Shown: one piece after another, positions 1-64,000 of the stretch
Layout of the letters: each line of letters starts with the position of its first letter
Position numbering within the stretch: position 1 is the stretch's first letter
DNA from: Solibacillus sp. FSL H8-0523
GTDB lineage: Bacteria > Bacillota > Bacilli > Bacillales_A > Planococcaceae
DNA: 64,000 bases
NCBI RefSeq assembly: GCF_038051985.1
Contig: NZ_CP150291.1
Span: 682,001-746,000, forward strand
Reading direction: 5' to 3'
Program-made: the position numbers and the translations under genes
The notes under the pieces: generated by a model
What the model was told of the DNA's origin: nothing
What the model saw: the letters and a program-made list of their open reading frames with translations, nothing else
Database searches by the model: none

Positions 1-243
1 ACAACAATCTACAATCTTACCGCACAATTATCAAAGGCATACTCATTTGAGCAAATAAAAGCAGTTTTTGGTTCTAATTTTGAACGAGGTTATGATACGA
101 TTCCAGGTAAAATATTTATTACTTACGATTTAGGAAGTTATAAAATCTATTTTGAAGCAGTACAAGAGGTCGATTCAGATGCAGGATATTCGATGCCTCT
201 ACCACAATTTTCGTTTAAAACATATTCTGTAGTGAATTTTTAA
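1..243 (+). CDS. C-terminal part of an unidentified protein (5' end outside window)
   Basis: An open frame runs from the first base to a TAA at 241-243 and gives 80 residues with no internal stop. The peptide is rich in aromatic and beta-branched residues (KIFITYDLGSYKIYFE), which suggests an extracellular or beta-rich domain, but I do not recognise the family. Its start lies before the window. A hairpin terminator follows it at 268-302, which supports this being the real 3' end of a gene. Confidence 0.6.
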   Translation, partial: TTIYNLTAQLSKAYSFEQIKAVFGSNFERGYDTIPGKIFITYDLGSYKIYFEAVQEVDSDAGYSMPLPQFSFKTYSVVNF

Positions 244-267
244 GAGTGATGCAGTATGGATTTATAT

Positions 268-302
268 GATGGTTTCTGTATTATGCAGAAGCCATCTTTT
301 TT
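268..302 (+). terminator. Rho-independent terminator after the partial gene
   Basis: The arms 268-278 and 285-295 pair over 11 bp (one G-U) around a 6-nt loop and are followed by a T run. Confidence 0.75.
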
Positions 303-387
303 AGTTTCTATTGGACAATGCTTACAAGGAAATTTTGAGCACCAAATAAAATTGAAAGGGGCTTGAGAGGTTTTTGGGATTTCAAGA

Positions 388-420
388 ATAAAAAAACCAA
401 CCTACAAATGCAGGCTGGTT
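388..420 (-). terminator. Rho-independent terminator of the yjbI-spxH unit
   Basis: Read on the minus strand, a 10-12 bp stem containing AACCAGCC pairs with GGTTGGTT and is followed by a T run. It lies about 40 bp beyond the spxH stop. Confidence 0.75.
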
Positions 421-460
421 AGAAATATTAGGATAAGTGCGAGAATTTTGTAACGCTGTG

Positions 461-1267
461 CTATTTTGCGCGCCAAAGTGTGACGTCGTCAGTCATGAGG
501 CGCTCGACTTTTTGCTGGAGCATACGCTTTTTGAGCTCGCGTTCAGCAGCTTGCTCATTGATTGAATAGATCTCAGCTACTTCAGTTGTCGTTAATGTTG
601 TAAATCGAGTAAATAAATCATCTAGTGACGGAGCAGGTTCACGAATTAATTCTTCACCTAACAGCTCCGCTAAAATATGTTCATATACCTCATATTGATA
701 CGAACCACTTACTTTTAAGCCCTCATCCTCAATGCACTCATTGAAAAAGACGATACTTGGTACTTCTTCGACTTCCATTTCGCGTGTTAAATATAAATCA
801 CTTTGGAACGAGCGGGCTGCTTCTTTTGAGCCAAAGTCGATCATAAATTCATTCATATCTAAATCAGCATGCTGTGCAATTTCGATTAAAGTTGCATGGG
901 AGTTAATGTTGCGTACTTTTAGCTTTGCCACTTCTTGTACTTTGTTTAAATAGCGGAATCCAGCACGTTTCCCTTGAAGCTCTGCTGCTTTAATCGCAAT
1001 AGACGGGAGTGCGGGATGGGTAATATCCAATTCGGCTCCGGAAACACAGCCCTTCATACGGTTTGTCATACAGTTAAGTGATGATAATTCCGTACTTAGG
1101 ACATAACGACATGTAAAATAGTGACCATACTCTACTTGAAGCCTACGCAATGTTAATTGCATTGCGTGTGCGCGTTCATCAAGTGGGTCAATGAAAATGT
1201 AAAGTTCAATCGGTTTATTACATGTAGAAGGTGCTACAGGTTGCTGTAAAACTTGGACATTATTCAC
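461..1267 (-). CDS. spxH: SpxH/YjbH, ClpXP adaptor for Spx degradation
   Basis: 268-residue DsbA-like thioredoxin-fold protein. In the Bacillus family SpxH binds the regulator Spx and presents it to ClpXP. The fold signature is seen at residues 20-60 (ELYIFIDPL, then LRRLQVEYG). At residues 30-33, where B. subtilis YjbH is recalled to carry CPEC after FVDPL, this protein reads DERA, and the His/Cys-rich N-terminal stretch is also missing. The start is GTG (1265-1267), overlapping the yjbI stop by 4 bases, so the two genes are translationally coupled. The yjbI-yjbH order is as in B. subtilis. Identity is supported by both sequence and neighbours. Without the cysteine pair, redox or zinc sensing by this adaptor is doubtful. 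Confidence 0.88.
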   Translation of the reverse strand: MNNVQVLQQPVAPSTCNKPIELYIFIDPLDERAHAMQLTLRRLQVEYGHYFTCRYVLSTELSSLNCMTNRMKGCVSGAELDITHPALPSIAIKAAELQGKRAGFRYLNKVQEVAKLKVRNINSHATLIEIAQHADLDMNEFMIDFGSKEAARSFQSDLYLTREMEVEEVPSIVFFNECIEDEGLKVSGSYQYEVYEHILAELLGEELIREPAPSLDDLFTRFTTLTTTEVAEIYSINEQAAERELKKRMLQQKVERLMTDDVTLWRAK

Positions 1268-1662
1268 TCAAATCCCTCCTCATCATTCGGCGCATTTACC
1301 ATATGGTGAGCAGTCATGACAAGGCGTTTGTAATAGACTTCACGGAATTTCCCGTCTAATCCAACCTCGTCCATTGCTTCTGCCATACATTCTAGCCATG
1401 CTTGAGCACGATCGGGTGTAATTTTAAAATGCATATGTCTCGCACGCATCATGGGATGACCATGCTCTTCGGTATAGAGGTCTGGTCCGCCAAGATACTG
1501 CGTTTGAAATTGAATCTGTTTACGAATTGTTTCAGAAAAATCTTTAGGGAAAATGGGAATTAGTAAAGGGTGCTTCGCCACTCGAGAGTAGAACGCATTC
1601 ATTAATTCAGAAAGCTTTTCAGCGCCGATTTCCTCATAAGGAACCGTATATTTTCGATTCAT
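1264..1662 (-). CDS. yjbI: Group II truncated hemoglobin YjbI
   Basis: 132-residue globin of the truncated 2-on-2 type, expected to bind heme and oxygen or deal with NO and peroxide in the cytoplasm. Visible group II hallmarks are Tyr25 (B10), the proximal histidine in RARHMHF (His76) and Trp89 (G8). The frame is open further upstream, but the ATG at 1660-1662 has an AAAGGAG site about 7 nt before it and gives the usual family length. It is the first gene of a two-gene unit with spxH, a pairing conserved in Bacillales. The link to Spx suggests a shared role in oxidative or nitrosative stress. Confidence 0.93.
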   Translation of the reverse strand: MNRKYTVPYEEIGAEKLSELMNAFYSRVAKHPLLIPIFPKDFSETIRKQIQFQTQYLGGPDLYTEEHGHPMMRARHMHFKITPDRAQAWLECMAEAMDEVGLDGKFREVYYKRLVMTAHHMVNAPNDEEGFE

Positions 1663-1771
1663 TTGTTGTACTCCTTTGTGTCTTACTTCGTCCATATTAT
1701 CAATGATAACCCATTTATGTAATGAATGTTTCATTTGGGCGATACAATTATTCTAGCAACGTAAAGCAGTT

Positions 1772-1813
1772 TTAACAAATAAAGTGCCCTACAAAATATT
1801 TTGAAGGGCGCTT
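1772..1813 (-). terminator. Terminator of the yjbK-cwlQ unit
   Basis: A near-perfect 14-bp inverted repeat with arms containing AGCGCCCTTC and its complement lies directly after the cwlQ stop, followed on the minus strand by a T-rich stretch. It may also stop traffic the other way. Confidence 0.65.
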
Positions 1814-1816
1814 TCC

Positions 1817-2593
1817 TTAAGCATTAAAGTAATTTAACACGTTTTTTACATAGTTCTGTGTTTCTGTAAATGGCGGGATGCCACCGTATTTATTTACGTT
1901 ACCAGGCCCTGCGTTATAAGCAGCAAGTGCGGTTTCGATATTATTATCGAACTTGTCCAACATTTGGCGTAAATATTTCGCGCCACCCATAATATTTTGC
2001 TGGGGGTCGAAGCGGTCCTCTACACCTAAATAGCTAGCGGTTGTAGGCATTAATTGCATTAAACCAGATGCACCAGCTGAGCTGACGACAGAAGAATTGA
2101 AATTCGATTCTTGTTTCATCACGGCCGCAATGAGCTTTTCAGGCACATCATATGTTTGTGCAGCTTTTTTAATTTCTGAACTGTATTTTTCAGCACCGGC
2201 AAGAATGTTTTCGTAAGAAGTTTTGCCTGTGTAATCTTTTGTATAGTCATCAAGCGTTTTGTTCGTTGTTTGTCCTGTCATGCTACTGATTGCATTTGGC
2301 GCGACTTGGCCACTGTTATTAAATAAAAATGAAGAAATATAGGTAGTCGCATTCGCTGAAGTAGCAGATGCATCGCCTTGTAATGAATTCATAAGTTGTT
2401 GTAATGAGCTGACATCACCAAGTTCATTCAATGAGCTTGATGTACCAAGACCTTGACCATTTAATAAATCACCAAGTAATTCAGAAAATAATGTAGAGTT
2501 TGATGATGACATCGTTGAACTTGAACTATCGGACGTGTTTAAGTTCTGCAGTGCCTGTAGCTCTAATAATGTTTTCATTGATGAAATATCCAT
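1817..2593 (-). CDS. cwlQ: SLT-domain lytic transglycosylase (CwlQ/YjbJ-like)
   Basis: 258 residues. Residues 1-120 form a Ser/Asn/Thr/Leu-rich low-complexity region with no clear signal peptide. Residues about 130-255 are an SLT (goose-lysozyme-like) domain: catalytic Glu162 in VMKQESNFN, GLMQLMP at 177-183 and AAYNAGPGNV from 224. Such enzymes cut the MurNAc-GlcNAc bond of peptidoglycan. The B. subtilis homologue next to yjbK is CwlQ, reported to have muramidase and transglycosylase activity. It sits 8 bp after yjbK and is probably cotranscribed. The absence of a standard signal peptide, as in other YjbJ proteins, leaves the export route open. Confidence 0.87.
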   Translation of the reverse strand: MDISSMKTLLELQALQNLNTSDSSSSTMSSSNSTLFSELLGDLLNGQGLGTSSSLNELGDVSSLQQLMNSLQGDASATSANATTYISSFLFNNSGQVAPNAISSMTGQTTNKTLDDYTKDYTGKTSYENILAGAEKYSSEIKKAAQTYDVPEKLIAAVMKQESNFNSSVVSSAGASGLMQLMPTTASYLGVEDRFDPQQNIMGGAKYLRQMLDKFDNNIETALAAYNAGPGNVNKYGGIPPFTETQNYVKNVLNYFNA

Positions 2594-2601
2594 GAAAGCA
2601 C

Positions 2602-3189
2602 CTATCCTTTCTGACTATTTAAAGCCGTCATAAAGCGCACGATTTTTTTCGGTGCAGTTTTCGGCTCAATATTATAGTTTTGTAAAAACTGAAGAAACAC
2701 AGATTTTCCAAATGTTTCATCATTTGTTTCATATTCTACCTCATAATCGTCACAGTGCAAATAAAAAGAATGATCGAATACGAGTAAGCCGCCCTCATAG
2801 GGAAGCTCGACGCGGTCTGTTGTCAAGGTTCCGTAGCGCTGTAAGTTGTTCAACGGAATGTCAAAAAGTGCTAGACGTTCCTTCACATGTGGCGCTTCAA
2901 TGCCATTCCCCGCAAGCATTTGATCGGCTTGGTCGCGTGTTAGCAGGTCAGTTGTTTCTAAATGCTGATGCTCCGACGATTTTTCTTTAAGCGTGCATTC
3001 AATCGTCTGTTCAAATTCACGAATACGCAGTGCACTTTTGATCGTTTTTAAATGAAGCTCGGGCGTATCGAAGTAATGATTAACCTGACGAATAATTTGA
3101 TCGGGTGTTACCGCAAAATCTAGAAGCATTTGCTCATACTGCGCTTTTGTTAACATGTTTTTAAATTCAATTTCGATGTGTTGAGACAT
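2602..3189 (-). CDS. yjbK: CYTH-domain protein YjbK
   Basis: 195 residues. The N-terminal EIEFK (ExExK, residues 6-10) is the signature of CYTH/triphosphate tunnel enzymes, which bind triphosphates with divalent metal in a beta-barrel. Further charged strands typical of the tunnel follow (LRIREF, ECTLKEK, DRVELPYEGG). The physiological substrate of YjbK is unknown to me; inorganic triphosphate or a nucleotide is likely. It starts with ATG at 3187-3189 and is followed after 8 bp by cwlQ. Confidence 0.87.
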   Translation of the reverse strand: MSQHIEIEFKNMLTKAQYEQMLLDFAVTPDQIIRQVNHYFDTPELHLKTIKSALRIREFEQTIECTLKEKSSEHQHLETTDLLTRDQADQMLAGNGIEAPHVKERLALFDIPLNNLQRYGTLTTDRVELPYEGGLLVFDHSFYLHCDDYEVEYETNDETFGKSVFLQFLQNYNIEPKTAPKKIVRFMTALNSQKG

Positions 3190-3317
3190 GGTCGTACCCC
3201 TTTTGCTAATAAATTTATAAAATGAATCGTTGTGAACTGGAAATGCAGTTTAATTAATGTTTTTCTTTATGGTAAAATATGAACAAAACAAGTTTTTAAT
3301 AAAGGAGCTCTATTCCA

Positions 3318-3701
3318 TTGCGAAACGTCTATTTGATTGATCAATTTAACGTAGTACATAATGAAATTCACTTTATTTTAAATGAAACAAAACAACTTAG
3401 CCAACTTCAGCCAACTGGGCAGGTATTGGCAGATTCAGATCATGAAGCCATTCTTTATCTAATCGACGAAAATGATACATATAATTATGTAAGCTTTGGT
3501 CAGTCAATTTGGTCGCAATTGGCACATATGATTGTATCGGATCAAAAGGCCTTTTTAAAAGTAGAAGATGGTCTACTGGAGCTTACCGATTTTACAGAAG
3601 AGCTTAAGGCGCTGCTCTATAATATTGAAGGTAATAGCAACTACGGAGAAGTTTTTGTGCAAGCCATTGAGAATACGTTTGCTGATTTTTTCGGTAAATA
3701 A
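3318..3701 (+). CDS. yjbL: YjbL, UPF0738 family protein
   Basis: 127-residue acidic cytoplasmic protein of unknown function. It has no signal peptide or membrane segment. I assign it to UPF0738 from its length, its place between yjbK and yjbM, and its general sequence. The start is TTG at 3318-3320, with AAAGGAG about 10 nt upstream. It is the first plus-strand gene of the block, divergent from yjbK. Confidence 0.75.
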   Translation: MRNVYLIDQFNVVHNEIHFILNETKQLSQLQPTGQVLADSDHEAILYLIDENDTYNYVSFGQSIWSQLAHMIVSDQKAFLKVEDGLLELTDFTEELKALLYNIEGNSNYGEVFVQAIENTFADFFGK

Positions 3702-3868
3702 GAAACTGTGATTGCATAAAGGAAACTGTCAGAAGAAAAGCCATCATTTCATGCGATTTGGCGTGAAATGTGTTTTTCTTTTGGCTAAATAAAGTATAAT
3801 GAGTAAAGCAACGTGTTGTGAAATAGTAGGGAACGAGAGCTACTATTTTAGTTGGGAGGTTTTTGTAA

Positions 3869-4549
3869 ATGGGACAATGGGAAATATTTTTAAGTCCATA
3901 TAAACAAGCAGTGGACGAATTGAAAATTAAATTAAAAGGGATGCGTTCACAGTTCGGGATTATGAGTGGGAATTCACCGATTGAATTTGTAACAGGACGC
4001 GTAAAACCACTTGCTAGTATATATGATAAATCGCTTGCAAAAGGCATCCCATTTGAACCAACGGCGCATTTAGGTAACGAGTTACAAGATATTGCAGGCG
4101 CACGTATTATGTGTCAGTTTGTAGATGATATTGCAACAGTGGCCGAGCTGATTCGCCAACGCAATGATATGACAATCATTGAAGAAAAAGATTATATTAC
4201 ACATAGTAAGCCGAGCGGATATCGTTCGCATCATATGATTGTGGAATATCCTGTAGAAACAATTCAAGGGCGTATCGTGGTTGTAGCAGAAATCCAAATT
4301 CGTACATTAGCAATGAATTTCTGGGCATCGATTGAGCATTCACTGAACTATAAATATAAAGGGATTTTCCCTGAAGAAATTAAAAATCGTCTACAAAGTG
4401 CAGCAGAAGCAGCGTTCCGTTTAGACGAAGAGATGTCGTCCATTCGCAGCGAAATTCAAGAGGCACAGGCCTACTTTAGTGAAATAAAAGAAGCAACGAA
4501 TCCAGCAATCCATAAGTCAAATGACAAAGAGGAGCGTGAACGTTCATGA
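3869..4549 (+). CDS. relQ: Small alarmone synthetase RelQ/YjbM (GTP pyrophosphokinase)
   Basis: 226 residues. Synthetase-only member of the RelA/SpoT family: transfers pyrophosphate from ATP to GDP or GTP to make (p)ppGpp. Motifs typical of the synthetase fold are present ([54 protein letters not shown]). No hydrolase, TGS or ACT domain is present. In B. subtilis this enzyme is YjbM (SasB). ATG at 3869 follows a GGGAGG site. The last four bases overlap the start of nadK (ATGA), so the alarmone synthetase and NAD kinase are coupled, as in other Firmicutes. Confidence 0.95.
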
Positions 4550-5340
4550 AATTTGCCATTCAATCACGCCGAGATGACCAATCAAACGAATTGATGGAGC
4601 TCGCAAAATCGTATTTAGTTGATTTCGGTTTACAATTTGATGATGAAGAACCTGAAATTGTCCTTTCTATAGGTGGAGATGGAACGCTGCTACATGCCTT
4701 TCACCGATACGCCAATCGCTTAGACAAAACCGCATTTGTTGGCATTCATACAGGTCACTTAGGTTTTTATGCAGACTGGAAGCCATCCGAACTTGAAAAG
4801 CTTGTGCTGTCCATCGCGAAAAAGGAATTTAATGTGGTCGAATATCCGCTGTTAGAAGTACAGGTGCATCGTCATCACTCGGAATCGAGCATGTATTTAG
4901 CACTGAATGAAGCAACGATTAAATCACCAGACGTCACGCTTGTGATGGATGTCGAACTAAACGGAGAGCATTTCGAGCGCTTCCGTGGGGACGGGTTATG
5001 TATTTCAACGCCATCAGGAAGTACGGCTTATAATAAGGCATTAGGTGGCGCGATTATTCACCCAACACTGCAAGCATTCCAAATTACTGAAATGGCGTCG
5101 ATTAATAACCGCGTTTTCCGTACCGTTGGGGCATCGCTCGTGTTACCTGCGCATCATAACTGTGTATTAAAGCCAGTCAACGAGCAGCAATTTAATATGA
5201 CAGTGGATCACATTAGCATGGTCGAAACGGATGTAAAATCGATTACATTTAACGTGGCAAACGAAAAGGTTCGTTTTGCTCGTTTCCGCCCATTCCCATT
5301 TTGGGAGCGTGTGCACGATTCATTTATTTCAAACGAATAG
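4546..5340 (+). CDS. nadK: NAD kinase
   Basis: 264 residues. Phosphorylates NAD to NADP in the cytoplasm. The family signature GGDGT is at residues 43-47 with the key Asp45, followed by the second family motif [14 protein letters not shown]. Length is normal. Its start overlaps relQ by 4 bp, and the pseudouridine synthase begins 11 bp after its stop, giving a relQ-nadK-rluD-like operon like yjbMNO. Confidence 0.96.
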
Positions 5341-5351
5341 AATGAGGCATT

Positions 5352-6236
5352 ATGGATAAACGATTTCAATTACAATTTATAAATGAAGTCCCAGGACAAT
5401 TGCTGCGAGAAGCGATTGCTACATGGGGCATTTCAAAGCGTGCGCTCACGGCGATTAAATTCGATGGTGGCGCACTTTATGTCAATGGCGAAGAAAAAAA
5501 CGTCCGTCATCCACTTGCTGTAGGGGATGAGGTAACGATTCTTTTCCCCCTAGAGCAAGTAAGTGACGGCCTGATTCCACAGCAAGGGCAACTTGATATT
5601 GTCTATGAGGACGAGGCGCTACTTGTTATTAATAAGCCCGCCTTTATGAGCTCGATTCCATCTCGGGAGCATCCAGATGGTAGTTTAGCTAATTTTATTT
5701 GTGGCTATTTTGAAACAAAACAGCTCGCATCGACCGTGCATATCGTCACGCGTTTAGACCGTGATACATCAGGTTTAATGGTGATTGCGAAGCACCGACA
5801 TATTCATCACTTAATGAGCGAGCAGCAACAGGCGGGACTTGTACATCGAGAATATGAGGCGGTCGTAGAAGGGATTGTAACTACGGACACAAAGTCGATC
5901 ATCGCGCCAATTGGTCGAAAGGATACGAGCATTATTGAACGGGAAGTACGCGAAGATGGTCAGTTTGCGCATACGGATGTAACGGTACTGGCGCGTAAAG
6001 CGGAAACAACGCACGTACGCTTAAAGCTACATACAGGCCGTACGCATCAAATTCGTGTGCATATGAGTTTTATTGGTCACCCATTAGTTGGTGATGAATT
6101 GTACGGAGGCGATCGCGCACAGCTAGGTCGCCAAGCGTTACATTGCCGTTATGTGGCGTTTATTCATCCACTAACAAAGCAACCCGTGCAATTTGAATGC
6201 GAGCTGCCACAGGATATTATAGAAGTATTAAAATAA
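5352..6236 (+). CDS. RluA/RluD-family pseudouridine synthase (YjbO-like)
   Basis: 294 residues. An S4-like N-terminal region (about 14-65) is followed by the catalytic domain with RLDRDTSG from residue 134, whose Asp136 is the nucleophile that attacks uridine. A later GRTHQIRVH motif is also standard. The target is probably 23S rRNA, but the exact site cannot be read from the sequence. Last gene of the relQ-nadK unit, closed by the terminator at 6241-6272. Confidence 0.92.
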   Translation: MDKRFQLQFINEVPGQLLREAIATWGISKRALTAIKFDGGALYVNGEEKNVRHPLAVGDEVTILFPLEQVSDGLIPQQGQLDIVYEDEALLVINKPAFMSSIPSREHPDGSLANFICGYFETKQLASTVHIVTRLDRDTSGLMVIAKHRHIHHLMSEQQQAGLVHREYEAVVEGIVTTDTKSIIAPIGRKDTSIIEREVREDGQFAHTDVTVLARKAETTHVRLKLHTGRTHQIRVHMSFIGHPLVGDELYGGDRAQLGRQALHCRYVAFIHPLTKQPVQFECELPQDIIEVLK

Positions 6237-6240
6237 CGGA

Positions 6241-6272
6241 AAGATGCCAACATTGCGTGGCATCTTTTTTAT
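6241..6272 (+). terminator. Terminator of the relQ-nadK-yjbO unit
   Basis: The arms AAGATGCCA and TGGCATCTT pair, followed by T6, beginning 4 bp after the stop codon. Confidence 0.9.
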
Positions 6273-6574
6273 TTAGTAAAATTAGGGCCCATAACTAAAA
6301 GTTGGGGAAATACGGTATTATGGACACGTACCACATGGCCGTAATGCGCTCATGCCGTAGCCCAGCAATCCAAAAAGTAAGACTAAATTCGAAAAAGCAA
6401 CCCCGTATTATGGTGATGAGCTGAAATTAGTGAATAGCCTCATGATGTTAGAAATAATCCAAGCAAAAGCGTAGTGAATAGATTAAAATAATAGTGAAAT
6501 AAATAAGTGCTTGACGCTACTTGAAATTTCGTACTAAAATAATGCGTCATGAACACACGAGAGGAGGGGACAGC
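6273..6574. other. 302-bp gene-free stretch before mgtE
   Basis: No convincing reading frame, and no match to the conserved blocks I know of the magnesium M-box leader that precedes mgtE in B. subtilis. A short repeated string (CGTATTATGG-like, near 6310 and 6405) is present. It may be a decayed gene or an unrecognised leader. Confidence 0.3.
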
Positions 6575-7945
6575 ATGATAGAAGAAAAAAACAATGGCGT
6601 TCATTTTGATGAATCCTTTTTACGCATGTTACTTGATGAAGAAAACATTGAAACATTCCGTGAGCATTTTTTAGAACTTCACCCATATGATCAAGCGCAG
6701 TTTTATGAAGAGGTGGGCCCTGATATACGACAGACGATCTATCAGTTTTTGTCTCCTCAAGAAATGGCCCAAATTTTTGAGGCAATTGAACTCGATGATG
6801 ATGAATATGAAAACTATTTAAATGAAATGGATACGTCATACGGTGCGGCGATGCTTGGTTTTATGTACGCCGATGATGCAGTAGACATTTTAAACGAATT
6901 AGATACAGAGCAACGTGAAAACTATTTAGACATGATGGATGACGAAACTGTCGAAGAGATTAATGAGCTGTTAGGCTATGAAGAATATACAGCCGGAGCG
7001 ATTATGACAAAGGAGTACGTTTCGGTACAAGAAACGGCAACCGTACGCGAAGCAATGCGCGTGCTACGTCAAGAAGCGCAAACAGCAGAAACGATTTACT
7101 ATATTTTTGTTGTCAACGATCAACATCAATTGTGCGGGGTATTATCGCTTCGTGAGCTCATTGTAGCGGAAGGCGATCTATATGTTCGCGATATTATGAG
7201 TGATAGAATTGTGTCTGTGAAAGTGACAGACGATCAGGAAAAAGTTGCGACGTTAATGAGAGACTATAACTTTATAGCAATCCCTGTTATTACAGATGAA
7301 CGTGAGCTACAAGGGATTATTACCGTCGATGATATTATTGACGTTATCGATGAAGAAGCGGAAGACGACTACTCAAAATTAGCCGGGATTTCTGATATGG
7401 ATGATATTGATTCTGGTCCGATAAAGGCGGCTGGTAAACGTCTGCCTTGGTTAATCATTTTACTGTTTTTAGGGATGATTACATCTGGGTTAATGGGGAT
7501 TTTTGAAGCGACGTTAGATAAGGTCGCGTTACTTGCGACATTTATTCCACTGATTTCGGGGACTTCGGGGAATAGTGGGACACAGGCACTTGCCGTAGCC
7601 ATTCGTGGTATTGCGACAGGTGATATCGGTGGGAAGAGTAAATTTCGATTGGTGTTGCGTGAATTAAGTACGGGTCTCATTATGGGGCTTGTTAGCGGAG
7701 CACTTGTTGTGGGCATTATTTTCATTTGGAAAGGTACGTTTATCATTGGGCTACTCGTTGGCGCGGCCATTTGTTGCTCCATTATTGTCGCGACATTAGC
7801 GGGCTCGTTTATTCCGATTATTATGCACAAGCTCGGTGTTGACCCAGCCGTTGCATCCGGTCCGTTTATTACGACATTAAATGACGTAACAAGTATCGTT
7901 ATTTACTTAGGCTTAGCCTCGACGTTTATTAACCAAATTATGTAG
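6575..7945 (+). CDS. mgtE: Magnesium transporter MgtE
   Basis: 456 residues from ATG 6575, which follows a strong GAGGAGGGG site. An earlier TTG at 6521 has no such site. The order is MgtE N domain (about 30-130), two CBS domains (about 135-260) and a five-helix membrane domain (about 285-456) with TSGNSGTQALAVAIRG, the segment lining the magnesium pore. The N and CBS domains sense cytoplasmic Mg2+ and close the channel. No riboswitch was recognised upstream. Confidence 0.95.
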   Translation: MIEEKNNGVHFDESFLRMLLDEENIETFREHFLELHPYDQAQFYEEVGPDIRQTIYQFLSPQEMAQIFEAIELDDDEYENYLNEMDTSYGAAMLGFMYADDAVDILNELDTEQRENYLDMMDDETVEEINELLGYEEYTAGAIMTKEYVSVQETATVREAMRVLRQEAQTAETIYYIFVVNDQHQLCGVLSLRELIVAEGDLYVRDIMSDRIVSVKVTDDQEKVATLMRDYNFIAIPVITDERELQGIITVDDIIDVIDEEAEDDYSKLAGISDMDDIDSGPIKAAGKRLPWLIILLFLGMITSGLMGIFEATLDKVALLATFIPLISGTSGNSGTQALAVAIRGIATGDIGGKSKFRLVLRELSTGLIMGLVSGALVVGIIFIWKGTFIIGLLVGAAICCSIIVATLAGSFIPIIMHKLGVDPAVASGPFITTLNDVTSIVIYLGLASTFINQIM

Positions 7946-7990
7946 CGAATTGCTTTTTGGTTGCATATTGTATGAAAAAGGATGTGCAGC

Positions 7991-8302
7991 ATGGATGGGC
8001 AGCCGCTACTTTATATTGCGAGTCCAAAGTTTATAAAGCAAGTGATTGAACAAGAGGAGAGTACATCGATTTTTGTACCTACCGCTGTTGAAAAAACAAC
8101 AAATGCGTTAGTAAAAAAACAATTAAGTTATTTTTCGAAACCGTTGAAAGAGCCGCGCATGCTCTTATTTTTAATGAATGATGGTGAGCGTATTTATGCA
8201 TCAATTGACCGCTTGCAGGCAAATGAAGTACTACTCAATTGTTTTCATAATAAGCGTTGGATTAAAGCGTCGGATATTGTCATGATTCAGCATACAATGT
8301 AA
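7991..8302 (+). CDS. Unrecognised cytoplasmic protein
   Basis: 103 residues from ATG 7991, chosen because an AAAAAGGA site lies about 9 nt before it; the in-frame ATG at 7982 overlaps that site. No signal peptide, membrane segment or known motif. The second half (LLFLMNDGERIYASIDRL, then KRWIKASDIVMI) looks like a small beta-rich domain. It stands alone between mgtE and a coat gene and ends in its own terminator. Confidence 0.65.
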   Translation: MDGQPLLYIASPKFIKQVIEQEESTSIFVPTAVEKTTNALVKKQLSYFSKPLKEPRMLLFLMNDGERIYASIDRLQANEVLLNCFHNKRWIKASDIVMIQHTM

Positions 8303-8303
8303 A

Positions 8304-8335
8304 GAGGAGCCAAAGTTACTGGCTCCTTTTTTTAT
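8304..8335 (+). terminator. Terminator after the unknown gene
   Basis: AGGAGCCA pairs with TGGCTCCT, followed by T7. It could also terminate part of the convergent coat gene transcript. Confidence 0.85.
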
Positions 8336-8342
8336 CTTTATT

Positions 8343-8855
8343 TTAATTACAAATGCCAAGGTCTACGTCGTCAATACACTGCACGGCGCAGAAGCAATCC
8401 AAGTTAACTGTTACACAGCTATCTGATGCGACAAATCGTGTCACACGACAAACATCGCGGAAGGAAATTGCTGTCCCGTCATTATTTAATAAGTCGACTG
8501 TACGACCGTTGTCATCCTCGGGAACGAGTACACGTAACGTCGCGCAGCAACCATCGAAAATATCTTCAACGCGGAAGTAGATGGATACGCAAGGTGGCTC
8601 ATCGCTCGTTGAACTAAACGTTGCAAAGAACGGCGAACCATCTTTGTTAAGTAATGTGAACACACGTGTATCAGCTGAAGAGCGCGCTGGGTTGACGATT
8701 CCACCAAGAGGCTCTAAGAAACAGTTTGTTGTACATGTCGAACATTCATCCTGCACCGCTGCATTTTGAATTTCTAAAATCGCACGTACCACTTCACAAA
8801 CGCAGCCATTTGTTGATTGGCCACCTACATTATTATCAGCTCTACCACACCCCAT
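8343..8855 (-). CDS. CotY/CotZ-like cysteine-rich spore coat (crust) protein
   Basis: 170 residues with many cysteines spread along the chain (GCVCEV, CSTCTTNC, DGCCATL, DVCRV, LDCFCAVQC), a pattern of the CotY/CotZ proteins that cross-link into the outermost spore layer. ATG 8853-8855 is preceded by a near-perfect AAAGGAGGTG. A sigma-K-like -10 element lies about 30-40 bp upstream. CotY and CotZ cannot be told apart here, and only one copy is in the window. Confidence 0.85.
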   Translation of the reverse strand: MGCGRADNNVGGQSTNGCVCEVVRAILEIQNAAVQDECSTCTTNCFLEPLGGIVNPARSSADTRVFTLLNKDGSPFFATFSSTSDEPPCVSIYFRVEDIFDGCCATLRVLVPEDDNGRTVDLLNNDGTAISFRDVCRVTRFVASDSCVTVNLDCFCAVQCIDDVDLGICN

Positions 8856-8885
8856 AATTTCACCTCCTTTACGCTGAGCTCTTAC

Positions 8886-8894
8886 TAAAATATG
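8886..8894 (-). promoter_or_regulatory. Sigma-K-like -10 element for the coat gene
   Basis: The minus strand reads CATATTTTA, an exact fit to CATAnnnTA of mother-cell sigma-K promoters. No good -35 (AC) was found at the usual distance, so the call rests on the -10 and on the coat function. Confidence 0.4.
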
Positions 8895-8953
8895 AATTGA
8901 AATCTACATGAAACGGGCGAATGCTCACTGTCGTAAAAGTTCCAATAGCCAAT

Positions 8954-8984
8954 TGAATAAATGAATGATGCCGCGGCTATACTT
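8954..8984 (+). promoter_or_regulatory. Sigma-G-type forespore promoter before the spoVA block
   Basis: TGAATA (8954-8959), an 18-bp spacer, then TATACTT (8978-8984). This closely fits the sigma-G consensus TGAATA-N17/18-CATACTA, and spoVA operons are known sigma-G targets. It lies about 30 bp before the first gene. Confidence 0.6.
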
Positions 8985-9014
8985 TAAGCAACTTTCGATG
9001 CAAGGTGGGCTGTT

Positions 9015-9416
9015 ATGAAAAATAAATGGCTAGTTCTGTTTTTATTACTGCTAGTAGCGGGCTGTAGTGAAAAAGGCCAGGTAGAGACGTATAAGAATAC
9101 CAATGACGATAAGCTACAAAGCGAAGTCGCACAGCTCTTTAAAGATGATGATCAAATTGAGCAAGCGAATATTTTACTCGTTGAAAATGAAATTTTTGTT
9201 GCACTTCAGCTCAAACCATTTACGAAATGGAAAAAGCAAAAAATCGAAGAGAAATGGCAGAAAAAAATTGAAAAGCAATTTAAAGAAAAAGCTGTACTCG
9301 TGTCAACTGATTTTAAGTTGTATTGGGAATCATCAAAACTGCTTGAAGAAAAAAGTCAGCAAAAGGTCCAGCAAAAATTGGAGGATTTAAAGAAGCTAGC
9401 AAAGGAGGAAACATGA
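9015..9416 (+). CDS. YhcN/YlaJ-like sporulation lipoprotein
   Basis: 133 residues with a lipoprotein signal: hydrophobic stretch and lipobox LVAGC (Cys17). The mature part is highly charged (repeated KKQK, EEK, QQK) and probably helical, with NILLVENEIFVALQL near the middle resembling the core of YhcN/YlaJ lipoproteins. It leads the spoVAC-AD-AE genes; YhcN-like lipoproteins also accompany spoVA genes in other spore formers. It is probably in the forespore inner membrane. Family assignment is moderate, lipoprotein status firm. Confidence 0.7.
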   Translation: MKNKWLVLFLLLLVAGCSEKGQVETYKNTNDDKLQSEVAQLFKDDDQIEQANILLVENEIFVALQLKPFTKWKKQKIEEKWQKKIEKQFKEKAVLVSTDFKLYWESSKLLEEKSQQKVQQKLEDLKKLAKEET

Positions 9417-9417
9417 C

Positions 9418-9873
9418 GTGAAAGAGCAACAGTATAATACGTTGAAAGAGCAGTTAACCCCACAAACACCGGTACTCCTTAATGTATTGAAAGCGTTTTT
9501 TGTTGGAGGGATTATTTGCGTGGTCGGACAGGCGATTTCGTATTTTTATATGATGTTTTTTGATTTCACCGAAAAAACAGTCGGTAATCCAACCGTTGCC
9601 ACGATGATTTTCTTAGCGATGCTTGCGACCGGTTTTGGCTTGTATCAAAAGCTTGGTCAATTTGCGGGAGCGGGGAGTGCCGTGCCAGTGACAGGGTTTG
9701 GCAACGCGGTTATTTCAGCGGCAATTGAGTATAAATCGGAAGGGCTCGTATTAGGCGTTGGTAGCAACATGTTTAAGCTTGCGGGCTCTGTTATTTTATT
9801 TGGTGTTGTATCAGCATTTTTTGTCGCCCTAGTTAAGCTGATTTTAGTATCGATTGGGGTGGTCTCGTGGTAA
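9418..9873 (+). CDS. spoVAC: Stage V sporulation protein AC
   Basis: 151 residues, a membrane protein with about four hydrophobic segments (FFVGGIICVVG; ATMIFLAMLATGFG; VLGVGSNMFKLAGSV; VVSAFFVALVKLIL). With SpoVAD and SpoVAE it forms the channel moving Ca2+-dipicolinate into the forespore and out during germination. The GTG start at 9418 follows AAAGGAGG; the nearby ATG at 9413 runs into a stop. Its last 7 bases overlap spoVAD. Confidence 0.95.
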   Translation: MKEQQYNTLKEQLTPQTPVLLNVLKAFFVGGIICVVGQAISYFYMMFFDFTEKTVGNPTVATMIFLAMLATGFGLYQKLGQFAGAGSAVPVTGFGNAVISAAIEYKSEGLVLGVGSNMFKLAGSVILFGVVSAFFVALVKLILVSIGVVSW

Positions 9874-10862
9874 TTGTTTTCCCGTCAAAGCCGTCCATAC
9901 TTGCTTCAGCTGCTGTTGTTGGTCCGCTAGAAAAGCGTAGTGTTTATCAAACGTACTTCGATAAAATAATGGACGATGAGCGTTTTCACAAACAAACGAA
10001 TGAAAAAGGGAATGCGGTGCTCATTTCAGAGGCATGCCAGCTCATACTTAAAAAAACGAATTTAAATAACTTGGATATTGATTATTTGTTAGGTGGCGAT
10101 TTAATTAATCAAATGACGCCAACAAATTTTGCTGCAAAGGAACTAGCGGTCTCATTTATTGGTCTATTTTCTGCTTGTGCAACGTCAGTTTCTTCTATTA
10201 TTGTTGCGGCATTGTTAACGGAGCTGGGCGCAAGTGATTTTGCAATTGCGGGTGCTTCGAGTCAGCATAATTCAGTTGAACGACAATTTCGATATCCGGT
10301 TGATTATGGTGCCCAAAAGCCTGCAACTGCACAGTGGACTGTAACGGGTGCTGGCTTTGTATTGATCGGCAAGCACCAGGAAAAAATGCCAGTCATTGAA
10401 GCGGCAACGGTAGGGAAGGTCATCGATTTTGGGGCGACAGATCCATTTCATATGGGTGGCGCGATGGCACCTGCAGCGTTTGATACGATACAGGCACATT
10501 TAGAAAAGCGCGGGCAGACCTTGCAAACCTATGATGTAATAATGACTGGGGATTTAGGGAAGATTGGCTTGAAAATTTTACTTGCGATGTTTGCGCAAAG
10601 TGGTGTGAAAAAAGAAGATTTAGCGAGATTCCGTGATGCCGGTGCGGAGTTTTTTGGTGAGGATGCATCCTTTTTAGCAGGGGCTAGCGGTGCGGGGTGC
10701 TCGGCATCTGTTTATAGCAGCTATATGCTGGAGCAATTTAAAACAGGCCGCTACAAAAAAGTATTGCTTGTTGCAACAGGTGCGTTGTTGTCTCCATTAT
10801 CGTTTCAGCAAGGACAAACGATTCCATGTACGGCACACGCAGTTGAAATCGGGATGGGGTGA
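9867..10862 (+). CDS. spoVAD: Stage V sporulation protein AD
   Basis: 331 residues with a thiolase-like fold ([28 protein letters not shown]), the soluble dipicolinate-binding member of the SpoVA complex on the forespore side of the inner membrane. The GTG start at 9867 lies inside the end of spoVAC, and the stop overlaps spoVAE by 4 bases, so the three genes are translationally linked. Length is normal. Confidence 0.95.
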
Positions 10863-11230
10863 TGGGTATCGGGTTTACATTTTTAATTGCATTTGTTGTT
10901 GGTGGACTGATTTGTGTCATGGGTCAATTATTAATGGATATTGGAAAGCTAACGCCGGGACATACTTTGTCGATTTTAGTTGTAGTTGGCGCTATTTTAG
11001 ATGGTTTTAATTTGTATGAGCCGTTAATTGATTTTGCTGGAGCAGGTGCGACGATTCCGATTACGTCGTTTGGTAATTCACTGACACATGGTGCGTTAGC
11101 AGAAGCCGAAAAACACGGTTGGATTGGTGTTCTGACGGGGATGTTTGAGGTGACAAGCTCCGGAATTAGCTCAGCCATTTTATTTGGCTTTATCGCAGCC
11201 CTTATTTTTAAGCCAAAAGGAAAAGTCTAG
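10859..11230 (+). CDS. spoVAE: Stage V sporulation protein AE (SpoVAEb type)
   Basis: 123 residues with several membrane helices and the family pattern [17 protein letters not shown], also seen in related form in SpoVAC. Third subunit of the dipicolinate channel. It starts at GTG 10859, or at the ATG two codons-worth of bases on (10862), overlapping spoVAD. No spoVAA, spoVAB, spoVAEa or spoVAF is nearby; this is the minimal three-gene core. Confidence 0.93.
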
Positions 11231-11260
11231 ACGATTACCCCTCTTTCTTATTCTAGTGTG

Positions 11261-11269
11261 CATACACTA
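11261..11269 (+). promoter_or_regulatory. Sigma-K/sigma-E-like -10 element before the YjcZ peptide
   Basis: CATACACTA fits CATAnnnTA (sigma-K) and also CATACAnT (sigma-E). It is 25 bp before the start of a sporulation peptide. No clear -35 is visible. Confidence 0.4.
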
Positions 11270-11293
11270 AAAAATAGAAGGGGGGTATTTTGA

Positions 11294-11428
11294 ATGTCGG
11301 GATACGGCGGCTGGCAGCAAGACTATAACTATGAATCTCCTGGGTATGGCGGCAATAATAGTGGTACCTTTGTATTAATTGTCGTGCTCTTTATTTTATT
11401 AATCATTGTGGGTAGTGTGTTTATTTAA
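11294..11428 (+). CDS. YjcZ-family sporulation peptide
   Basis: 44 residues. A Gly/Tyr-rich N-terminal half (GYGGWQQDYNY; GYGGNNSG) is followed by one hydrophobic segment (TFVLIVVLFILLIIVG), the layout of YjcZ/YqfT small membrane peptides of sporulating bacilli. ATG 11294 follows a GGGGG site; TAA is at 11426-11428. A sporulation-type -10 sits just upstream, and spoVIF starts 17 bp later, so the two are probably cotranscribed. Function is unknown. Confidence 0.85.
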   Translation: MSGYGGWQQDYNYESPGYGGNNSGTFVLIVVLFILLIIVGSVFI

Positions 11429-11445
11429 AGAGGGGGCAAACAATA

Positions 11446-11694
11446 ATGGAAGGGTCTTTTTCAAAACGAATTGAGAAAAAAACAGGTGTGAATTTTGATG
11501 AAATTATGGCGCTTGCGAATGCGTTAACACATGCAAATTTTGCAGATGAAAAGCAGGTGCGTAAAATTGTGAAAAAGGTAAGTCGACTTGCGAATAAGCC
11601 GATTACAAAAGAGCTGGAAGATAACATTGTAAATTCTATTGTACAAGACGGCCAATCACTAGACTTTACGAAGATAGAGAAAATGATGAAGTAA
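11446..11694 (+). CDS. spoVIF: Stage VI sporulation protein F
   Basis: 82 residues. The start matches SpoVIF (YjcC): RIEKKTGVN...IMALANALTHANFADE, then KPITKELEDNIVNSIVQDG. SpoVIF is a mother-cell factor for spore coat maturation and germination. ATG at 11446 follows a GAGGGGG site. Its place next to yjcF-yjcG-yjcH matches the B. subtilis order. Confidence 0.9.
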   Translation: MEGSFSKRIEKKTGVNFDEIMALANALTHANFADEKQVRKIVKKVSRLANKPITKELEDNIVNSIVQDGQSLDFTKIEKMMK

Positions 11695-11696
11695 AA

Positions 11697-11731
11697 AAAC
11701 CCCTGCTGAGTACATGCTTAGCAGGGGTTTG
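11697..11731. terminator. Bidirectional terminator between spoVIF and yjcF
   Basis: AACCCCTGCT pairs with AGCAGGGGTT. On the minus strand the hairpin is followed by T7; on the plus strand the T tract is weaker. Confidence 0.8.
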
Positions 11732-11735
11732 TGTG

Positions 11736-12164
11736 TTAAAGTTCTTTTTCCATGGCGCGGTGTGGGATGTCGGCGTCCATGAATTCTGGAGACGTTACGA
11801 CATAGTCTAGCTTTTCATAAAACGGCACAGCATAGCTTTGCGCGTTTAGTTTTAATGTTTTGAAGTCGATGCTTTTTGCGTATTGCTCCACTGTTTTCAT
11901 GATTAATACGCCAAGACGTTTTCCACGGTAGGAACTAAGTACGCAAACACGCTCCACTTTGCCGATTTTCGGCTCAATTTCACGTAGACGTGCTGTTGCG
12001 ATTGTATCTTCACCGTCATTGACGATAAAATGAATCGCAGTGGCATCATGTTCGTCTAGCTCTAAACTAAGCGGTACGCCTTGTTCTTTAACGAAAACTT
12101 CTTTACGTAGCGCAAATGCACGCTCGCGGTCTTCGTCAGTTGTCACTAATTTTACGTCAAACAC
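11736..12164 (-). CDS. yjcF: GNAT-family acetyltransferase YjcF
   Basis: 142 residues. The GNAT acetyl-CoA-binding motif is visible (RVCVLSSYRGKRLGVLIMKTVE, residues about 71-92; the RGKRLG loop is the pyrophosphate grip). The N-terminus (AFALRKEVFVKEQGVP) matches the YjcF/ElaA-like group. Substrate unknown. GTG start at 12162-12164, 3 bp after the yjcG stop. Confidence 0.85.
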   Translation of the reverse strand: MFDVKLVTTDEDRERAFALRKEVFVKEQGVPLSLELDEHDATAIHFIVNDGEDTIATARLREIEPKIGKVERVCVLSSYRGKRLGVLIMKTVEQYAKSIDFKTLKLNAQSYAVPFYEKLDYVVTSPEFMDADIPHRAMEKEL

Positions 12165-12167
12165 GTG

Positions 12168-12689
12168 TTACTCAGCTCCAGTCAATTTGTAGGTATCATA
12201 GGTTGTCCATGAGCCGTCTTCAAGTTGATATAGTAAATGAATGCGATCGATGATGTCCTTTTCATCTACGCCAAACATACGCAGTTGACTGAAGATATCA
12301 TCGTGCTCTGAGTCATTAATCTTTTGTGCGATGGTAATATGCGGTGAGAACACAAACTTAGGTGCACCATATTTAATGTTTTCTTGAAGGGACTTATGCA
12401 CACTTTCTAATTGAGGTGTAGGCTCTACACGGAAAAAGATGGTGTTGGTTGTTGGATAAAATGAACTAATTCGAGAAGCATGAATTTGTAACGGTGCAAA
12501 GCGAGTCGAAATGTCTTCTAATGCTTTAGAAATCTCGCTAATTTGTGATTCATCCGCATCAAAGGCATCTTTTAACGTAATGTGCGGTGTAATTAATGCG
12601 TAATGCGGGTCATAGCGTTTTCGATAAGTGTTTGCTAAATCTTGTATTTTTTTCGATGGAAAAGCAACAATACCATATTTCAAATTCAT
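12168..12689 (-). CDS. yjcG: 2H phosphoesterase / 2'-5' RNA ligase-like protein YjcG
   Basis: 173 residues with the two HxT motifs that define the 2H phosphoesterase fold: HITLKDAF (about 36-43) and HITIAQK (about 121-127). Members cut or join 2'-5' or cyclic phosphodiester bonds in RNA or nucleotides. The substrate of YjcG is not known to me. Start ATG 12687-12689 after a run of G. First gene of the yjcG-yjcF pair. Confidence 0.9.
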   Translation of the reverse strand: MNLKYGIVAFPSKKIQDLANTYRKRYDPHYALITPHITLKDAFDADESQISEISKALEDISTRFAPLQIHASRISSFYPTTNTIFFRVEPTPQLESVHKSLQENIKYGAPKFVFSPHITIAQKINDSEHDDIFSQLRMFGVDEKDIIDRIHLLYQLEDGSWTTYDTYKLTGAE

Positions 12690-12766
12690 TACCCCCTAAA
12701 ATATTTACCAAATGTCATTTTATTATAACAGAAAATTATGTGAATAAAAATTTCCCGCTCCGTTAA

Positions 12767-13504
12767 TTATCCGAAAATTTCAACGAGCGCCCGCTTCAAA
12801 TCAGGCTTCCAATACGTCCATGTATGGTTACCATCGAATTCTTCGTAAAACGTATCAATCCCTAATTCCAAAAACAGTTGATGCAACGCACGATTCGGTG
12901 TCAAAAAGTCTTTCACGGATTTGTCCTTTAAGATTACTTCTTTTTCACGTAGGCCAATAATATGGTAAAGCGATAGCATATCTAAATTTTTTGCTTCGCG
13001 AACCGTGTTAAGAACATGTTCGTCAATAAAAGGTGATTGTAAAATGGCTTTACCAAAAATATTCGGGTAATGAATAGCGGTCATAAGAGAAATTGTTGCA
13101 GCCATTGAGTCTCCGATGAGCGCGCGACCGCCACCCATTTGCGCGGTTGAAAATTCTTCATCTAAATAAGGAACTAATTCATGAGCTAAAAAGCGCATGT
13201 AGGCTTCGAATTGATCGCCTGTTGGGATATACTTACGTTTACGATCCGCATAGTCTTTGTAAGGGACGCCAACGATGATCATATTTTCAATAATATAATC
13301 ATCAATTAACTGGTCAGCTAAGCGCGGGATTCCGCCAAGCTGAAAGTAATCCTTACCGTCCGATGCAATTAAAATGTTATATGCATATAGTGGGGAATAG
13401 TTGGCTGGAATATAGATTAACAATTCTAATTCCTCGTTTAATGCATTACTAAAAAAAGCAACGTCTTTTACTGTGCCTTTTTCCAAAACAGTCACTCCTG
13501 TCAT
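12767..13504 (-). CDS. yjcH: YjcH-like esterase (alpha/beta hydrolase, enterochelin-esterase-like)
   Basis: 245 residues. An alpha/beta hydrolase of the esterase-D group: nucleophile Ser in ALIGDSMAATISL (GxSxx, with Asp before Ser), acid residue in the C-terminal part and histidine in DGNHTWTYW. Substrate unknown. Start is uncertain: ATG 13504 directly follows AAAAGG, while a TTG six codons later has ACAGGAG at good spacing. It follows the B. subtilis order yjcF-yjcG-yjcH but with a 77-bp gap to yjcG. Confidence 0.85.
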   Translation of the reverse strand: MTGVTVLEKGTVKDVAFFSNALNEELELLIYIPANYSPLYAYNILIASDGKDYFQLGGIPRLADQLIDDYIIENMIIVGVPYKDYADRKRKYIPTGDQFEAYMRFLAHELVPYLDEEFSTAQMGGGRALIGDSMAATISLMTAIHYPNIFGKAILQSPFIDEHVLNTVREAKNLDMLSLYHIIGLREKEVILKDKSVKDFLTPNRALHQLFLELGIDTFYEEFDGNHTWTYWKPDLKRALVEIFG

Positions 13505-13605
13505 CCTTTTGTCATCAAAATTGTATCATAAAGAAAAATAAAGTTGTAATATAGAGAGAGCTGGATAGAAGTACGCTAAATTTATTTTGAAGTGAGGAAG
13601 TTACT

Positions 13606-14187
13606 ATGCATAACAAAAGAATTCGAGTGCACTCTGATGAAGTGACGAAAGCAACGCATGATGCGTTATTACGCCGCCATGTAGAAATTCAAGATATTGC
13701 AGAAATCGTCTATACAATGCAATCACCTTATAACGAAGGGTTAACGATTGAGCACTGTATTTATTCGGTAGAACGCGTCTTAAATAAGCGTGAAGTGCAA
13801 CATGCCGTATTAGTCGGTATTGAATTAGATGAACTAGCAGAAAAGAAAATGCTATCACCAACATTACAAAAAATTATTGAGTCTGATGAGGGCTTATTTG
13901 GGGTAGATGAAACATTAGCGCTAGGTTCTGTATTTACTTACGGAAGTATTGCGGTAACGACGTTCGGTCATTTAGATAAGCAAAAGATTGGGATTATCGA
14001 AAAGCTGGATACAAAAGCAGGCGAATCAGTTAATACGTTTTTAGATGATCTAGTTGGTAGCATCGCGGCGTGTGCAGCTTCACGTTTAGCACATCGTATG
14101 CGTGACTTAGAAGAAGATGGCGAGACATTTGCCGCAATCCCACCAGAAGCACTAGGACCGAAACCAAAATCGAACAAAGAGATGTAG
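13606..14187 (+). CDS. PgpA-like phosphatidylglycerophosphatase A (YutG-type)
   Basis: 193 residues. Matches the Bacillus YutG/PgpA group: EIQDIAEIVYTMQ, TIEHCIYSVERVLNKREVQHAVL, DEGLFGVDETLALGSVFTYGS, TFLDDLVGSIAACAASRLAH. PgpA enzymes dephosphorylate phosphatidylglycerophosphate to phosphatidylglycerol, but the Bacillus members lack the long membrane region of enterobacterial PgpA and their activity is less certain. ATG 13606 follows GAGG. It is followed after 13 bp by the nuclease gene. Confidence 0.8.
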   Translation: MHNKRIRVHSDEVTKATHDALLRRHVEIQDIAEIVYTMQSPYNEGLTIEHCIYSVERVLNKREVQHAVLVGIELDELAEKKMLSPTLQKIIESDEGLFGVDETLALGSVFTYGSIAVTTFGHLDKQKIGIIEKLDTKAGESVNTFLDDLVGSIAACAASRLAHRMRDLEEDGETFAAIPPEALGPKPKSNKEM

Positions 14188-14200
14188 AAAGGGATTTAAC

Positions 14201-14857
14201 ATGAAATTAAGCGATATTAAAACGCTCATTACGAGTGGTACGATTATTTTAGCTGTTGGCTTGTATTTAATTTTCAGTAATACAATGGACGATGGCAAAG
14301 ACACCGTTGAGCAATCGATACCGATTACGCAAGAACAGCAAACTGGGGAAACGACGGAATACGTAATCACACCTCAATATGCTATGGATCAAACAGGTAA
14401 GTCATTAATCGATGTGAAGTTTTTAAATGCTAATGATGGCGACACGTTCAACATTGAAATGAATGGTAAAAAAGAGCGTGTTCGTTTATTAATGATTGAT
14501 ACACCTGAAATGAACTACAATAAAGGTGAACCGATGCCATATGCGGAAGCAGCAATGGAACGTACGACAGAGCTGTTAAAAAATGCAACGTCAGTACAGT
14601 TAGTATTCGACAAAGGACCTGAAACAGATAACTATGATCGTTTATTAACTTATGCATTTGTTGATGGTGTGAGCTTACATGAAATTTTAGTAAGTGAAGG
14701 CTTAGCTGCTGTGCGTTATGTAAATAAACCGAACGATACACTTGCAGATGATTTACGTGATATCGAACAGCAAGCAAAAAATCAAAAGCTAAATATTTGG
14801 GCACATGAAAACTATTTACAACGCGATGGTTTCCATCCGGAAGAAGTTAATAAGTAA
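14201..14857 (+). CDS. Membrane-anchored staphylococcal-nuclease-like nuclease
   Basis: 218 residues. An N-terminal membrane segment (LITSGTIILAVGLYLIF, about 9-25) and a linker precede an SNase domain from about residue 65. The catalytic set is visible: DGDTF, then VRLLMIDTPE (Arg, Asp, Thr, Glu) and YDRLLTYAFVDG (second catalytic Arg). It should degrade DNA and RNA with Ca2+ on the outer face of the membrane. Closed by its own terminator. Confidence 0.93.
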   Translation: MKLSDIKTLITSGTIILAVGLYLIFSNTMDDGKDTVEQSIPITQEQQTGETTEYVITPQYAMDQTGKSLIDVKFLNANDGDTFNIEMNGKKERVRLLMIDTPEMNYNKGEPMPYAEAAMERTTELLKNATSVQLVFDKGPETDNYDRLLTYAFVDGVSLHEILVSEGLAAVRYVNKPNDTLADDLRDIEQQAKNQKLNIWAHENYLQRDGFHPEEVNK

Positions 14858-14862
14858 GCGAG

Positions 14863-14892
14863 GGCGTGCTACGATGCTGTAGTACGCTTTTC
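14863..14892 (+). terminator. Terminator after the nuclease gene
   Basis: GCGTGCTAC pairs with GTAGTACGC (one G-U) around a 6-nt loop, followed by TTTT. Confidence 0.75.
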
Positions 14893-15019
14893 TGATTTAA
14901 ATCAAGCGTGAAATCCAACAAATTCATGAACCTTCCACAATAGATGTGAAATTTTTATGGAAAGTGAGAACGTTGTCATTTGAGAAACGGCGCGATTTAT
15001 GGCATGCTAATTAGGGCAA

Positions 15020-15034
15020 TGAGAAATGTTCTCT
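15020..15034. promoter_or_regulatory. Fur-box-like operator before the heme locus
   Basis: TGAGAAATGTTCTCT matches the 7-1-7 Fur box form TGAGAATnATTCTCA at most positions and is itself a dyad (GAGAA/TTCTC). It lies about 45 bp before the first NEAT gene, where an iron-responsive operator is expected. A weaker dyad, TGAGAACGTTGTCA, lies at 14965-14978. Confidence 0.5.
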
Positions 15035-15077
15035 ATTGGACAATTGGCAATCTGATAATAAGGGAGGAGAAATTGAC

Positions 15078-15863
15078 TTGAGAAAATATTTCTTAACAGT
15101 AATAACAATGGTTTTCATGCTAGCGTTTATGGCACCAGTACAATCGAATGCAGCAATTGCAGATGGTACATACTCGATTAACTATCAAGTAAATAAACCG
15201 GGGAGCAACTCGGCTTCAATGGCTAATGATTATTTTTCAAAGCCGGCGAAATTGATTGTAAATAATGGTAAAATGACGATGCAGCTAACAATAAAAAATA
15301 GCGCATGGGTAACACAGTTTAATCCACCAGGTGGCGCGAAAGTAATTTCAGCAAATGAAGGTGCGGATCAACGTGTCGTTCAATTTTCGGTAGCAAATGC
15401 AAATCTCATTACAATTGCGATGAAAATTGATATTGATGATATCGATTACCACCATGCATATAGTGTAGATTTTGTGTTTGATAGCTCAGGCTTGCCAGAA
15501 GCAAAAGTCGAGGAACCAAAACAAGAAACGCAACAGCCAGTTAAACCGGCTGCACCTACAGAAGCGCCAAAAACATCGTCAGGAAGTAATACTTCTTCAC
15601 ATACACCAGCAACAACAGAACCGAAAGAATCAACAACTGAATCATCAAAGCCTGTAGATAGTGCAGAAAAAGCTAAAGGCGAAGTGGCAAAAGAAGAAGC
15701 AACGACGTCGGAAGAAGTTGTAGCGGACACAGTGCAAGATGAGCAGGCTGAGGTTGTAGAAAATCCAGAGACGAGCGATGAGTTACCGTTACTTGCGGCA
15801 CTTTTATTCATCGTAGCGGCGATCGTATTCGTTCGCACAAAACAGACAAAAACAAATAGTTAA
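15078..15863 (+). CDS. isdC: Sortase-anchored single-NEAT heme-binding protein (IsdC-like)
   Basis: 261 residues from TTG 15078, chosen for the GGGAGGAG site 9 nt before it. Signal peptide residues 1-25; NEAT domain about 28-140 with the heme-ligand motif YHHAY (YxxxY, 124-128); a Pro/Thr/Glu-rich wall-spanning linker about 143-225; then NPETS (229-233), a hydrophobic stretch and a basic tail. NPxTx is the sorting signal of sortase B, which is encoded downstream at 20519. By analogy with IsdC it should sit within the wall and pass heme from surface receptors to the lipoprotein IsdE. First gene of the locus. Confidence 0.9.
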   Translation: MRKYFLTVITMVFMLAFMAPVQSNAAIADGTYSINYQVNKPGSNSASMANDYFSKPAKLIVNNGKMTMQLTIKNSAWVTQFNPPGGAKVISANEGADQRVVQFSVANANLITIAMKIDIDDIDYHHAYSVDFVFDSSGLPEAKVEEPKQETQQPVKPAAPTEAPKTSSGSNTSSHTPATTEPKESTTESSKPVDSAEKAKGEVAKEEATTSEEVVADTVQDEQAEVVENPETSDELPLLAALLFIVAAIVFVRTKQTKTNS

Positions 15864-15881
15864 TACAGGAGGAAAATGACA

Positions 15882-17666
15882 ATGGCTAAGAAATCTCAAG
15901 CAACAAAAGCGGTGTTAGCTTCATTATTAGCAACATCAGCAATCGTACCAGCAATCGCAGTTAACGCAGAAGTAGGTGGCGAAACAACTCGCACAACTGA
16001 AGCAGTAACAACTTCGGCAGCCGTAGTTAAGACAATTGATTTTAAGGTAGAAGCAGCGCAAGGTTCAGAATCTTTACAACGCTTTATCCCAACATCAGGT
16101 GAATTAGTTGAGCGTAATGGTCAACAGTTTATTCAATTAGAATTATCTGAATCGGTGCTTGGTATGGTAAATAGTATTACTGTTGGTGGTCAACCAGCAT
16201 TGCACGAATATGGTGGAAATAAAGTGATTTATATCCCTATAGCGACTAACTATGCACCTGTAGAAGTTTCTTTAAATATGACAATTCCATTTGTAGGAAA
16301 AGATCCTGTAGACTACAAAGCAACATTAACTCCATATAAAGAAACAATTAAAGAAGTTACAGCTGAAACAAAACCTGCTGAAGAAAAGCCAGCAGTAGAA
16401 GAAAAAATCTTCGCAGAAGGTAACACGTATGAGTTTGTAGCAAATGGTAAGTACGCTGTGAAATGGGACGCTTACAAAGAAAAAGTGGGCAACTACAAAG
16501 CGATTACAAATCATTTCGCTCCAGATGCAAAGTTACTAGTTAGAAACGGTAAATACTTTGTGCAATTAACAGTTACAGAAGGTTCTAAAGATATGGTTGC
16601 AGCACTAAAAATTGGTGGTAAAGAAGCAACTGAAAAAGATGGCGTTTACACAGTTGAAATCGCATCAATTAGTGATTTACAAGAAGCGGCAGTACATGTA
16701 GTCGTAGCTTCTGCAAACATGGATAAATGGTATGAATTCAATTTCGCACTTGAAACAGCTGATTTAGAATTACCTACAGCCCCAGTTAGAAAGTCTGTAA
16801 CATCATATAAAGATGGTACGCAAGAATTATCAATTATGCACAATAAATATTTAGATGACGAAGTAACAGTTACAGCTACTGAGGGTGGCTATGATTTAGA
16901 ATTGACATTCCCAGAAGGTCAACATTTATTAGACTTCACGGTTGAAGGTGCGACAGTAGCACTTAAATCAGAAAAAGAAGTTGGCAAAAATACAGTTAAA
17001 ATCTACACAGTTTCAGTAGATGACTTAGAAAAAATGTATACAGCTACTGCAGATTTAAAAGTAATTGTTGGCGGTCAAGTACTATATGAAACAGCACATG
17101 ACTTCCAAATGAAATTATCTAAATTAGTAGCACCATTCTCTGATATTACTAACGATAATCATAAAGAATTTATTGAAACTTTATATGAAGAAGGTATCTT
17201 CAAAGAAGCAGATAAATTCAATCCAAAAGATACATTAAAACGTTACCAATTTGCGTTAATGCTTAACCGTGCATTAGATTTAGACGTACCAGCAACAACA
17301 AACTTCACAGATATCGCGAAGTTAGATCAAGAAACACAAGATGCAGTTAAAGCATTAAATGCATACGGTATTATTAACGGTACTTCTGCAACTACATTTG
17401 GCGCTGGCGATGGCATCAAACGTCAACATGCGGCACTAATGATTTACCGTGTATTAGAGAAAAACGGCTATAAAGCTACAGGCGTTACATCAAACTTCAC
17501 AGACTTACCAAAAGATGCCGAAGCTGTAAAAGCAATTAACGAATTAAACAACTTAGGTATCATGACTGGTTATAACGGTCAAGTAACACCAAATGCTGTA
17601 TTAACACGCTCTCAAATGGCTAAAATCGTAAATAACACATTAAACGTGTTATTAGAATTAAAATAA
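15882..17666 (+). CDS. S-layer-type surface hemophore with NEAT-like domains and SLH repeats
   Basis: 594 residues. ATG 15882 is preferred because the AGGAGG site lies 9 nt before it; ATG 15876 is too close. Signal peptide about 1-30; three NEAT or NEAT-like domains (about 45-155, 175-290, 305-415); three SLH repeats (about 418-590; PFSDITNDNHKEFIETLYE, NFTDIAKLDQETQDAVKAL, NFTDLPKDAEAVKAINEL) that bind pyruvylated wall polymer and hold the protein in the S-layer. The architecture recalls B. anthracis BslK. None of the NEAT domains shows a full YxxxY: the second has WYEFNF and the third YETAH. It is 18 bp after the IsdC-like gene and ends in a terminator. Confidence 0.87.
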   Translation: MAKKSQATKAVLASLLATSAIVPAIAVNAEVGGETTRTTEAVTTSAAVVKTIDFKVEAAQGSESLQRFIPTSGELVERNGQQFIQLELSESVLGMVNSITVGGQPALHEYGGNKVIYIPIATNYAPVEVSLNMTIPFVGKDPVDYKATLTPYKETIKEVTAETKPAEEKPAVEEKIFAEGNTYEFVANGKYAVKWDAYKEKVGNYKAITNHFAPDAKLLVRNGKYFVQLTVTEGSKDMVAALKIGGKEATEKDGVYTVEIASISDLQEAAVHVVVASANMDKWYEFNFALETADLELPTAPVRKSVTSYKDGTQELSIMHNKYLDDEVTVTATEGGYDLELTFPEGQHLLDFTVEGATVALKSEKEVGKNTVKIYTVSVDDLEKMYTATADLKVIVGGQVLYETAHDFQMKLSKLVAPFSDITNDNHKEFIETLYEEGIFKEADKFNPKDTLKRYQFALMLNRALDLDVPATTNFTDIAKLDQETQDAVKALNAYGIINGTSATTFGAGDGIKRQHAALMIYRVLEKNGYKATGVTSNFTDLPKDAEAVKAINELNNLGIMTGYNGQVTPNAVLTRSQMAKIVNNTLNVLLELK

Positions 17667-17677
17667 TATGTTTAGAA

Positions 17678-17717
17678 GTGCAGGACTCCCGTGGGTACGG
17701 GAGTCACTGCCTTTTTT
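17678..17717 (+). terminator. Terminator after the NEAT-SLH gene
   Basis: GGACTCCCG pairs with CGGGAGTC, with outer GCAG/CTGC pairing, followed by T6. It separates the two surface-protein genes from the transporter genes. Confidence 0.85.
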
Positions 17718-17729
17718 CAAGATAACGGG

Positions 17730-17735
17730 TACAAT
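17730..17735 (+). promoter_or_regulatory. Candidate -10 for the heme transporter genes
   Basis: TACAAT lies between the terminator and the long hairpin, where a promoter is needed if isdE is not read through. No good -35 was found. Confidence 0.25.
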
Positions 17736-17744
17736 GAATAAGAC

Positions 17745-17799
17745 ATTAAATTGAGGTAAAATTCCATCTAACATTTATGAAATTTTACTTCAGTTTAAT
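17745..17799 (+). promoter_or_regulatory. 19-bp stem-loop directly before the isdE ribosome binding site
   Basis: The arms 17745-17763 and 17781-17799 are complementary over all 19 positions (17 Watson-Crick, 2 G-U) around a 17-nt loop. The right arm ends 4 nt before the GAGGGGG site of isdE. There is no T run, so it is not a normal terminator. It may be an RNA stability, processing or translation-control element, or a DNA operator. Confidence 0.6.
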
Positions 17800-17817
17800 C
17801 AACGAGGGGGAAATAAC

Positions 17818-18717
17818 GTGAAAAAGTGGGTATTAGGCTTAGCGCTTAGCATCGGCCTATTAGCAGCTTGTGGCGACGATGAAACAACGCAGGTCGAAGA
17901 GCCAAAAACAAACGAAACAGCAGGCGCACAAACAGCTGTTGAGGAAGAGTACCGTATTATTGCAGGTACCGTTGTGTTAGCACAAATTTTAGATAAATTA
18001 AATTTAGACGCCGTGGCGGTACCCGATACCGTAAAAGAATTACCAGCACGTTTTGACGGGCTACCAAATATCGGTAATGCTATGGATCCAGATGCTGAAA
18101 TTATTAAATCGCTGAACCCAACAGAAGTCTTGTCGGTTTCAACGTTGGAATACGATTTAAAAACAAAGTTTGAGCAATTAAAAATTCCGGTCGATTTCGT
18201 TGATTTATCAGGAATTGAAGCAATGATGGCTGAAATTACCGAACTGGGTGAGCGCTACAACCGTGTAGAGGAAGCAAAAGCGTTAAACGCGGAGCTTCAA
18301 GCAGAAATGGATGCCGTTGAAATTGCATCAACAGGTAAAGAAAAGCCGCGCGTACTGATTTTACTTGGTGTACCAGGTAGTTATTTAGTAGCAACCGAAA
18401 ATTCTTATGCAGGTGACTTAGTCCGTTTAGCTGGAGGCGAAAACGTGATGGCGGGGCAGGATGCAGAATATTTACCGTCAAATACGGAGTACTTATATGA
18501 ATCGAACCCAGACATTATTTTACGTTTGGCACACGGGATGCCGGACGAGGTTATTAAAATGTTTGACGAAGAATTCGTAACAAACGACGTATGGAAACAT
18601 TTTAATGCGGTAAAGAATGGTAATGTATACGACTTAGAAGAAGAGCTATTTGGCACAACGGCAGCACTTAACGTACCAGATGCATTAAATGAACTAGTCG
18701 GAATTTTTTATAAGTAA
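17818..18717 (+). CDS. isdE: Heme ABC transporter substrate-binding lipoprotein IsdE
   Basis: 299 residues. Lipoprotein signal with lipobox LLAAC (Cys18), then an acidic linker and a class III periplasmic-binding fold (EYRIIAGTVVLAQIL; PDAEIIKSLNPTEVL; KPRVLILLGVPGSYLVATENSYAGDLVRLAGG). It should receive heme from the NEAT proteins at the membrane. GTG start at 17818 after GAGGGGG. The heme specificity is inferred from the NEAT and sortase B neighbours; the fold alone would also fit siderophores. Confidence 0.87.
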   Translation: MKKWVLGLALSIGLLAACGDDETTQVEEPKTNETAGAQTAVEEEYRIIAGTVVLAQILDKLNLDAVAVPDTVKELPARFDGLPNIGNAMDPDAEIIKSLNPTEVLSVSTLEYDLKTKFEQLKIPVDFVDLSGIEAMMAEITELGERYNRVEEAKALNAELQAEMDAVEIASTGKEKPRVLILLGVPGSYLVATENSYAGDLVRLAGGENVMAGQDAEYLPSNTEYLYESNPDIILRLAHGMPDEVIKMFDEEFVTNDVWKHFNAVKNGNVYDLEEELFGTTAALNVPDALNELVGIFYK

Positions 18718-18722
18718 CTAAT

Positions 18723-18758
18723 CGCCTCTCGCTCCTAATGGGGTGAGAGGTGTTTTTT
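18723..18758 (+). terminator. Terminator-like hairpin between isdE and isdF
   Basis: CGCCTCTCGCTCC pairs with GGGGTGAGAGGTG, followed by T7. It lies inside what should be one transport operon, so it probably lets only part of the transcription through and keeps the binding protein in excess of the permease. Confidence 0.7.
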
Positions 18759-18784
18759 TAATAAAGGGATAAAGGGTGTTTGCT

Positions 18785-19738
18785 GTGACAAAAAAGATAG
18801 TTAGCTATGTAACGGTTGTACTTTTACTACTTGTTACGATTATATATGCAGCGACGACCGGAAGTATTAAAATGTCGTTTGTTGAATTTATTACGAATTT
18901 TTTTAATGCCGACAATGCCAATATGGCTGCAATCAAAGATTTACGTTTCCCACGGATCATCGTAGCAATTTTTGCGGGGGCAGCGCTGTCTGTTGCAGGT
19001 GTGTTACTACAAGCGATTATGCGTAACCCGTTAGCAGATGCGGGGTTTATCGGAATTTCTGCAGGTGCAGCGTTTACGAAATTATTTATTGTGAGCTTTG
19101 TGCCTACGTTATTTTTCTTCACGCCTATTGCAGCCTTTATCGGGGGGGCACTAGCTTGTTTCTTCGTCTTCTTACTCTCATGGAAATCCGGCTTAAATCC
19201 GCTAAAATTAATTTTAGTCGGGATCGCTATTAACGCCATGTTCTCAGGACTTACAGAAGCAATGATTAGCTTTGGTGCATCTTCAACAGGTGCGATTACG
19301 TCAAACTTATCATTAAAAACGTGGGATGATGTGTCACTAATCGTCACGTACGGCTCCATTGGGTTGATTTTAGCATTTATCTTATATGTATGGTGTAACG
19401 TGTTAGTACTATCAGACAAAACAGCAAAAAGTGTTGGTTTTAACGTGACGATTTCTCGTGTGATTATTGCAGCGGTTGCGGTATTACTAGCGGCATCTTC
19501 TGTTGTAGTAGCGGGGGTTATTTCGTTCGTTGGTATTTTAGTCCCACATATTGCGCGTCGTTTAGTCGGCTATGATCATAAGGTGTTGATTCCTTTTACA
19601 GCACTTTTAGGCGCATTTATTATATTATTAGCAGATACGCTAGGACGTACGCTGTTTCATCCGATGGAAATCCCAGCATCTACCATTATGGCCATTATCG
19701 GTGGACCATTCTTAATATTCCTACTTAGAAAAGAGTGA
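18785..19738 (+). CDS. isdF: Heme ABC transporter permease IsdF (FecCD family)
   Basis: 317 residues from GTG 18785 (AAAGGG at 18771-18776); GTG 18776 with an earlier AAAGGG is an equal alternative. FecCD/BtuC-type permease with about eight to ten helices and the family patterns LRFPRIIVAIFAGAALSVAG, MRNPLADAGFIGISAGAA and ISFVGILVPHIARRLVG (contact with the ATPase). Shorter than BtuC-type relatives but near IsdF length. The last 4 bases overlap the ATPase gene. Confidence 0.9.
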   Translation: MTKKIVSYVTVVLLLLVTIIYAATTGSIKMSFVEFITNFFNADNANMAAIKDLRFPRIIVAIFAGAALSVAGVLLQAIMRNPLADAGFIGISAGAAFTKLFIVSFVPTLFFFTPIAAFIGGALACFFVFLLSWKSGLNPLKLILVGIAINAMFSGLTEAMISFGASSTGAITSNLSLKTWDDVSLIVTYGSIGLILAFILYVWCNVLVLSDKTAKSVGFNVTISRVIIAAVAVLLAASSVVVAGVISFVGILVPHIARRLVGYDHKVLIPFTALLGAFIILLADTLGRTLFHPMEIPASTIMAIIGGPFLIFLLRKE

Positions 19739-20517
19739 CAAAAAACATGGAAATTAAACAAGTAGTTGTTTCATATGATGGCACGACGAAACATTTAAAT
19801 GGCGTGTCGACGCAGTTTCCAAAAGGCAAAGTAACAACAATTATTGGACCAAACGGCTGCGGTAAATCAACGTTACTTGGCGTCATGTCACGTAATAATA
19901 AACCGCTCGATGGACAAGCGATGTTAGAAAATCGCGATTTAGTGGAATATAAGCCAAAGGAATTCGCGAAAAAATTTGCGATTGTTTATCAGCAAAATGA
20001 TATTCCGCAAGATTTAACGGTTGAAAAGCTGGTCATGTATGGCCGCATGCCGTATTCTTCGTTGTTTCAAAAGAAATCAGCAGAAGACGAAGAAGCGGTA
20101 ACATGGGCCCTTCAATGTACAAATCTAGTTGGAAAACGCGAGAAGGATTTATCGGCGTTGTCAGGTGGCGAACGCCAACGGGTATGGATTGCGATGGCAT
20201 TAGCACAAAAATCAGAAATGCTGTGTCTAGATGAACCAACAACGTATTTAGATATATATTATCAGCTAGAGCTGTTAGAGCTTGTAAAGCAGTTAAATGA
20301 AGAGCACGGTTTAACGATTGTCATGGTGCTACATGATATAAACCAGGCCATTCGTTATAGCGACCATATTATTTTAATGAAATCAGGCAATGTCGTGGCA
20401 GAAGGTGCACCGCGTGAGGTCATTACAAAAGAAGTCATTAAGGACGTATACGGGGTGAATTCTGTGTTCCATGAGGACGAAGAATTAGGCTTGTATATGC
20501 TGCCAGTAAGCATTTAA
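19735..20517 (+). CDS. Heme ABC transporter ATP-binding protein
   Basis: 260 residues of the FepC/BtuD group. Walker A GPNGCGKST (about 39-47), signature LSGGERQR, Walker B MLCLDEPTTYLD and switch histidine in VMVLHDINQA. The GTG start overlaps the isdF stop by 4 bp; an ATG four codons later is also possible. Sortase B begins 1 bp after its stop. Confidence 0.93.
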   Translation: MTKNMEIKQVVVSYDGTTKHLNGVSTQFPKGKVTTIIGPNGCGKSTLLGVMSRNNKPLDGQAMLENRDLVEYKPKEFAKKFAIVYQQNDIPQDLTVEKLVMYGRMPYSSLFQKKSAEDEEAVTWALQCTNLVGKREKDLSALSGGERQRVWIAMALAQKSEMLCLDEPTTYLDIYYQLELLELVKQLNEEHGLTIVMVLHDINQAIRYSDHIILMKSGNVVAEGAPREVITKEVIKDVYGVNSVFHEDEELGLYMLPVSI

Positions 20518-20518
20518 G

Positions 20519-21190
20519 ATGCGTAACATTATTCGAGCATTAAGTGTTATTGTCATGATGGCTTGTGCGTTTATCCTTGTACAATATGTGATAAGCTACA
20601 AAAAGGTCGAAAACGATTTACAGCAAGCACAGCAAACCGAACTTGAACAATTGCAGCAGCAAAACGATCAAATTATTGGCTGGCTGTCACTTGAAGGGAC
20701 GCGTCTCGATAATCCAGTACTACAAGCCGATAATAATGACTATTATTTATCGCATAATTACTTGGACGAAAAGAGTCGCGGGGGTAGCATTTTTGTAGAT
20801 TACCGCAATCAAGCATTACAGGACAAGCATACGATTTTTTATGGACATGTATTGCGCAATGGTACGATGTTTGGAGAGTTAGCGAATTTTGCTGAACAAA
20901 GCTATGCGGAAGATCATCTAGTGTTTTATTTTGAATTTGCTGGAAAGCACTATGCACTTCAAGTATTTGCAGCCTATGAAACAACGACCGACCACTATTA
21001 CATTGAAACACAATTTACAGACGAAACGTTTACACAATTTATACAAAATATTCAATCACGCTCGGTTATTTCGATGCCGATAGACGTGACGGTACAAGAC
21101 AAAATCGTAACGTTTTCAACTTGTACGACTTCAACAAACGACAAGGAACGCTTTGTTGTTCATGCAAAAGTTGTTGAACAAGAACACTAA
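20519..21190 (+). CDS. srtB: Class B sortase SrtB
   Basis: 223 residues. N-terminal membrane anchor (about 5-25), a Gln-rich coiled-coil-like stalk (33-51) and the sortase domain with catalytic His110 (FYGHVLRNGTMF), Cys202 (TFSTCTTS) and Arg211. Class B sortases cut NPxTx signals and attach the protein to peptidoglycan. The only visible client is the IsdC-like protein with NPETS in the same locus. Confidence 0.94.
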   Translation: MRNIIRALSVIVMMACAFILVQYVISYKKVENDLQQAQQTELEQLQQQNDQIIGWLSLEGTRLDNPVLQADNNDYYLSHNYLDEKSRGGSIFVDYRNQALQDKHTIFYGHVLRNGTMFGELANFAEQSYAEDHLVFYFEFAGKHYALQVFAAYETTTDHYYIETQFTDETFTQFIQNIQSRSVISMPIDVTVQDKIVTFSTCTTSTNDKERFVVHAKVVEQEH

Positions 21191-21202
21191 GAGGTGAAAG
21201 AT

Positions 21203-22027
21203 ATGAAATACAATAAATTAATCGTCGCATTACTTGCAACGTCAGTGTTAACAGCATGCGGGACGAAAGAAGAAGCAGTAGAAGAACAGCCAGTGGAGCA
21301 ACAAGAAGAGCAACAAACAATTAATGTAAGTGCAGAAGCGGAAAGCTTTAAGCAGTTTACGAAAGAACAAATGGCTGATTTTGTAGCGGATACGGAGCTA
21401 CTTGCTAAATACGTAAACGAGGGGAATGTAGAAGGTGCACAAAAATTATTCCCACTTGTAACGATGTACTACGAGCGCATGCAGCCATTAACAGCGAACT
21501 TTGGTGAATTAGACCAGGCGATTAACGGAGCCGTTGAAGAAGGTAAGGAAGAGGAAGCAACAGGCTTTAACCGTTTAGCGCAGGGGCTATTCACATTGAA
21601 AAATTCATCAGGCTTTGATGTCGTTGTCGATCAATTAGTGACAGATGTTAAAACGTTAGAGCAAGAACTAAACAGCTTAGACGTATCACAAAACAATGTG
21701 TTAGCATCTGCTGTTTTGATGCTTGAACAAACGACACAGCGCCTAGCTAAAACAAGCCCAGCAAATAATGAAGTGTACGCAGTAAAGGCACAAAATGAAG
21801 CCGTACAAAAAATTATTGGTATCTTTACGTCACGAGTAGAGCCAGAAACGGCAAAAACAGCAACAGAAAAAGCAGCAATATTAGACGAGGCTGTCGCTTA
21901 TTATGAGGTTGGAAAAGAAGATTACGTCAACTATAGTTTCTTTACAAATAAGCAAAAAGAAGAATTAACAAAAGCAGTTACGGATGTAAAAGATGCGTTA
22001 CAGCAAATGAATGATACGTTGAAATAA
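21203..22027 (+). CDS. EfeO/imelysin-like lipoprotein of the heme locus
   Basis: 274 residues from ATG 21203 (AGAGGTG before it; GTG 21194 overlaps that site). Lipobox LTACG (Cys19), an acidic Glu/Gln-rich linker to about residue 40, then a helical domain like EfeO/imelysin (FVADTELLAKYVNEGNVEGAQKLF, YYERMQPLTANFGELDQAI). EfeO proteins handle ferrous iron with EfeU and EfeB, or have been linked to heme-iron use. Here the usual GxHxxE motif appears as GFNRLAQ (121-127), so its metal ligands are changed. No efeU or efeB is nearby. Last gene of the locus, 12 bp after srtB. Confidence 0.75.
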   Translation: MKYNKLIVALLATSVLTACGTKEEAVEEQPVEQQEEQQTINVSAEAESFKQFTKEQMADFVADTELLAKYVNEGNVEGAQKLFPLVTMYYERMQPLTANFGELDQAINGAVEEGKEEEATGFNRLAQGLFTLKNSSGFDVVVDQLVTDVKTLEQELNSLDVSQNNVLASAVLMLEQTTQRLAKTSPANNEVYAVKAQNEAVQKIIGIFTSRVEPETAKTATEKAAILDEAVAYYEVGKEDYVNYSFFTNKQKEELTKAVTDVKDALQQMNDTLK

Positions 22028-22096
22028 AACCATTGACCTTCGGATATGGTCCTACCAATCCCAAACCCTGCCGCTAGCGCAGCGAAAAAATATTAT

Positions 22097-22142
22097 AAAA
22101 AAGGCTCGCATTGGAATTAATCGTTCCATGCGAGCCTTTTTA
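22097..22142. terminator. Bidirectional terminator after the heme locus
   Basis: AAAGGCTCGCATTGGAA pairs with TTCCATGCGAGCCTTT around a 7-nt loop, flanked by A and T runs on both sides, so it can end both converging units. Confidence 0.9.
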
Positions 22143-22145
22143 GGT

Positions 22146-24122
22146 TTACTGTGAAATGCTAATACCTTGTGTTTTAGTGTCGTAATTTACTTTGGCATTT
22201 AAACCATCTGCGACAACACGTAATGGTACGAAGGTTGTCCCATTTTTCACGATTGGTGCTGCTTCTAGTGATACGTTTTTGCCGTTAATTGAGCCCGATT
22301 TCGACCCAATTGTTAACATGATTGAAGACGTCCCTTTTTTGATTGTAATGCGCTTTGTAGAAGCATTGTAATCAACCTTACTGTTTAAGTTCTCACTGAT
22401 GAAACGAATCGGAACTAGTGTGCGGCCGCCTGTTGAATAAGGTGCTACTGAAAGCTCAGAAATACCATCAGCTGTGAACGCCGCTTTGTCGTTCATAAAT
22501 AACTGTAATTGCCCCGGTTGTAAATTGCCGACTGCACCAGCTTTTTTGAAGTTGACTGTTTTTGTTGTTGCAACTTTATTTTTTGAATCATAAACCGTTA
22601 CTTTTAATTTATTGCTTGCTTGTAAAGAAGAGGTAGCTATTGATAAATCATAGGGGAACGCAGTTGATTGGCCAACTGTTTTACCATTTAATTCATAAAC
22701 GACTTTTGAGACATATGGGTCATATGTTTTTACGTAGGTCGCAAGATTTAAATTACCTGCTGTACGTACAGTTGCGTTGTTTAAATTGATTGTCCCTTTA
22801 CCTGATTTTGACGAAGAGACAAATTCCCCGTTAACAACAGTTGATAAGAAGTAATCTTGCTTAACGATTTCTTTATAGGTCTCAAGAATCTTACTGTTTG
22901 CTGTTAGGCTGAAATTGTTTAAACGGCGACCTTCTGATACGTAACGAGATGTTAGTGTATCTACGCTAAACCAGTGTACTGATTTAACACGTGGGTACTT
23001 TAAACGTAAGCCTTCGTAGAAAAGGCGCATTTTCGCTTGGCCAAATTGTGTTTGGTCTTTGCGTGTGCCGTTAGTGGCTTCCGAGAAGTGGCTTGCGCCA
23101 AATTCAGAAATCATCATGGGCTTTGTAGGATATTTGTTGTAAACCGTATCAAGGAATGTAAGTGGATTTACATTCTCTGTGTTTAATGAAACATTCCCGT
23201 TGTTAAAAGGGTTTGAATAAATGCTCATTCCAAGCCAGTCAACTGAAGCATTTCCTGGGTAGTAATCATGAACTTTTTCGGCAGGCATGCTGTTTGGTGA
23301 CCATACCATCGCGACATTTGGTGCGTTGTCGTGCATGACTTTCGCAACTAATTGGAATTTTTGTTTGTATAATGTAGGATTACCGTTCCATGGAACCCAT
23401 GTACCATTCATTTCTGATGCATAGCGTAAGAAAACGGGAATACCGCTTGCCTTTGCATCTTGAGCAAATTGTTTTAAATAAGCATCATTTTGCACGGAGT
23501 TTAAGCCTTCATGTGGTTCGAATGCAAGCTGTAATGCACCACCAGCCGCTTTTACTTGTTCTGCGACTGCTTTTGGAAATTCAGTGCCGTATTTATGGTA
23601 AACAAAATACGTGCTGTGCTGTTTTCCGACTAAGTTATTGAAGTCCGTATATTTGTTTGGGTATTTATTACTTGCACCTTCATAACGTGTATCTTGTGCA
23701 ATGTAAGCACCGAAGTAAGCACCACTAGCAGGCTCGTATTTTGCTAGATTACCAGCGTTTACTTTGTCCACCTCGAAATGAACTTCTACTTCACTGTTTA
23801 AGTTGTCGGCCTTTTGTTTTGTTGCTAGATACGTTTGTGTATCACCTAGGCGTTGGTGAAGGGCTGCCTCTGCGTAAAGTGTTGTTGCAGCGTTTTGTTG
23901 TTGACCTAGCATTTCGTAGCAATTCGCTAAGCTACGATATGTACTTGCTTTTTTAGCAATTGTAATCGCTTTTTGATATTGTGGAATTGCTAATTCGCAT
24001 TTTCCTGCCTTTTGATAATCCATCCCGGCTTTAACATGCTTCCAATCCGAAGCACTAGCTGTTTGAAGAGGAATTAACGAAAAGCTTAGGGCAAAAATAA
24101 GGGTATAAATTACTTTCTTCAT
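22146..24122 (-). CDS. Secreted GH26-like glycosidase with TPR and copper-amine-oxidase-N-type domains
   Basis: 658 residues. Signal peptide 1-25; TPR-like helices about 26-110; a GH26-like catalytic barrel about 130-425 with acid/base candidate Glu237 (RYASEMNG) and nucleophile candidate Glu340 (MISEFGAS); an Ig-like segment about 440-530; and a copper-amine-oxidase N-type domain about 540-658 made of two repeats (VPIRFISENLNSKVDYN; VPLRVVADGLNAKVNYD). GH26 enzymes are mostly beta-mannanases, so it may cut mannan or a related extracellular polysaccharide. ATG start with GGAGG. The combination is unusual; the substrate is unknown. Confidence 0.8.
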   Translation of the reverse strand: MKKVIYTLIFALSFSLIPLQTASASDWKHVKAGMDYQKAGKCELAIPQYQKAITIAKKASTYRSLANCYEMLGQQQNAATTLYAEAALHQRLGDTQTYLATKQKADNLNSEVEVHFEVDKVNAGNLAKYEPASGAYFGAYIAQDTRYEGASNKYPNKYTDFNNLVGKQHSTYFVYHKYGTEFPKAVAEQVKAAGGALQLAFEPHEGLNSVQNDAYLKQFAQDAKASGIPVFLRYASEMNGTWVPWNGNPTLYKQKFQLVAKVMHDNAPNVAMVWSPNSMPAEKVHDYYPGNASVDWLGMSIYSNPFNNGNVSLNTENVNPLTFLDTVYNKYPTKPMMISEFGASHFSEATNGTRKDQTQFGQAKMRLFYEGLRLKYPRVKSVHWFSVDTLTSRYVSEGRRLNNFSLTANSKILETYKEIVKQDYFLSTVVNGEFVSSSKSGKGTINLNNATVRTAGNLNLATYVKTYDPYVSKVVYELNGKTVGQSTAFPYDLSIATSSLQASNKLKVTVYDSKNKVATTKTVNFKKAGAVGNLQPGQLQLFMNDKAAFTADGISELSVAPYSTGGRTLVPIRFISENLNSKVDYNASTKRITIKKGTSSIMLTIGSKSGSINGKNVSLEAAPIVKNGTTFVPLRVVADGLNAKVNYDTKTQGISISQ

Positions 24123-24316
24123 GATGTTACCTCCTAATCATTAAATATACATTTTTAGGTGAAATGATATCCTAATTATATTAGAGGAATCCTTCATGTA
24201 AGTAAAACCAATTTCGTAAACTAACAAATTATTGTTTGGAATGGTGGCGATTTGGGAATCATATAGTGATAGAGTGCCATAAGGAATTCTAAATTACAAA
24301 AAAGGTGGTAGAAAAG

Positions 24317-24841
24317 ATGTCAAAGTGGTCAGTGGATACATCGCATTCTAGTATTAGTTTCCAAGTAAAGCATATGATGGTCTCAAAGGTAAAAGGGACA
24401 TACGATCAATTTTCAATTACGGTCGATTCAGAAAGCATAGAAGATTTAACAACAGCTACAATTTCGATTGATATTGATGTCGCAACCATAAACACCAAAA
24501 ACGAAGACCGAGACAATCATTTAAAATCAGCAGATTTCTTTGATGTGGAAAAATACCCATCAATTAAATTCCAATCGACAAGCATTACAAAATCAGGCGA
24601 TCATTATAAAATTACCGGTGACTTAACGATTAAAGACATGACAAAGCCCGTGACGTTTGATGTCGAATATAACGGCAAAGGGACAAATCCTTGGGGTGTT
24701 GAAGTATACGGCTTCGAAGGGGAAACGAAAATCGACCGTGAAGAATTCGGCCTGATATGGAACACAGCACTTGAAACGGGTGGGGTCCTAGTTGGTAAAG
24801 ATGTAAAAATTGCCATCGAAATAGAAGTAAACCCAGCATAA
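24317..24841 (+). CDS. YceI-family lipocalin-like protein
   Basis: 174 residues from ATG 24317 (AAAGGTGG before it). The YceI pattern is clear: WSVDTSHSSISFQVKHMMVSKVKG, SADFFDVEKYPSIKFQST, ITGDLTIKDMTKPVTFDVEYNG, and the FGLIWNTALETGGVLVG ending. The family folds as a lipocalin-like barrel that binds polyisoprenoids. No signal peptide, so this copy is cytoplasmic. Ends at a bidirectional terminator. Confidence 0.93.
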   Translation: MSKWSVDTSHSSISFQVKHMMVSKVKGTYDQFSITVDSESIEDLTTATISIDIDVATINTKNEDRDNHLKSADFFDVEKYPSIKFQSTSITKSGDHYKITGDLTIKDMTKPVTFDVEYNGKGTNPWGVEVYGFEGETKIDREEFGLIWNTALETGGVLVGKDVKIAIEIEVNPA

Positions 24842-24906
24842 TGATTTTTTTGCCTAAAGCGTATTGCTTTGCGTCATGAACTAGCAGTAAGCAATTGCAT
24901 GACAAT

Positions 24907-24951
24907 AAAAAAGGATCTGTCCTAGAATTACATCTTGGGCAGATCCTTATT
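24907..24951. terminator. Bidirectional terminator
   Basis: AAGGATCTGTCC pairs with GGGCAGATCCTT, with A and T runs either side, between converging genes. Confidence 0.85.
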
Positions 24952-24956
24952 TGTGT

Positions 24957-25460
24957 TTATCGTACATTGCCATGCTTCCAATAGCTAGCTGCAGCAGTTG
25001 GTAAATTCTGATACGAGTGCTCGTCGATGGATTGAACAGTTTTGGCATCAAATGTTAAAGTGAGGGCTTCTGTGTTTTTACTACGGACATTCATAAACCA
25101 TTTTAATGTCACGTCGTTCACACGCTCAACTTTCTTAATTTCTTTCAACAAATTATAGCTATCTTTTAATAATGTATCCTCATCAATAAATTCAGAAGCT
25201 TGCAGTGAAATTTCAATATTTTGCACATCGTCAACAACATCAATTTCCATGTTGAGCATGATGTTTTCAATAAATTGTTGTAAGACGATTTGAGCGATTG
25301 CGTTCATGGTTTCAATCTTTAATTGCTCTGGTGGGACGGCTTTTGATTGTTCGATTTTTTGTGGGTCTGTCGTTTCGTTACTTTTTATCATAAATTGTAC
25401 AGAGACAACACCAACAAAAAGGATTAATGCAACAAACATGATTTTTAAAAGTTTTTTCAA
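24957..25460 (-). CDS. Unrecognised membrane-anchored extracellular protein
   Basis: 167 residues. N-terminal hydrophobic segment (IMFVALILFVGVVSVQFMI, about 7-25) with no lipobox, so it is probably a signal anchor. The outer part is acidic and helical (IAQIVLQQFIENIMLNMEIDV; NLLKEIKKVERVN). No family recognised. ATG 25458-25460 follows AAAGGAGG. It lies downstream of a small minus-strand gene that has its own terminator. Confidence 0.7.
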   Translation of the reverse strand: MKKLLKIMFVALILFVGVVSVQFMIKSNETTDPQKIEQSKAVPPEQLKIETMNAIAQIVLQQFIENIMLNMEIDVVDDVQNIEISLQASEFIDEDTLLKDSYNLLKEIKKVERVNDVTLKWFMNVRSKNTEALTLTFDAKTVQSIDEHSYQNLPTAAASYWKHGNVR

Positions 25461-25542
25461 ATACGGGTGCCTCCTTTTTAATTTTAGAATAGGTACATTC
25501 TATTTTTGTACTTTCGCACATATTATTATGCCATAAATCAAT

Positions 25543-25573
25543 AATAAAAAGGACCGTCAATTGTGACAGTCCC
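25543..25573 (-). terminator. Terminator of the 51-residue gene
   Basis: On the minus strand GGGACTGTC pairs with GACGGTCC around a 6-nt loop, followed by T5. Confidence 0.75.
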
Positions 25574-25580
25574 TAAAATG

Positions 25581-25736
25581 TTAAGTATTTGATTCTTCGC
25601 CGGTTGGAAGTGTTGCCGCATATTCGTTGAAGTATAAAAATGATTCGTCCTCTAATTGTTGGATCTTTTGTTCGTTTAAGCCGATTGATAAAGGGCCTGA
25701 AAAAATTTCGCCCCACCAAGTTTCAGTTATCATCAT
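25581..25736 (-). CDS. Unrecognised 51-residue protein
   Basis: The start is taken at ATG 25734-25736, 9 nt after AAAGGGGGA; a longer frame upstream has no such site. The peptide begins with a Trp-rich stretch (ETWWGEIFSGPLSIGLNEQK) and is acidic at the end. No membrane segment or known motif. A good ribosome site and its own terminator support a real gene. Confidence 0.6.
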   Translation of the reverse strand: MMITETWWGEIFSGPLSIGLNEQKIQQLEDESFLYFNEYAATLPTGEESNT

Positions 25737-25973
25737 TGTTATATCCCCCTTTGTACGATTGTTATGCAATGCATATTATGTTCTGTAGTAGATAGTAATG
25801 AAATTCCCAATTCCAATAGACTGCAAACATTTTTTTTCTATTTTTCCGTTCACATGAAAGTTTCCTCCCTCATTTTGCAGGATTTTTTCCCGAGACTGTA
25901 GTAGTTAATACTATAGTTAATATGTGAGAAGCGTTATAATTTATGCATAGATTTTGCTGAAAGGATGAAAAAA

Positions 25974-27362
25974 ATGAATTTTACCGCTCAAGATGTAGAA
26001 CAAATGATTGAAAATCAACGTGATTTTTATTTTACAGGCAAGACAAAAGATGTCCAATTCCGTAAGCAGCAATTAATGAATTTAAAGAAAACGATTAAAA
26101 AATATGAGGCGCAAGTGATCGAGGCGCTCGCATTAGATTTACATAAAAGTGAATTTGAAGCGTACGCTACAGAAATTGGTATTGTCTATGATAGCATCTC
26201 CTATTTTGTGAAAAACGTATCGGCTTGGATGGAGCCAGAGCCTGTGAAAACGCCGCTACATTTTCAACCGGCAAAAAGTTATATTGTGCGTGAACCGTAT
26301 GGTGTAACATGCATTATTGGGCCATTTAACTACCCATTCCAGCTGATTATGGAGCCGTTAATCGGTGCGCTTGTTGGAGGGAATACGGCGATTGTGAAGC
26401 CATCAGAAGCGGCTGTCCATACAGCCATTATTGTGAAAACCATTATTAAAGAAACCTTCCCTGAAAATTATGTGCGCGTTGTAGAAGGGGAAAAAGAAGA
26501 AGTAACGGCTTTAATTCATGCGCCGTTTGACTATATTTTCTTTACCGGTAGTGTGGCAGTAGGAAAAGTGATTGCTAAAGCCGCAGCAGAGCGTTTAACT
26601 CCAATTGCGCTAGAGCTAGGTGGGAAAAGCCCGGTTATCGTTGACCAAACTGCCAATTTAGAAGTAGCCGCAGAGCGTATTGCGTGGGGGAAATTTAATA
26701 ACACGGGTCAAACATGTGTGGCTCCGGATTATGTACTGGTTCATGAAACAGTAGCAAAAAAGTTCGCGAAAATCTTGAAAAAGACGATTCGTGCATTTTA
26801 CGGGGAAGACCCACAGCAAAGCCCAGATTATGGCCGAATTATTAACACGCGCCAATTTGATCGCTTGCAGAAGCTGCTTGACCTGGAACGGGCTACCGTT
26901 ACGTTAGGTGGTCGTACGGACCGTGAAGATTTATACATGGAGCCGACTGTTTTAGAAAATGTCGACTGGCAAAGCCCATCAATGGAAGATGAGTTATTCG
27001 GACCGATTTTACCAATACTGACATACGAGCAATTCCCAAAAGTAATTCATGAAATCCGTCAATTACCAAAGCCGCTGAGTGCATACTTGTTCTCAGAAAA
27101 CGAGAAAGCGATTGACTACTTCTTGCAGGAGCTTCCGTTTGGTGGGGGCTGTGTAAACGACGTTATTACGCATGTTGGTAATAGTCATTTACCGTTTGGC
27201 GGGGTAGGTCCATCAGGGGTGAAGGCGTATCACGGGAAAGCAAGTTTTGAAAACTTCACACACCCAAAATCAATTATGCACCGTTCAAATAAATTAGCGA
27301 ATAGCTTACTCTACCCACCTTATAACCAAAAGGTGAAATTAGTACGAACGATTATGAAATAA
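25974..27362 (+). CDS. Aldehyde dehydrogenase (class 3, YwdH-like)
   Basis: 462 residues from ATG 25974; AAAGGA overlaps the earlier in-frame ATG 25965. Oxidises aldehydes to acids with NAD(P). Catalytic Cys about 248 in TGQTCVAPDY, general base Glu about 214 in IALELGGKSP, cofactor loop FFTGSVAVGK. The shorter length and QPAKSYIVREPYGVTCIIGPFNYP fit the class 3 fatty/aromatic aldehyde group. Substrate unknown. Single gene with its own terminator. Confidence 0.93.
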   Translation: MNFTAQDVEQMIENQRDFYFTGKTKDVQFRKQQLMNLKKTIKKYEAQVIEALALDLHKSEFEAYATEIGIVYDSISYFVKNVSAWMEPEPVKTPLHFQPAKSYIVREPYGVTCIIGPFNYPFQLIMEPLIGALVGGNTAIVKPSEAAVHTAIIVKTIIKETFPENYVRVVEGEKEEVTALIHAPFDYIFFTGSVAVGKVIAKAAAERLTPIALELGGKSPVIVDQTANLEVAAERIAWGKFNNTGQTCVAPDYVLVHETVAKKFAKILKKTIRAFYGEDPQQSPDYGRIINTRQFDRLQKLLDLERATVTLGGRTDREDLYMEPTVLENVDWQSPSMEDELFGPILPILTYEQFPKVIHEIRQLPKPLSAYLFSENEKAIDYFLQELPFGGGCVNDVITHVGNSHLPFGGVGPSGVKAYHGKASFENFTHPKSIMHRSNKLANSLLYPPYNQKVKLVRTIMK

Positions 27363-27363
27363 A

Positions 27364-27402
27364 AAAAAGCCATTTCCTGTTTCAATTGGGAAATGGCTTT
27401 TG
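27364..27402. terminator. Terminator after the aldehyde dehydrogenase gene
   Basis: AAAAGCCATTTCC pairs with GGGAAATGGCTTTT around a 10-nt loop, with A and T runs on both sides. Confidence 0.88.
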
Positions 27403-27407
27403 ATATG

Positions 27408-27466
27408 TTAAGGAAGTCGGGCTCTCTAATGTCTGCTGGGGCTTAAAGAGCGCGAATGCTCTTTTG
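27408..27466 (+). repeat. Partial copy of a dispersed intergenic element (copy C)
   Basis: The right end reads GGGGCTTAAAGAGC, a 6-nt loop, then GCTCTTTT, like the right ends of the full copies at 45164 and 60536 (GGGGCTTAAAtgGCGC, TTTA, GCGCTTTT). The left part does not match. Like the others it lies in a convergent gap, 9 bp from the stop of the minus-strand gene. Confidence 0.4.
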
Positions 27467-27474
27467 TCCATAAA

Positions 27475-29052
27475 CTAACGATAATTCACGGGGAATGATA
27501 ATAAAATTTCCGTCCCAATATTTTCTTGACTCCGAATTTTAATCGAGCCGTTATGGTCTTGAATGATCTTATTAATAATCATCATGCCGAGACCCGTTCC
27601 TTTTGTTTTTGTTGTATAGAAAGGTTCAAAAATCCGTTCTAATACATAGGGTGGAATGCCACAGCCTGTATCTTTGATGCCGATAAAGATTTCTTTGTTA
27701 TCGTCACTTGGGCAAACATCTAATGTAAGCGTGCCATCGTTTGGCATGGCTTCCATTGCATTTCTAAAGAGGTTAATAAACACCTGTTTAATTTGATTTT
27801 CGTTTCCTAAAATAACGATATCTTGATAACGATTATTTAATTTAAATTCAATGGATTGATGCTGAAATTCGTATTGGAAAAATTGTGCGATTTCATCAAG
27901 TGTATTTGCTAAATGTATTGGGACAAACTGCGTTGCTTGCGGGCGTGAGAGCACTAAAAATTCCGATAAAATTAATTCAACACGCTCCGTTTCTTTCTGA
28001 ATCAGCTTTGTGTACTCGTAATAAGGTGAGTCCTGATCGTCATTCATCATTTGTACAAAACCAGAAATAACTGTCATCGGATTACGAATTTCATGGGCGA
28101 CTCCTGCAGCTAATTCACCAACTAGTTTCAATTTTTCAGATTGGCGCACTAATTTTTCGTTTTCTTTAATGTACGAAATGTCACGTGAAATAACAGAAGC
28201 GGCAATGACGGCACCATCCGGATTGAAAATTGGAGAAAGTGAAATTTGTGCGTTGAAAATAGTCCCATCTTTTCGCATATCCGTTGTTTCAAATAATTGA
28301 TAGCTTTGGCCTTGCTTTAGCAGTTGTGAGCGCTTTTTGGCATCCTCGATGTTTTCAGGTGGGACAAGTGGTAATGAACGACCGATCGATTCCTCTTTCG
28401 TCCAGCCATACAGTTTTTCAAAAGAAGGATTGACAGTAATTACGCGATCCTCTAAATCAAAAACAGCAATCGCATCTTCTGCTTGTTCAAAAAAGAGCCC
28501 TAAATATGCTTGTTTTGAATTTAAATCGTATTCGCGAGCTAATGCGCGCTTCTCCATCTTCATCCAAATTTGTTTAATATAAAAGCTTTGGGCAATACTT
28601 ACGACACAAACGATTAATAAGAAAAAGAAAAATAAATAGTTTTCCTGTACTTTAAAAAATGCGAGAGAGATTACTGAAAATTCAAAGAGTAAAACGATTT
28701 CTAGTAACACAAAAACACTATTTATGATATTAACTAAAAAAGAGCGATAGATTGTTAAAACGCTAATTAAGTAAATAAAACCGTAAAGTGTGATCGGATT
28801 TTCACTTTGGAAATTATAAAGGAAAATGAGTATATGCCAAGTAAAAATTAAAATAATTTGCAGGATTTTCGGTGGTGTTTTTATAAAATAAAGCGCTAAA
28901 AGAATGAATACACTAAAACCACAAAAAATTAAGAATGAAAAGTGATGACTAAATTGCTGAAAAATAATAGCAATAACTACGACTAAATTTGAACATAGAT
29001 AAGTAATGAGCGTAAAAAGGTTACGCTTTTGTAAAACGTCATGTTGTTGCAT
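27475..29052 (-). CDS. Membrane-bound PAS sensor histidine kinase (sporulation-kinase-like)
   Basis: 525 residues from ATG 29050-29052 (GAGGTG before it; an upstream TTG is less likely). About six N-terminal membrane helices (12-165), a PAS domain (about 185-300), phosphoacceptor His320 in AHEIRNPMT, and a C-terminal HATPase domain with N box (NLFRNAMEAM), G1 (IKDTGCGIP) and G2 (GTGLGMMI). The HEIRNPMTVISGF phosphoacceptor region is that of the KinA-KinE group that starts the Spo0 phosphorelay. No response regulator is next to it, as usual for these kinases. The signal is unknown. Confidence 0.88.
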   Translation of the reverse strand: MQQHDVLQKRNLFTLITYLCSNLVVVIAIIFQQFSHHFSFLIFCGFSVFILLALYFIKTPPKILQIILIFTWHILIFLYNFQSENPITLYGFIYLISVLTIYRSFLVNIINSVFVLLEIVLLFEFSVISLAFFKVQENYLFFFFLLIVCVVSIAQSFYIKQIWMKMEKRALAREYDLNSKQAYLGLFFEQAEDAIAVFDLEDRVITVNPSFEKLYGWTKEESIGRSLPLVPPENIEDAKKRSQLLKQGQSYQLFETTDMRKDGTIFNAQISLSPIFNPDGAVIAASVISRDISYIKENEKLVRQSEKLKLVGELAAGVAHEIRNPMTVISGFVQMMNDDQDSPYYEYTKLIQKETERVELILSEFLVLSRPQATQFVPIHLANTLDEIAQFFQYEFQHQSIEFKLNNRYQDIVILGNENQIKQVFINLFRNAMEAMPNDGTLTLDVCPSDDNKEIFIGIKDTGCGIPPYVLERIFEPFYTTKTKGTGLGMMIINKIIQDHNGSIKIRSQENIGTEILLSFPVNYR

Positions 29053-29319
29053 GAGACACCTCAACGGTTAAATAATACTTTTAATGATACATGAATTCGC
29101 CATGTCGATAAATGGCGAATTTTGATATGATGGAGATATAGGATAAAAGACGTAAATTATAGGCTGAAACCGAAATTGACTCCATTATTTTTACGCGATT
29201 CAAGCGTAAAAGCATGGAATTTTCGAGGTATTAGCAGTATGATGATTAGTACAAACAATAAAAAATCGTAAATGAAATTATTCATTCGCAAATAGATTGC
29301 AAATGTGGGGGAACTAATT

Positions 29320-30789
29320 ATGTATGCAGAAGAACTTTTCAGTACACTGATGCAAAAGAAAATCGTAGGGCAATTGCCAAAAGTGATTCAAGACATCGCG
29401 ATTGATTCGCGTAGCGTGCAGCCAAATAGCTTATTTATTTGTATTAAGGGCTATACGGTAGATGGTCATGATTACGCACAACAAGCCGTTAATGCTGGAG
29501 CAACGGTAATTGTTACAGAGCGACTTTTACAATTAGAGGGCGACATCGCACAAGTGATTGTTAATAGCACGGATCGTACGCTAGGTATTTTAGCGGCGAA
29601 ATTTTTTGACTATCCGTCAAAGGATTTAACGATGATCGGTGTCACAGGAACAAATGGTAAAACGAGTGTAACAGGGATCATTCACAATATTTTAGTTGGA
29701 CTTGGTGAGAAATCAGCTTTGTCTGGTACGATTGGCTTCGACTTAAATGGTGTACTGTATGAGTCAGCGAACACAACAAGTGACGCACTGAATACACAGC
29801 AAATGATTTTCCGTGCGAAAATGGAAGGCTGCCGTGCAATGGTGATGGAGGTTTCATCTCACGGGTTACAGCTGGGTCGTTTATCGGGTGTAGATTATGA
29901 TGTGGCGGTATTTACAAACTTGACCCATGACCACTTAGATTTCCATGGTACGATGGAGAACTATGGCAATGCAAAAAGCTTACTGTTTTCACAACTTGGG
30001 CAAGATTTAGAGAAAAATAAACACGTCGTATTAAATGCGGATGATGCATGGTCAGAGCGCTATGCTGCGATGACACCATTCCCTATTTGGACATATGGCT
30101 TAAAGAACGATGCGATTTTCAAAGCAGAAAGTTGTCGCTATGAAGATGGCATGACGTATTTTGACATGATTACTCCTGAAGGAACGTTCCCAGTAGCGAT
30201 GCATTTACTAGGTGAATTTAATATCTATAATGTACTTGCAGCAACGGCGGTCTTTTATGCGCGTCAATTCCCAATCGATGCGATCATTGAACAAATTGAA
30301 ATGCTTCCACCGGTAAAGGGACGTATGGAAAAAGTAGATTCTGAATTACCGGTTCAACTATTCATCGATTACGCGCATACGCCAGACGCGATTGAAAAAG
30401 CAATCAATGCGGCATTACCTTATAAAAAACCGGAAAATAAATTAATCTTCTTGGTCGGAACAGGTGGTGGTCGTGATAAAACGAAGCGTCCAACAATGGC
30501 CGAAAAAGCATCCGTTGCAGATTATGTCGTGTTAACAACAGATGACCCGCGCTACGAGGCATTTGATAGTATTACAGGTGATTTAGCAAAAGGCATGCAA
30601 CATGACAACTTTGTTTGTATCGGTGACCGTGCAGAAGCAGTTCGTCACGCGATTACCGTAGCGGATCCAGGTGATATTATTATTTTTGCTGGTAAAGGGC
30701 ATGAAGATTATCAAATTATTGAAAATACAAAATACCCACATAGTGATGCACAAATTGCAATTGATGCAGGAAAAGTAAAATTCATTTAA
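29320..30789 (+). CDS. murE: UDP-MurNAc-L-Ala-D-Glu:amino acid ligase MurE
   Basis: 489 residues from ATG 29320 (GGGGGA before it). Adds the third amino acid to the cytoplasmic peptidoglycan precursor. ATP loop GVTGTNGKTS (110-115 core), carbamylated-lysine region and three Mur domains are intact. The substrate-choosing motif reads DDPRYE (408-411), with the arginine of meso-diaminopimelate enzymes, and GKGHEDYQ (458-462) also matches the diaminopimelate type; lysine enzymes such as that of S. aureus have DNPA and SKGRE. The gene stands alone, outside a mur/fts cluster, with its own terminator. Confidence 0.95.
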   Translation: MYAEELFSTLMQKKIVGQLPKVIQDIAIDSRSVQPNSLFICIKGYTVDGHDYAQQAVNAGATVIVTERLLQLEGDIAQVIVNSTDRTLGILAAKFFDYPSKDLTMIGVTGTNGKTSVTGIIHNILVGLGEKSALSGTIGFDLNGVLYESANTTSDALNTQQMIFRAKMEGCRAMVMEVSSHGLQLGRLSGVDYDVAVFTNLTHDHLDFHGTMENYGNAKSLLFSQLGQDLEKNKHVVLNADDAWSERYAAMTPFPIWTYGLKNDAIFKAESCRYEDGMTYFDMITPEGTFPVAMHLLGEFNIYNVLAATAVFYARQFPIDAIIEQIEMLPPVKGRMEKVDSELPVQLFIDYAHTPDAIEKAINAALPYKKPENKLIFLVGTGGGRDKTKRPTMAEKASVADYVVLTTDDPRYEAFDSITGDLAKGMQHDNFVCIGDRAEAVRHAITVADPGDIIIFAGKGHEDYQIIENTKYPHSDAQIAIDAGKVKFI

Positions 30790-30802
30790 TTCGTAACAAT
30801 GA

Positions 30803-30838
30803 AACGTGAGAGCAAAAGCAGCTCTTGCGTTTTTTTTA
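30803..30838 (+). terminator. Terminator after murE
   Basis: AACGTGAGAGC pairs with GCTCTTGCGTT (with G-U), followed by T7. Confidence 0.85.
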
Positions 30839-30955
30839 TAAATGTAGAGAAATGGTAAAAATAGAATAATATTAAAACACTTATAATTATTATAATAGTA
30901 CCAAATTATGTTACGATAATAGTAATTATTTAAGTAGAATGGGAGTGTTATAGAT

Positions 30956-31774
30956 ATGGAATTTATACAATCAATGGGGATTATGGCAGATTACATTCAT
31001 ATGGCGTTAAAAAAAGAGGCCGTTATTGTTATTGCGGACAAGGATCATCGAATCGTGAAATACATACCGGGTGAAAATTTAAAATTAGATTATCGTGAAG
31101 GGGACAAAATTAATGCGAGCGATTCCAATTTGATGGCTGCATTAAATGGTCGTGATTCAGATATTTATTTAGATGCTAGTGTTTACGGGATGGCTATTAA
31201 TGCATATGCATTTCCAATTCGTGAAAATGGTCGTGTAGTTGGTGCTTTAGGCTTTGGGAAACTAATCGATAAAGAAAGACAATTAGAAGAATACATCGGA
31301 GTTGTACGTGATATTGTTGGCACATTACAAAGTAAAACGCATACAATGGCTTCCCATTCGGAGGAATTGGCTGCAACAAGCACGGAAATTCGTGAACAAT
31401 CAGAGCGTGCATTGCAAGACTCAGCAAAAACCAATGATATTACAAAGCTCATTAAAGACATTTCGCGTCAAACGAATCTGTTAGGTTTAAATGCCTCGAT
31501 TGAAGCAGCGCGTGCAGGACAATTTGGTGCAGGCTTTAACATTGTTGCGCAGGAGGTTCGAAAACTATCACAGCAAACAGACGATTCAACTTCAAAAATT
31601 GAATCCGCGTTAACGGGTGTTCAATCTAATTTAAAATCACTGTTGGAAAATATGAACCAAATTTCGCAAGCTTCAAATGAAGAAGCGAAGTTAGCACAAG
31701 ATGTGACAGGTGTTATCGAACAACTAGATGATGTTTCAACGAAGCTAGAAGCATTTATGAAAACAATGTTTTAA
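30956..31774 (+). CDS. Soluble methyl-accepting chemotaxis-type protein
   Basis: 272 residues without membrane segments. A small N-terminal sensor-like domain (about 10-105; [38 protein letters not shown]) is joined to a short signalling coiled coil (about 110-272) with the conserved hairpin tip [23 protein letters not shown]. It should dock on CheA/CheW from the cytoplasm. The N-terminal part is also like that of Bacillus YoaH/YfmS-type short transducers; the ligand is unknown. Confidence 0.88.
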
Positions 31775-31775
31775 C

Positions 31776-31812
31776 AAAAACGGCGGGGGTAAAATTACTC
31801 CTGCTGTTTTTC
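31776..31812 (+). terminator. Terminator after the chemotaxis protein gene
   Basis: AAACGGCGGGGGTA pairs with TACTCCTGCTGTTT around a 4-nt loop, followed by a T run. Confidence 0.85.
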
Positions 31813-31909
31813 TTATTCATGTATTTCGAAAATATTAAGTAAAAATGGTTGTACCGAGGTACGCTTTTCTTTTATGATAATTAAGTATGCAAAAAAGGAG
31901 ACGAAAACA

Positions 31910-33481
31910 ATGACTTTAGAACAAGATATATTATCTCGTCGTACATTCGCCATCATTTCCCATCCGGATGCTGGTAAAACGACGATTACAGAAAAACTAT
32001 TATTATTCGGTGGCGCGATTCGTGACGCTGGTACGGTAAAAGGGAAGAAAACAGGGAAATTCGCAACATCTGACTGGATGGAAATCGAAAAACAACGTGG
32101 GATCTCGGTTACTTCTTCTGTAATGCAATTTGATTACTCAGGTTGCCGTGTCAACATCCTAGACACACCTGGTCACCAAGATTTCTCGGAAGATACGTAT
32201 CGTACATTAATGGCGGTAGACTCAGCGGTCATGGTAGTCGATGCAGCAAAAGGGATCGAGGCACAGACATTAAAGCTATTCAAAGTATGTAAAATGCGTG
32301 GTATTCCGATTTTCACGTTCATTAACAAATTAGACCGTCAAGGTAAGGAGCCTCTTGAACTAATTGAAGAATTAGAAGAAAGCCTTGGCATTAACGCGTA
32401 CCCAATGAACTGGCCAATCGGTATGGGGAAAGAATTTTTAGGGATTTACGATCGTTACAACAAACGTATTGAGCAGTTCCGTGTAGAGGAAGAAGAACGT
32501 TTCTTACCTTTAGATGAAGCAGGCCATTTAGCTGTTGATAATGACATGAAGAAAACATCGTATTATACACAAGCAATGGATGATATCGAATTATTAAATG
32601 AAGCAGGTAACGAATATTCACGCGACAAAATTAATCGTGGTGAATTAACACCTGTATTCTTTGGTTCGGCGTTAACGAACTTCGGTGTTCAAACATTCCT
32701 TGATACGTATTTACAATTTGCACCAACGCCTCAGCCTCGTATTACAGAGGACGACCAATTTATCGATCCAGTAGAGCATAACGATTTCTCTGGTTTCATC
32801 TTTAAAATTCAAGCAAACATGAACCCAGCGCACCGTGACCGTATTGCCTTTGTGCGTATCGTATCAGGTCAATTTGAGCGTGGTATGAATATGACACTTG
32901 CGCGTACAGGTAAATCGTTTAAAGTATCACAATCAACGCAGTTCCTTGCTGATGATCGTGAAACGGTAAATACAGCGGTTGCTGGTGATATTATCGGTCT
33001 ATATGACTCAGGCACATATCAAATTGGCGATACCGTTACAGGTAGTAAGAAATCATTTAACTTTGAAAAATTACCACAGTTCACACCTGAAATTTTCATG
33101 AAAGTTTCTGCGAAGAACGTAATGAAAGGGAAGCAATTCCAAAAGGGTGTGCTACAATTAGTGCAAGAGGGCGCAATCCAATACTTTAAAACATTACACA
33201 CGGAAGAAATCATTCTTGGTGCGGTAGGTCAACTGCAATTTGAAGTATTCCAACACCGTATGTTAGGTGAATATAATGTAGAAGTAACGATGCAGCCAGT
33301 TGGTCAAAAAATTGCGCGTTGGATTGAAAATGAAGAGGATGTTCGTGAGTCAATGCATTCACAGCGTTCACTACTTGTAAAAGATCGCTTTGACAGCAAA
33401 GTATTCTTATTCGAAAACGAATTTGCGATGCGTTGGTTTACAGAGAAAAACGAAAACATTAAATTATATAGCTTACTATAA
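31910..33481 (+). CDS. prfC: Peptide chain release factor 3
   Basis: 523 residues from ATG 31910, which follows AAAAAGGAG; the frame is open 36 bases further up. GTPase that removes RF1/RF2 from the ribosome after termination. Motifs: P loop [11 protein letters not shown]3 DTPGHQDF, G4 NKLDR, plus RF3-specific [14 protein letters not shown]3 is not universal in Bacillales. Single gene with its own terminator. Confidence 0.96.
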
Positions 33482-33486
33482 GAAAC

Positions 33487-33522
33487 AAAGCTCACGATAC
33501 AACGAATATCGTGAGCTTTTTT
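33487..33522. terminator. Terminator between prfC and the NRDE gene
   Basis: AAGCTCACGATA pairs with TATCGTGAGCTT, followed by T6 on the plus strand. It may serve both converging genes. Confidence 0.87.
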
Positions 33523-33528
33523 CTGTTA

Positions 33529-34287
33529 TCAAGATTTAATCTCATACGCGGTATCAAACGCTAATTGACCTTGTTCATATGTGCGTTCTAATAGCTGGAT
33601 GGTACCATTTTGTTGAAATGTAATCGCCGTTGAGCAGCGGGTGCCGTAGTTTGGCAAATTCACGAAAGCTGCGGATAAAGCACGTTCTAAGTGAATGCCA
33701 ACGCCTGTATTAGGTAATGTTTCGTCAGGTGCGATTTGTTCATTCGCTAGGAGTGAAATCAAGTCTGTCGTGTCAACTGTTTCAGCCGTAATCGCTGTTT
33801 GTAACACCTCTTTTGCAAAACGCGCTTTTGGCCAAGCAGTATTGAGCGTTGCATTACTGACGCTATGTACACCGGGTGGGACAATGTGATGTTCATCAAC
33901 TACATTGTTGTAATGATGGAGCGCTACGCCGTCATACAGCAAAACATTGAATCCACCGTATAAAGCCCGTTTTCCACGTAATTCGTCAATAAATGAGGAA
34001 GTGCTTTGGTTAGCACTTAAAAACGTCTGCACAATTTCTCCGCGTGACAATTCACCAGATTCTGGGCGGCTAGGATCACGGTAATTGGTAATGGCAGCAA
34101 AGCGACCTGACGTGGATACCCCCAACCAACTACCATTCATTTTTAAATCGCGCCCAGCTAAAATCATCGGTGCATCTTCCCAAAATGCAGCAGCAGCTGT
34201 TGGACGCTCATAAAATTCATCGCGATTGGCAATGATGATAAGTGGAAAGGTCGGATGTGACTGATAAGCAAATGCAATTAAGCACAT
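33529..34287 (-). CDS. NRDE/TANGO2-family protein
   Basis: 252 residues. Starts MCLIAFAY and carries the family motif NRDE at residues 21-24, then AGRDLKMNGSWLGVSTSGRFAAITNYR, which defines the NRDE (TANGO2) family. The fold is Ntn-hydrolase-like, with Cys2 as possible nucleophile after Met removal. Animal TANGO2 relatives have been linked to heme trafficking; a bacterial role is not settled. Single gene, divergent from the RND pump. Confidence 0.9.
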   Translation of the reverse strand: MCLIAFAYQSHPTFPLIIIANRDEFYERPTAAAAFWEDAPMILAGRDLKMNGSWLGVSTSGRFAAITNYRDPSRPESGELSRGEIVQTFLSANQSTSSFIDELRGKRALYGGFNVLLYDGVALHHYNNVVDEHHIVPPGVHSVSNATLNTAWPKARFAKEVLQTAITAETVDTTDLISLLANEQIAPDETLPNTGVGIHLERALSAAFVNLPNYGTRCSTAITFQQNGTIQLLERTYEQGQLAFDTAYEIKS

Positions 34288-34426
34288 AATGCTGGCCTCC
34301 TAAATAGTTTTGTAATTTGTAACATTTTACCACAGTATTAAAAGTTTTTGTTTTAGGGTAAAGGGAAATTTTAGAGAGCGCTCGAATGTTAAATAAGATA
34401 CGCATAAATGAAAGGATCTTACATCC

Positions 34427-37400
34427 ATGAATATAAGTAAATTTTCCATTAAACGACCTGTATTTACACTTGTGACGATGTTCATTGTGTTAATACTAGG
34501 CGCAGTTTCATTATTTAAAATTCCGATTACATTAATCCCTGACTTAAATCCACCAATCGGGGTGGTTGTCACAAGTTATCCGGGCGCAAGTCCAACTGAA
34601 GTGAATGAAAAGATAACAAAACCGCTAGAGCAATCACTTGCGACATTGCCTGGTATAAAAAAAGTTCAATCAACCTCGATGGAGAGCTCGAACTTAATCA
34701 TTTTAGAATTTAATTGGTCAACAGATATGGATAAGGTGCAAACTGATATCTTGCAGCGAATTGATTTAGTACCATTGCCAGATGATGCTGGGAAACCGAG
34801 CTTTTTAAAATTTGATCCGTCGCAATTTCCAGTCATTCAGCTCGCGTTAGCCGCACAAAATGACACGGTTGATGTGCGTCAAATAGCAGAATCCTTAGAG
34901 CAAGAATTAAAACGTACCGATGGGGTTGCGAGTGTTACGGTTTCAGGGAAAATCGTAGAAGAAATTCAAATTGAACTCGACCCAGCAAAGCTAGAGCAGC
35001 AAAATTTAACGCAAGCAGACGTTGTGCAAATGGTGCAAGCGAGTAATATTTCATTACCGGGTGCAGAGCTGAATACCGATGAAGGGCAATTGTTAACGAC
35101 ACGTGTTATCAGTCTATTTACTTCAGCCGAGCAAATTGCAGATTTGGCATTGTCTGTAAATCCGTTAACGGGTGAGGCATTAACTGTAAGTGACGTAGCA
35201 ACGGTAAAGCGTCAGGAACAGGAATCCACAACGATTACACGTGCCAATGATCAGCCGGCTGTACTTATTTCGGTTCTTCAAGAATCGGGTGCTAATACGG
35301 CCGATGTATCAGAAACCTTCCAAGCGGAGCTCGACCGTCTCCTACAAGAACCACAGTATGCGGGGGTAAAGGCGACCATACTATTCGACCAAGGGGACTA
35401 TGTGCGTTTAGCAATCGGTAATATTAGCTCGTCGTTAATTTTCGGGGGCTTATTTGCGATGCTTGTTCTATTTGTCTTTTTACGCGGGATTAAAAGCCCA
35501 CTTATTATCGGCATTGCCATTCCGTACTCGGTCATTGTCACGTTTGTATTAATGTACTTTGCCGATTTTTCGCTGAACATTATGACACTCGGTGCACTCG
35601 CATTGGGCATTGGGATGCTTGTTGATAATGCAATTGTGGTCATTGAAAATATTGAGCGCCATCTAGAGCTTGGAGAATCGCCAACAGAAGCAGCGATTAA
35701 TGGTGCAAAGGAAGTAGCACTCGCCATTACCGCATCCACTGTTACAACGATTGCGGTCTTTGTGCCGGTACTGTTTATTAGTGGACTGATTGGAAAGATT
35801 TTTACTGAGTTTGCGTTAACTATTTCATTTAGTTTAATTGCGTCACTTGCGGTGGCATTAACGGTTGTCCCGATGCTTGCAAGTAAGTTTTTAACGACAA
35901 AATCTTTAGTAGTTATGGATAAACGACAGGCTTCTTGGTTTTATCAAAACTATAAAAATGCACTAAACTGGGCATTAAAAAAACGAGCACTTGTTTTATC
36001 ATTAACTGTCCTGTTACTCGCAGTTTCGGGATTTTCTCTTTATAAAACCGGAACGGAATTTTTACCACCAACAGATGAAGGCTTCGTCACACTGTCTGTT
36101 GAATTACCGAGCACGGCCTCTGTTAAAAAAACGGAGGAAATTGTTTCGCAGTTAGAAACGATGGCTAAAGATTATAAGGAAGTCGATGTGGTCGTTAGTT
36201 TAATTGGTGGTAACCAGCAGTCGTTATCGCGCGGTACAAGTAATGCAAATGAAGCGGAAATTTCTGTGAAGCTTGTTGAATTGTCAGAGCGTTCACAATC
36301 GGTGTTTGACTTTGTTGAGCGATTTGAAAAGCAGGTGAAAGCAGAAATTGGAGAACAAGCAGAAGTATCGTTTTCGCTGTCTTCTTCATCCGGTTCAACG
36401 CCTAATACATTGTCGTTCCGAGCAACGGATAGTGATGAAGCACGCTTAACAGAAACGGTAGCGTTGATTCAAGAAAAGCTAAAAATGATTGACTCGATAA
36501 CTGAAGTAACTACCGATTTAGATGCGACAAAAGAAGAAATTCAAATTGAAATCAACAATGATACGGCGCTCAAGTACGGTGTATTACCTGCACAAATCGC
36601 GCAAACGATTAATACGATGACGCGCGGTGCATTTACTACACAGATCATTGCGGAAGACGGAGAAGTACTAGGTGTCTATACCGGTTTTGGTAAGGCTTAC
36701 CGTGAAAATGTCGATGCATTAAAAATGATGAAAATCCGTACGAATGCCGGCGTATTTGTCGAATTACAAGAGCTTGCCAATATTGAAATTAAACAAACGC
36801 AAACAGCAATTCGTCGTTCAGACCAAGCTGCAGCTATTGCGATTTTTGTTAAATACAAAACAACCGAATCACTGAGTGGGATTTCAAAGAAAGTTGATGC
36901 TGCGATTGAACAGGCATCAATTCCAGACACAACAAAAATTATTTTTGGCGGAGACCGCGAGCTATTTGATAGCGCAAAGCAAGATATGATTTTAGCTATC
37001 ATTTTATCAGTCGTGCTCATTTACTTAGTAATGGCAGCACAGTTTGAGTCCTTTAAATTACCGTTTGTCATGATTTTCAGTGTACCGTTAATGGTCATTG
37101 GTGTTGCGTTATCCCTATGGCTAACAAATACGTTACTTGGTGTAACAGTGATTATCGGGATATTAATTTTAGTCGGAATCGTTGTCAACAATGGGATTGT
37201 GTTGATTGATTACATTAATCAAAAGCGTCAGCAAGGCTTCAATGTGCAAGATGCGATTGTCATCGGGGCACAAGATCGTATGCGACCGATATTAATGACC
37301 GCCTTAACGACGATTCTAGGGCTCGTACCACTTGCATTGGGAATTGGCGAAGGGACAGAAATTAATCAACCAATGGCAATCGTTGTCATTGGTGGACTCA

Positions 37401-37465
37401 TTAGTTCGACGTTATTAACGCTATTTATCGTACCAATCATTTATCGCTTAATCGAAAAAGACTAG
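34427..37465 (+). CDS. RND-family efflux permease (SwrC/AcrB-like)
   Basis: 1012 residues, a full RND transporter with 12 helices and two large extracytoplasmic loops (after helix 1 and helix 7). Proton-relay region GALALGIGMLVDNAIVVIENIER in helix 4 and the duplicated GIVVNNGIVLIDYINQKR in helix 10. N-terminus FSIKRPVFTLVTMFIV is typical. Nearest known Bacillus relative is SwrC (YerP), which protects against surfactin-like lipopeptides. No membrane-fusion partner is encoded beside it, as normal for Gram-positive RND pumps. Promoter region 34288-34426 is shared with the divergent NRDE gene. Confidence 0.92.
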   Translation: MNISKFSIKRPVFTLVTMFIVLILGAVSLFKIPITLIPDLNPPIGVVVTSYPGASPTEVNEKITKPLEQSLATLPGIKKVQSTSMESSNLIILEFNWSTDMDKVQTDILQRIDLVPLPDDAGKPSFLKFDPSQFPVIQLALAAQNDTVDVRQIAESLEQELKRTDGVASVTVSGKIVEEIQIELDPAKLEQQNLTQADVVQMVQASNISLPGAELNTDEGQLLTTRVISLFTSAEQIADLALSVNPLTGEALTVSDVATVKRQEQESTTITRANDQPAVLISVLQESGANTADVSETFQAELDRLLQEPQYAGVKATILFDQGDYVRLAIGNISSSLIFGGLFAMLVLFVFLRGIKSPLIIGIAIPYSVIVTFVLMYFADFSLNIMTLGALALGIGMLVDNAIVVIENIERHLELGESPTEAAINGAKEVALAITASTVTTIAVFVPVLFISGLIGKIFTEFALTISFSLIASLAVALTVVPMLASKFLTTKSLVVMDKRQASWFYQNYKNALNWALKKRALVLSLTVLLLAVSGFSLYKTGTEFLPPTDEGFVTLSVELPSTASVKKTEEIVSQLETMAKDYKEVDVVVSLIGGNQQSLSRGTSNANEAEISVKLVELSERSQSVFDFVERFEKQVKAEIGEQAEVSFSLSSSSGSTPNTLSFRATDSDEARLTETVALIQEKLKMIDSITEVTTDLDATKEEIQIEINNDTALKYGVLPAQIAQTINTMTRGAFTTQIIAEDGEVLGVYTGFGKAYRENVDALKMMKIRTNAGVFVELQELANIEIKQTQTAIRRSDQAAAIAIFVKYKTTESLSGISKKVDAAIEQASIPDTTKIIFGGDRELFDSAKQDMILAIILSVVLIYLVMAAQFESFKLPFVMIFSVPLMVIGVALSLWLTNTLLGVTVIIGILILVGIVVNNGIVLIDYINQKRQQGFNVQDAIVIGAQDRMRPILMTALTTILGLVPLALGIGEGTEINQPMAIVVIGGLISSTLLTLFIVPIIYRLIEKD

Positions 37466-37493
37466 CAATGTTGCAGGCAAAGGGGGGAAATCA

Positions 37494-38576
37494 ATGGGGA
37501 GTCATTTTGTAGTAGGGTTTCCGGGATTTGTTGCAACACATCTAATAAAAGAACTTTTTAAACAGCAAGTTACGACAGAAATTATAGCAGTCGTGCAATT
37601 TGAGGAGTTTGCAAAGGCAAAGGTAGTTGCAGGAGGAATAGAAAGACAATTTAACCAGTGCCAAATTATTTTGTTTGAAGGAGATATTACCTTACCGAAC
37701 TTAGATTTGGCAGATGCAGATCTTCAGTTAATTGCACCGAAGATTACAGCAGTTTGGCATTTAGCTGCTGAGCAAAATATTATGATTAAACGCGAAAAAG
37801 CTTGGAAGGTCAATGTGCACGGGACAGCCAATGTCAATGAAATTGCGTGCAATTTGCCGAATTTACAGCGCTATATGTATTTTAGTACGGCCTTTATCTC
37901 GGGGAAGCGTAAAGGTGATATTCTAGAGATGGAACTCATTCGCCCGCCAGAATTCCATAATTTTTTAGAGGAATCGAAATTTGAGGCAGAACTATTAGTG
38001 GATGATTTAAAGTTAGAGCTGCCGGTAACAATTGTGCGCCCAGCATTGATTTATGGGCATTCACGAACAGGTGAAACACAGCGTTTTGACGGGCTCTATT
38101 TTTTAATGAATATGATAGACCATTTAAAGGGAAAGAGGATATTTCCGCAAATCGGGAGTAAAAGTACAGAGCTACAAGTTGTGGCGGTAGATTATGTCGT
38201 AAAGGCGAGCATTGCGCTTTACTTAAATGAGCAGGCTGAGGGCGAGACGGTGCATCTAACAGATCCAAGGCCATATAAAGTGCTAGAGGTTTATCATAGG
38301 CTAGCTCAGTTAATGGCCAAGCGGAAAACATTTATTATATTGCCACTTGGAATTGCTAAAGTCATGTTGGAGCAACAAAGTGTCCGCAAAGCTTGGCATG
38401 TTCCACCTCAAATGATCGATTACTTAGATTACGCAGCTCGATTTGATACGACCGATTGCGAGCGATTATTACAAGGGGCGAACGTTCAATCGGTTGATCT
38501 CTTCGACGTATTGCCAAATTTAGTACAGTTTTATGAGGATAATAAGCATTTAAAAAGTTATCATGTAAAAATTTGA
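37494..38576 (+). CDS. Extended SDR-like protein with altered catalytic residues
   Basis: 360 residues. NAD-binding Rossmann domain of the NAD_binding_4 / thioester-reductase type: VGFPGFVATHL (8-18), VWHLAAEQN (88-95), STAFISGKRKG (131-141). In the catalytic YxxxK, usually NxYExSK, this protein reads NFLEESK (156-162), so the tyrosine is leucine while the lysine stays. The third glycine of GxxGxxG is alanine. The C-terminal half is less conserved. It may bind NAD(P) without normal reductase activity. It follows the RND gene after 28 bp and may share its transcript. Function unknown. Confidence 0.78.
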   Translation: MGSHFVVGFPGFVATHLIKELFKQQVTTEIIAVVQFEEFAKAKVVAGGIERQFNQCQIILFEGDITLPNLDLADADLQLIAPKITAVWHLAAEQNIMIKREKAWKVNVHGTANVNEIACNLPNLQRYMYFSTAFISGKRKGDILEMELIRPPEFHNFLEESKFEAELLVDDLKLELPVTIVRPALIYGHSRTGETQRFDGLYFLMNMIDHLKGKRIFPQIGSKSTELQVVAVDYVVKASIALYLNEQAEGETVHLTDPRPYKVLEVYHRLAQLMAKRKTFIILPLGIAKVMLEQQSVRKAWHVPPQMIDYLDYAARFDTTDCERLLQGANVQSVDLFDVLPNLVQFYEDNKHLKSYHVKI

Positions 38577-38651
38577 TAAAACGAAAAGAATTTATTTGAT
38601 TTTTTTGTACTTTATCGTTAAAATAACATTATAAAGTTGAATATCCGTTGA

Positions 38652-38805
38652 CATTTGTCAAAGGGGAGTAGCTATGGGGGATTTCGTAAGCGCATGTCGA
38701 ATACAAAGCATGTCTTACAATGAATGAACTTATTTCACATTCGTCATTACATGGTAGGAAACCATCGGGTGTGATAGCATGAATTTGCTTAGCAAGACCT
38801 TTGCC
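38652..38805 (+). promoter_or_regulatory. yybP-ykoY manganese riboswitch aptamer
   Basis: The conserved blocks of the class are present in order: CAAAGGGGAGTAGC (from 38659), an internal hairpin with GGTAGGAAACC (38753-38763), and the closing GCAAGACCTTTGCC (38791-38804). The class binds Mn2+ and is a known leader of ykoY-type TerC genes, the family that follows here. Mn2+ binding should favour pairing of CAAAGG with CCTTTG. Confidence 0.88.
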
Positions 38806-38838
38806 TGTATTTTAAATATGGGCAAAGGTCTTTTCTTT
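38793..38838 (+). terminator. Expression-platform terminator of the manganese riboswitch
   Basis: AAGACCTTTGCC pairs with GGGCAAAGGTCTT, followed by TTTTCTTTTT. It reuses the CCTTTG of the aptamer's closing stem, so aptamer and terminator exclude each other, which predicts that manganese switches the gene on. Confidence 0.85.
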
Positions 38839-38923
38839 TTGTTAAATTGGCTAATATTTCAACTTATATGCACAAAACCTAAGTATTTGGGGTACTTTAT
38901 TTTTATGAAGGAGGAGAACATTC

Positions 38924-39691
38924 TTGGAAGCAATTTTATTAGAATACGCATGGGTATTACTTGTACTAGTATTCCTTGAAGGCTTACTTGCAGCGGACAA
39001 TGCCGTTGTAATGGCTGTAATGGTAAAACATTTACCAAAAGAGCAACAGAAAAAAGCATTATTTTATGGATTATTTGGAGCGTTTGTATTCCGTTTCGTC
39101 GCGCTATTCTTAATTACATTCCTAGCGAAATATTGGGAAATTCAAGCGATCGGGGCAGCATACCTATTATTCATTTCCATTAAGCACTTATATGACAATC
39201 ACTTCAAAAAAGAAGAAACAGACGAACACGGCGAGGCTATTGAGAAAAAAGGTTCTGGCTTCTGGATGACTGTATTTAAAGTAGAGCTTGCAGATATTGC
39301 CTTTGCAATTGACTCAATGCTTGCAGCAGTTGCAATTGCTATGACATTACCGCATCTTGGGGATTACACGGTCGGCGGTATTAATGCTGGGCCATTCGCT
39401 GTCATGTTCTTAGGTGGCTTTATTGGTCTTGTTATTATGCGTTTCGCGGCGCAAATGTTCGTGAAGTTATTAAACGATTACCCAACACTCGAAACAACAG
39501 CATTCTTAATTGTAGGCTGGGTAGGGGTGAAGTTAGCGGTATTAGCTTTAGGTCACGAAAACCTAGCTATTATTGATCCACACTTCCCACACTCAACAAC
39601 TTGGAAAGTTATTTTCTGGGTAGTGTTACTTGGCTTAGCGATTGGTGGCTATTTAGTAAGTGTGTACAAAAACAAAAAGCAAAACGCGTAA
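38924..39691 (+). CDS. ykoY: TerC-family membrane protein, probable Mn2+ exporter (YkoY-like)
   Basis: 255 residues with about seven membrane helices and the TerC signature: LLAADNAVVMAVMVKHLP near the start and LADIAFAIDSMLAAVAIA in the middle, both with acidic residues inside helices that fit metal transport. B. subtilis YkoY (MeeY) exports Mn2+ and helps load secreted proteins with it. TTG start at 38924 after AGGAGGAG. It sits behind the Mn2+ riboswitch and ends at its own terminator. Confidence 0.93.
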   Translation: MEAILLEYAWVLLVLVFLEGLLAADNAVVMAVMVKHLPKEQQKKALFYGLFGAFVFRFVALFLITFLAKYWEIQAIGAAYLLFISIKHLYDNHFKKEETDEHGEAIEKKGSGFWMTVFKVELADIAFAIDSMLAAVAIAMTLPHLGDYTVGGINAGPFAVMFLGGFIGLVIMRFAAQMFVKLLNDYPTLETTAFLIVGWVGVKLAVLALGHENLAIIDPHFPHSTTWKVIFWVVLLGLAIGGYLVSVYKNKKQNA

Positions 39692-39708
39692 TAGTGCTAA
39701 TTAATGTA

Positions 39709-39743
39709 AGAAGATACTTCTATCAACGAAGTATCTTCTTTTC
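39709..39743 (+). terminator. Terminator after the TerC gene
   Basis: AAGATACTTC pairs with GAAGTATCTT around a 7-nt loop, followed by CTTTTC. Confidence 0.85.
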
Positions 39744-39797
39744 ATTTTCAGCGTAATTCATTATACTGGTAAAAATGAAATGATGGAGGCGACTATA

Positions 39798-41147
39798 TTG
39801 CCTTTAAAGAAGTTTGGGAAAAAAACGATTACACCGTTTCAGCTATTACTGACGTATTATTTTTTTGCAATATTAATTTCGTATTTATTGTTACGAATTC
39901 CAGGTGTCCATTTAGAGGGTGTGCGGGTATCGCATTTAGATAGTTTATTTACCGCGGTAAGTGCGGTAAGTGTGACAGGTTTAACGACAGTAACTGTTGC
40001 TGAAACGTACAGTGACTTTGGATTAGTAATGATTTTAATCATCTTGCAATTTGGTGCAATTGGCATTATGTCTATCGGTACGTTTTTATGGCTGTTGTTC
40101 GGGAAAAAAATAGGGATGCGCGAACGCCAGCTTATTATGATTGACCACAATCAGTACAATTTATCAGGTGTGGTTGCGCTCATTAAACAAATTGCAAAGC
40201 TTGTATTTTTAATTGAATTGATTGGTGCGATTATTCTAACGGTCCATTTCAAGCGTTATTTTGATTCGTGGGAAGAGGCTGCCATTAATGGAGTATTTGC
40301 TGCAATTTCAGCAACGACAAATGGTGGGTTTGATATAACGGGTATGAGCTTGCAGCCGTTCCATCATGATTATTTCGTGCAATTTGTGTGTATGATGTTA
40401 ATTTTTCTCGGTGCGATTGGATTTCCTGTATTAATTGAAGTGAAGACCTATTTGTTAAAAAAAGATCCGACGTTTCGCTTCAGCCTCTTTACGAAGATTA
40501 CAACGGCAACCTACGCAGGGCTTTTTGCTTTCGGAACGCTAGTGATTTTAATATTAGAAAGCTTTTATTCGTTTAAAGGAATGCAATGGCACGAAGCCTT
40601 GTTTTCGGCCATGTTTCACTCTGTATCAACAAGGTCAGCAGGCTTAACTACATATGATGTGACGACGTTTAGTGAAGCGACGGACCTGTTTATGAGTGGG
40701 CTGATGTTTATTGGGGCCTCGCCCAGTTCGGTTGGTGGAGGTATTCGTACAACGACGTTCGCGATTATCATATTGTTTATGATTGCCTATTCACGCGGCC
40801 ATTCTGATATTCAAGTTTTCAAACGAGAAATTCATTCAATCGATGTCTTCCGTTCGTTTGCCGTACTCATTTTTGCTATTTTCATGGTGCTCGTTGCGAT
40901 GATGATTTTACTCATTACTGAGCAACATGCAACGATGACGCAAATTTTATTTGAAATCACCTCTGCGTTCGGGACGTGCGGAATGTCTTTAGGCATCACA
41001 CAAGATTTATCGACCGTCGGAAAATTTGTCATTATGGCTCTGATGTTTATCGGGCGCGTTGGCTTAATTTCCTTCCTTTACTCAATTGGTGGGACAGCGA
41101 AAAAGAAGAAATATCACTATCCAAAAGAGCGAATTATTATTGGTTGA
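39798..41147 (+). CDS. Ktr/Trk potassium uptake channel subunit (KtrB/KtrD type)
   Basis: 449 residues from TTG 39798; GGAGG lies 8 nt before it, inside a slightly longer frame starting ATG 39780. Four membrane-pore-membrane repeats are visible through their filter loops: VSVTGLTTV, ATTNGGFDITG, VSTRSAGLTTYD and FGTCGMSLG, each with the key glycine. Partners are cytosolic KtrA/KtrC rings, none of which is in the window; KtrD in B. subtilis is likewise encoded alone. These channels are controlled by c-di-AMP through the ring protein. Confidence 0.92.
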   Translation: MPLKKFGKKTITPFQLLLTYYFFAILISYLLLRIPGVHLEGVRVSHLDSLFTAVSAVSVTGLTTVTVAETYSDFGLVMILIILQFGAIGIMSIGTFLWLLFGKKIGMRERQLIMIDHNQYNLSGVVALIKQIAKLVFLIELIGAIILTVHFKRYFDSWEEAAINGVFAAISATTNGGFDITGMSLQPFHHDYFVQFVCMMLIFLGAIGFPVLIEVKTYLLKKDPTFRFSLFTKITTATYAGLFAFGTLVILILESFYSFKGMQWHEALFSAMFHSVSTRSAGLTTYDVTTFSEATDLFMSGLMFIGASPSSVGGGIRTTTFAIIILFMIAYSRGHSDIQVFKREIHSIDVFRSFAVLIFAIFMVLVAMMILLITEQHATMTQILFEITSAFGTCGMSLGITQDLSTVGKFVIMALMFIGRVGLISFLYSIGGTAKKKKYHYPKERIIIG

Positions 41148-41191
41148 AAAAATGCGACGATTACTCATGGAGAGCAATCGTCGCATTTTTT
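41148..41191. terminator. Bidirectional terminator
   Basis: AAATGCGACGATT pairs with AATCGTCGCATTT around a 14-nt loop, flanked by A and T runs, between converging genes. Confidence 0.88.
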
Positions 41192-42926
41192 AGTTGAACG
41201 TATGGAAATAAGGTGTTTGTCCGTTGCGGAAGTATGTGAATAGATAGCCTTGTTGTTTTGTTACCACGCCATTGTCTTCGTAGCTTTGTAAATCCATATG
41301 GAACGGGATAATTAATGAATGCTTAAATAGCTCGCGTTCGTTAATATTCATCGTGGCAAATCCTTCACCAACTAGCGCTGGATTCTCCTTAATGCGTCCG
41401 TAAACATCACGCATTTCATCTTCAGACAGACGATCATCCCACCATAATTTACGTGGTTGGAACTGCTGAATACTTAAGAAGTCGTATTTCATTAGGCTTG
41501 TAATGACGTCGATATCTGCGTTGTCGACCGTTTGTAAAAATTCTAACAAGCGACGGAATAAGTCTTCTAACTGATGCCCAATACGTGACCAGCCCTTTGT
41601 TTCCCAGTACGTACCAAAATTTTGGAAGAAATCGAATGGTGTTTCAAACACTTCTGTAACTAAATATTCGATTGTACGATCCATACGGTGTGCATTCCAA
41701 TATTTTTCAAGTACGTCCTCAGCGTGCTTAATTCGTACGATGTCATCAAACGTTAGTACGTTGTTTGAGAAAATTTCGTATGGTGAGATGTCTACATATG
41801 TGTAGCCGTATTTTTCGGCCTCTAAGCGTAAGCCTGTCCCGCGTAATAGCTTTAAGAAGCCAAGCTGTAATTCTTCAGGGCGCATCGCAAATACGTCGTT
41901 GAATGTTTTACGGAATGAAGCATAGTCTTCCTCTGGTAAGCCGGCGATTAAGTCTAAATGCTGATCAATTTTGCCGCCTTCTTTTACCATGGTTACGGTA
42001 CGTGTTAATTTTTCGAAGTTTTGACGACGTTTTACTAAGTCGTTCGTTAAGTCATTTGTTGATTGTACACCGATTTCAAAGCGGAATAAGCCTTTTGGAG
42101 CGTTGTCATTTAAAAATTGAATAACTTCTGGACGCATAATATCTGCTGTAATTTCAAATTGGAATACAACGCCTGGTTTGCGTTCATCAATTAAAAATTG
42201 GAACATTTCCATGGCGTAACTACGGCTAATATTAAAGGTACGGTCAACGAATTTTATTGTTTTGGCACCATTGTCCATTAGGTAGCGAATATCTTCTTTA
42301 ATTTTTTCGCGGTTAAAGTAGCGCACACCGACTTCAATAGAAGATAGGCAGAATTGGCAGCTAAATGGACAGCCACGGCTTGTTTCAATATATTGAATAC
42401 GTTTACCGATGTGTGGTAGGTCCTCTTCAAAGCGGAAGGGTGACGCGATTTCACGTAAATCTATTTTTGGTGGCTGTGCGTGAATTTTGATTTTGCCTTC
42501 CTCTAAGTAACAAATCCCAGGCACTTGTTCAAGCTCAATTTCACCATTGAAATGACGTAACATTTCTTTGAAAGAAACTTCGCCTTCACCCATAATAATA
42601 AAGTCGATTTCTTCATGCTTACGAAGCCAATCGTGCACATCATAAGAAACTTCAGGACCACCTAAAACAATTTTGACCTTTGGCAGAACGGTTTTTAACA
42701 TGCGAATAACGGCAATCGTTTCGTTGATATTCCAAATATAGCAGCTAAAGCCGACTACATCAGGTTTCTTTTGAAATAAATCCGAGACGATATTAAACGC
42801 CGGATCTTTAATTGTATATTCTGCTAGCTCACAGTCAAACTCTGGGCGTGCAGCAGCCTTTAAATAACGAATGGCTAAATTCGTATGGATATATTTTGCA
42901 TTTAACGTACTTAAAACGATGTTCAT
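41190..42926 (-). CDS. B12-binding domain radical SAM protein (DUF4080 type)
   Basis: 578 residues. N-terminal cobalamin-binding Rossmann domain (about 1-130; VLSTLNAKYIHTNLAIRYL, VGFSCYIWN, LGGPEVSYD), a radical SAM core with the 4Fe-4S motif CPFSCQFC (Cys186, Cys190, Cys193), and a C-terminal extension (about 400-578) of DUF4080 character. Such proteins use cobalamin and SAM for methylation or rearrangement; the substrate is unknown. Transcribed alone on the minus strand. Confidence 0.9.
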   Translation of the reverse strand: MNIVLSTLNAKYIHTNLAIRYLKAAARPEFDCELAEYTIKDPAFNIVSDLFQKKPDVVGFSCYIWNINETIAVIRMLKTVLPKVKIVLGGPEVSYDVHDWLRKHEEIDFIIMGEGEVSFKEMLRHFNGEIELEQVPGICYLEEGKIKIHAQPPKIDLREIASPFRFEEDLPHIGKRIQYIETSRGCPFSCQFCLSSIEVGVRYFNREKIKEDIRYLMDNGAKTIKFVDRTFNISRSYAMEMFQFLIDERKPGVVFQFEITADIMRPEVIQFLNDNAPKGLFRFEIGVQSTNDLTNDLVKRRQNFEKLTRTVTMVKEGGKIDQHLDLIAGLPEEDYASFRKTFNDVFAMRPEELQLGFLKLLRGTGLRLEAEKYGYTYVDISPYEIFSNNVLTFDDIVRIKHAEDVLEKYWNAHRMDRTIEYLVTEVFETPFDFFQNFGTYWETKGWSRIGHQLEDLFRRLLEFLQTVDNADIDVITSLMKYDFLSIQQFQPRKLWWDDRLSEDEMRDVYGRIKENPALVGEGFATMNINERELFKHSLIIPFHMDLQSYEDNGVVTKQQGYLFTYFRNGQTPYFHTFN

Positions 42927-43081
42927 AGTTTAATTCTCCTCTTCATATATTCTATTGTAGCAGTGTGTGGCGATGCAAACAATATAGGAGTAAGTACCCA
43001 TTTTATTCCAGGAGATAGTATGTGATAATATAAAATATGTTTGAATTCTGAAAATTATAAATTCGGGAGGTCCGGCTATCG

Positions 43082-44527
43082 GTGGAAAGTCAATTGAGTC
43101 TCATGGTAGAAGAGCTTTTTCAACATGCAAGTGAACAAACCGTTATTTTTAATTGTGCTGGAAAAATACAATTTATGAATGATAAAATGGTCGACACACT
43201 TCAACAGCTAAACCTTCAATCTAGCTTTTCGGAGTTAACTGAACAAAATAATGAAAAATGGCATTCATTCATTCAAACTATGACTCAGGATATTTCCGCC
43301 CGTGCTATTTTTTATTTAACAGATGCATCTAACGAAAAAGTTATAATGGAATTGTCTGGCTATTATTTGAAAGAAAAGCAATTAATTTTTTCGCGTGCTC
43401 AATTTACAGTAATCCCTCAAAAACTAAGTACTACTGACCGTGAAATCCAGTTAATGAATAGTTTGCCACATGGTGTAATCCTGGCGACGTTAAATGGAAA
43501 AATTATTTCTACCAATTCACAATCATTGCAGTTATTAGGTTTTGAAGTAGGACAACTTGAAAGAAGAAGCTATGAACTTTTATTTGAACATTGCTATTAT
43601 GAGCCGGAAATGATTGTGCATTATTACCGCATGATTGCGCTTAATGACCTAGCAACAATTGTAGTAAAGCGTGTTTGTAGCGATGGACATGTCAATTATT
43701 TAAGTATTGCAAGTAAGATTGATGAAGCACTGGGAATACTCGTAACGACGATTACTGATCAAACAGAACAGATGCGATTACTCGAGACGATTAATCATCA
43801 GAAGGCATTATCTGTTATTGGGAAAAATGCGGCTTCTATTGTGCATGAAATTCGTAATCCTATGACATCGATTCAAGGATTTATTCAAATGATTAAAGAA
43901 AACTTAGAGGAACAGGCAAGTCCGTACTTTGAAATTGTAGAATCTGAGCTACAGCGCATTGATGAACTGCTAGTGGAAATTTTGACACTATCAAAGCCTA
44001 GTAGCTATGAAGCGCAAATGCTAGATATTAAGGATGTCGTAGAACAAGCGATTACATTATTTCAATTGAAAGCATTGGAACTGAATACGAGTATTATTTT
44101 TGAATATGATGAACAAGCCTCGTATAAAATCAAAGGCAATAACAATCGATTAAAACAAATGCTGATTAATCTATTGAAAAATGCGATTGAGGCAGTCGAT
44201 TCAAACGGACATATTATAATTCAATTAGTCTACCAGGATCCAACAACATTACGATTAATTGTAGAAGACCGAGGAAGAGGAATGTCATCTGAACAAATGG
44301 AAAAAGCGTTTCATAGCTTTTATACAACAAAATCGACTGGAACAGGTTTAGGGCTATTATTAGTACAGGCTGTAGTTGAGGAACATAACGGCGAAATTAA
44401 GTTGGAGAGTACAGAAGGTGTCGGAACGAGATTTATCATTGATTTCCCTATAAATATGTATGATTTTAACGAAATGATGACATCGAATACAATGTATTTA
44501 TCGGAAAAACAGCAAAATTATATATAA
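43082..44527 (+). CDS. Cytosolic PAS sensor histidine kinase
   Basis: 481 residues without membrane segments. Two PAS-like segments (about 12-112 and 120-230), phosphoacceptor His255 in SIVHEIRNPMTSIQGF, and HATPase domain with NLLKNAIEAV, EDRGRGMS and GTGLGLLLV. It resembles the soluble sporulation kinases (KinA/KinE group). GTG start at 43082; GGGAGG lies 11 nt before it, somewhat far. No response regulator nearby. A second kinase of this type lies at 27475-29052. Confidence 0.87.
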   Translation: MESQLSLMVEELFQHASEQTVIFNCAGKIQFMNDKMVDTLQQLNLQSSFSELTEQNNEKWHSFIQTMTQDISARAIFYLTDASNEKVIMELSGYYLKEKQLIFSRAQFTVIPQKLSTTDREIQLMNSLPHGVILATLNGKIISTNSQSLQLLGFEVGQLERRSYELLFEHCYYEPEMIVHYYRMIALNDLATIVVKRVCSDGHVNYLSIASKIDEALGILVTTITDQTEQMRLLETINHQKALSVIGKNAASIVHEIRNPMTSIQGFIQMIKENLEEQASPYFEIVESELQRIDELLVEILTLSKPSSYEAQMLDIKDVVEQAITLFQLKALELNTSIIFEYDEQASYKIKGNNNRLKQMLINLLKNAIEAVDSNGHIIIQLVYQDPTTLRLIVEDRGRGMSSEQMEKAFHSFYTTKSTGTGLGLLLVQAVVEEHNGEIKLESTEGVGTRFIIDFPINMYDFNEMMTSNTMYLSEKQQNYI

Positions 44528-44626
44528 GCTATTGATTATTAAATTGTTGGTTTGAAGCGATTTTTGACAAAACTTTCAATGCATCGCTATAATAATCATA
44601 TTACTCAAAAATAGAGGATGGTTTTT

Positions 44627-45073
44627 ATGGCTTCAGATGAAGTAAAACAATCGTTAAAATTATTTATCGTCTTATCAAGAGCAACGAAAGCGATTAATGA
44701 AGCAACTAATCAATTTATCCAAAAAAATGGACTAAATCCGACTGAATTTGCCGTGTTAGAGCTTTTATATCATAAAGGTCGTCAGCCGTTACAACAAATC
44801 GGCAATAAAATTTTACTAGCAAGTGGTTCAATTACGTATGTAGTGGACAAGCTTGAAAAACGTCAATTTTTAGCACGTATTTCTTGTCCAACGGATCGCC
44901 GTGTTACGTATGCAGAAATTACTGCTGATGGTGCCGCATTTATGGACAAGTTGTTTCCAGAACATGAACAAAAGTTGCATGAATTACTAGGTGCCTTAAC
45001 ACCAGAAGAAAAGCAAACAGCCATTGATTTACTGAAAAAATTAGGGTTATCGATTAAGGATTTATCGTATTAA
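44627..45073 (+). CDS. MarR-family transcriptional regulator
   Basis: 148 residues from ATG 44627 (AGAGGATGG before it). Winged-helix fold: helices LSRATKAINEATNQFIQ, LLYHKGRQPLQQIGNKI, recognition helix ASGSITYVVDKLEKRQF and wing ISCPTDRRVTYAEITADG, the last being the MarR signature. Targets and ligand unknown. Single gene with its own terminator. Confidence 0.92.
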   Translation: MASDEVKQSLKLFIVLSRATKAINEATNQFIQKNGLNPTEFAVLELLYHKGRQPLQQIGNKILLASGSITYVVDKLEKRQFLARISCPTDRRVTYAEITADGAAFMDKLFPEHEQKLHELLGALTPEEKQTAIDLLKKLGLSIKDLSY

Positions 45074-45076
45074 TAA

Positions 45077-45118
45077 AAATGCCACGCCTATTCGTTATGA
45101 ATAGTCGTGGCTTTTTTT
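45077..45118 (+). terminator. Terminator after the MarR gene
   Basis: GCCACGCCTATTC pairs with GAATAGTCGTGGC (one mismatch), followed by T7. Confidence 0.85.
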
Positions 45119-45159
45119 AGAGATACGAAAGTATAAAATTTTAGCGTTCTAACAGAGTC

Positions 45160-45254
45160 TAGGCTAAAGTGCCAGCTCCTCGGTCATTTCGGGCATGCCA
45201 CATGGATGTGGCGTTTTGACCGATCGGAGCTTTAAGGGGCGCTTTAGCGCTTTT
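45160..45254 (+). repeat. Dispersed structured intergenic element, copy A
   Basis: Outer arms CTAAAGTGCC (45164-45173) and GGCGCTTTAG (45238-45247), next arms AGCTCC (45174-45179) and GGAGCT (45226-45231), then TCGGTC/GACCGA, and an inner hairpin GCCACATGGATGTGGC. It ends with GCGC-TTTA-GCGC-TTTT, which can form a small terminator that competes with the outer arm. Copy B at 60531-60631 has the same plan. It lies 2 bp from the stop of a minus-strand gene. Confidence 0.65.
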
Positions 45255-45255
45255 C

Positions 45256-45951
45256 CTATTGAATCGTTAAGCCCATTTGTAAGAAGGCGTCTTGTAGGTC
45301 TGCTGCTGTGTCATAAATTGTTAAAGTAACGAACATGTTATCACGTTCGAAAACAATTTTCACTACTTTATCTGTTTCTTCGAGCACTGTTTCATAGCCT
45401 GCAAGATTGATGATATCTGTGCGCTGTTCTAAGACGCTTGCAAAATCAAGCTCAGTTATGTCAGCTGAGATAACGGCCATTGTTTCTGCTGCAGAAGCTT
45501 TTACATCATCAAACGTGACATCTTCTTTTGTAATAACGTTGATTTGCATTGAAAGTTGGTCATCGTTGTTAAAAATTAATTGATCGACGCCAGGCTCTTC
45601 AGCTTGTAATGTAAAGTTGTCGAAGTGGGCAATAGTATAGTTCATTTCTTTGCTCGTAGAAGTCGTCACCGTATCAGAAACCGTTTTACCGAGAGAGCTA
45701 TACGTTAGTGTTGCGGCTTGCTCAGTTGGTTCTTCAGTTGTTTGGGCCGGTTCGTTTGTTTTGTTAGCTTGCTCTGTTGTTGGCTCTGTGGTTTGCTCTG
45801 TATTTAATTCGGTATTGGCTTCAGTTTGCTCAGTTTGAGGCTTTTCATCTGCCGCTGTTGTTGTAGCCGGTTCTGTTGTATCTGTATTACAAGCTGCTAA
45901 TGTTGCTGATAGTAATAGTAAGGCACTCATTGTCGTTATGGTTTTTTTCAT
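45256..45951 (-). CDS. Unrecognised lipoprotein with Thr/Glu-rich linker
   Basis: 231 residues. Lipoprotein signal with lipobox TLAAC (Cys21), then a long low-complexity Thr/Glu/Gln linker (about 24-82) made of imperfect TEQTE-like units, then a folded domain (about 83-231) with VDQLIFNNDDQLSMQINVITKE and VVKIVFERDNMFVTLTIYD. No family recognised. The linker probably carries the domain through the wall. ATG 45949-45951 after GAGGGGG. Confidence 0.8.
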   Translation of the reverse strand: MKKTITTMSALLLLSATLAACNTDTTEPATTTAADEKPQTEQTEANTELNTEQTTEPTTEQANKTNEPAQTTEEPTEQAATLTYSSLGKTVSDTVTTSTSKEMNYTIAHFDNFTLQAEEPGVDQLIFNNDDQLSMQINVITKEDVTFDDVKASAAETMAVISADITELDFASVLEQRTDIINLAGYETVLEETDKVVKIVFERDNMFVTLTIYDTAADLQDAFLQMGLTIQ

Positions 45952-46013
45952 GATGATCCCCCTCTTTCTTGTATAGACGGAAACTGATGAGATAAGTTTC
46001 TGATTTTATTGTA

Positions 46014-46625
46014 TCAAAATAAAGGTAAAACTAAAAATAATAATAAAACAAAGACGATATGCGCGACGATAATGAGCGGTAAGCTTTTTTTCCATTCGTA
46101 AAGTGCGCCCCATAAAAGTCCCGCAACAATTGCTGCCAAAGCGCCTGGAATAAACCCACTAATTGCTAAGGATAACGAGAATAGCAGAGAGGTGATGACA
46201 ACTGCCCAACTAGGTGATGTATAGTTTTTTAATTGTTGTTGTACATAGCCGCGCCAAAATATCTCTTCTCCAACTGCTATTACGAAAATCAGGAGCACAT
46301 AATGAAAAATATTTTGTGGCCCGTAATCTGTTAAAAATCCTGTAATGTCTGATGTCGCGTTCGCATTGATAGCAGACAAAACCATGTAACCCAATTTGAT
46401 AAAGCCGTACGTTATGGTCCCGTAGCCAATCCCATAAATTAAATATTGCCAGGTTGGAATACGGTCCTCAAACTTTCCAACTAGCAATGCAATTGAAATA
46501 CCGATGAGTAATGTAAAGGCATATAAATACCAAAAAATCGTGCGTTCATAAAACGTGTAAAACATCATACTATAAATAAAAACTAATGAAAGAAGGAGTA
46601 TAATAGTCTGTTTTCTAATATTCAT
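46014..46625 (-). CDS. CPBP-family intramembrane glutamic protease
   Basis: 203 residues from ATG 46623-46625 (GGAGG upstream; the ATG 18 bases earlier overlaps that site). Several membrane helices with the Abi/CPBP motifs: GEEIFWRGYVQQ (EExxxR) and the later FxxxH-type region, here degenerate (FSLSLAISGFIPG). Relatives include type II CAAX prenyl endopeptidase and bacteriocin-immunity proteins. Its target is unknown. Confidence 0.88.
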   Translation of the reverse strand: MNIRKQTIILLLSLVFIYSMMFYTFYERTIFWYLYAFTLLIGISIALLVGKFEDRIPTWQYLIYGIGYGTITYGFIKLGYMVLSAINANATSDITGFLTDYGPQNIFHYVLLIFVIAVGEEIFWRGYVQQQLKNYTSPSWAVVITSLLFSLSLAISGFIPGALAAIVAGLLWGALYEWKKSLPLIIVAHIVFVLLLFLVLPLF

Positions 46626-46656
46626 AACGGGGAATACCTCCATCTAAATGTCTTAT

Positions 46657-46704
46657 CAAAAATACCCTTTTTGTCATCTCGATCAATGCTAAAAAGGGTA
46701 TTTT
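46657..46704 (-). terminator. Terminator after ykvS
   Basis: On the minus strand AAAATACCCTTTTT pairs with AAAAAGGGTATTTTT, followed by T5. It lies 9 bp beyond the ykvS stop and before the CPBP gene. Confidence 0.75.
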
Positions 46705-46712
46705 ACATTCAA

Positions 46713-46898
46713 TTATTCATGATTTGTTAAAATTTTATAGCGTTTATGATTAATAACCGTTTTTTCTTCCATTTCTAACTCGTGAAAATTTTGCATAATC
46801 GTAATATCGACGATGACCGAATTTTCATTAACTTTTTCAACAATACCTCTTAATCCATCTTTAAACTCGATAATATTTCCAACTTCAGCAATTTTCAT
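46713..46898 (-). CDS. ykvS: YkvS, DUF2187-family small protein
   Basis: 61 residues. The whole peptide is a small KOW/SH3-like barrel (VGNIIEFKDGLRGIVEKVNENSVIVDITIM, then KTVINHKRYKIL), matching the YkvS/DUF2187 family of Bacillales. Function unknown; the fold suggests RNA or protein contact. ATG 46896-46898. Confidence 0.85.
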   Translation of the reverse strand: MKIAEVGNIIEFKDGLRGIVEKVNENSVIVDITIMQNFHELEMEEKTVINHKRYKILTNHE

Positions 46899-47067
46899 AC
46901 GCAGTCAGCCCCTTCATCGACTAATAATTAACAGTTTGCAAGCAATTATACTACAAAATTTATGTTATTTGAATATTTATATTATTTTTATAGAATTTGT
47001 TACCCTTTTCTTTCAGATTAGAGTTCTGTTATATTGAAAAAAATGAAATGAACAGGAGTTAATATAC

Positions 47068-47256
47068 ATGACAGATTATAAAGCAATGCTAGATCAATTA
47101 CGCAGTGGAGAAGTAAAATCTATTTTAATAAAGAAGGATGAATTCTTACAATTTCGTGAACTTCTTGTGAAGGATGCTAAATTTAAACAGTTCCGTGGCG
47201 ATGCAAAACAGGGCGGAGACGTGGTTTTTACATTTCTACAAACGCCAAGATCATAA
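47068..47256 (+). CDS. Unrecognised 62-residue protein
   Basis: Starts at ATG 47068 after ACAGGAG. Charged peptide (MLDQLRSGEVKSILIKKDEFLQFRELLVKD, then FRGDAKQGGDVVFTFL) with no signal or membrane segment. Family unknown to me. The codon use and ribosome site look real, and it precedes a Spo0E-like gene in the same direction. Confidence 0.6.
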   Translation: MTDYKAMLDQLRSGEVKSILIKKDEFLQFRELLVKDAKFKQFRGDAKQGGDVVFTFLQTPRS

Positions 47257-47348
47257 AAAGTGTCGAAATTTGTTTCACGATTTTTGTGTATATGTTCTGT
47301 AAAGAAAGTATAATAATGGTAACAATTGTTCGTGAAGGAGGGTTAAAT

Positions 47349-47552
47349 TTGGATGAAGTAAGGCTTGATAATGGATTGTTACAAAAAATTGAATCAACAA
47401 GACAATTAATGATTCAATCCGGTATCGAGAATGGGTTACACAGTCGTAAAACACTTCGCTTAAGTAAGCAAGTGGATTATTTAATGAACAAATTTAATCA
47501 ATGTTATCAGAGTGATTTGACAATAGCTATACAAAATCGTCATTTGAAATAA
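47349..47552 (+). CDS. Spo0E-like aspartyl-phosphate phosphatase
   Basis: 67 residues from TTG 47349, preceded by AAGGAGGG at 6 nt. The two-helix hairpin of the Spo0E family is seen: IESTRQLMIQSGIENGLHSRKTLRLS followed by LSKQVDYLMNKF. The usual SQELD signature that faces the aspartyl phosphate reads SKQVD. Family members dephosphorylate Spo0A~P and delay sporulation. The changed glutamate and leucine could alter activity. In B. subtilis spo0E also lies in the ykv region. Confidence 0.8.
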   Translation: MDEVRLDNGLLQKIESTRQLMIQSGIENGLHSRKTLRLSKQVDYLMNKFNQCYQSDLTIAIQNRHLK

Positions 47553-47753
47553 ATTTAGAAAATGATGTTTAGCACGAATATTTTGGGGAATATTATTATT
47601 GAACACAGCAACATTCTCATTTCCCCCTTTAGAGTAGAAGCGATTGACGCTACTGCTCTCTTTTTTTGTCTTTGTAAATTCGTCCTTCACGTCCATTGCA
47701 GTTTAATCGATTTTTGTTAAAATGAAAGAAAATGTAAAAAGGGGATTTTTGGT

Positions 47754-48620
47754 ATGGAATCGAAAAAAATTGGCTTTATCGGAACGGGCGTTATGGGAGC
47801 GAGTATCGTCAAGCATTTATTAACTGCAGGTCATGAGGTAACAGTTTATACGCGTACAAAAAGCAAGGCTGAAGTGCTAGTCGAAAAAGGTGCGAAATGG
47901 GCGGACACACCCGCTGCGGCTACAATGGGCCAGCAGGTAGTATTTACAATGGTTGGTTATCCAAAAGATGTAGAAGAAGTGTATAGCGGAGCAAATGGCA
48001 TTTTTTCAGCTGCACAGCCTGGGACAATCGTTGTGGATATGACGACAAGTGAACCAACATTAGCGAAAAAGTTATTTAATCAAGCGAGTGAAAGAGGTAT
48101 ACATAGTTTGGATGCCCCTGTATCAGGCGGAGATATTGGTGCACAAAATGGGACATTGTCGTTAATGATTGGTGGAGACAAGGCGGTTTTTGAACAAATG
48201 CAGCCGATTTTCGAAGTGTTCGGTCAAAATATCGTCTATCAAGGTGTAGCGGGTTCTGGTCAGCATACGAAAATGTGTAATCAAATCGCCATTGCATCAG
48301 GGATGATTGGTGTTTGTGAAGCGATAGCATACGGTCTAAATGCCGGTTTAACGATGGAAGATGTGCTGCGTTCTATTACAGCAGGAGCAGCAGGCTCTTG
48401 GTCGCTGACAAATTTAGCTCCGCGCATGCTGAAAGAAGACCTAGATCCAGGCTTCTATATTAAGCATATTATTAAAGATATGAAAATAGCACTAGATGAA
48501 GCAGAACGCATGGAACTTCAATTACCAGGGCTGTCATTAGCTAAATCAATGTATGATCAACTACTTGAGGAAGGCTACGGTGATAACGGTACACAAGCAT
48601 TAATCAAATATTATCAATAA
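47754..48620 (+). CDS. ykwC: 3-hydroxyisobutyrate-dehydrogenase-family NAD(P) oxidoreductase (YkwC-like)
   Basis: 288 residues. Rossmann motif GFIGTGVMGASIVKHLL (7-23) and the substrate signature DAPVSGGDIGAQNGTLSLM (about 118-136), with the catalytic Lys in GAGQHTKMCNQ-like context (here GSGQHTKMCNQ). It oxidises a beta-hydroxyacid; the exact substrate is not fixed by sequence. ATG 47754 after AAGGGG. Confidence 0.92.
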   Translation: MESKKIGFIGTGVMGASIVKHLLTAGHEVTVYTRTKSKAEVLVEKGAKWADTPAAATMGQQVVFTMVGYPKDVEEVYSGANGIFSAAQPGTIVVDMTTSEPTLAKKLFNQASERGIHSLDAPVSGGDIGAQNGTLSLMIGGDKAVFEQMQPIFEVFGQNIVYQGVAGSGQHTKMCNQIAIASGMIGVCEAIAYGLNAGLTMEDVLRSITAGAAGSWSLTNLAPRMLKEDLDPGFYIKHIIKDMKIALDEAERMELQLPGLSLAKSMYDQLLEEGYGDNGTQALIKYYQ

Positions 48621-48735
48621 TACCAATATTACTGGAAAGTACACTATTCTTGTTTATTCGTTTATAGGAGAAATAGACACCCTATGATACAATAGAGTCA
48701 TAATTAGCCTGGGAATTTGGAAGGAGATACATACA

Positions 48736-49641
48736 TTGGAAAAACAAAAAGGGATTTTATTAGAGAGTGGAACAAATGAACTTGAAATCGTTGAATTTGA
48801 AGTAGCAAACAATAAATTTGGCATTAATGTAATTAAGGTCAAAGAAATTATTCAACCAATTCCAGTGACATTTATTCCGCATGTACATCCTCATGTAGAA
48901 GGTATTATTCAATTACGCGGGGAAGTATTGCCGGTTGTAGATATGTTAAAAGTATTAGGGATTCCAACAGAAAACCGTAATCCACAACAAAAGTATATTG
49001 TTGCTGAATTTAATAAACAACGCGTAGTCTTCCATGTCGATAACGTAACACAAATCCACCGTATTTCGTGGGATCAAATTGAGAAGCCGTCTGACATGTA
49101 CCAAGGAGGTACGTCACAAGTAATTGGTGTAATTAAGCGTAATGAAGAAATGATTTTACTACTAGACTTCGAAAGAATTATGGTTGATATTAACCCTGAA
49201 TCAAGTATTAGTGTAGAATCAGTGAAAAAACTAGGTAAGCGCGAACGTTCTGAAAAGAAAATTGTTATTGCCGAAGACTCACCGTTATTACGTAAGCTTT
49301 TATTCGATACAATGAACGAAGCGGGCTATGCTAATACAGAGTTCTTTGAAAATGGTCGAGATGCTTACGAGTATTTAGAAGCATTAGCAAAAGCCGACAA
49401 AGAAATTGAAAAGCATGTTCAAATGGTTGTAACAGATATAGAAATGCCACAAATGGATGGCCATCATTTAACAAAAAAAATTAAAACACATCCAGACCTT
49501 CAAAAATTACCAGTAATTATCTTCTCAAGCTTAATTACTGACGACTTACGTCATAAAGGTGATCAAGTAGGGGCAGAGGACCAAATTTCAAAACCAGAAA
49601 TTGCGGAACTTATTTTACGTATGGATAAATTAATGCTGTAA
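48736..49641 (+). CDS. cheV: Chemotaxis coupling protein CheV
   Basis: 301 residues. CheW-like domain (about 10-155; LEIVEFEVANNKFGINVIKVKEI, VEGIIQLRGEVLPVVDM) joined to a receiver domain (about 175-300) with acidic pocket EDSPLL and phosphoacceptor Asp in VTDIEMPQMDG. CheV couples receptors to CheA and adapts by phosphorylation. TTG start at 48736 after AAGGAGA. In B. subtilis cheV lies between ykwC and the yku genes, as here. Confidence 0.95.
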   Translation: MEKQKGILLESGTNELEIVEFEVANNKFGINVIKVKEIIQPIPVTFIPHVHPHVEGIIQLRGEVLPVVDMLKVLGIPTENRNPQQKYIVAEFNKQRVVFHVDNVTQIHRISWDQIEKPSDMYQGGTSQVIGVIKRNEEMILLLDFERIMVDINPESSISVESVKKLGKRERSEKKIVIAEDSPLLRKLLFDTMNEAGYANTEFFENGRDAYEYLEALAKADKEIEKHVQMVVTDIEMPQMDGHHLTKKIKTHPDLQKLPVIIFSSLITDDLRHKGDQVGAEDQISKPEIAELILRMDKLML

Positions 49642-49692
49642 AATATTTACCAATTGGTTGAAGCAACACACGAAGATGATATAAAATAGTAA

Positions 49693-49732
49693 TAAGCCGG
49701 ATACTTGTAAAAGTAATTCCGGCTATTTTTAT
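49693..49732 (+). terminator. Terminator after cheV
   Basis: AGCCGGA-TACTT pairs with AAGTA-TTCCGGCT around a short loop, followed by T5. Confidence 0.75.
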
Positions 49733-49795
49733 AACGTTATTGTCTGTATGTTCACGAAAACTCAAATGACTTTTAGAAAGAAGTGACAGGCATCT

Positions 49796-51337
49796 ATGGG
49801 AAATTTAAAAACAGCCATTATTGATATCGGTTCGAACACGATTCGACTCGTATTATATTCGTATAAAAAAAACGAAGGGCTACGCGAGTTTGGCAATATT
49901 AAAACAGTAGCAAAGCTTCGTACGTATCTCTTACCGAATGGGGAGATGTCTGAAGAGGGGATTCAACTTTTAGCAGACACATTAAATTCGTTCCGTTTAA
50001 TTTTAGCAGACTATCAAGTGACAGATATTAAAGCGGCAGCGACAGCGGCTGTTCGGCAAGCGGTTAACAACGAAGAAATCATTCGTCGCATGCAAGAAGA
50101 AACCGGTATAAAAATTGATATTTTAACAGAAGAAGAAGAGGCTTATTACGGATTTGCGGCAGTTGCACATTCGATGGATACACCTTCTGCTGTGACGATT
50201 GATATTGGTGGTGGCTCAACGGAAATTACGTTGTTTATTAATAAAAAGCTTCAAAAAACGTTCAGTTTTCCATTTGGTACGGTGTCACTAAAGCAAAAAT
50301 TCGTGAAGGGCTCAATAATTACCCGTGATGAACTCGCAAAGTTAAATGCCGATGTAATAGAAAAGTTCAGCTCGTTACCATGGATTAAAGACGTAGCATT
50401 TCCAGTGGTTGGCATAGGGGGGAGTGCGCGTAATATTGCACAGGTGCATCAGCAAAAAACAAACTACCCGTTGTCAGGTGTTCATGAGTATGAAATGAAG
50501 CAAGGTGATTTAGAAGCATTAAGTGATTATTTAGTGCAATTTTCGTTTGAGGAATTAAAGCAACTAGACGGTTTATCTTCAGATCGCGCAGACACGATTG
50601 TACTAGCGTTAGAAGTGTTCCGGGCGTTGTTAACAGTTGTAGGTTCTGACACATTTCAAGTGAGTAAAAAAGGTTTACGTGAAGGGCTAATTATTAAGCG
50701 CGTATTACAGGGAAACGCAACCGCATACAATAAATATAATGTTTTTGAAGAAAGTGCCCGTCAATTAGCCTTGGCTTATGGGCGCACGGAAGATGAAGTT
50801 CAGACACTTGCAAAGCTGACAGAGCAGTTTTACCGTGAGTGCTGCCATTTACAATTATTTAACTTTAATGAAGCTGATTTAAAACTGCTGATTAAGGGAG
50901 CGAAGGTTTATGCAATTGGCGAATATATTGAGCTGGATTCGTCTAGTCAGCATACATTTTATTTGATTGCCAATCAATCATTGCCAGGTCTTTCACATGT
51001 AGATCGAGTAAAACTAGCACTACTGGCTTCCTATAAAAATCGTGATTATTTTGAGCGTTTTTCACAGCCCTTTGAAACATGGATTTCAAAAGAGGAGCTT
51101 AAAAAAATACGTGATTTTGGCGCGATTTTAAAATTTGTCTACGCACTGAATATGACAAAACGTAATGTAGTGAAGCATCTTGCGATTGAAAATAAAGGCG
51201 ATGATTTACTAATCGAGGTCGTCACGTCAGAACGTGCTATTGCCGAAATGGCACAAGTAGAGAAACAGAAAAAGCATATCGAGCGTGTGTTCAAAAAGAA
51301 CATTCAAATTGTGTTCAACGAGGAAGGATGGAATTGA
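49796..51337 (+). CDS. ppx: Exopolyphosphatase / guanosine pentaphosphatase family (Ppx/GppA)
   Basis: 513 residues. Actin-like ATPase fold: AIIDIGSNTIRLVLYS (phosphate 1), TIDIGGGSTEI (phosphate 2, about 138-148), GIGGSARN; the C-terminal half (about 310-513) is the HD-like domain of Ppx. Cuts phosphate from polyphosphate ends, perhaps also pppGpp. It runs into ppk with a short overlap, so the polymer's hydrolase and synthase are made together. Confidence 0.94.
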   Translation: MGNLKTAIIDIGSNTIRLVLYSYKKNEGLREFGNIKTVAKLRTYLLPNGEMSEEGIQLLADTLNSFRLILADYQVTDIKAAATAAVRQAVNNEEIIRRMQEETGIKIDILTEEEEAYYGFAAVAHSMDTPSAVTIDIGGGSTEITLFINKKLQKTFSFPFGTVSLKQKFVKGSIITRDELAKLNADVIEKFSSLPWIKDVAFPVVGIGGSARNIAQVHQQKTNYPLSGVHEYEMKQGDLEALSDYLVQFSFEELKQLDGLSSDRADTIVLALEVFRALLTVVGSDTFQVSKKGLREGLIIKRVLQGNATAYNKYNVFEESARQLALAYGRTEDEVQTLAKLTEQFYRECCHLQLFNFNEADLKLLIKGAKVYAIGEYIELDSSSQHTFYLIANQSLPGLSHVDRVKLALLASYKNRDYFERFSQPFETWISKEELKKIRDFGAILKFVYALNMTKRNVVKHLAIENKGDDLLIEVVTSERAIAEMAQVEKQKKHIERVFKKNIQIVFNEEGWN

Positions 51338-53496
51338 AAATGACAACAAATATGGAGATGAATCCGATGTCTGAATCAGAAGAGATGATCAAACCAGATT
51401 TTCAGGTGTTAGAGGAAATTGCAAAACCTCAATATTACAATAACCGTGAGCTTAGCTGGTTAGCATTTAATGAACGTGTATTAGAAGAAGCCGAAGATAC
51501 GAATAATCCATTATTAGAACGCTTAAAGTTTTTAGCGATTTTTAGTTCGAATTTAGATGAGTTTTTCATGGTGCGTGTAGCAGGCCTTCAAGATCAAATT
51601 CGTGCAGGTTTCCATAAGCCTGAAAATAAATCGGGCTTAACACCAAAGGAACAGCTAGCGAAAATTGCGGAGCGTACACAAGCTTTAGTACGTCGTCAAA
51701 CAGAGGTGTATCGTCATTTAGTAGATGATTTATTACCAAAAGAAAATGTCTATGTACGTGATATGAAGCTATTAACTGCTGAGCAAAAGAATTTCGTCCA
51801 TGAATTATTTGAAGAAACGATTTTTCCAGTATTAACACCTGTAGCAGTTGATGCATATCGTCCGTTCCCAACGTTACTTGGCCGTACATTAAACTTGCTT
51901 GTGATGTTAGAAAACAATAATTCGGATTCAGAAATGTCAGATAAGGTTGCGATTGTACAAGTACCATCTGTTTTAGAGCGTTTTATCAAAGTACCAACAC
52001 AAAATGACGAAACGGTATTTGTTTTATTAGAAGATGTCATTTCAAATAGTATTGACCGTTTATTCTTTGGCTATAAAGTAAAATCTACGCAAGCATTCCG
52101 TTTAACGCGTAATGCCGATTTAACAATTCATGAAGAGGGCGCACAGGATTTACTAGTAGAAATCGAAAAAGAGTTAAAGAAACGTAAATGGGGCGTTGGC
52201 TCCCGTTTAGAAGTACGAGATGGTGAAATGAACGATGATGTACTTGAGTACTTACTAGATGAATTTGAAATTGAAGAATCAGACGTTTTTAAAATCGATG
52301 GTCCACTCGATTTAACGACGATGTTTAGTTTTGTGAAAGCGATTTCAAAGGGCCGAGAGCATTTAGAATATGAAAGCTTTATCCCGCAGCCACCACAAGA
52401 TTTGCAGTCAGATGAAAATATTTTTGAAAAAGTATTAACGCAAGACATTTTCTTCCATCATCCATATGAGTCATTTGTCCCAATTGTTGATTTTATCGCA
52501 GAAGCAGCAAAGGATCCAAGTGTTCTTGCGATTAAGCAAACTCTGTATCGTGTAAGCGGCAACTCCCCAATTATTCAAGCGTTAAAGCAAGCAGCTGAAA
52601 ACGGCAAGCAAGTAACCGTACTTGTGGAGTTAAAGGCACGTTTTGATGAAGAAAATAATGTGCACTGGGCAAAGCAACTTGAGCAAGCGGGCTGCCTAGT
52701 AATTTATGGAATGAATAATTTAAAAACGCACTCAAAAATTACGCTCGTTATCCGTCGTCGCCAAGGGAAAATTGAACGCTTTGTGCACCTTGGTACAGGG
52801 AATTACAACGATGCAACGGCAAAAATATATACAGATATGGCGATTATTACATCCAATAAGGAATTCGGCATTGATGCAACCAACTTCTTTAACTATTTAA
52901 GTGGTTATACAGAAAAACCAAAATTCAATCATATTTGTGTATCGCCATATGACATCCGAGATGAGTTTCTGAAATTAATCGATAAAGAAATTGCACTACA
53001 TAAAGAGTATGGCAATGGCTTTATCCGTGCGAAAATGAATTCATTAACAGACAAAGATTTAATGATGAAATTATATGAAGCGTCCATTGCAGGTGTGAAA
53101 ATTGAGTTAATCATTCGAGGGATTTGCTGTATTCGTCCAGGGATCCCAGGCATTTCAGAAAACATTACGGTTACAAGTATTGTCGGACGCTTCTTAGAGC
53201 ACTCACGCATTTTCTGGTTCCACCATAACGGGAACAATAGCTTGTATTTATCATCAGCAGATATGATGACACGCAATATGATTAAGCGAGTAGAAATTTT
53301 ATTCCCAATTTATGCGCCAGATATTAAAAAGCGTATCCAGCGCATTATGATGACGCAACTTGAGGATAACCAAAAGGCACGTATTCAGGATTCAAATGGA
53401 AAATACCACTACAAAGAGAATCACAATAGTGATGTGCTTATCAACAGCCAAGAAGTGTTCTTAAACGAATCCCTTGGTACAATTGTCGAAGAATAA
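51328..53496 (+). CDS. ppk: Polyphosphate kinase Ppk1
   Basis: 722 residues. Makes polyphosphate from ATP. N domain with YYNNRELSWLAFNERVLEEA, two PLD-like catalytic domains with the phosphorylated histidine in LKTHSKITLVIRRR and a second in FWFHHNGNN. Length normal. Start is uncertain between ATG 51328 (overlapping ppx by 10 bp) and ATG 51340. Followed by its own terminator. Confidence 0.95.
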   Translation: MELKMTTNMEMNPMSESEEMIKPDFQVLEEIAKPQYYNNRELSWLAFNERVLEEAEDTNNPLLERLKFLAIFSSNLDEFFMVRVAGLQDQIRAGFHKPENKSGLTPKEQLAKIAERTQALVRRQTEVYRHLVDDLLPKENVYVRDMKLLTAEQKNFVHELFEETIFPVLTPVAVDAYRPFPTLLGRTLNLLVMLENNNSDSEMSDKVAIVQVPSVLERFIKVPTQNDETVFVLLEDVISNSIDRLFFGYKVKSTQAFRLTRNADLTIHEEGAQDLLVEIEKELKKRKWGVGSRLEVRDGEMNDDVLEYLLDEFEIEESDVFKIDGPLDLTTMFSFVKAISKGREHLEYESFIPQPPQDLQSDENIFEKVLTQDIFFHHPYESFVPIVDFIAEAAKDPSVLAIKQTLYRVSGNSPIIQALKQAAENGKQVTVLVELKARFDEENNVHWAKQLEQAGCLVIYGMNNLKTHSKITLVIRRRQGKIERFVHLGTGNYNDATAKIYTDMAIITSNKEFGIDATNFFNYLSGYTEKPKFNHICVSPYDIRDEFLKLIDKEIALHKEYGNGFIRAKMNSLTDKDLMMKLYEASIAGVKIELIIRGICCIRPGIPGISENITVTSIVGRFLEHSRIFWFHHNGNNSLYLSSADMMTRNMIKRVEILFPIYAPDIKKRIQRIMMTQLEDNQKARIQDSNGKYHYKENHNSDVLINSQEVFLNESLGTIVEE

Positions 53497-53501
53497 ATGA
53501 T

Positions 53502-53540
53502 AAATGCCATTTTCTTGTCTCAGAGAAAATGGCATTTTTA
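53502..53540 (+). terminator. Terminator of ppx-ppk
   Basis: AAATGCCATTTTC pairs with GAGAAAATGGCATTT around an 8-nt loop, followed by T run. Confidence 0.88.
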
Positions 53541-53602
53541 ATGCAGTATACTACGCACGCCCATTTTTTTTATGCATCCAGTAATTAAAAAGGAGTGCCA
53601 TT

Positions 53603-53887
53603 TTGCAACCTACTAACTATGCATCGCCGGCTAGGTCGAGTTTCCCTGATTTGATGAAAGCAATCAACGGGGAATTTACAGTAATTCATTATTATCAGCA
53701 TTTAGCGAACCTTGCACCGAACGAAACTATTAAAAAAAGAATTTTAGAAATTCGAGCAGATTAACAGAATCACGCAGTTTGGTTTTTATATTTTCTAACG
53801 TCTAGTAAAAAAATGTACAATCCCCAGAGGCTTGAAAATGAAAATACTGATTTTTCTATAAATTATTGGTATTTTGTAGTAAAATGA
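53603..53887 (+). pseudogene. Ferritin-like domain protein, interrupted by a stop codon
   Basis: From TTG 53603 (AAAAAGGAG 7 nt before it) 53 codons match the start of a ferritin-like (rubrerythrin-type) Bacillus family: INGEFTVIHYYQHLANLAPNE and RILEIRAD. Codon 54 is TAA (53762-53764) and the same frame continues QNHAVWFLYFLTSS. The family motif is expected to read IRxDExxH, so TAA stands in place of GAA, the metal-ligand glutamate. The downstream frame ends at 53887 without the second half of the domain. So both a nonsense change and a truncation are present. Confidence 0.7.
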
Positions 53888-53892
53888 ATACA

Positions 53893-53910
53893 TGAATGAT
53901 TATTCATTTT
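53893..53910. promoter_or_regulatory. FadR (YsiA)-like operator before fadH
   Basis: TGAATGATTATTCATTTT matches the Bacillus FadR box TGAATGAwTAwTCATTCA at 16 of 18 positions as I recall the consensus. It is 20 bp before the start of fadH, a known FadR target in B. subtilis, so fatty acyl-CoA should induce it. Confidence 0.6.
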
Positions 53911-53930
53911 ATTTCAAGGGGGATGGGAAT

Positions 53931-54698
53931 ATGTTGACAGGTAAAACAATTATTATTACAGGCGGTTCTAGTGGAATGGGCCTTGGGATGGCGAAGCAGT
54001 TTGTGCAAGAGGGTGCAAATGTTGTTATTACAGGACGTGATGCAGAGCGTTTAGCAAATGCTAAAGCAGATATTTTAGCATTGGGTTCGACAATTGAAAC
54101 ATTTCAAATGGATGTGCGTGAGCCAGAGCATGTGCAAGCAATGGTTGATTTTACGGTTGGAAAATTTGGACGCATTGATCGCTTAGTGAATAATGCAGCA
54201 GGTAACTTTTTAGTGCAGGCAGAAAAGCTGTCACCAAATGGCTGGAAGGCTGTTATTGATATTGTCTTAAACGGCACATTTTACTGTTCATCTGCCGTAG
54301 GGAAGTACTGGATTGAAAATGGCATTAAGGGCTCGATTTTAAATATGGTGGCAACCTATGCATGGGGCGCGGGTGCTGGAGTTGTACACTCAGCTGCGGC
54401 AAAAGCGGGTGTATTATCGCTTACACGTACATTAGCGGTTGAATGGGGCACACAATACGGTATTCGTGTGAATGCCATCGCACCAGGGCCAATTGAGCGT
54501 ACAGGTGGCGCGGATAAACTGTGGGAATCAGAGGAACAGGCGAAGCGTACAATAAATTCTGTCCCATTAAAACGCCTAGGTACTCCCGAAGAAATTGCGG
54601 ATTTAGCAACATTTATGCTGTCAGATAAGGCAGGATATTTAAATGGTGAATGCATTACGCTTGATGGCGGTCAATGGTTAAATCCGTTTCCGTTTTAA
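53931..54698 (+). CDS. fadH: 2,4-dienoyl-CoA reductase FadH
   Basis: 255 residues from ATG 53931 (AAGGGGGATGGG before it). SDR enzyme removing double bonds during beta-oxidation of unsaturated fatty acids. NADP-binding ITGGSSGMGLGMA, NNAAGNF, and the dienoyl-CoA reductase ending KAGYLNGECITLDGGQWL. In place of the SDR YxxxK it has HSAAAKAGV, as is usual for this subgroup, which has no active-site tyrosine at that point. In B. subtilis it is YkuF. Confidence 0.9.
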   Translation: MLTGKTIIITGGSSGMGLGMAKQFVQEGANVVITGRDAERLANAKADILALGSTIETFQMDVREPEHVQAMVDFTVGKFGRIDRLVNNAAGNFLVQAEKLSPNGWKAVIDIVLNGTFYCSSAVGKYWIENGIKGSILNMVATYAWGAGAGVVHSAAAKAGVLSLTRTLAVEWGTQYGIRVNAIAPGPIERTGGADKLWESEEQAKRTINSVPLKRLGTPEEIADLATFMLSDKAGYLNGECITLDGGQWLNPFPF

Positions 54699-54751
54699 GT
54701 GAGAATAAACGTTCATTAAACGGTACATACTAGCGCTAAAAGGGGGCGCTA

Positions 54752-54991
54752 GTGGTGGGAATGTGGCTTTATCCGACAATTATCGTATGTACGATACTTT
54801 GCTTGATGGGCTATTATTTAACGGTAAGAGTCGGACATAAAATTGAAGATAGCGGAGAAGAACGCGATAGCGAGGTATCAGAAAAAATTGTAGAGCATCC
54901 ATTTTTTCTGAATCCGATTATATTATCATACGTGGTATTCTTAGCATTTACAGGCGTCATTATTTTTTATTATTGGGCACGTGGTTACTAA
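54752..54991 (+). CDS. Unrecognised two-helix membrane protein
   Basis: 79 residues. Two membrane helices (about 4-26 and 52-76) joined by an acidic loop (EDSGEERDSEVSEKIVEH). GTG start at 54752 after AAAAGGGGG. No family recognised. It follows fadH by 53 bp and could share its transcript; it has its own terminator. Confidence 0.7.
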   Translation: MVGMWLYPTIIVCTILCLMGYYLTVRVGHKIEDSGEERDSEVSEKIVEHPFFLNPIILSYVVFLAFTGVIIFYYWARGY

Positions 54992-54999
54992 TTTTTTAT

Positions 55000-55038
55000 G
55001 CATAATAGGACGAATTTGCTCGTCTTGTTATGCTTTTT
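55000..55038 (+). terminator. Terminator after the two-helix protein gene
   Basis: GCATAATAGGACGA pairs with TCGTCTTGTTATGC (with G-U) around a 6-nt loop, followed by T5. Confidence 0.8.
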
Positions 55039-55193
55039 CTTTGTGTAAGTAGGCATGTTTCTTAGTCAATAAATTAGTAGTTATGTTATGATAGAGAGAG
55101 AAAATGCAAGGTGTGAAAAAGTGATAGGGTTTTAATGTAGAAGCAGTTTGTATTGATTTGCCCGTATTAACGGAGTCAAAGGAGTAGAACAGA

Positions 55194-55637
55194 ATGATTT
55201 CAACTAACAACAGAGCGTTATTAGACATGCCAATCAAGGATTTTATTATTTCTTCTGAAAAGGTAGCACATGTTCAAAGTGGTAATAATGCAGAGCATGC
55301 ACTGCTTGTCTTAACGAAAACAGGTTATTCTTCAATCCCCGTATTAGACGTAAAATATCGTTTAAAGGGACTACTTAGCACAAAAATGATCACCGAATCC
55401 ATCTTAGGGTTAGAACGAATTGAATATGATAAATTACAAAATATCCGTGTAGATGAAGTCATGGCGCATGATGTCGCTTACTTAAAAATAACAGACACAT
55501 TCCAACGTGCGCTAGATTTAGTTATCAATCATGCTTTCTTGTGCGTCATTGACGAGGAAGGTACGTTTGTCGGAATTATGACACGAAGAGTTATTTTAAA
55601 ACAATTAAAGAAATACGTTTACCAACAAAATGCGTAA
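55194..55637 (+). CDS. cbpB: CBS-domain c-di-AMP-binding protein CbpB/DarB (YkuL-like)
   Basis: 147 residues made of two CBS motifs (about 10-70 and 75-140). Position before ccpC and sequence (ALLDMPIKDFIISSEKVAHVQ, HALLVLTKTGYSSIPVLDVKYRLKGLLS) match B. subtilis YkuL, now DarB, which binds c-di-AMP and, when free of it, stimulates the alarmone synthetase Rel and pyruvate carboxylase. ATG 55194. Single gene with its own terminator. Confidence 0.87.
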   Translation: MISTNNRALLDMPIKDFIISSEKVAHVQSGNNAEHALLVLTKTGYSSIPVLDVKYRLKGLLSTKMITESILGLERIEYDKLQNIRVDEVMAHDVAYLKITDTFQRALDLVINHAFLCVIDEEGTFVGIMTRRVILKQLKKYVYQQNA

Positions 55638-55646
55638 ATCATGATT

Positions 55647-55681
55647 TGTCGACAAGGTCCTCTGGGGCTTTGTCGACTTTT
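55647..55681 (+). terminator. Terminator after cbpB
   Basis: GTCGACAAGGTCC pairs with GGGGCTTTGTCGAC around a 3-nt loop, followed by TTTT. Confidence 0.82.
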
Positions 55682-55711
55682 AACGTCAATCAGTAGGAAA
55701 GGAAGAAATAA

Positions 55712-56614
55712 ATGACGGCAACAGAAGCAGAAATCATCAAGGTGCTGGCAGAGGAAAAAAACATGCGTAAGGCAGCCGAGCGTTTATTTTTAACACAGCC
55801 AGCATTATCACAGCGTCTACAATCAATCGAAAAAGAATGGGGCTCGCAGTTATTTATTCGTTCGCAAAAAGGGTTAACTGCTACGCCAGCAGGAGAATTA
55901 GTCATTCAATATGCGAATGAAACAATCGCCAAACGTGAAGAGATTTTTGAATCGATTCAAGCATTGCAATCAAAGGTACACGGTACATTGAAAATTGCTT
56001 GTGCGTCCATCGTTGGTCAAAATTGGCTTCCAAAAGTGTTAAAGGATTTTGTGACTAAGTATCCGGATACGAAAATTTCACTCATGACGGGTTGGAGCTC
56101 TGAAATTGTGAAGGCTTTGTATGATGGAGAGGCGCATATTGGTATTGTACGTGGGCAGGCAGACTGGAAAGGGAAGAAAATTCACCTATTCCGTGACATG
56201 ATGTATTTGGTTGATAAGGAAATTCAAGATATGGAAGATATCATTACATCAGATCGCCCCTTCATTCAATTTAAGAGTGACTCGAATTACTATCAAGAAA
56301 TCCAGCAATGGTGGCAGCGTCATTTTAACTATAATCCAAAGCACCAAATTATCGTGGATCAAATCGAGACGTGTAAACAAATGGCATTGAACGGGATTGG
56401 CTATGCGATTTTACCGTCCATCACATTGAATGGGGAAGAAAACGTCAATAAAATTCCACTAACGAATTCCGAAAGTGACTACGGATTAACGCGTGATACG
56501 TGGTTAATTGGTTATGAATCAACATTTGAACTGCGCCAAGTGGAAGCCTTTGTAAAGGTTGTACAGGACCGCGCGAGTTGCCTATACGATTATTCCAATG
56601 GACAATTTAAATAA
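55712..56614 (+). CDS. ccpC: LysR-family regulator CcpC
   Basis: 300 residues. N-terminal winged helix (RKAAERLFLTQPALSQRLQSIEKEWGSQLF, about 18-47) and C-terminal effector domain from about 90. The gene order ykuL-ykuM fits CcpC, which controls citB and citZ in response to citrate. No citrate-cycle gene is in the window. ATG 55712 after GGAAAGGA. Confidence 0.82.
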   Translation: MTATEAEIIKVLAEEKNMRKAAERLFLTQPALSQRLQSIEKEWGSQLFIRSQKGLTATPAGELVIQYANETIAKREEIFESIQALQSKVHGTLKIACASIVGQNWLPKVLKDFVTKYPDTKISLMTGWSSEIVKALYDGEAHIGIVRGQADWKGKKIHLFRDMMYLVDKEIQDMEDIITSDRPFIQFKSDSNYYQEIQQWWQRHFNYNPKHQIIVDQIETCKQMALNGIGYAILPSITLNGEENVNKIPLTNSESDYGLTRDTWLIGYESTFELRQVEAFVKVVQDRASCLYDYSNGQFK

Positions 56615-56622
56615 CATATAGG

Positions 56623-56660
56623 AACGTAGGTTAAGTCGGTTGTGCTTAGCCTACGTTTTG
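56623..56660 (+). terminator. Terminator after ccpC
   Basis: AACGTAGGTTAAG pairs with CTTAGCCTACGTT around a 9-nt loop, followed by a short T run. Confidence 0.78.
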
Positions 56661-56747
56661 TTGTGGAAAAAAGCATTTATTGAAATTTATCTGAAAATTT
56701 AGTACAATATCTCATGTTAAGAAAACTTACATACGAAGAGGTGTCCA

Positions 56748-57461
56748 ATGGAAAAATTAAATGCACAGCAAATTATTGATTTTATTTCACAGGCAAAAAA
56801 AGTTACACCGGTTAAAGTCTATGTAAAAGGACCTGGTGTTGCTTATTTATCATATGGAACAGATGCAAAAGTATTTGGAGATGGCAATAACGCCGTGGTT
56901 TTCGGTGAGTGGTCTCAAATTGAAGCAGCATTAAAGGAACACGGAACACAAATTGAGGATTATGTCGTAGAGAGCGATCGCCGTAACTCGGGCGTTCCAC
57001 TGTTAGATACAAAACATATTAATGCGCGTATCGAACCAGGGGCGATTATTCGTGACCAAGTAACAATTGGCGAGCAAGCCGTTATTATGATGGGTGCGAT
57101 TATTAATATTGGTGCAGAAATTGGCACGAAAACAATGATTGATATGGGTGCGGTACTAGGTGGGCGTGCAACAGTAGGAGCAAACTGTCATATTGGTGCA
57201 GGAACTGTGCTTGCAGGGGTTGTAGAACCACCAAGTGCATTACCTGTAGTTGTAGAAGATGATGTGGTCATTGGTGCGAATGCGGTTGTCTTAGAAGGGG
57301 TACGTATCGGGCAAGGGGCAGTTGTTGCAGCCGGTGCGATTGTGATTAAAGACGTAGAACCTTATACCGTGGTAGCCGGTGTACCTGCACGCGAAATTAA
57401 AAAGTTAGACGAGAAAACGAAGTCAAAAACAGAAATTATTGATTCATTACGTAACTTATAA
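56748..57461 (+). CDS. dapH: Tetrahydrodipicolinate N-acetyltransferase DapH
   Basis: 237 residues. N-terminal alpha domain followed by a left-handed beta helix of hexapeptide repeats (about 88-215; [66 protein letters not shown]). Acetylates tetrahydrodipicolinate in the acetylase branch of diaminopimelate and lysine synthesis. In B. subtilis it is YkuQ. The deacetylase of the same branch starts 12 bp after its stop. Confidence 0.95.
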
Positions 57462-57473
57462 GAAGGTGTATGT

Positions 57474-58592
57474 ATGAAAAATCTCATTGAAGTGCGACGG
57501 GATTTACACAAAATTCCTGAAATTGGCTTCGAGGAAGTTAAAACGCAGCGCTATTTATTAACATACCTTACACAATTACCACAGGCTTATTTGCAGGTAG
57601 TGACGTGGAAAACGGGTATTGTTGTAAAAATTCAAGGCTCTAACCCAACGAAATGTATCGGTTGGCGCACGGATATTGACGCGCTGCCGGTTTTTGAAGA
57701 AACCGCTCTGGATTTTCGTTCCGAGCACGAGGGCTTTATGCATGCGTGTGGTCATGATTGTCATATGGCAATCGCCCTTGGTTTAGTCACAGCATTTGCC
57801 AAGAGTCGTCCAGCGCAAGATGTGGTCGTGTATTTCCAGCCGGCTGAAGAAGGTCCAGGTGGTGCGGAACCAATGCTTGAATGGCTACGCAGTGAGCAGC
57901 CACAGCTTGTGGCAGATGAAATTTATGCACTACATATTGCTCCTGAATATCCTGTTGGCACGGTGGCGACAAAACCTGGGCTACTCTTTGCGAATACATC
58001 GGAGCTATTTATTGATTTAAAAGGTGTTGGTGGGCATGCGGCATTCCCGCATAAAACGCGCGACATGACCGTAGCGGCGGCGAATTTAATCGTCCAGCTG
58101 CAAACAATCATTAGCCGAAACGTCAACCCAATGGATAGCGCGGTTATTACGATTGGCAAAATGACTTCGGGTACGGTACAAAATGTCATTGCTGAAAATG
58201 CACGTTTAGAAGGCACGATCCGTACGTTAAGTGCAGAAGCGATGACAGAGGTGAAACGTCGAATTGAAGCAATTTGTGCGGGCATTGAAGCCGCATTTGA
58301 ATGTAGTGTCAGCATTGATTATGGCTCAATGTATTATGAAGTGAATAATGATGAGCGTTGCGCAAACGCGCTCTTAGAATTTGCGCGTGAATTTGACGGT
58401 GCGGTGAGCTATGAGTGTCCCGCTGCAATGACCGGTGAGGATTTTGGCTATTTCATTAAGGAGATTCCAGGTGCAATGTTTTGGGCAGGTGCCAACTGTG
58501 AATATGGTTTACATCATGCAAAATTAGCACCAGATGAAGCGCTCATTCCGTTTAATCAACAATTTGTGGAACAGTTTATTCGTTCTTTATAA
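57474..58592 (+). CDS. ykuR: N-acetyldiaminopimelate deacetylase (YkuR)
   Basis: 372 residues of the M20 amidohydrolase family. Metal motifs [13 protein letters not shown] (about 89-101) and [12 protein letters not shown] (about 122-133, with the catalytic Glu), plus the dimer-domain pattern [12 protein letters not shown]. Releases diaminopimelate from its N-acetyl form after the transaminase step. Operon with dapH. The intermediate transaminase gene is not adjacent. Confidence 0.93.
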
Positions 58593-58633
58593 AAAATACC
58601 CATTTAACGTCACTCGTTAAATGGGTATTTTTA
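58593..58633. terminator. Bidirectional terminator
   Basis: AAATACCCATTTAACG pairs with CGTTAAATGGGTATTT around a 5-nt loop with A and T runs, between converging genes. Confidence 0.92.
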
Positions 58634-58660
58634 TAATGTTTACCTATTATTAATAAGCTT

Positions 58661-59845
58661 TTACGATGCCTTTAGTAAATGAGGGGCACGTTTTGCTGTC
58701 CATGCATAGGCAAGGATAAAGCAACCAACTAACACGACAGTCCCTAAAAAATATGGTGAATCCGGGTTCCAATCGAATAAAATCCCAGCTAACGCAGGTC
58801 CAAACATATTGCCTAGACTCATATAAGCGTTGTTCATCCCCGCTGCAAAGCCCTGTTCATCCCCAGCCAGTTTTGAAATAAGCGTATTCACGGCCGGACG
58901 AATAAACGTTGTTGCAATCGAGAATAATGTCGCGACAACTAAAATTACGAAGAAGCCACTAATATAAACCACAAGTAGCATCGTCACAGCTGCGATCAGC
59001 AAGTTCACTAAAATCACTTTCATCTCACCGAAGCGTTTAAATAACTTATTGACGACAAACATTTGCAGAACAACGCCCGCGAAGCCACCGACTGTTAAAA
59101 TGATAGCAATATCTGTTGGACTATAGTTAAATTTATTGTCTAAATAGAGCGAGAGCGTTGCTTGGAAGTTAGCAATCCCAAAGCTAAAGGTGAAGACGAC
59201 GATTAAAAAAATGAAGTACGACGTTTTCACAGAACGCGCTAGCTGCTTAAATAAGTTTTCGCGCGGTGCGGTAACGATTTTCACAGATTTTACATTTGGT
59301 AAATAAATCGCTGATAATGCCGAAGCAATTAATGCGACAGCACCTGCTAAATAAAACGGGAATGTTAAATTGACATTTGCTAAAAAGCCTCCAATCCCAG
59401 GCCCAATCATAAAGCCTAAAGACATCGCTGCCCCAATCATTCCCATGCCTTTACCACGTTCTTCGTACGTCGTAATATCGGCTACGAATGCCATAATTGG
59501 AGGCATGATGAACGCCGCCCCAGCACCACTTAAAAAGCGCGCTAAAAATAGCACCCACACTTCTGTCGCCATGCCGAATAAAATTTGTGCACAGCCGTAA
59601 ACGATAAGCCCCGCAACGATAAACATTTTACGTCCATGACGATCCGATAAATCTCCCGCTACAGGAGAGAGTAAAAACTGCGCGAGCGCAAAGCCAGCGA
59701 TTAAAAAGCCGAGTACTTGTCCACCAACGCCAAATACTTGTAGATAAGCAGGCATTACTGGAACGATAATCCCAATCCCACCCATCGTAATGAACATATT
59801 AAACATTAATAAATAAAGTGCTAATTTATTTGATTGTTGCTCCAT
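58661..59845 (-). CDS. MFS multidrug-type efflux transporter
   Basis: 394 residues with 12 predicted helices. Motif A GDLSDRHGRK after helix 2 (about 61-70), motif C-like GPGIGGFLANVN in helix 5, characteristic of 12-helix drug:proton antiporters (NorA/Bmr/TetA group). The substrate is not predictable. ATG 59843-59845, upstream GAAGGG. Transcribed alone. Confidence 0.9.
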   Translation of the reverse strand: MEQQSNKLALYLLMFNMFITMGGIGIIVPVMPAYLQVFGVGGQVLGFLIAGFALAQFLLSPVAGDLSDRHGRKMFIVAGLIVYGCAQILFGMATEVWVLFLARFLSGAGAAFIMPPIMAFVADITTYEERGKGMGMIGAAMSLGFMIGPGIGGFLANVNLTFPFYLAGAVALIASALSAIYLPNVKSVKIVTAPRENLFKQLARSVKTSYFIFLIVVFTFSFGIANFQATLSLYLDNKFNYSPTDIAIILTVGGFAGVVLQMFVVNKLFKRFGEMKVILVNLLIAAVTMLLVVYISGFFVILVVATLFSIATTFIRPAVNTLISKLAGDEQGFAAGMNNAYMSLGNMFGPALAGILFDWNPDSPYFLGTVVLVGCFILAYAWTAKRAPHLLKAS

Positions 59846-60026
59846 TCACTTCAGCCCTTCACTAAATATTTCGATTTTTGAAATGATTAATTGCCAATAG
59901 CATACCATATTGTACTGCCTTACACGATAAAAATCATCGTGCAGAAGACTGAAATTGTCGGTTGAATTTTCAGAATAATTTTGTTTAAATGAGAAAGAAA
60001 ACAACAAAGAGAAGAAGGTTGTAAAG

Positions 60027-60488
60027 ATGAATTATAAGTTTTGGACGGTTGTCATGATACAACAAGACGAGAACGTACTGCTATTAAATCGCCAGCATGA
60101 TCATTTTAAAGGCTATATTCCACCCGGAGGCAAAGTTGATTTTCCTGAGGGCTTTGCGGAAGGGGCAATCCGTGAGGTAAAGGAAGAGACAGGACTTGAT
60201 GTACATAGCTTAACGTTTAAAGGGGTTTCCCATTATACGAATGCAGTAAAGAAAGAGCAATTTATTATTTATAACTATTTAACAAACGATTTCTCAGGCG
60301 AGTTACTAGAAAACTGCGATGAAGGAGAACTGGAATGGGTCCCGATTCGTGAAGCGAAAAATTACCCAATGCAAGAAGATATCCGTATACGTTTTGATTA
60401 CTTTTTTGAGCCTGGGACATTTGAAATTCATATGATTTGGGATGAGGAAAACGATTGTTTAGACAAGCGCATCATACATAAGTTATAA
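60027..60488 (+). CDS. NUDIX hydrolase (MutT/8-oxo-dGTPase-like)
   Basis: 153 residues. A complete NUDIX box at about residues 37-59: GKVDFPE, GFAEGAI, REVKEETGL (Gx5Ex7REUxEExGU). N-terminus VVMIQQDENVLLLNRQHDHFKGYIPPGG fits 8-oxo-dGTP diphosphatase-like members. It hydrolyses nucleoside diphosphate derivatives; exact substrate unknown. ATG 60027 after GAAGAAGG. Confidence 0.92.
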   Translation: MNYKFWTVVMIQQDENVLLLNRQHDHFKGYIPPGGKVDFPEGFAEGAIREVKEETGLDVHSLTFKGVSHYTNAVKKEQFIIYNYLTNDFSGELLENCDEGELEWVPIREAKNYPMQEDIRIRFDYFFEPGTFEIHMIWDEENDCLDKRIIHKL

Positions 60489-60490
60489 AA

Positions 60491-60520
60491 AACGACAGGC
60501 GCGAGTTATGGCCTGTCGTT
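60491..60520 (+). terminator. Hairpin after the NUDIX gene
   Basis: AACGACAGGC pairs exactly with GCCTGTCGTT around a 10-nt loop; the T tract after it is poor. Confidence 0.6.
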
Positions 60521-60530
60521 ACATTTATAT

Positions 60531-60631
60531 CTAGGTTAAAGCGCCAGCCCCTAGAGCTTTTCGGTCCCGCCGTCGAAAGTGATGAAACGTTTACTTTCTA
60601 GTCGGGGCTTAAATGGCGCTTTAGCGCTTTT
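60531..60631 (+). repeat. Dispersed structured intergenic element, copy B
   Basis: Outer arms TTAAAGCGCC (60536-60545) and GGCGCTTTAG (60615-60624), next arms AGCCCC (60546-60551) and GGGGCT (60604-60609), and an inner hairpin with GAAAGT/ACTTTC. Compared with copy A the second stem shows a C-G for U-A type exchange on both sides (AGCTCC/GGAGCT), so pairing is kept. The right end again is GCGC-TTTA-GCGC-TTTT. It lies 2 bp from the stop of potD. Confidence 0.65.
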
Positions 60632-60633
60632 AA

Positions 60634-61710
60634 TTATTTCAAACTCATTTTAAATTCTAAGAAATACTCGTTATACTTACCTAACCATTCAAGGCCAAGG
60701 TTTTCGTATACTTCTAATGTGTCGCGTTGTTCGTTTGATGGATAGAAGCGCTCGTCGCCAATAACTTCCTCGTCCATTAGTTCCCAAGCGGCAAAGTTAG
60801 GAGAAGAGTACCCAACATAATCTGCATTTTGTGCAGCATTTTCAGGGTCTAACATAAAGTTAATGAACTTATGTGCACCTTCTACGTTTTTCGATGTTTT
60901 TGGAATAATCATATTATCAAAGAAAATGTTTGACCCTTCATACGGTGTCGCGAAATCTAATTCTTCATTTTCCCACAGCATATCGGCTGCTTGACCAGAC
61001 CAAGTAAGTGCAACCGCGGCCTCGTTGTTGACCATCAGTGGTGTAATTTCATCCCCGATAACTGCTTTGATGTTTGGTGTTAATGAAATCAGTTTATCTG
61101 TCGCTTCACGTAAAAGCACATCATCTTTGACGTTTAATGATTGGCGGATTGAGTTTAAGCCCATGCCAATGACTTCACGAGAGCTGTCGACTAAAAATAC
61201 TTTTTCTTTTAATGAAGGATCCCATAAATCTTCCCATGATTCGAATGTTAAATGGTCAGCAATTAAGTTCGGATTGTATACAATACCAACCGTCCCCCAG
61301 AAGTAAGGAATCGAATATTCATTGCCTTTATCGAATGCTAAGTCTAAAAAGTCTTCATGAATATATTGTAAGTTCGGTACTAATGCATGATCAATTGGAA
61401 TCAGTAAATCCTTTTCTTTCATTGATTCAATCGTATATTCAGATGGCACGGCAACGTCATACGCTGAACCACCTTGCTCGATTTTTGTCATCATCGCTTC
61501 GTTTGAGTCGAATGTTTCATAGGTCACTTTAATACCTGTTTCTTCTTCAAACTTGCCGATTAACTCGGGATCGATGTACTCGCCCCAGTTATAGATTGTA
61601 AGTGAATCCTTACTGCCTGAGCTGCCTGATGATTCCATTTGATTGACTGCAACAAACAGTAGGGCACAGACAATGATAATGGCAATTGTTGCTTGTAGTA
61701 AATCTCTCAT
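60634..61710 (-). CDS. potD: Spermidine/putrescine-binding protein PotD
   Basis: 358 residues. N-terminal hydrophobic segment (ATIAIIIVCALLFVAV, about 8-23) without a standard lipobox, then a Ser/Gly linker and the polyamine-binding fold: LTIYNWGEYIDPELIGKFEEETGIKV, YDVAVPSEYTIESM, IPYFWGTVGIVYNP. Captures polyamines outside the membrane. Last gene of potABCD; its start overlaps potC by 4 bp. Confidence 0.94.
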   Translation of the reverse strand: MRDLLQATIAIIIVCALLFVAVNQMESSGSSGSKDSLTIYNWGEYIDPELIGKFEEETGIKVTYETFDSNEAMMTKIEQGGSAYDVAVPSEYTIESMKEKDLLIPIDHALVPNLQYIHEDFLDLAFDKGNEYSIPYFWGTVGIVYNPNLIADHLTFESWEDLWDPSLKEKVFLVDSSREVIGMGLNSIRQSLNVKDDVLLREATDKLISLTPNIKAVIGDEITPLMVNNEAAVALTWSGQAADMLWENEELDFATPYEGSNIFFDNMIIPKTSKNVEGAHKFINFMLDPENAAQNADYVGYSSPNFAAWELMDEEVIGDERFYPSNEQRDTLEVYENLGLEWLGKYNEYFLEFKMSLK

Positions 61711-62507
61711 CGTTGTCCCTCCGTTGTTGCTGATTTTGAACGTTTGTTAATGAAGTAGTAACCGATAACGATTAATAGGGTTACCGCAAATACTAAACCT
61801 GAAATCGCGTTTACTGTTAATGAAATCCCAGCACGCGCCATTGAGTAAATTTCTACTGATAATGTTGAGAAACCATTACCCGTTACGAAAAACGTTACAG
61901 CGAAATCATCTAATGAGTACGTTAATGCCATGAAGAAACCAGCAAAAATACCAGGTGAGATGTACGGTAAAATAACACGTAATAAGACATCACGTTTTGT
62001 TGCACCTAAATCGCGTGCAGCATCAATGAGAGAGGTATTCATTTCTAATAATTTTGGTAAAACCATTAACACAACAATCGGTACACTGAATGCTACGTGT
62101 GAGACTAACACCGAAGCAAAGCCAAGTTTTACACCAATCATTGTAAATAAAATTAAGAAACTTGCACCGATCACAACGTCCGGTGAAACAATTAAAATAT
62201 TATTTAATGATAATAAGGTATTACGCATTTTTTTGTCTTTTAGTGAGACAATCCCGATCGCGCCAAGCGTTCCGATAATCGTTGCGATTAAACCTGAAAG
62301 CAGGGCAACGATGACTGTGTTTAATAAAATAACAATTAGGCGTGAATCCTCGAAGACAGCCGCATAGTGTTCCCATGTGAACGATTCGAAGCTATTCATG
62401 GTACCGCCACTATTGAAAGAATAAAAGATTAAGTAAAGAATTGGCGCATAGAGAATCACAAATACGAATACTAAATACGCTTTAGAAGCAGCTGATAATT
62501 TTTTCAT
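61707..62507 (-). CDS. potC: Spermidine/putrescine permease PotC
   Basis: 266 residues with about six helices. The EAA loop that contacts the ATPase is visible (LIDAARDLGATKRDVLLRVILPYISPG). N-terminus YLVFVFVILYAPILYLIFYSFN is typical of PotC. One base overlaps the potB stop, and the end overlaps potD, so the operon is tightly coupled. Confidence 0.95.
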   Translation of the reverse strand: MKKLSAASKAYLVFVFVILYAPILYLIFYSFNSGGTMNSFESFTWEHYAAVFEDSRLIVILLNTVIVALLSGLIATIIGTLGAIGIVSLKDKKMRNTLLSLNNILIVSPDVVIGASFLILFTMIGVKLGFASVLVSHVAFSVPIVVLMVLPKLLEMNTSLIDAARDLGATKRDVLLRVILPYISPGIFAGFFMALTYSLDDFAVTFFVTGNGFSTLSVEIYSMARAGISLTVNAISGLVFAVTLLIVIGYYFINKRSKSATTEGQR

Positions 62508-63313
62508 TATGCGCGGCCTCCTTTAGATTTGTCTCGCGTTAATAACATCGTAATGAACATGAATAAAATTAAGAATACGGCAATTGTCGAACCCATGCCC
62601 CAGTTTTGAGAAACTAAGAATTGCTGCTCAATTGCTGTACCTAACGTAATCACCTTGTTACCCGCAATTAAACGTGTAATCATGAATAGTGATAGAGCAG
62701 GGATGAATGTTACTTGAATCCCTGATTTTACGCCGTCAATTGTCAGTGGGAAAATCACGCGGCGGAATGTCGTCCAAGCGCTAGCCCCAAGGTCGCGTGC
62801 AGCGTACACAAGTGATGGGTTCATTTTATCTAATGAGTTGAAGATTGGAATAATCATAAACGGAATAAAGATGTAAACCGCTACGAAAATAAAACTAAAA
62901 TCGGTAAATAAAATTTGCTGTGGATTAAAGCCGAATACTTCAACAAGGGCATTGATTGGACCATATAAACCGAAAATCCCAATGAATGCATATGTTTTTA
63001 ATAGTAAGTTAATCCAAGACGGAATAATGATTAACATTAACCATAACTGCTTGTGCTTTGTTTTTGTAAGTAAATAAGCAGTAGGGTAGGCAAATAATAA
63101 CGTAAATAACGTAATTAAAAACGCATACCAGAAACTACTTAGTGTCATTTTTAAATAAACTGGTGTGAAGAACTTCGCATAGTTGGCTAATGTGAAATTA
63201 CCATTTAAATCAAGTACTGAATAGTAAACGATTAATGCAATCGGCGCGATAACGAATAAAACGATCCAAAATAAATAAGGAATTAACGGTCCTTTTGCAG
63301 TTTTGTTATTCAT
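62507..63313 (-). CDS. potB: Spermidine/putrescine permease PotB
   Basis: 268 residues from ATG 63311-63313 (GGGGATG before it), overlapping potA by 8 bp; two in-frame starts 9 and 15 bases earlier are also possible. About six helices and an EAA loop ([27 protein letters not shown]). Partner of PotC in the polyamine importer. Confidence 0.94.
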
Positions 63314-64000
63314 GGTCTTCATCCCCATAAGCTTCTAAACGTTTGTCGAAATCTTCTTCTGTCTCGTTTAAGCGCATTACGTGAATTGCTTCTGGATCAA
63401 AGTCCAAGCCAATTTCTTTGCCAACTTCTGCTTTTTTCAGTGAGTGTACTAACCATTCATTGCCGTCTTTATCGTATGTTGAAAGCTCATAGTGAACCCC
63501 GCGGAATAGCTGCGTATCGACCGTTACAATTAATTTACCTTTTTCAGGTGTCGTCATTTCTAAATCTTCTGGACGAATCACAATGTCAATTTTTTCGTTT
63601 GGTTTCATACCACCATCGACACACTCGAATTCTTTTCCTGCAAATTTCACTTTGTAGTCCTCAATCATAATACCGTCTACGATATTTGATTCCCCGATAA
63701 AGTCTGCTACGAAGCGGTTAATTGGCTCATCGTAAATATCTACCGGTGTACCAGATTGTTTAATTTCACCATGTGACAAGACGAAGATTTCATCACTCAT
63801 TGCTAGTGCTTCTTCTTGGTCATGTGTTACGAAGATGAATGTTTTACCAAGACGCTGTTGTAACTCGCGTAACTCGTATTGCATTTCTGTACGTAATTTT
63901 AAGTCTAAAGCCGATAATGGCTCATCAAGTAAAATCACGTCTGGATCATTGACAATGGCACGTGCGATTGCCACGCGCTGGCGTTGACCACCTGACATTT
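63306..64000 (-). CDS. potA: Spermidine/putrescine ABC ATPase PotA (5' end outside window)
   Basis: C-terminal 231 or so residues. The visible part starts at the ABC signature [15 protein letters not shown], then Walker [14 protein letters not shown], switch [12 protein letters not shown] and a TOBE regulatory domain (about 130-230 of the visible part). The P loop lies beyond the window, so the methionine of MSGGQ is internal, not a start. First gene of potABCD. Confidence 0.94.

Follow-up and report, generated by a model that had tools for sequence, protein, structure and literature searches.

The Isd Operon and Its Last Gene

In Solibacillus, an EfeO-derived lipoprotein gene is located at the end of an Isd heme-uptake operon. 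In the window, which is the whole 64-kb stretch of DNA that was analysed, the locus contains the following features.

15020..15034: Fur-like palindrome TGAGAAATGTTCTCT, 58 nt 5' of the isdC start
15078..15863, + strand: isdC, NEAT protein with an NPETS-like sorting signal and a C-terminal membrane segment
15876..17666, + strand: NEAT and SLH surface protein (SLH 3.7e-22, NEAT 4e-21)
17818..18717, + strand: isdE, heme-binding lipoprotein of the ABC importer (TIGR03659, 387 bits, cut-off 299)
18776..19738, + strand: isdF-like FecCD permease (FecCD 2.7e-80)
19735..20517, + strand: FecE/FhuC-type ATPase (ABC_tran 1.8e-30; FecE-type 5.4e-83)
20519..21190, + strand: srtB, class B sortase (TIGR03064, 199 bits, cut-off 154)
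21203..22027, + strand: EfeO-derived lipoprotein without most of the metal-site residues, 274 aa
21248..21259, + strand: lipobox LTAC with Cys19, read from the sequence
21563..21583, + strand: GFNRLAQ, residues 121-127, replacing GxHxxE (site III)
21899..21946, + strand: loop YYEVGKEDYVNYSFFT, near-invariant in the group of homologues described below and variable or different in canonical EfeO
22098..22141, + strand: intrinsic terminator past the last gene (-27.1 kcal/mol, z -9.0)

IsdC (TIGR03656, 169 bits against a cut-off of 156; NEAT 2.4e-30; sorting signal read from the sequence), IsdE and the class B sortase all exceed their model cut-offs within one gene cluster. This identifies the cluster as an Isd heme-uptake operon and bears out the heme locus claimed in the earlier note. 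The genes isdC, NEAT/SLH, isdE, isdF, ATPase and srtB follow one another on the same strand, and the EfeO-derived gene comes last, before the terminator. The mechanical reading frame of this gene starts at GTG 21194, and its stop codon ends at 22027. The best start codon is ATG 21203, 12 nt past the srtB stop, with GAGGTG just 5' of it. The product is a predicted bacterial lipoprotein with a signal peptide and the lipobox that had been noted earlier (LTAC19), and lipidation is predicted as well. Residues A18, C19 and G20 of the lipobox region are the same in all 14 group members.

The second NEAT protein of the operon (15876-17666) has three SLH matches and is probably held at the wall without a sortase, beside the sortase-type IsdC. 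The convergent neighbour on the minus strand (22146-24122) encodes a protein with TPR-like, GH26-like and copper-amine-oxidase-N-type domains.

The palindrome at 15020-15034 is called Fur-like by comparison with the Fur-box consensus. Of 12 Solibacillus operons, 11 have a palindrome of like kind at -56 to -58. In the whole window, a scan with the plain Fur consensus gave matches no more frequent than chance, and so the case for Fur comes down to the conserved position of the palindrome. An imperfect inverted repeat just 5' of isdE (17746-17798) is present in all 14 operons compared, and the sequence of its downstream arm, GATGAAATTTTACTTCAGTTTAA, hardly varies. This repeat may act in regulation or in mRNA processing; an Rfam search of the window gave zero matches. 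Terminator-like hairpins also occur within the operon, after the NEAT/SLH gene (17675-17720, z -5.6) and between isdE and isdF (18715-18765, z -7.2). Several relatives have similar hairpins inside the operon, a hint that expression is stepped.

Descent from the EfeO/M75 Family

The earlier note attributed to the protein the helical core of EfeO and imelysin. Profile search did find similarity: the NCBIfam equivalog model of EfeO (NF041757) matches the window protein with an E-value of 1.6e-32, although its 113 bits lie below the cut-off of 270, and it matches all 14 group members. When this model was run over 299 genomes of the class, 87 proteins exceeded the cut-off and six matches fell under it. 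The window protein is the only full-length one of these six, and the other five are fragments or weak. Using phmmer, we obtained E-values of 3.7e-18 with the EfeM structure and 2.1e-17 with Algp7. The Pfam M75 model (PF09375) gave no match to the window protein; across the group it matches 12 of the 14 members at E <=1, with 2.2e-10 as the best value. When hhalign compared a profile of the 14 group members to one of 10 canonical EfeO proteins, the probability was 100 and the E-value 4.5e-48.

A structure model built from 5 sequences (pLDDT 81, pTM 0.78) aligned in VIA-align with Algp7, EfeO and EfeM at Z 26-28 (27.7 in the fold comparison) over 235-242 residues, and the first unrelated fold appeared at Z 12. 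A Foldseek search with the predicted model (E 6.6e-9) likewise returned the two-lobed four-helix-bundle fold of the M75/imelysin-like superfamily. Since sequence, profile and structure-model matches agree, the origin of the protein in the EfeO/M75 family is secure. In a tree, the group forms one clade with support 100, whose stem measures 1.33 substitutions per site. The node that decides whether this clade is nested in the Planococcaceae EfeO clade or adjacent to it has a support of 59, and midpoint rooting falls on a long branch.

Loss of Most Predicted Metal-Site Residues

All 53 canonical EfeO proteins in the tree set keep the motif G[FY]HxxE. At this position the window protein has GFNRLAQ (residues 121-127), just as had been read earlier. 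The motif His is lost in all 14 group members, and the Glu of the motif is also lost in 12 of them. For EfeM, PMC9174327 assigns Tyr82, His126, Glu129, Glu189 and Asp190 to site III and Glu90, Glu93, Glu97, Asp103 and Asp107 to site IV. We transferred these positions to the window protein by counting along the phmmer alignment with EfeM. In site III, Tyr82 corresponds to F83, His126 to N123 and Glu129 to A126, and the loop of Glu189 and Asp190 is without a conserved acidic equivalent. In site IV, E93 is replaced by Q94, E97 by A98 and D107 by N108, and E90 and D103 are kept as E91 and D104. Thus, 2 of the 10 EfeM ligand positions are retained in the window protein. None of the 14 group members keeps His126, Glu93 or Glu97, and 12 of them have also lost Glu129 and Asp107. 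The two Lysinibacillus proteins retain Glu129 and Asp107 (GFRRLE, D108), and they look like an intermediate state. No histidine is conserved across the 14 proteins, 7 of which contain none at all. Trp is absent from all 14, and each has a single Cys, that of the lipobox. Judged from the residues aligned with EfeM, the site III motif of EfeO is lost and the acidic site IV is eroded.

These replacements bear on the possibility that the protein is still an EfeO-like iron receptor, in which the remaining acidic residues bind iron and pass it to another importer. The presence of E91 and D104 (EfeM E90 and D103) in 14/14 proteins fits such a role. The ligands lost throughout or in most of the group argue against it, as does the absence of an FTR1 match from the genome, and we consider this role improbable. 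The iron chaperone offered in the earlier note is likewise disfavoured, as the protein has lost HxxE and, at the second, acidic site, most of the residues. As the likeliest reading it was rejected, because 7 of 10 predicted ligand positions are altered beyond like-for-like exchange.

Absence of EfeB and EfeU

Canonical EfeO genes are accompanied by EfeB: it was found within 1.5 kb at all 65 canonical EfeO loci, which come from 57 genomes. Near the group loci, neither EfeB nor EfeU was found in any of 14 cases (16-18 kb fetched, or the window). In agreement with the earlier note, which had called the gene an orphan, the 64-kb window contains no match to efeU or efeB. The term orphan applies even more strongly than was supposed, because FTR1 and DyP, the EfeU-type and EfeB-type matches, are absent from the whole genome. 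The protein lacks four tested features of EfeO, namely the model score, HxxE, site IV and the association with EfeB/EfeU, and the predicted fold is kept.

Distribution and Co-Inheritance

A protein search of 200 family genomes found 14 homologues with 46-100% identity; canonical EfeO proteins appeared at 27-36%, and some matches were fragments. A profile search of 261 genomes again returned these 14 homologues, with scores of 406-491 bits; the other full-length matches reached at most 205. The homologues lie in the same place in 12 of 16 Solibacillus genomes and in 2 Lysinibacillus genomes. In all 14 loci srtB is directly 5' in the same gene order (the gap is 12 nt in the window and ranges from 9 to 43 nt among the 13 relatives), and the reading frame is intact. 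A one-off gene is ruled out by the 13 homologues in the same place. A scan of 84,980 species genomes gave at least four loci, a lower bound, since short patterns were used and near genomes may be omitted. A scan with the single window protein as the query gave zero loci.

Within the genus, the same 12 of 16 genomes carry the intact gene and an IsdE over the cut-off. FTR1 and DyP genes were each found in 3 of the 16 genomes, and these three have canonical EfeO and no IsdE over the cut-off. The sixteenth genome has neither IsdE over the cut-off nor canonical EfeO. One of the three genomes with canonical EfeO (G032) contains a C-terminal remnant of the gene with stops (C1:745452-745793), between a nuclease gene and yceI, and isd is gone there.

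The earlier note had advised checking co-occurrence with srtB-isd loci in Planococcaceae. All 14 homologues end an isd operon; 73 family genomes have IsdE over the cut-off, and in 59 of them the gene is absent. Canonical EfeO was found in 0 of the 14 genomes with the gene versus 39 of the 59 isd genomes without it (Fisher p 4e-6, ignoring shared ancestry). These same 39 genomes refute the idea that isd and efeUOB strictly exclude each other in general. In 20 isd regions without the EfeO-derived gene (20 of the 59 genomes), no M75 gene was found. Seven of these regions have srtB and then yceI with no M75 gene between them, and in two of the seven a 145-aa open reading frame lies between srtB and yceI on the other strand. 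The arrangement of srtB followed by yceI is compatible with gain or loss of the gene in the family.

The position directly 3' of srtB could also point to an envelope role other than heme transfer, such as keeping SrtB or its substrate in position, presenting one of them, or binding a polymer like Algp7, which is reported to bind alginate and is among the top structural matches. However, the gene is absent from other srtB-containing isd operons of the family, and we regard an envelope role as rather improbable.

Selection and the Conserved Loop

The dN/dS of the gene is 0.10-0.18 in 7 pairs, two of which have dS >1. Comparable values were obtained for srtB (0.10-0.25) and isdC (0.11-0.19), and lower ones for isdE (0.04-0.10). 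The EfeO-derived gene is under purifying selection. The long stem branch (1.33 substitutions per site) would suit a decaying efeO relic that drifts without function. This is highly improbable in view of the dN/dS values, the intact frame in 14/14 and the near-invariant loop.

This loop (residues 233-248, YYE[VI]GKEDYVNYxxFT) is invariant or nearly so in the group and different or variable in canonical EfeO, and the same applies to parts of helix 76-92. The confidence of the structure model at the tyrosine-rich loop is middling. The tyrosines invariant in the group are Y89, Y90, Y192, Y233, Y234, Y241 and Y244. It is conceivable that the protein is a heme chaperone, with heme bound via Tyr or Met in the remodelled cleft or at the tyrosine-rich loop and relayed from IsdC to IsdE. 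Its place in a heme operon, these seven tyrosines and the less acidic character of the former metal sites fit such a chaperone. Nevertheless, the lack of a conserved histidine, with half of the members containing no His, means that Tyr or Met ligands would be needed. Moreover, Y89 and Y192 are not new, being invariant in 19 family EfeO sequences too. According to PMC3143127, PIBO and IPPA, two members of the superfamily, showed no heme binding by thermofluor and their site was judged too small. We therefore find a heme chaperone somewhat unlikely, though clearly less so than an iron receptor or an envelope role.

Proposed Function

The reading we prefer is that the EfeO-derived, membrane-tethered lipoprotein came to assist the Isd heme importer independently of metal, acting through contact. 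We give it about an even chance. The tie to heme uptake comes from operon place, co-inheritance and constraint. The loss of both metal sites leads us to favour a metal-independent membrane accessory over iron binding. Such a lipoprotein would sit next to IsdE on the outside of the membrane. Its contact partner would be IsdE, the IsdF permease or the SrtB-anchored IsdC, and this contact would help heme hand-over or importer assembly. The conserved tyrosine-rich loop (YYEVGKEDYVNY) may be the working part, with no bound metal ion.

The interpretation of the earlier note was borne out in part. The accessory role that it suggested at the heme locus is supported by the operon-end position in 14/14 loci, the co-presence with IsdE in 12 of 16 genus genomes, purifying selection and the decay of the gene in G032, a genome without isd, which we count for the Isd link. 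Against it stand the 59 of 73 IsdE genomes without the gene, which indicate that Isd uptake in general does not need it. Operon position by itself is insufficient to prove a shared pathway.

A partial precedent exists in S. aureus. According to PMC3577903, FepA with HKIE changed to AKIA continued to support the use of heme iron, together with FepB. Therefore, an M75 protein can serve heme-iron use without HxxE. The precedent is partial because the FepA partner FepB is a DyP protein, and the window genome has no DyP match.

Discussion

Our results suggest that the EfeO fold has been reused as a heme-importer partner in Solibacillus. More tentatively, and well short of an even chance, the protein may be an undescribed Isd component: an EfeO fold captured by a heme operon, its metal sites emptied, serving as a heme relay or importer partner, with the Lysinibacillus proteins (GFRRLE, D108 kept) as an intermediate. 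Searches of open-access papers turned up no description of an EfeO-like protein in an isd operon.

The role of EfeO/M75 proteins and the importance of HxxE are unsettled: in one study, FepA still worked in heme-iron use with its HxxE destroyed (PMC3577903), and another paper assigns metal sites to it. As a naturally occurring EfeO relative under selection that lacks the motif, belongs to a heme operon and comes from a genome with neither EfeB nor EfeU, the window protein separates the role of the metal sites from other roles of the fold, and makes the question testable in an environmental bacterium. It also suggests that parts beyond the NEAT proteins and IsdE may take part in passing heme on at the Gram-positive membrane.

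Among known systems, the protein resembles the M75-only EfeO of Gram-positives (B. subtilis YwbM, S. aureus FepA) in being a lipoprotein with an M75-only domain and the M75 fold, and it has 27-36% identity to canonical EfeO of the family. Unlike the YwbM/FepA type, it is without HxxE, has an eroded site IV, has no EfeB/EfeU match in its genome and is encoded in an isd operon. It shares the two-lobed helical fold (Z 26-28) with EfeM of Pseudomonas syringae (7Q1G) and Algp7 (3AT7, 5Y4C). These are described as metal-binding in PMC9174327, whereas in the window protein the named residues are mostly replaced. The imelysin-like IPPA (3PF0), a GxxxxE variant, has a similar fold at Z 20.4 and, according to PMC3143127, is also without the motif His. 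Unlike the window protein, it keeps the motif Glu, and it is distant (14% identity).

The Isd systems compared are the heme-uptake operons of Staphylococcus, Bacillus and other Planococcaceae. In Staphylococcus and Bacillus, isdG is the last gene of the isd operon, and in Listeria the gene after srtB is lmo2180. Unlike the window operon, the 20 isd regions without the EfeO-derived gene hold no M75 gene. With other Planococcaceae isd operons, the window operon has in common the NEAT proteins, IsdE, IsdF, the ATPase and SrtB, all in the same order.
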